Shown one piece after another: positions 1 to 7,121 of a DNA stretch of 7,121 nucleotides. Under the pieces are notes generated by a model. It made no database searches and was not told where the DNA came from. It was given only the letters and a program-made list of their open reading frames with translations. Source of the DNA: Candidatus Atribacteria bacterium 1244-E10-H5-B2 (GTDB lineage: Bacteria; Atribacterota; JS1; SB-45; 34-128); assembly GCA_003575245.1 (NCBI GenBank), contig NMQN01000337.1, positions 1 through 7,121 of the forward strand. The letters run 5' to 3'. Position 1 is the stretch's first letter. Every line of letters starts with the position of its first letter. Made by a program: the position numbers and the translations under genes.

Positions 1-39
1 GAAAGAGATAGAAAAATAAAAGAGGAAATTTTGATTTAG
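1..39 (+). CDS. Possible 3' end of an upstream gene (partial)
   Basis: The first 12 codons of frame 1 are open and end in TAG at 37-39. They read as a charged tail (ERDRKIKEEILI). The other two forward frames close within 20 bases. Any + strand gene entering from the left should therefore end here or earlier. Nothing about its function can be said, and the reading could be chance. Confidence 0.25.
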   Translation, partial: ERDRKIKEEILI

Positions 40-99
40 GGCGAACAAAAGTTTTTTGTTTAGTTTAGGTGATATTTAAAAAAGAAGGGAGTCAAAATT

Positions 100-444
100 A
101 TGACTAAATTCAGAGGCCCGGGTAATACCTGGCGAAAAGAAAAAGATAGATTAAGGCTCGATTGTTGGTGGGAAGGTGCCGATCTTGATAGTAAGCAACT
201 TATGTTTGAAGGATATGAGAATAATAGAGATACTGAGGACGTCCCTAAAGGAGAATTAAAAAGCGAAAAATTTTTAGATAACTGGTGGAATGATCTCGAG
301 CTTGGAAGTAGAATCAAAACCGAAGGAAAGAAATTTATTTACTGGTGGGTAATGCTTGGAGTTGAGGGGGAAGAAAGAACTCTTATTCTAAAAAATACGC
401 AGGAATGTCTGAATGAGAAGTTAGCTTTATTAGGAAAGCCATAA
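100..444 (+). CDS. Tryptophan-rich small protein, W-x4-L-x2-K family, copy 1
   Basis: This is a 114-residue protein of unknown function. It has three double-tryptophan sites (residues 23-24, 62-63 and 82-83). The first opens the motif W24-x4-L29-x2-K32, followed by FEGYEN, which looks like the start of an amphipathic helix. No signal peptide, membrane segment or known catalytic motif is visible. It aligns along most of its length with the next gene: PGN-[TS]-W near the N-terminus, RLRLDC before the first W pair, then VPK and a WW near residue 62. The two are tandem paralogs. Two shorter relatives lie at 6161 and 6421. The ATG at 100 follows GAAGGGAG (SD) with a spacing of about 9. The same leader, with one inserted base, precedes the next gene, 26 bases downstream, so the two are probably co-transcribed. 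The ORF is real; its role is unknown. Confidence 0.8.
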   Translation: MTKFRGPGNTWRKEKDRLRLDCWWEGADLDSKQLMFEGYENNRDTEDVPKGELKSEKFLDNWWNDLELGSRIKTEGKKFIYWWVMLGVEGEERTLILKNTQECLNEKLALLGKP

Positions 445-470
445 TCAATTTAAGAAGGGAGATCAAAATT

Positions 471-863
471 ATGGGTAAAAAATTCAGAAATGCGCAATCG
501 TATTATGGCAATAGTGAGCAGGCCAGGAGAAATCAGAGGAGCAATCTTACTCCGGGCAATAGTTGGCAGAAACGAGAGATCAAGCGATTGAGGCTCGATT
601 GCTTCTGGGAGTATGGCGAACTCGAAGATAAGCAGATGATTTATGAGAATTTCGAGAACGAAAGAGATATCGGGAATGTGCCTAAAAGGGAACTGAAACA
701 AGAACGATATATTGATGATTGGTGGCTCGGATTGGAACCCGAAGTTAAGGAAGATATCATTAAAAAAATATTATCCTGGCAGACTCAGAAATTTAGAACG
801 AGGCATTTCAAACGTGTAAATAAATGTTTGGAGAAGAAATTGGCGGTATTATTTGAGAAATAA
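471..863 (+). CDS. Tryptophan-rich small protein, W-x4-L-x2-K family, copy 2
   Basis: This 130-residue protein is a tandem paralog of the preceding gene and has about 20 extra polar N-terminal residues. Shared landmarks are PGNSW (28-32), RLRLDCFW (39-46), the motif W46-x4-L51-x2-K54 continuing as MIYENFENERD, VPKREL (70-75) and DDWW (82-85). The third tryptophan site of copy 1 is reduced to a single W103. The C-terminus (residues 98-128) is strongly basic and probably helical. The ATG at 471 has SD GAAGGGAG, spacing about 9. The gene ends at the edge of the long non-coding region. Conservation between the copies is high around the W motifs and low elsewhere, which suggests the motifs carry the function. 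That function may be a protein-protein or nucleic-acid contact, but this is a guess and no family assignment is made. Confidence 0.8.
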   Translation: MGKKFRNAQSYYGNSEQARRNQRSNLTPGNSWQKREIKRLRLDCFWEYGELEDKQMIYENFENERDIGNVPKRELKQERYIDDWWLGLEPEVKEDIIKKILSWQTQKFRTRHFKRVNKCLEKKLAVLFEK

Positions 864-914
864 GTTTTGTAAAGTAAAAGAACTAATCAGGCTGAATTTC
901 AGATAGTCAATATC

Positions 915-1314
915 CCACTCGAAAAAAGAGGTCTATTTGGACCGCTTAGGAATCAGAATTTTCTTTTCTGCTTTATCGAAAAGCGATTGTGTTAAGTCTC
1001 CAGAATCCATATCGAGTGGATTCGGTGAAAAGGTAGATACAGGTTAATTTCTTCGAGGTGCTTGGTGTGCCTTTTTATTTAATAAAATTATTCCCTGGAC
1101 AAGTTAAGGATAAATGTAAAAGGGCTATCTGTTTTTTTCCTTTAACTATATTATGATTTTGTTAGATAAATAAAAGATGAGATAGATCAGAGCCAAACCG
1201 AAACGAGAAACCGGGTAAAATAGCCAAAAAAAAAGCCTTATAAAATGGGGGTTACAGAAAGGGCATTGTAAAGTTATCGAGTAAATTTACCCTGATTTTC
1301 CTTCCACTCGATAA
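915..1314. repeat. CCACTCGA repeats in direct and inverted orientation
   Basis: CCACTCGA occurs at 915-922 and 1304-1311, and its complement TCGAGTGG at 1012-1019. Around the third copy there is a 9-bp perfect inverted repeat: TTATCGAGT at 1274-1282 and ACTCGATAA at 1306-1314. The copy at 1012 sits inside a 7-bp hairpin, GAATCCA at 1003-1009 with TGGATTC at 1017-1023. Clustering of one 8-mer in one gene-free region suggests protein-binding sites, for instance for the recombinase or a replication initiator. Confidence 0.5.
1056..1076 (+). terminator. Weak terminator-like hairpin
   Basis: AGGTGC (1056-1061) can pair with GTGCCT (1067-1072) across a 5-base loop, with two G-U pairs, and runs into a T-rich tract. 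It might end the 100-863 transcript, about 190 bases downstream of the last stop. The stem is weak and the call is tentative. Confidence 0.25.
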
Positions 1315-1511
1315 ATCGATTTTTGACTTTCTTTTTTCGAGGATAGGCAAAATATTTGCTATTAGGGTATATAAGATCCTTTTCCTTTTCGTGAGTGATT
1401 CGGAGTTAATCCAGATCTTCCCGGTATGGATCAGGACCGGGCAATCAATTCGTATTTAACTCAATGTGTATTCTGTTAAATTAGAAAACTTATATAAAAT
1501 AAGGGTTACAG
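1239..1511 (+). repeat. Direct repeat pair TATAAAAT..GGGTTACAG (1239-1257 and 1493-1511)
   Basis: TATAAAATGGGGGTTACAG at 1239-1257 and TATAAAATAAGGGTTACAG at 1493-1511 match at 17 of 19 positions, 254 bases apart. Each starts with a -10-like TATAAAAT followed by GGGTTACAG, so they could be duplicated promoter or operator modules, or arm-type recombinase sites. Both are upstream of the recombinase gene. Confidence 0.5.
1403..1462 (+). repeat. Nested dyad upstream of the recombinase gene
   Basis: GAGTTAA (1403-1409) pairs with TTAACTC (1456-1462) and encloses CCCGGT (1420-1425) pairing with ACCGGG (1436-1441). An alternative inner stem uses GATC at 1414-1417 and 1429-1432. It may be a cruciform site or an RNA leader element; there is no direct evidence for either. 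Confidence 0.4.
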
Positions 1512-1610
1512 GATATTCGAATTTATTTTGATAGGATACTTGCTTTTTTGTTTACCTTATGTTAAACTTTGATTAGTTAGATAAAATATATTATAGGGGG
1601 TAAAAAAGTT

Positions 1611-2189
1611 ATGAGGATTGTAGAGCCGATAAGGTTAGAAAGTCAGATCAAGATGATTAAGGGGAATTTGTTTAGACAGAAAAATAAACGAGATTACTTA
1701 TTATTTGTTTTTGGTATTAATAGTGGTTTACGAATTGGGGATTTATTATCCCTGAAACTAGGAGACGTCAAAGATAGCCGGGGGGATCTGAAAGACGATC
1801 TCGATATCAAAGAGCAGAAGACCGGTAAGACCCGGAAAGTTTTTTTCAATAAGCAGATCAAAGAGGCCTTAAAATATTACCTGGAAAAGACTGATATATT
1901 TGATTTGGATCGCTATCTATTTACTAATGAGAAGTCAAAAAAGAATAAACCTATTACCAGGGTCAGGGCTTATCAGCTAATAAATGAGTGGTGCCGGGAA
2001 GTGGGGATCAAGCATAAAGTTGGTGGCCATACATTACGAAAGACCTTTGGCTATCACCTAAGAAAGCAGGGAATTTCAATCGAGCAGATCTCCAGTTTAT
2101 TAAATCATCAAAATATCAAAGTAACTTTTAGGTATATCGGGATTAGTCAAGATGAGGATAGAGCGGTTATTAAAGGATTCGGGATCTAA
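1611..2189 (+). CDS. Minimal tyrosine recombinase / integrase
   Basis: This 192-residue tyrosine recombinase cuts and rejoins DNA at specific sites through a phosphotyrosine intermediate, and probably integrates, excises or resolves this element. The catalytic set is complete: R41 in GLRIGD, K70 in the beta-hairpin QKTGK, H140 and R143 in HTLRKTF, H166 in LLNHQ and the nucleophile Y175 in FRYIG. The protein begins about 40 residues before R41, so it lacks the arm-binding domain and most of the core-binding domain of phage lambda-type integrases (around 350 residues). It matches the short integrases of about 180-190 residues common in Bacillota, which start with a similar V-x-P-I-R motif. The start at 1611 is supported by SD AGGGGGT (1595-1601) with a spacing of 9. 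A 54-residue gene follows 15 bases downstream. The family is clear; the target site is unknown. Confidence 0.95.
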   Translation: MRIVEPIRLESQIKMIKGNLFRQKNKRDYLLFVFGINSGLRIGDLLSLKLGDVKDSRGDLKDDLDIKEQKTGKTRKVFFNKQIKEALKYYLEKTDIFDLDRYLFTNEKSKKNKPITRVRAYQLINEWCREVGIKHKVGGHTLRKTFGYHLRKQGISIEQISSLLNHQNIKVTFRYIGISQDEDRAVIKGFGI

Positions 2190-2204
2190 GGGGTAAATAT
2201 ATTT

Positions 2205-2369
2205 ATGAGAAATGAAAGGTTAGAGGTTGCTCCGGCTTGGGGTAGGAAAAATAATAAAGAAGAAATCCGGTTAAAAAAGTTTAATCGGGAATATAAAAAG
2301 AAGCGATTAAAGCGATTGAAGAAGAAAAGGCGTAAGTTTTTAACCGAAAAGGCCGAATATAAGGTATAA
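2205..2369 (+). CDS. Small basic protein downstream of the recombinase
   Basis: This is a 54-residue ORF starting with ATG, with SD AAGGGGT (2188-2194) overlapping the stop of the recombinase gene and a spacing of 10. The first 15 residues are mixed (MRNERLEVAPAWGRK). Residues 22-45 are almost entirely Lys and Arg with a few Leu, Phe and Tyr, giving a basic, probably helical segment that could bind nucleic acid. Its position right behind the recombinase and on the same transcript suggests an accessory recombination or DNA-binding role, but there is no recognisable fold. The good SD and close spacing argue that it is translated. Function unknown. Confidence 0.65.
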   Translation: MRNERLEVAPAWGRKNNKEEIRLKKFNREYKKKRLKRLKKKRRKFLTEKAEYKV

Positions 2370-2606
2370 AGACAAGCGAAGTTTTTTTGACCCCTCTTAA
2401 AACGCAAATTTGAAGGCCTAAAAAAGGGGTCAATGATAGATTAAACCTTATTTGTCTTAATTCTTAGCTATTTTAAAGATCTAAGGCCAGAGGGGGGGTT
2501 GATAGATTCATACCAATAGGGTCAAATGAACGCTATCTGAGCTATCAGGGAACGTTTTTTAGGCTATTCTGACGAGTTAAAAAATAAATATAAGGAGATT
2601 AAAGAA
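2370..2606 (+). promoter_or_regulatory. Intergenic region before the small-gene cluster, with short repeats
   Basis: About 237 bases with no gene. It contains the TTGACCCCT inverted repeat and an exact TGATAGATT repeat at 2434-2442 and 2500-2508, each preceded by GGGGT. A further GGGTCAA lies at 2520-2526, and GAACG occurs on each side of the sequence around 2529-2555. This region probably carries the promoter and operators of the cluster starting at 2607. No convincing -35/-10 pair was found. Confidence 0.35.
2387..2433 (+). repeat. 9-bp inverted repeat TTGACCCCT / AGGGGTCAA
   Basis: TTGACCCCT (2387-2395) and AGGGGTCAA (2425-2433) are perfect complements across a 29-base loop. The T run lies before the stem and not after it, so this is not an ordinary intrinsic terminator. 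Related GGGTCAA or GGGGT-TGATAGATT sequences recur at 2426-2447, 2495-2514 and 2519-2526. Confidence 0.5.
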
Positions 2607-2747
2607 ATGCCAGAATACAGATGTAAAAATTGCGGTGCGAGATTTTTCGGTTGGGGACCGGGAAAGGTTTGTCGGGAATGTAGCGGAGAGTTAGAGCCGG
2701 TAAATGAGAGTGCGAAAAGAAAAAGAATTGACGAAGAAAAAAAGTAA
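2607..2747 (+). CDS. Small zinc-ribbon protein
   Basis: This is a 46-residue protein with two CxxC knuckles, C6-x2-C9 and C22-x2-C25, separated by 12 residues. That arrangement is typical of a rubredoxin-like or zinc-ribbon fold binding one zinc or iron ion. The segment between the knuckles (GARFFGWGPGK) is glycine-rich, as expected for a ribbon turn. The C-terminal 12 residues are highly charged. SD AAGGAG (2592-2597) lies 9 bases before the ATG. It is followed 15 bases later by an HTH gene, and the two may form a small regulatory unit. Zinc ribbons of this size act in nucleic-acid binding or as protein-interaction modules; the specific role is unknown. Confidence 0.75.
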   Translation: MPEYRCKNCGARFFGWGPGKVCRECSGELEPVNESAKRKRIDEEKK

Positions 2748-2762
2748 AGTAAGGTGGCTCGT

Positions 2763-3008
2763 ATGATCAAAGAAATAAACTCTTTCGATTTTCTTAGAGA
2801 TTATCGAGAGGGCAAAAGCTACGAAGAAATTGCTATCTCCCAGGGTTGCTCAATAACTACTGTTGCCAATCGCGTAAATAGTCTAGGTTTAAAAAGGATC
2901 AGGAAAAAACGGGAGATATTTTCGGAAGAAGAAAGATATCTTTTTTCTAAGATGATCGAAACTCGAGGGGGTAGAAAACAGTTGCTCGAGATTTTGAAAG
3001 GTGAATAA
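2763..3008 (+). CDS. Small helix-turn-helix protein
   Basis: This is an 81-residue protein. Residues 9-45 read as a homeodomain-like or sigma-region-4-like helix-turn-helix. A first helix ends in DYREGKSYEEIAI, the turn is at SQGCS (26-30), and the recognition helix is ITTVANRVNSLGL (31-43). A basic stretch follows (KRIRKKR) and then a charged C-terminal helix. It is likely a DNA-binding regulator of the element. I prefer the ATG at 2763 because AAGGTGG (2751-2757) is a good SD five bases before it. A GTG at 2754, three codons earlier and inside that SD, is possible but less likely. Its neighbours are the zinc-ribbon gene upstream and an unknown 88-residue gene downstream. The target is unknown. 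Confidence 0.75.
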   Translation: MIKEINSFDFLRDYREGKSYEEIAISQGCSITTVANRVNSLGLKRIRKKREIFSEEERYLFSKMIETRGGRKQLLEILKGE

Positions 3009-3010
3009 AG

Positions 3011-3073
3011 GTGCTTATTAAAAATATACATTACGATTTATTAAAAAAATTTAAGGAGGAATTTAAGAAATGA
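3011..3073 (+). CDS. Possible 20-codon mini-ORF overlapping the next start codon
   Basis: A GTG at 3011 opens a 20-residue frame (basic, K-rich) whose TGA overlaps the ATG of the next gene as ATGA. That arrangement often marks translational coupling. However, the only SD candidate overlaps the GTG itself, and the sequence also contains the strong SD of the downstream gene. It may be nothing more than chance. Confidence 0.15.
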   Translation: MLIKNIHYDLLKKFKEEFKK

Positions 3074-3336
3074 GACAATTTACAGAATTAAGTAATGATG
3101 AGGGGATGTTTAAGCTGGAAGTTTATTGCTACGGTTTGGAGGCCGGAGAGGTGGATGGGTTAATTTCTCTGTTGGAAGAAAGAGGGTTCGTATTAACTAA
3201 TATTTTTGCCGATTCACTGAATGGTAATGTTGTAAAAGAGCATTATCGGGATATGGTCAAGGTCCGGAAAGAACTCTCGGAAGAGGGCTTTACCTGGTCA
3301 GAGAACGCCAAAAGAATAAAATTGCCTGCGGAATAA
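3070..3336 (+). CDS. Unknown 88-residue acidic protein
   Basis: I do not recognise this protein. The start is secure: AAGGAGGA (3053-3060) lies 9 bases before the ATG. Predicted by eye, residues 14-22 (FKLEVYCYGL) form a beta-strand and residues 24-38 (AGEVDGLISLLEERG) a helix. A second strand covers 40-46 (VLTNIFA), then a long charged helix 56-73, which would fit a small alpha/beta domain. It has no cysteine pairs, membrane segment or signal peptide. It sits in a run of small genes after the zinc-ribbon and HTH genes. A tandem-hairpin RNA element begins 14 bases after its stop. Confidence 0.7.
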   Translation: MRQFTELSNDEGMFKLEVYCYGLEAGEVDGLISLLEERGFVLTNIFADSLNGNVVKEHYRDMVKVRKELSEEGFTWSENAKRIKLPAE

Positions 3337-3350
3337 TAAAGAATCGAATC

Positions 3351-3433
3351 TCGGCGGTCCGGATCTTTTCCAATTCCTTTTTGGACTGCCGGTCCCTGCT
3401 CTCTGGTTTTAGTGCATACCCAGGGAGCAGGGA
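3351..3433 (+). repeat. Tandem-hairpin element, copy 1
   Basis: Two adjacent hairpins. Stem 1 pairs CGGCGGTCC (3352-3360) with GGACTGCCG (3383-3391), including one G-U pair, and can extend by three more pairs. Stem 2 pairs CCCTGCTCTCTGG (3394-3406) with CCAGGGAGCAGGG (3420-3432), 13 pairs with one T-G wobble, plus one outer T-A pair. The stems are two bases apart. There is no T run after stem 2, so it is not an ordinary terminator. The next gene's SD starts 12 bases downstream. A related copy lies at 3735-3814 with compensating changes in stem 1, which supports a conserved RNA structure. Confidence 0.75.
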
Positions 3434-3459
3434 ATCTCTAAGAAAGGGGGTAAAAAGAA

Positions 3460-3606
3460 ATGAGAAAGAAGAGGATAGAAAAAAAGAAAAAAATAGAGCC
3501 GTCAGGAACGATAACACAAAGTCGAGATTATTTTAAATTTAAGTCAGAGAATATAGGAATATTCCCAAAGCCGGAGATAGAAAGAAAAGATAACACTAAA
3601 AAATAA
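3460..3606 (+). CDS. Unknown 48-residue basic protein
   Basis: This short ORF starts with ATG, with a strong SD, AAAGGGGGT (3443-3451), spaced about 8. The N-terminus is very basic (MRKKRIEKKKKIE), followed by a polar segment containing SRDYFKFKSENIGIFPKPE and a charged tail. The basic patch could bind nucleic acid, or could simply be linker-like; no known domain is seen. It lies 27 bases after the tandem-hairpin element and 22 bases before the membrane-peptide gene. The SD and tight packing support translation; the function is unknown. Confidence 0.6.
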   Translation: MRKKRIEKKKKIEPSGTITQSRDYFKFKSENIGIFPKPEIERKDNTKK

Positions 3607-3628
3607 ATCAAAGGGGGTAATTAAATTT

Positions 3629-3724
3629 ATGTGGTGGCTTTGGGTTGGTATGATTCTAATAATCTTAGGAATTATTCTTTACATATTTTGTCTTATCGAT
3701 CAAGAAAGAGAAGAAAGGGAATGA
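3629..3724 (+). CDS. 31-residue single-pass membrane peptide
   Basis: The ORF begins MWWLWVGMILIILGIILYIF. Residues 2-23 form one uninterrupted hydrophobic segment without charges, and the tail after it is DQEREERE, strongly charged. This is the pattern of a single transmembrane helix, with the tail probably in the cytoplasm. SD AAAGGGGGT (3610-3618) sits about 10 bases before the ATG. No cleavage site is evident, so it is not a secretion signal. Peptides of this kind in mobile elements include type I toxins, small holin-like peptides and regulators of membrane partners. The sequence does not distinguish these. A second tandem-hairpin element starts 10 bases after its stop. Confidence 0.65.
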   Translation: MWWLWVGMILIILGIILYIFCLIDQEREERE

Positions 3725-3734
3725 GTGATTAAAT

Positions 3735-3814
3735 TCGGTGATCTGACTTTCTATGCGTTCTGCAGATTGCCGATCCCTGCTCTCCGTTCGTTCGGTGCTT
3801 TCGGGGAGCAGGGG
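3735..3814 (+). repeat. Tandem-hairpin element, copy 2
   Basis: Stem 1 pairs TCGGTGATCTG (3735-3745) with CAGATTGCCGA (3763-3773), 11 pairs with two wobbles. Stem 2 pairs CCCTGCTCTCCG (3775-3786) with CGGGGAGCAGGG (3802-3813), 12 pairs with one wobble at the same site as in copy 1. The stems are separated by one base. Compared with copy 1, both arms of stem 1 have changed in step while pairing is kept. No T run follows. Confidence 0.75.
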
Positions 3815-3898
3815 AATTTAGAAATTAGAGGTAACTTAGTATATATCTAAATTTATATATGATGGTAAGACTACAAAATCAAGATTATTAAGGTTAAT

Positions 3899-3927
3899 TT
3901 GACACATATATAGTTATATGTAATAAT
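3899..3927 (+). promoter_or_regulatory. Sigma-70-type promoter with an operator-like dyad in the spacer
   Basis: A perfect -35 TTGACA (3899-3904), a 17-base spacer and -10 AATAAT (3922-3927, 5 of 6 to consensus) predict transcription from about 3934, only some 16 bases before the ATG at 3950. ACATATA (3904-3910) and TATATGT (3915-3921) form an 18-base dyad covering the spacer, a classical operator position. Wider inverted repeats also flank it: ATGGTA (3862-3867) with TACCAT (3927-3932), and TAAGACTA (3866-3873) with TAGTCTTA (3943-3950). Repression by a protein of this element, perhaps the HTH gene it drives, is likely. Confidence 0.7.
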
Positions 3928-3949
3928 ACCATAAAAGGGGGTTAGTCTT

Positions 3950-4165
3950 ATGACCATAAAAATTGATAACGAGATTTATTATACAGTCAAAGATTTAGTC
4001 AATCTTTTATCTTTAACTGAATTGACAATTAGAAGTTATTTGCGATCAGGTAAGCTTAGGGGTTATAAACCCGGGCAGTTTTGGTATATATCAAAAGCAA
4101 ATTTAAAGTTATTTTTAGAAGGCAATGAAGGCAATAAAAGAAAACGGTTTTTGGGAGTATTTTAG
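3950..4165 (+). CDS. Excisionase-like MerR/HTH_17 DNA-binding protein
   Basis: This 71-residue protein consists almost entirely of a winged helix-turn-helix of the excisionase/HTH_17 kind. YYTVKDLVNLLSL (10-22) is the first helix and turn, ELTIRSYLRSGKL (24-36) the recognition helix, and PGQFWYISKANLKLFLE (41-57) the wing and last helix. Families with this fold include recombination directionality factors (excisionases), which bend DNA at att sites, and small repressors. With a tyrosine recombinase on the same element either fits. It is the first gene behind the strong promoter at 3899-3927, whose dyad operator would suit autoregulation. The ATG at 3950 has SD AAAGGGGG. Its stop codon touches the ATG of the next gene, so the two are translationally linked. 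Confidence 0.85.
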   Translation: MTIKIDNEIYYTVKDLVNLLSLTELTIRSYLRSGKLRGYKPGQFWYISKANLKLFLEGNEGNKRKRFLGVF

Positions 4166-4522
4166 ATGGATAAAAATAGAAAAATGACAGCAAGAACTAT
4201 CGATTATATTTTGAGTTTTTGTAGAAGACTTAGTAGAGCAAGGGAAAATCGAGAGTATGATGAGGAATATATTCTTTTTAAATTGTTAAGTTTTGCCTAT
4301 ACTATACTGTTGAAGGAAGGATATGTCGAAGAACATTTAGGCGAATGGTTCTTTTATAATGGCTTTGATCCTGATGATATTGCATATAAGACTTATTCTG
4401 AATGGAGAAAACATATTGCCCAGGAAGATTCGAGAAAGGTTGTTGAAGAGTTTTTTAATACCCCTAAAGGAAGAAGATTAAAGGGAGAAATTAATAAATT
4501 ATCGAAGAAGTTTAATCAATGA
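4166..4522 (+). CDS. Unknown 118-residue helical protein
   Basis: I do not recognise this protein. Its ATG directly follows the stop of the HTH gene, and GGGAG within the end of that gene (4152-4156) serves as SD. It looks mostly helical: a basic N-terminal helix (residues 8-26), an amphipathic helix with YILFKLLSFAYTILLKEGY (35-53), an aromatic acidic patch (EWFFYNGFDPDD, 60-71) and a basic C-terminus (GRRLKGEINKLSKKF). The central helix is hydrophobic but interrupted by Lys and Glu, so a membrane segment is unlikely. Coupling to the HTH gene suggests the two act together, perhaps as regulator and partner. Confidence 0.75.
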   Translation: MDKNRKMTARTIDYILSFCRRLSRARENREYDEEYILFKLLSFAYTILLKEGYVEEHLGEWFFYNGFDPDDIAYKTYSEWRKHIAQEDSRKVVEEFFNTPKGRRLKGEINKLSKKFNQ

Positions 4523-4549
4523 GATACATTCGAGGGAGTAATTAATTAA

Positions 4550-4699
4550 ATGAAATTAAATAAAATGATTAATCTTTTATATCGATTGGCGCGTGGTCTT
4601 ACTGATTTTAAGGCAGTAGCCTCAGGCTCCCCGGTAAAAGTGGCCAGGAGAGTTAAAAATAAGATCATAGGTCGGAAACTGATAAGAAAAATTTGGTGA
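4550..4699 (+). CDS. Small conserved mobile-element protein (basic, IGRKL motif)
   Basis: This 49-residue protein has the layout [20 protein letters not shown], then [21 protein letters not shown]. From memory, many phage and plasmid genomes of Bacillota and archaea encode short proteins with this same pattern: LxRLARxLxDxxAVxxGxP, then (R)RxxNKxIGRxLxRxx. Their function is unknown. The net charge is strongly positive and it is probably two helices around the GSP turn, so nucleic-acid binding is plausible. SD GAGGGAG (4532-4538) lies 11 bases before the ATG, and the gene starts 27 bases after the previous stop in the same operon. The family likeness is from pattern recognition, not a search. 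Confidence 0.7.
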
Positions 4700-4720
4700 T
4701 CAGGATAGGAAAAGAAAAAT

Positions 4721-4749
4721 TTGCATAATAAAGAGCTTTCTTATAAAAT
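4721..4749 (+). promoter_or_regulatory. Candidate promoter for the intergenic RNA
   Basis: TTGCAT (4721-4726) and TAAAAT (4744-4749) are separated by 17 bases. The -10 is good (5 of 6); the -35 is poor beyond TTG. It would start transcription near 4756, in a gene-free stretch ending in a strong terminator. Confidence 0.35.
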
Positions 4750-4755
4750 AGGAAT

Positions 4756-4894
4756 TGATAAAAAATTAAATATCGTTAATAAAAAACTAACACTATCTGA
4801 TCGTTATAGCGCTGATGGTGCTGTTAGGTTAGTTAGTATAGCATTAATGATGCCGTTAGGAGTGAGAACGAAGATCTCTTAATGGCATTTTTTT
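4756..4894 (+). ncRNA. Candidate structured small RNA ending in an intrinsic terminator
   Basis: There is no ORF here. Reading from the candidate promoter, AACTAAC (4785-4791) can pair with GTTAGTT (4828-4834) and encloses AGCGC (4808-4812) paired with GTGCT (4818-4822). The strong terminator hairpin follows at 4850-4888. A transcript of about 140 nt would be small-RNA sized. Alternatively this is only the 3' untranslated tail of the 3950-4699 operon, which ends 150 bases before the terminator. No known RNA family is recognised. Confidence 0.4.
4850..4894 (+). terminator. Strong intrinsic terminator
   Basis: ATGCCGTTAGGAG (4850-4862) pairs with CTCTTAATGGCAT (4876-4888) in 13 continuous pairs with two G-U wobbles and a 13-base loop, followed directly by six more T (4889-4894). 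It ends the 3950-4699 operon, the candidate small RNA, or both. Confidence 0.85.
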
Positions 4895-4902
4895 GTTGAA
4901 AA

Positions 4903-4944
4903 TAATAAGGGATCTAACCTTCAAACTGGAAAGATCCCTTATTA
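4903..4944. repeat. 13-bp perfect hairpin
   Basis: TAATAAGGGATCT (4903-4915) and AGATCCCTTATTA (4932-4944) are perfectly complementary around a 16-base loop. Adenines follow on the + strand, so it is not a + strand terminator. It lies between two terminators and might act as an RNA end-stabilising stem or a binding site. Confidence 0.55.
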
Positions 4945-4956
4945 AAAAAATAATAA

Positions 4957-4982
4957 ACCGGAGTTATCAAATCCGGCTTTTT
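4957..4982 (+). terminator. Short terminator-like hairpin
   Basis: CCGGA (4958-4962) pairs with TCCGG (4972-4976) across a 9-base loop, followed by C and five T. The stem has only five pairs, so it is a weaker second terminator, or an attenuator before the gene at 5034. Confidence 0.45.
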
Positions 4983-5033
4983 ATATACTACCATACGTTT
5001 TAAAATATAACAAATAAAGTAAGGTGAAAAATA

Positions 5034-5330
5034 TTGAAAAAGATTAGTGAATTAAATGTTTCGGATAGAATGAAAATAAGAATAGTTAATAAAGAAATAT
5101 ACCAAAATAGAAAAAAATATTTACAGGAATTAAGGATTGATGATCCCCGATCCTTCGGAAAAATAAAGAAGGCCAGGCGTGAATATTATAAGAAATGGAG
5201 ATTGAAAAATCCTGATTATAACAAACTTTGGCTTAGGAAATGGCATAAAAAACACCCGGAAAAACAAAGGGAATATCAGATAAGATATTGGCTTAAAAGA
5301 GCTTTATTAAAAAAAGAAAGGAGCAATTAA
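5034..5330 (+). CDS. Basic aromatic-repeat small protein
   Basis: This 98-residue, highly basic protein starts at TTG. AAGGTG (5021-5026) is the SD, spacing 7, and no ATG competes nearby. Residues 50-86 hold two imperfect repeats built on W-x2-K-x-P: YYKKWRLKNPDYNK (51-64) and LRKWHKKHPEKQREYQIRYW (67-86). From memory, small phage and plasmid proteins often carry this kind of (Y/W)-rich Lys/Arg repeat, sometimes next to HNH-type or zinc-finger sequences, and probably bind nucleic acid. No cysteine ligands are present here. The gene ends 3 bases before the start of the next one, so the pair is an operon. The role is unresolved; nucleic-acid binding is inferred from composition. Confidence 0.7.
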   Translation: MKKISELNVSDRMKIRIVNKEIYQNRKKYLQELRIDDPRSFGKIKKARREYYKKWRLKNPDYNKLWLRKWHKKHPEKQREYQIRYWLKRALLKKERSN

Positions 5331-5333
5331 ATT

Positions 5334-5840
5334 ATGGGTGATATAAAAGAGGAATATCATTTAAGAAATCTGACTGGATCTCAAGCTAAAAAAATTCTCG
5401 AATGTGCAGATCAAAAGGATATTGATGTAGAGGCAATAATTGATTTTATTAAAAAAAGAGAAGAGGTGAAAAAAATGACTAACAATGACGAAAAAAGATT
5501 TAGCGAAGAAGAGAAAAAGGTTCAAGAATTTATGGCTAAGCCTGAAAATAAAGGCATATCTTACCGCGATTCTGTCCTGGCTTGTCTTGATAGAAGCGAA
5601 CCGGGAAAGAAAGAAGAATTTACCGAAGAACAGAAGAAAGAAAAAGAAGATAATAAAGCGGTAGAAGATTATATAAAGGATCATCCGGAAACTTCATATA
5701 AAAACGCGGTAAGGATTGTTTTAAATAAAGAAGAAATGAGCCTGGAAGAAAAGGTTATAGAAGAATATATAGAGAAAAACGGTTGCACTTATCGGGAAGC
5801 TGTGTTAGCGGTTTTACCTTTAAACAAAAAAGAAGAATAA
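5334..5840 (+). CDS. Three-repeat acidic protein with a probable internal start
   Basis: This 168-residue protein is rich in Glu and Lys. It has an N-terminal helical part (residues 8-45, ending FIKKREEVKK) and then three copies of a short helix-turn-helix-like unit. The copies are at 62-85 (KVQEFMA to SYRDSVLACL), 109-130 (AVEDYIK to SYKNAVRIVL) and 140-161 (KVIEEYI to TYREAVLAVL). The consensus is [FY]-[MI], a short gap, [ST]-Y-[RK]-x-[AS]-V-[LR]-x-[VC]-L. From memory, single copies of a similar Y-x2-A-[VL] motif occur in phage head-protease/scaffold proteins and other phage proteins, so a virion or scaffold role is one idea, not shown here. SD AAAGGAG lies about 10 bases before the ATG at 5334, whose gene follows the basic repeat gene by 3 bases. 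Confidence 0.8.
   Translation: MGDIKEEYHLRNLTGSQAKKILECADQKDIDVEAIIDFIKKREEVKKMTNNDEKRFSEEEKKVQEFMAKPENKGISYRDSVLACLDRSEPGKKEEFTEEQKKEKEDNKAVEDYIKDHPETSYKNAVRIVLNKEEMSLEEKVIEEYIEKNGCTYREAVLAVLPLNKKEE
5462..5477 (+). promoter_or_regulatory. Internal Shine-Dalgarno and in-frame ATG inside the three-repeat gene
   Basis: AGAGGTGA (5462-5469) lies about 5 bases before an in-frame ATG at 5475 (residue 48). Translation from here would give a 121-residue protein containing exactly the three repeats without the N-terminal part. Since the match is good and falls at the domain boundary, a second, shorter product is plausible. Confidence 0.5.
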
Positions 5841-6020
5841 AGCCTTTAAGTGTTGGCTCAAAACTTGATTGGTAGAAATGAAAAAGGAGCCTGAGAGTCG
5901 AAAACAAGCTCCTCTTTCAGAAAGTAGGCACATTATGCCAAATAAAATAAAAGTAACTGAAATAGAAAACAAGAAATTTGTCATTTATATTATAACACAT
6001 AAGAATAAATTTGCAATATC
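5841..6020 (+). other. Gene-poor stretch with a hairpin and weak ORF
   Basis: A hairpin at 5879-5919 pairs TGAAA-A-AGGAGC with GCTCCT-C-TTTCA (11 pairs around one mismatch). A 70-codon frame from a TTG at 5869 to a TAA at 6081 crosses this hairpin and ends inside the next one. It has no SD at its start, and an internal ATG at 5935 has only a weak AAAGTAGG in front. I treat the stretch as non-coding, with a small chance that a 48-residue protein starts at 5935. Confidence 0.4.
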
Positions 6021-6123
6021 CCGGTCAGGTTCGTTTGGCAGACTTGACCGGTTACCCGGGGAGCGATTAAGACCTTTCTAAGGCCTGACAAATGCCTTTA
6101 CTTCTTTTAATCGTTCCACCGGG
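6021..6123 (+). promoter_or_regulatory. Tandem-hairpin leader before the second W-family pair
   Basis: Stem 1: CCGGTCAGGT (6021-6030) with ACTTGACCGG (6042-6051), 10 pairs with one wobble. Stem 2: 6055-6072 with 6105-6123, 18 pairs with two wobbles and one bulged A at 6118. Inside the large loop of stem 2 a 5-bp hairpin (6080-6084 with 6094-6098) is possible. Loop bases TGCCTTT (6093-6099) can instead pair with AAAGGTA (6141-6147), part of the SD of the gene at 6161. The layout, two adjacent stems ahead of a start codon, matches the leader at 6741-6844. Confidence 0.6.
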
Positions 6124-6160
6124 ATTCTAAAAATAAATTAAAAGGTAGGTGAAATTAAAA

Positions 6161-6412
6161 ATGTTTGGTAACAAAAAAGAGAAAGAGGAAGATCTTAAAG
6201 CTAAGGTTGGAAGATGGTGGATTGATTTGCCTTATCTGAAAAAACTCGAAATTCTACTGGAAAGAGGAACTAGATCTGGCCAATACCCTGAATATGATAT
6301 TACTGCAATCGAGAATATTGGAGTTAGGGTTTTCTGGAATTATAACAATTTAGAGAAAAAAGTCTTGATTATGGAAACATACGAAAAAGAGCATAAGAGG
6401 GAAGGGAGATAA
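6161..6412 (+). CDS. Tryptophan-rich small protein, W-x4-L-x2-K family, copy 3
   Basis: This is an 83-residue protein of unknown function. It contains WW at 19-20 followed by IDLPYLKKLEILLE (21-34), and F58-W59 followed by x4-L64-x2-K67 and a helix ending METYEKE. The second block matches the first block of the genes at 100 and 471 (compare FWEYGELEDK with FWNYNNLEKK), so here the conserved W-x4-L-x2-K block is at the C-terminus instead of the N-terminal part. It aligns end to end with the next gene. I choose the ATG at 6161 because AAAGGTAGGTG (6141-6151) is then a good SD at spacing 9. A GTG at 6149, inside that SD, would add four residues and is unlikely. The leader is heavily structured. 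Confidence 0.75.
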   Translation: MFGNKKEKEEDLKAKVGRWWIDLPYLKKLEILLERGTRSGQYPEYDITAIENIGVRVFWNYNNLEKKVLIMETYEKEHKREGR

Positions 6413-6420
6413 AAAATATT

Positions 6421-6642
6421 ATGGATTTATTTCACTTAAAAACTGATCAAGAGATTAAAAAGATGATCAACGATTTTTGGGAAGACACTGAGTATCTAAT
6501 GAAAATTCGGATCTTGCTCCGGGCCTACCCTGGATTTAATATCACAAAATTGGAGAGCAGGAATATCGAAAAAATGTGGAAATCTCTATCCCTGAAGAAA
6601 CAAAAAGATGTTTACCAGGATCAGCACTTATACCAAATATAG
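6421..6642 (+). CDS. Tryptophan-rich small protein, W-x4-L-x2-K family, copy 4
   Basis: This 73-residue protein is a paralog of the preceding gene. F19-W20 is followed by EDTEYLMKIRILL, parallel to WWIDLPYLKKLEILL in copy 3. Then comes [YF]-[DN]-IT and an E (NITKLE, 40-45), then W53-x4-L58 and KKQKDVYQD. The K at L+3 is Q61 here, with K at 60 and 62. It is shorter than copy 3 by about six residues between the two blocks. SD GAAGGGAG (6401-6408) overlaps the end of copy 3, spacing about 12, so the pair is co-transcribed. No other domain, signal or membrane segment is visible. The next gene, after a structured leader, is the primase-polymerase, but a functional link is not shown. Confidence 0.75.
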   Translation: MDLFHLKTDQEIKKMINDFWEDTEYLMKIRILLRAYPGFNITKLESRNIEKMWKSLSLKKQKDVYQDQHLYQI

Positions 6643-6740
6643 CATATTGAGGGTAGTGGAGTAAGGAGTAAGGTGAAGAAACCTTATCAGAAGCATAATT
6701 AGGGGGTAAAAAAGGGTATATAGATAATTTATAATACCCG
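6643..6740 (+). other. Upstream part of the primase leader; orphan SD and mini-ORF
   Basis: AAGGAG (6663-6668) precedes a GTG at 6673 opening a 9-codon frame that stops at 6700-6702. TAAGGT (6669-6674) pairs with ACCTTA (6681-6686). TAGGGGGTAAAAAAG (6700-6714) is identical to the recombinase SD region at 1594-1608 but is followed by no start codon. GGGTAT (6714-6719) pairs with ATACCC (6734-6739). Confidence 0.4.
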
Positions 6741-6844
6741 GCAGGTGGGCAATCGATCCTATCTGCTTTTAACCTGGCCGGCGGTTAGGGAGTTTGTAAA
6801 ATCCTTTCGCTTTAACTGTTGGCCAGGCTTGAAGAAAGGATTTT
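6741..6844 (+). promoter_or_regulatory. Structured leader of the primase gene with SD-sequestering stem
   Basis: Hairpin 1: GCAGGTGGG (6741-6749) with CCTATCTGC (6758-6766), nine pairs with two wobbles. Stem A: CCTGGCCGGCGGTTA (6773-6787) with TAACTGTTGGCCAGG (6813-6827), 15 pairs with three wobbles. Stem B: AAAATCCTTTC (6798-6808) with GAAAGGATTTT (6834-6844), 11 perfect pairs. The arms interleave (A, B, A, B), so A and B either form a pseudoknot or exclude each other. Stem B contains the only SD of the primase gene, AAAGGA (6835-6840). It looks like a translational control element. No known riboswitch class is recognised. Confidence 0.7.
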
Positions 6845-6851
6845 GTTATAT

Positions 6852-7121
6852 ATGAACAAAAAAAAATTTATACAAGAATATCTTAACAGGGGTTTTAGTT
6901 TAATTCCCTTAAAAAATAATTCTAAGGTCCCGGCTATCAGGTGGAAAAGATATCAATATACAAAGGCAAGTTTAGAGGAAATTGAAAAATGGTTTATAAC
7001 CTTTGACGATCCTAATATTGCCTTAATTACCGGGAAGGAATTAATAGTTATTGATGCAGATGATCCTTCAAAATTACCAGAATTATTTAAGCTATTACCG
7101 GAAGCAGAAAAAACTACAAGG
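6852..7121 (+). CDS. Bifunctional primase-polymerase (PrimPol), N-terminal part
   Basis: The gene runs off the window after 90 codons. The visible part is the start of an archaeo-eukaryotic-type bifunctional primase/polymerase domain, which makes primers and extends them with dNTPs during replication of plasmids and phages. Signature features: RGFSLIPLKNNSKVPAIRWK (13-32), the family's G-x-x-x-[IV]-P-L and K-x-P-x-x-x-W-K motif; NIALITGKE (55-63); and VIDADD (66-71), with D68 and D70 as the likely metal-binding DxD. The rest of the catalytic domain and any helicase domain (D5 or similar) lie beyond the window. The ATG at 6852 has SD AAAGGA (6835-6840) at spacing 11, and that SD lies inside the 11-bp stem of the leader. 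The family call is confident. Confidence 0.9.
   Translation, partial: MNKKKFIQEYLNRGFSLIPLKNNSKVPAIRWKRYQYTKASLEEIEKWFITFDDPNIALITGKELIVIDADDPSKLPELFKLLPEAEKTTR

What the first reader, a model, noticed from the sequence alone, without database searches (positions are those of the whole stretch)
6741..6852. Interleaved stems bury the SD of the primase-polymerase gene
A 15-bp stem (6773-6787 with 6813-6827) and a perfect 11-bp stem (6798-6808 with 6834-6844) interleave in pseudoknot order just before the start codon at 6852. The second stem contains the SD AAAGGA. With only six bases between the second arm of stem A and that of stem B, both full stems are hard to form together, so a two-state switch is likely. 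That would control replication initiation by RNA folding. It matches no riboswitch class I know. The pairings are seen directly; the switch is inferred.
Basis: partly seen in the sequence, partly recalled or inferred. Interest (0 to 1): 0.75.

Follow-up and report, generated by a model that had tools for sequence, protein, structure and literature searches.

The report
RNA pseudoknot gating phage replication genes
A folded RNA leader that can hide the ribosome-binding site of a replication gene in a small phage-like element is also found before two different replication genes in related phages, so it is probably a real control of when the element starts to copy itself, although what opens it is unknown.

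Summary
The window shares a tyrosine integrase (78-85% identity) with 13 IMG/VR phage records; related integrases are named from Atribacterota. A scan of window plus records (567,264 bases, both strands) for "hairpin whose loop pairs with an SD" ranks three leaders first: the window's Prim-Pol gene, an O/DnaD-like gene (L011) and an AAA_25 gene (L018). No score in 20 shuffled sets reaches the third (best shuffled -45.0, third -45.7). Stem B keeps pairing through two-sided changes. The other 11 records have no hit outside the shuffled range. No Rfam family fits. The strict two-state switch is partly supported: in window and L011 the full stems cannot coexist, but losing 2-3 pairs lets both form, and by a rough estimate that form is the more stable, so SD buried is the likely default. 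New: an upstream frame (6745-6855) starting (V/L)GNRS in window and L011, its UGA overlapping the replication AUG as AUGA in both. A ribosome crossing it would open the knot: coupling is my favoured trigger, unproven. New variant of a known kind (T4 gene 32, ColIb-P9 repZ).

The parts
6714..6739 (+). AT-rich hairpin 0 at the 5' side of the leader
   Evidence: MFE structures; no comparative support
6741..6766 (+). hairpin 1 (9 pairs, loop CAAUCGAU), sequence island shared with L011
   Evidence: 9 pairs; 91% identity over 6738-6770 with L002/L011 8892-8924; exact core in both
6773..6790 (+). stem A, 5' arm (reader: 6773-6787; extends to 18 pairs)
6796..6808 (+). stem B, 5' arm (anti-SD), in the loop of stem A
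   Evidence: two-sided changes against L011 and L018
6810..6827 (+). stem A, 3' arm
6834..6846 (+). stem B, 3' arm, contains the SD
6835..6840 (+). SD AAAGGA of the Prim-Pol gene
   Evidence: spacing to AUG 11 nt
6745..6855 (+). upstream ORF, GUG start inside hairpin 1, 36 codons, UGA stop overlapping the Prim-Pol AUG (AUGA); possible leader peptide
   Evidence: same frame and overlap in L011 8899-8988; 142 of 10000 (window) and 415 of 10000 (L011) shuffles do as well
6852..7121 (+). Prim-Pol (primase-polymerase) gene, 5' part, cut by the window end
   Evidence: PF09250 E 3.9e-11; PHROG 1156 DNA primase E 3.9e-9

Best explanation
The leader (about 6741-6852) is a cis-acting translational gate on the element's replication gene. 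In the mRNA, hairpin A presents an anti-SD in its loop; the loop pairs with the SD (stem B), forming a pseudoknot that keeps ribosomes off the Prim-Pol start codon by default. [Shown: the sequences, the possible pairings, their excess over chance, their recurrence with two-sided changes before two other replication-type genes. Inferred: the fold in cells and the repression.] The opening step I think most likely is a ribosome translating the upstream frame 6745-6855, which runs through hairpin 1 and all four stem arms and stops at the AUGA overlapping the initiator's start, so that initiation is coupled to leader translation. [Inferred; about one third likely given the gate.] A protein or antisense RNA binding hairpin 1 or A is the alternative opener or lock.
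For: (1) Window, L011 and L018 leaders are the best three (-48.5, -46.0, -45.7) of 198 hits in window + 13 records; 20 shuffled sets give 0 at or below -45.7 and 4 at or below -40, best -45.0. (2) All three precede replication-type genes of different families: Prim-Pol, O/DnaD-like (PHROG 186, 18020; no Pfam match), AAA_25 with a weak primase PHROG 2597. Pairwise BLASTP finds no similarity (E 0.32, 9.0, 0.15). (3) SD-anchored stem B: positions 4, 5, 7 and 8, and -1 and -2 between window and L018, change on both sides and stay paired (position 8 of L018 is a G-U). (4) Local shuffles with the SD kept: 0, 1 and 1 of 3000. (5) A pseudoknot with most of both stems fits the geometry in all three, and with the 5' part of the leader added is estimated below the best nested fold by 4-7 (window), 1-3 (L011) and 5-8 (L018) kcal/mol. 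(6) AUGA-overlapping upstream frame with the same beginning ((V/L)GNRS-x-LLL) in window and L011; P0152, a relative of the L011 protein, begins MGNRSYLLL.
Against: Only three leaders with DNA; hairpin 1 and the upstream frame are shared by only two; L018 has no such frame. The upstream frame has no clear SD and starts with GUG or UUG inside hairpin 1; its open length is only moderately unusual (142 and 415 of 10000 shuffles), and 24 of 274 genes surveyed, these two included, have an AUGA-overlapping upstream frame of 29+ codons. Pairing to the SD alone is reached by 38 (window) and 116 (L011) of 3000 shuffles. A shuffled set came within 0.7 of the third-best score. Energies rest on recalled pseudoknot penalties and fibre geometry, and the L011 margin is within error. 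In a nested-only fold the window's SD is free; in L011 and L018 it is buried by other pairings too. L011 and L018 proteins both match PHROG 270 weakly (E 3.1e-4 and 0.006), so they may share a small domain. Back-translation of P0003 and P0152 leaders gave weak (950 and 336 of 20000) or no support.
Confidence: 0.6

Rival explanations
1. Autogenous or trans control by protein: the replication protein, or another phage protein, binds hairpin 1 / stem A and locks the pseudoknot, as T4 gp32 does on its own mRNA.
For: The sequence-conserved hairpin 1 (33 nt at 91%) looks like a recognition site; T4 gp32 and gp43 precedents (PMC3014915, passages).
Against: Hairpin 1 is shared between leaders of two genes without detectable similarity (Prim-Pol, O/DnaD-like), so the ligand is not simply the downstream product; it was not found in L018.
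Confidence: 0.2
2. Antisense-RNA copy control: a counter-transcript pairs with hairpin 1 or A and decides whether the SD is free, as in I-complex plasmids.
For: Architecture (stem-loops, pseudoknot, replication initiator) resembles ColIb-P9 repZ as described in PMC8383071 (passage). One minus-strand promoter-like site (9 of 12) at 6947-6919 points across the leader.
Against: Promoter-like sites are no more than chance (22 found, 22.6 expected, both strands of the window); no terminator-like site on either strand at the leader.
Confidence: 0.08
3. DNA element: the arms are inverted binding sites (origin or operator) for the replication protein and the RNA pairing is incidental.
For: Inverted repeats next to a replication gene are common in origins (general knowledge).
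Against: No excess of further copies: GAAAGGATTTT occurs exactly only as the two arms and 9 times with up to 2 mismatches against 11.2 expected; 6 against 3.8 in L011 and 3 against 2.1 in L045. The arms differ between relatives but stay complementary, with one G-U pair.
Confidence: 0.08
4. Strict two-state switch: stem A complete with SD free, or stem B complete with A open.
For: Full A and full B together violate the spacer geometry in window and L011; hairpin A alone leaves the SD open in the window.
Against: In L018 the listed stems are compatible without loss; in window and L011 losing 2-3 pairs suffices.
Confidence: 0.15
5. Ordinary intergenic hairpins of an AT-rich phage that happen to pair with an SD.
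For: These phages carry many strong hairpins before genes; a shuffled set reached -45.0.
Against: The three best genes among 198 hits are all replication-type; apart from an alternative start of L018 (-40.7) the next real score is -38.2.
Confidence: 0.1

Closest known systems
T4-type phage gene 32 leader pseudoknot (autogenous repression)
   Same: Phage mRNA pseudoknot upstream of a replication gene, translational control
   Different: There the pseudoknot is placed 67 nt upstream of the start and the ribosome site lies in an unstructured A+U-rich stretch (PMC3014915, passages); here the SD itself is a pseudoknot strand and no protein is known. [quoted passage not shown]
IncI-alpha plasmid ColIb-P9 repZ; also IncL/M repA (reference title only)
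   Same: Replication initiator translated under a leader with a pseudoknot; coupling to an upstream frame (repY, recalled)
   Different: There the pseudoknot is upstream of the RBS and needed FOR translation, and antisense Inc RNA prevents it (PMC8383071, passage); here the pairing covers the SD and should repress; no antisense RNA is known.
SD-sequestering pseudoknot riboswitches (SAM-II, preQ1 types; recalled)
   Same: SD used as a pseudoknot strand
   Different: No conserved aptamer core seen across the three leaders, no Rfam match above cut-off, gene context is replication.
STAXI motif
   Same: Pseudoknot motif near DNA-processing genes including XerDC integrases (PMC2864571, passage)
   Different: STAXI is repeated two or three times in tandem; not among the Rfam matches here

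Membership tests
T4 gene 32-type operator | Pseudoknot in the leader of a phage replication gene | tested here: met
   By prediction only
T4 gene 32-type operator | Pseudoknot well upstream with an unstructured A+U-rich ribosome site | tested here: not met
   SD 6835-6840 lies in stem B
T4 gene 32-type operator | Bound by the gene's own product | not testable with these tools
   Needs binding assays
ColIb-P9 repZ-type leader | Upstream frame coupled to the initiator (recalled) | tested here: inconclusive
   AUGA-overlapping frame in window and L011, none in L018
ColIb-P9 repZ-type leader | Pseudoknot outside the RBS, required for translation | tested here: not met
   Position: stem B includes the SD; the effect on translation was not testable
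ColIb-P9 repZ-type leader | Antisense RNA on the opposite strand | tested here: inconclusive
   Promoter-like sites at chance level, one 9-of-12 site at 6947-6919 on the minus strand; no expression data
Known riboswitch or other Rfam family | Match to a covariance model | tested here: not met
   Window: seven matches with E 0.21 to 4.1, all far below gathering scores, all miRNA or sRNA models; two of them overlap stem A (6766-6834). L011 and L045: one such match, elsewhere in L045

The most novel reading that the evidence does not exclude
A transferable 'replication gate': phages of Atribacterota keep one RNA module (hairpin 1, a hairpin with an anti-SD loop, an SD pseudoknot and a leader frame ending in AUGA) while the replication gene behind it is exchanged for one of another family, so the RNA, not the protein, carries the regulatory identity of the replication module, and translation of the leader frame is the signal that licenses replication.
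Probability: 0.22. Interest if true: 0.75.

Novelty: new variant of a known kind. Interest (0 to 1): 0.52.

Why it matters
Phage and plasmid replication genes are usually thought of as controlled by promoters, repressors or antisense RNA. An RNA pseudoknot that hides the SD and recurs before replication genes of three families in one phage group would add a translational licence step to phage replication in an uncultivated phylum, and would suggest that a leader RNA can outlast the gene it controls.

Tried and rejected
Homologues of the Prim-Pol leader: exact-peptide and profile scans of viral contigs found none at usable distance (only L030 at 36%; I saw no such leader by eye). blastn of 6500-7121 against plasmid and phage collections: no match. 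Pattern scans for hairpin 1 in viral contigs gave L010 (same contig as L002/L011) plus four loci judged unrelated by reading (L009, L032-L034). The genome-contig scan with the integrase gave 5 distant loci (23-30%), none titled Atribacterota, so host genomes could not be searched. Scans with the L018 and L011 proteins returned only their own contigs.

Back-translation of the N-terminally extended ORFs P0003 and P0152: a free search is not significant (stem A alone reached by 192 and 263 of 2000 residue shuffles, A+B by 799 and 943); anchored on the stem A 3' arm it is weakly so (950 and 336 of 20000). I chose the anchored test after the free one failed, so it is only suggestive.

MAFFT aligns the leaders' structured parts badly, so no covariance model was built; the stem B comparison is SD-anchored by script. 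O-type leaders as extra members: set aside, they carry a different two-hairpin element. L048 start 19214 (-38.2) was set aside as within the shuffled range. DNA repeats: none in 6300-7121 by the repeat finder, one weak tandem at 6658-6673, no excess of operator copies.

Full report
WHAT THE WINDOW IS. 7.1 kb of AT-rich, short-gene DNA; the ORFs with curated profile matches are on the + strand: a tyrosine integrase (1611-2189, PF00589), an HTH_17 protein (3950-4165) and, at the right end, the first 90 codons of a Prim-Pol gene (PF09250) (PHROG DNA primase). No host genome is held. The integrase has relatives at 78-85% identity in 13 IMG/VR records. Of 1702 database relatives the best 120 were listed; two of these (79 and 94% identity) are named from Candidatus Atribacteria bacterium 1244-E10-H5-B2, others from subsurface or marine sediment metagenomes. 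So this is most likely a temperate phage or phage-like element of Atribacterota. No capsid or terminase gene was recognised among the ORFs that I scanned (10, further ones), so 'phage' is by kinship.

THE OBSERVATION. Coordinates are right. Stem A extends from 15 to 18 pairs and B from 11 to 13 with G-U pairs. Upstream lie two more hairpins (6714-6739, 6741-6766). The nested fold is much more stable than shuffles (z -4.24 and -4.34).

RELATED LEADERS. A 33-nt island around hairpin 1 recurs at 91% in L002/L011, directly before a gene for a 120-residue O/DnaD-like protein (no Pfam match). There the same order follows: stem A GCCAGUGGGGAGU/GCUCCCUGCUGGU, stem B CAACCCCUU/AAGGGGUUG with the SD, AUG 8985. 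I scanned 14 sources and then the window plus the 13 records in full (567,264 bases on both strands with small overlaps, nine of the records refetched in 15 stretches) for start codons with an SD that pairs with the loop of an upstream hairpin. Of 198 hits the three best genes are the window (-48.5), L011 (-46.0) and L018/L045 (-45.7; an AAA_25 protein). Twenty dinucleotide-shuffled copies of the whole set gave none at or below -45.7, 4 at or below -40, 16 at or below -36, best -45.0. The set holds 417 SD-started ORFs of 45+ codons, overlaps and near-duplicates included. The other 11 records have no hit outside the shuffled range (best -38.2); three of their replication genes tested by profile are O-like (L035, L039, L042). 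Three of these records (G007, G008, G010) are near-duplicates by their ORFs, so the negatives are not 11 independent cases, and some are fragments in which I recognised no replication gene.

COVARIATION. With stem B aligned on the SD, pairs differ on both sides and are kept: position 4 U-A/C-G/C-G, 5 A-U/C-G/C-G, 7 A-U/A-U/C-G, 8 A-U/C-G/U-G (window/L011/L018), and -1, -2 between window and L018. Positions 0-3 (the SD core) and 6 are constant and say nothing. With three sequences this is good but not decisive. Hairpin 1 by contrast differs in three places without compensation; L011 has two mismatches there, so its conservation is of sequence rather than pairing.

ENERGY AND GEOMETRY. Six spacer nucleotides cannot cross an 18-bp or 15-bp stem A if B is full; dropping three pairs of B, or two outer pairs of A, is enough in the window, and one to three pairs in all in L011; L018 needs no loss. 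With pseudoknot penalties of 7.0-9.6 kcal/mol (recalled), pseudoknot plus 5' part is estimated below the best nested fold of the same stretch by 4-7 (window), 1-3 (L011) and 5-8 (L018) kcal/mol. Against hairpin A alone the gap is larger, but for L018 that figure counts only its 9-bp outer helix and overstates the gain. So SD buried is the likelier resting state, with little margin in L011. In L011 and L018 even nested folding buries the SD (mean unpaired 0.08 and 0.02), in the window it does not (0.95). L011 also has a second anti-SD in hairpin 1 (CGAUCCCUU with AAGGGGUUG, -15.2); in the window the matching pairing is 6 bp (GAUCCU/AGGAUU).

THE UPSTREAM FRAME. Listing short ORFs showed a frame from GUG 6745 to UGA 6853-6855 (36 codons) overlapping the Prim-Pol AUG as AUGA. 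L011 has the same: UUG 8899 to UGA 8986-8988, AUG at 8985. Both read (V/L)GNRS(Y/L)LLL at the start. P0152, a 156-residue relative of the L011 protein, begins MGNRSYLLL and runs in frame into the protein, so there the frame does not end at the start codon. L018 has no such frame. Shuffles of 200 nt of leader reach the observed length in 142 (window) and 415 (L011) of 10000; 24 of 274 genes in the set, these two included, have a comparable overlap; many of the others may be ordinary overlapping genes, which I did not check. No good SD serves the frame (reading). So it may be a leader peptide or a by-product of a conserved RNA; the three substitutions in the island (one swapping GUG for UUG, two in one codon) do not decide. 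L011 has in addition an AUG-started frame 8879-8971 over the same stretch.

MECHANISM. Best supported: a translational gate by SD burial (0.6). Most likely opener: leader translation ending at AUGA, which would melt A and B and leave a terminating ribosome on the initiator's start. Alternatives: a phage protein on hairpin 1, or antisense RNA. Each is stated with its refutation in the rival list.

KNOWN SYSTEMS. Papers: PMC3014915, PMC8383071, PMC10724649 and PMC2864571, all as passages only. T4 gene 32 and ColIb-P9 repZ are the nearest; in both descriptions the ribosome site is outside the pseudoknot. Full-text searches for pseudoknot with SD and replication initiation (4 papers), for Atribacterota viruses (15 of 25 and 12 of 95 listed), for pseudoknot, sequestration and primase (1), for structured RNA motifs in phages (12 of 37 listed) and for upstream frames with coupling and pseudoknots (0) showed no description of this leader in the titles and abstract beginnings listed; these cover open-licence papers only. 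Hence 'new variant of a known kind'.

Noticed in passing
window 3350-3436 and 3735-3817; L011 2903-3000; L035, L039, L049 (minus strands), L041: A recurrent two-hairpin intergenic element (core TGCCGnTCCCTGC) in these phages: 7 exact-core copies, of which L039 and L041 show the same sequence; on 6 aligned copies 8 of 27 consensus pairs show two-sided changes. In L035, L039 and L049 it lies about 180-195 nt upstream of a replication-type gene (L049's not profile-tested), with a very short ORF behind a good SD in between (my reading).
   Followed up: partly
window 6018-6161: Another tandem pair of strong hairpins directly before the ORF at 6161 (fold of 5990-6165, z -4.85); loop-to-SD pairing is only about 6-7 bp by eye.
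   Followed up: partly
L038, L039 (minus strands), L041, leaders of MKKLTVLV... genes: Long hairpins such as GGCCUGGCUCGGUUA.../...CCUUUAACCGGGCCAGGCC resemble the window's stem A in sequence but precede a gene that looks like a lipoprotein (my reading).
   Followed up: no
window 1448-1610 and 2334-2579: Intergenic stretches flanking the integrase are conserved (about 71-82%) with several relatives; candidates for the integrase promoter and the attachment site.
   Followed up: no
L011 (10,191 bp record): The two ends of the record appear to overlap (the same gene start is seen at both ends), so it may be a complete circular phage genome of about 10 kb.
   Followed up: no
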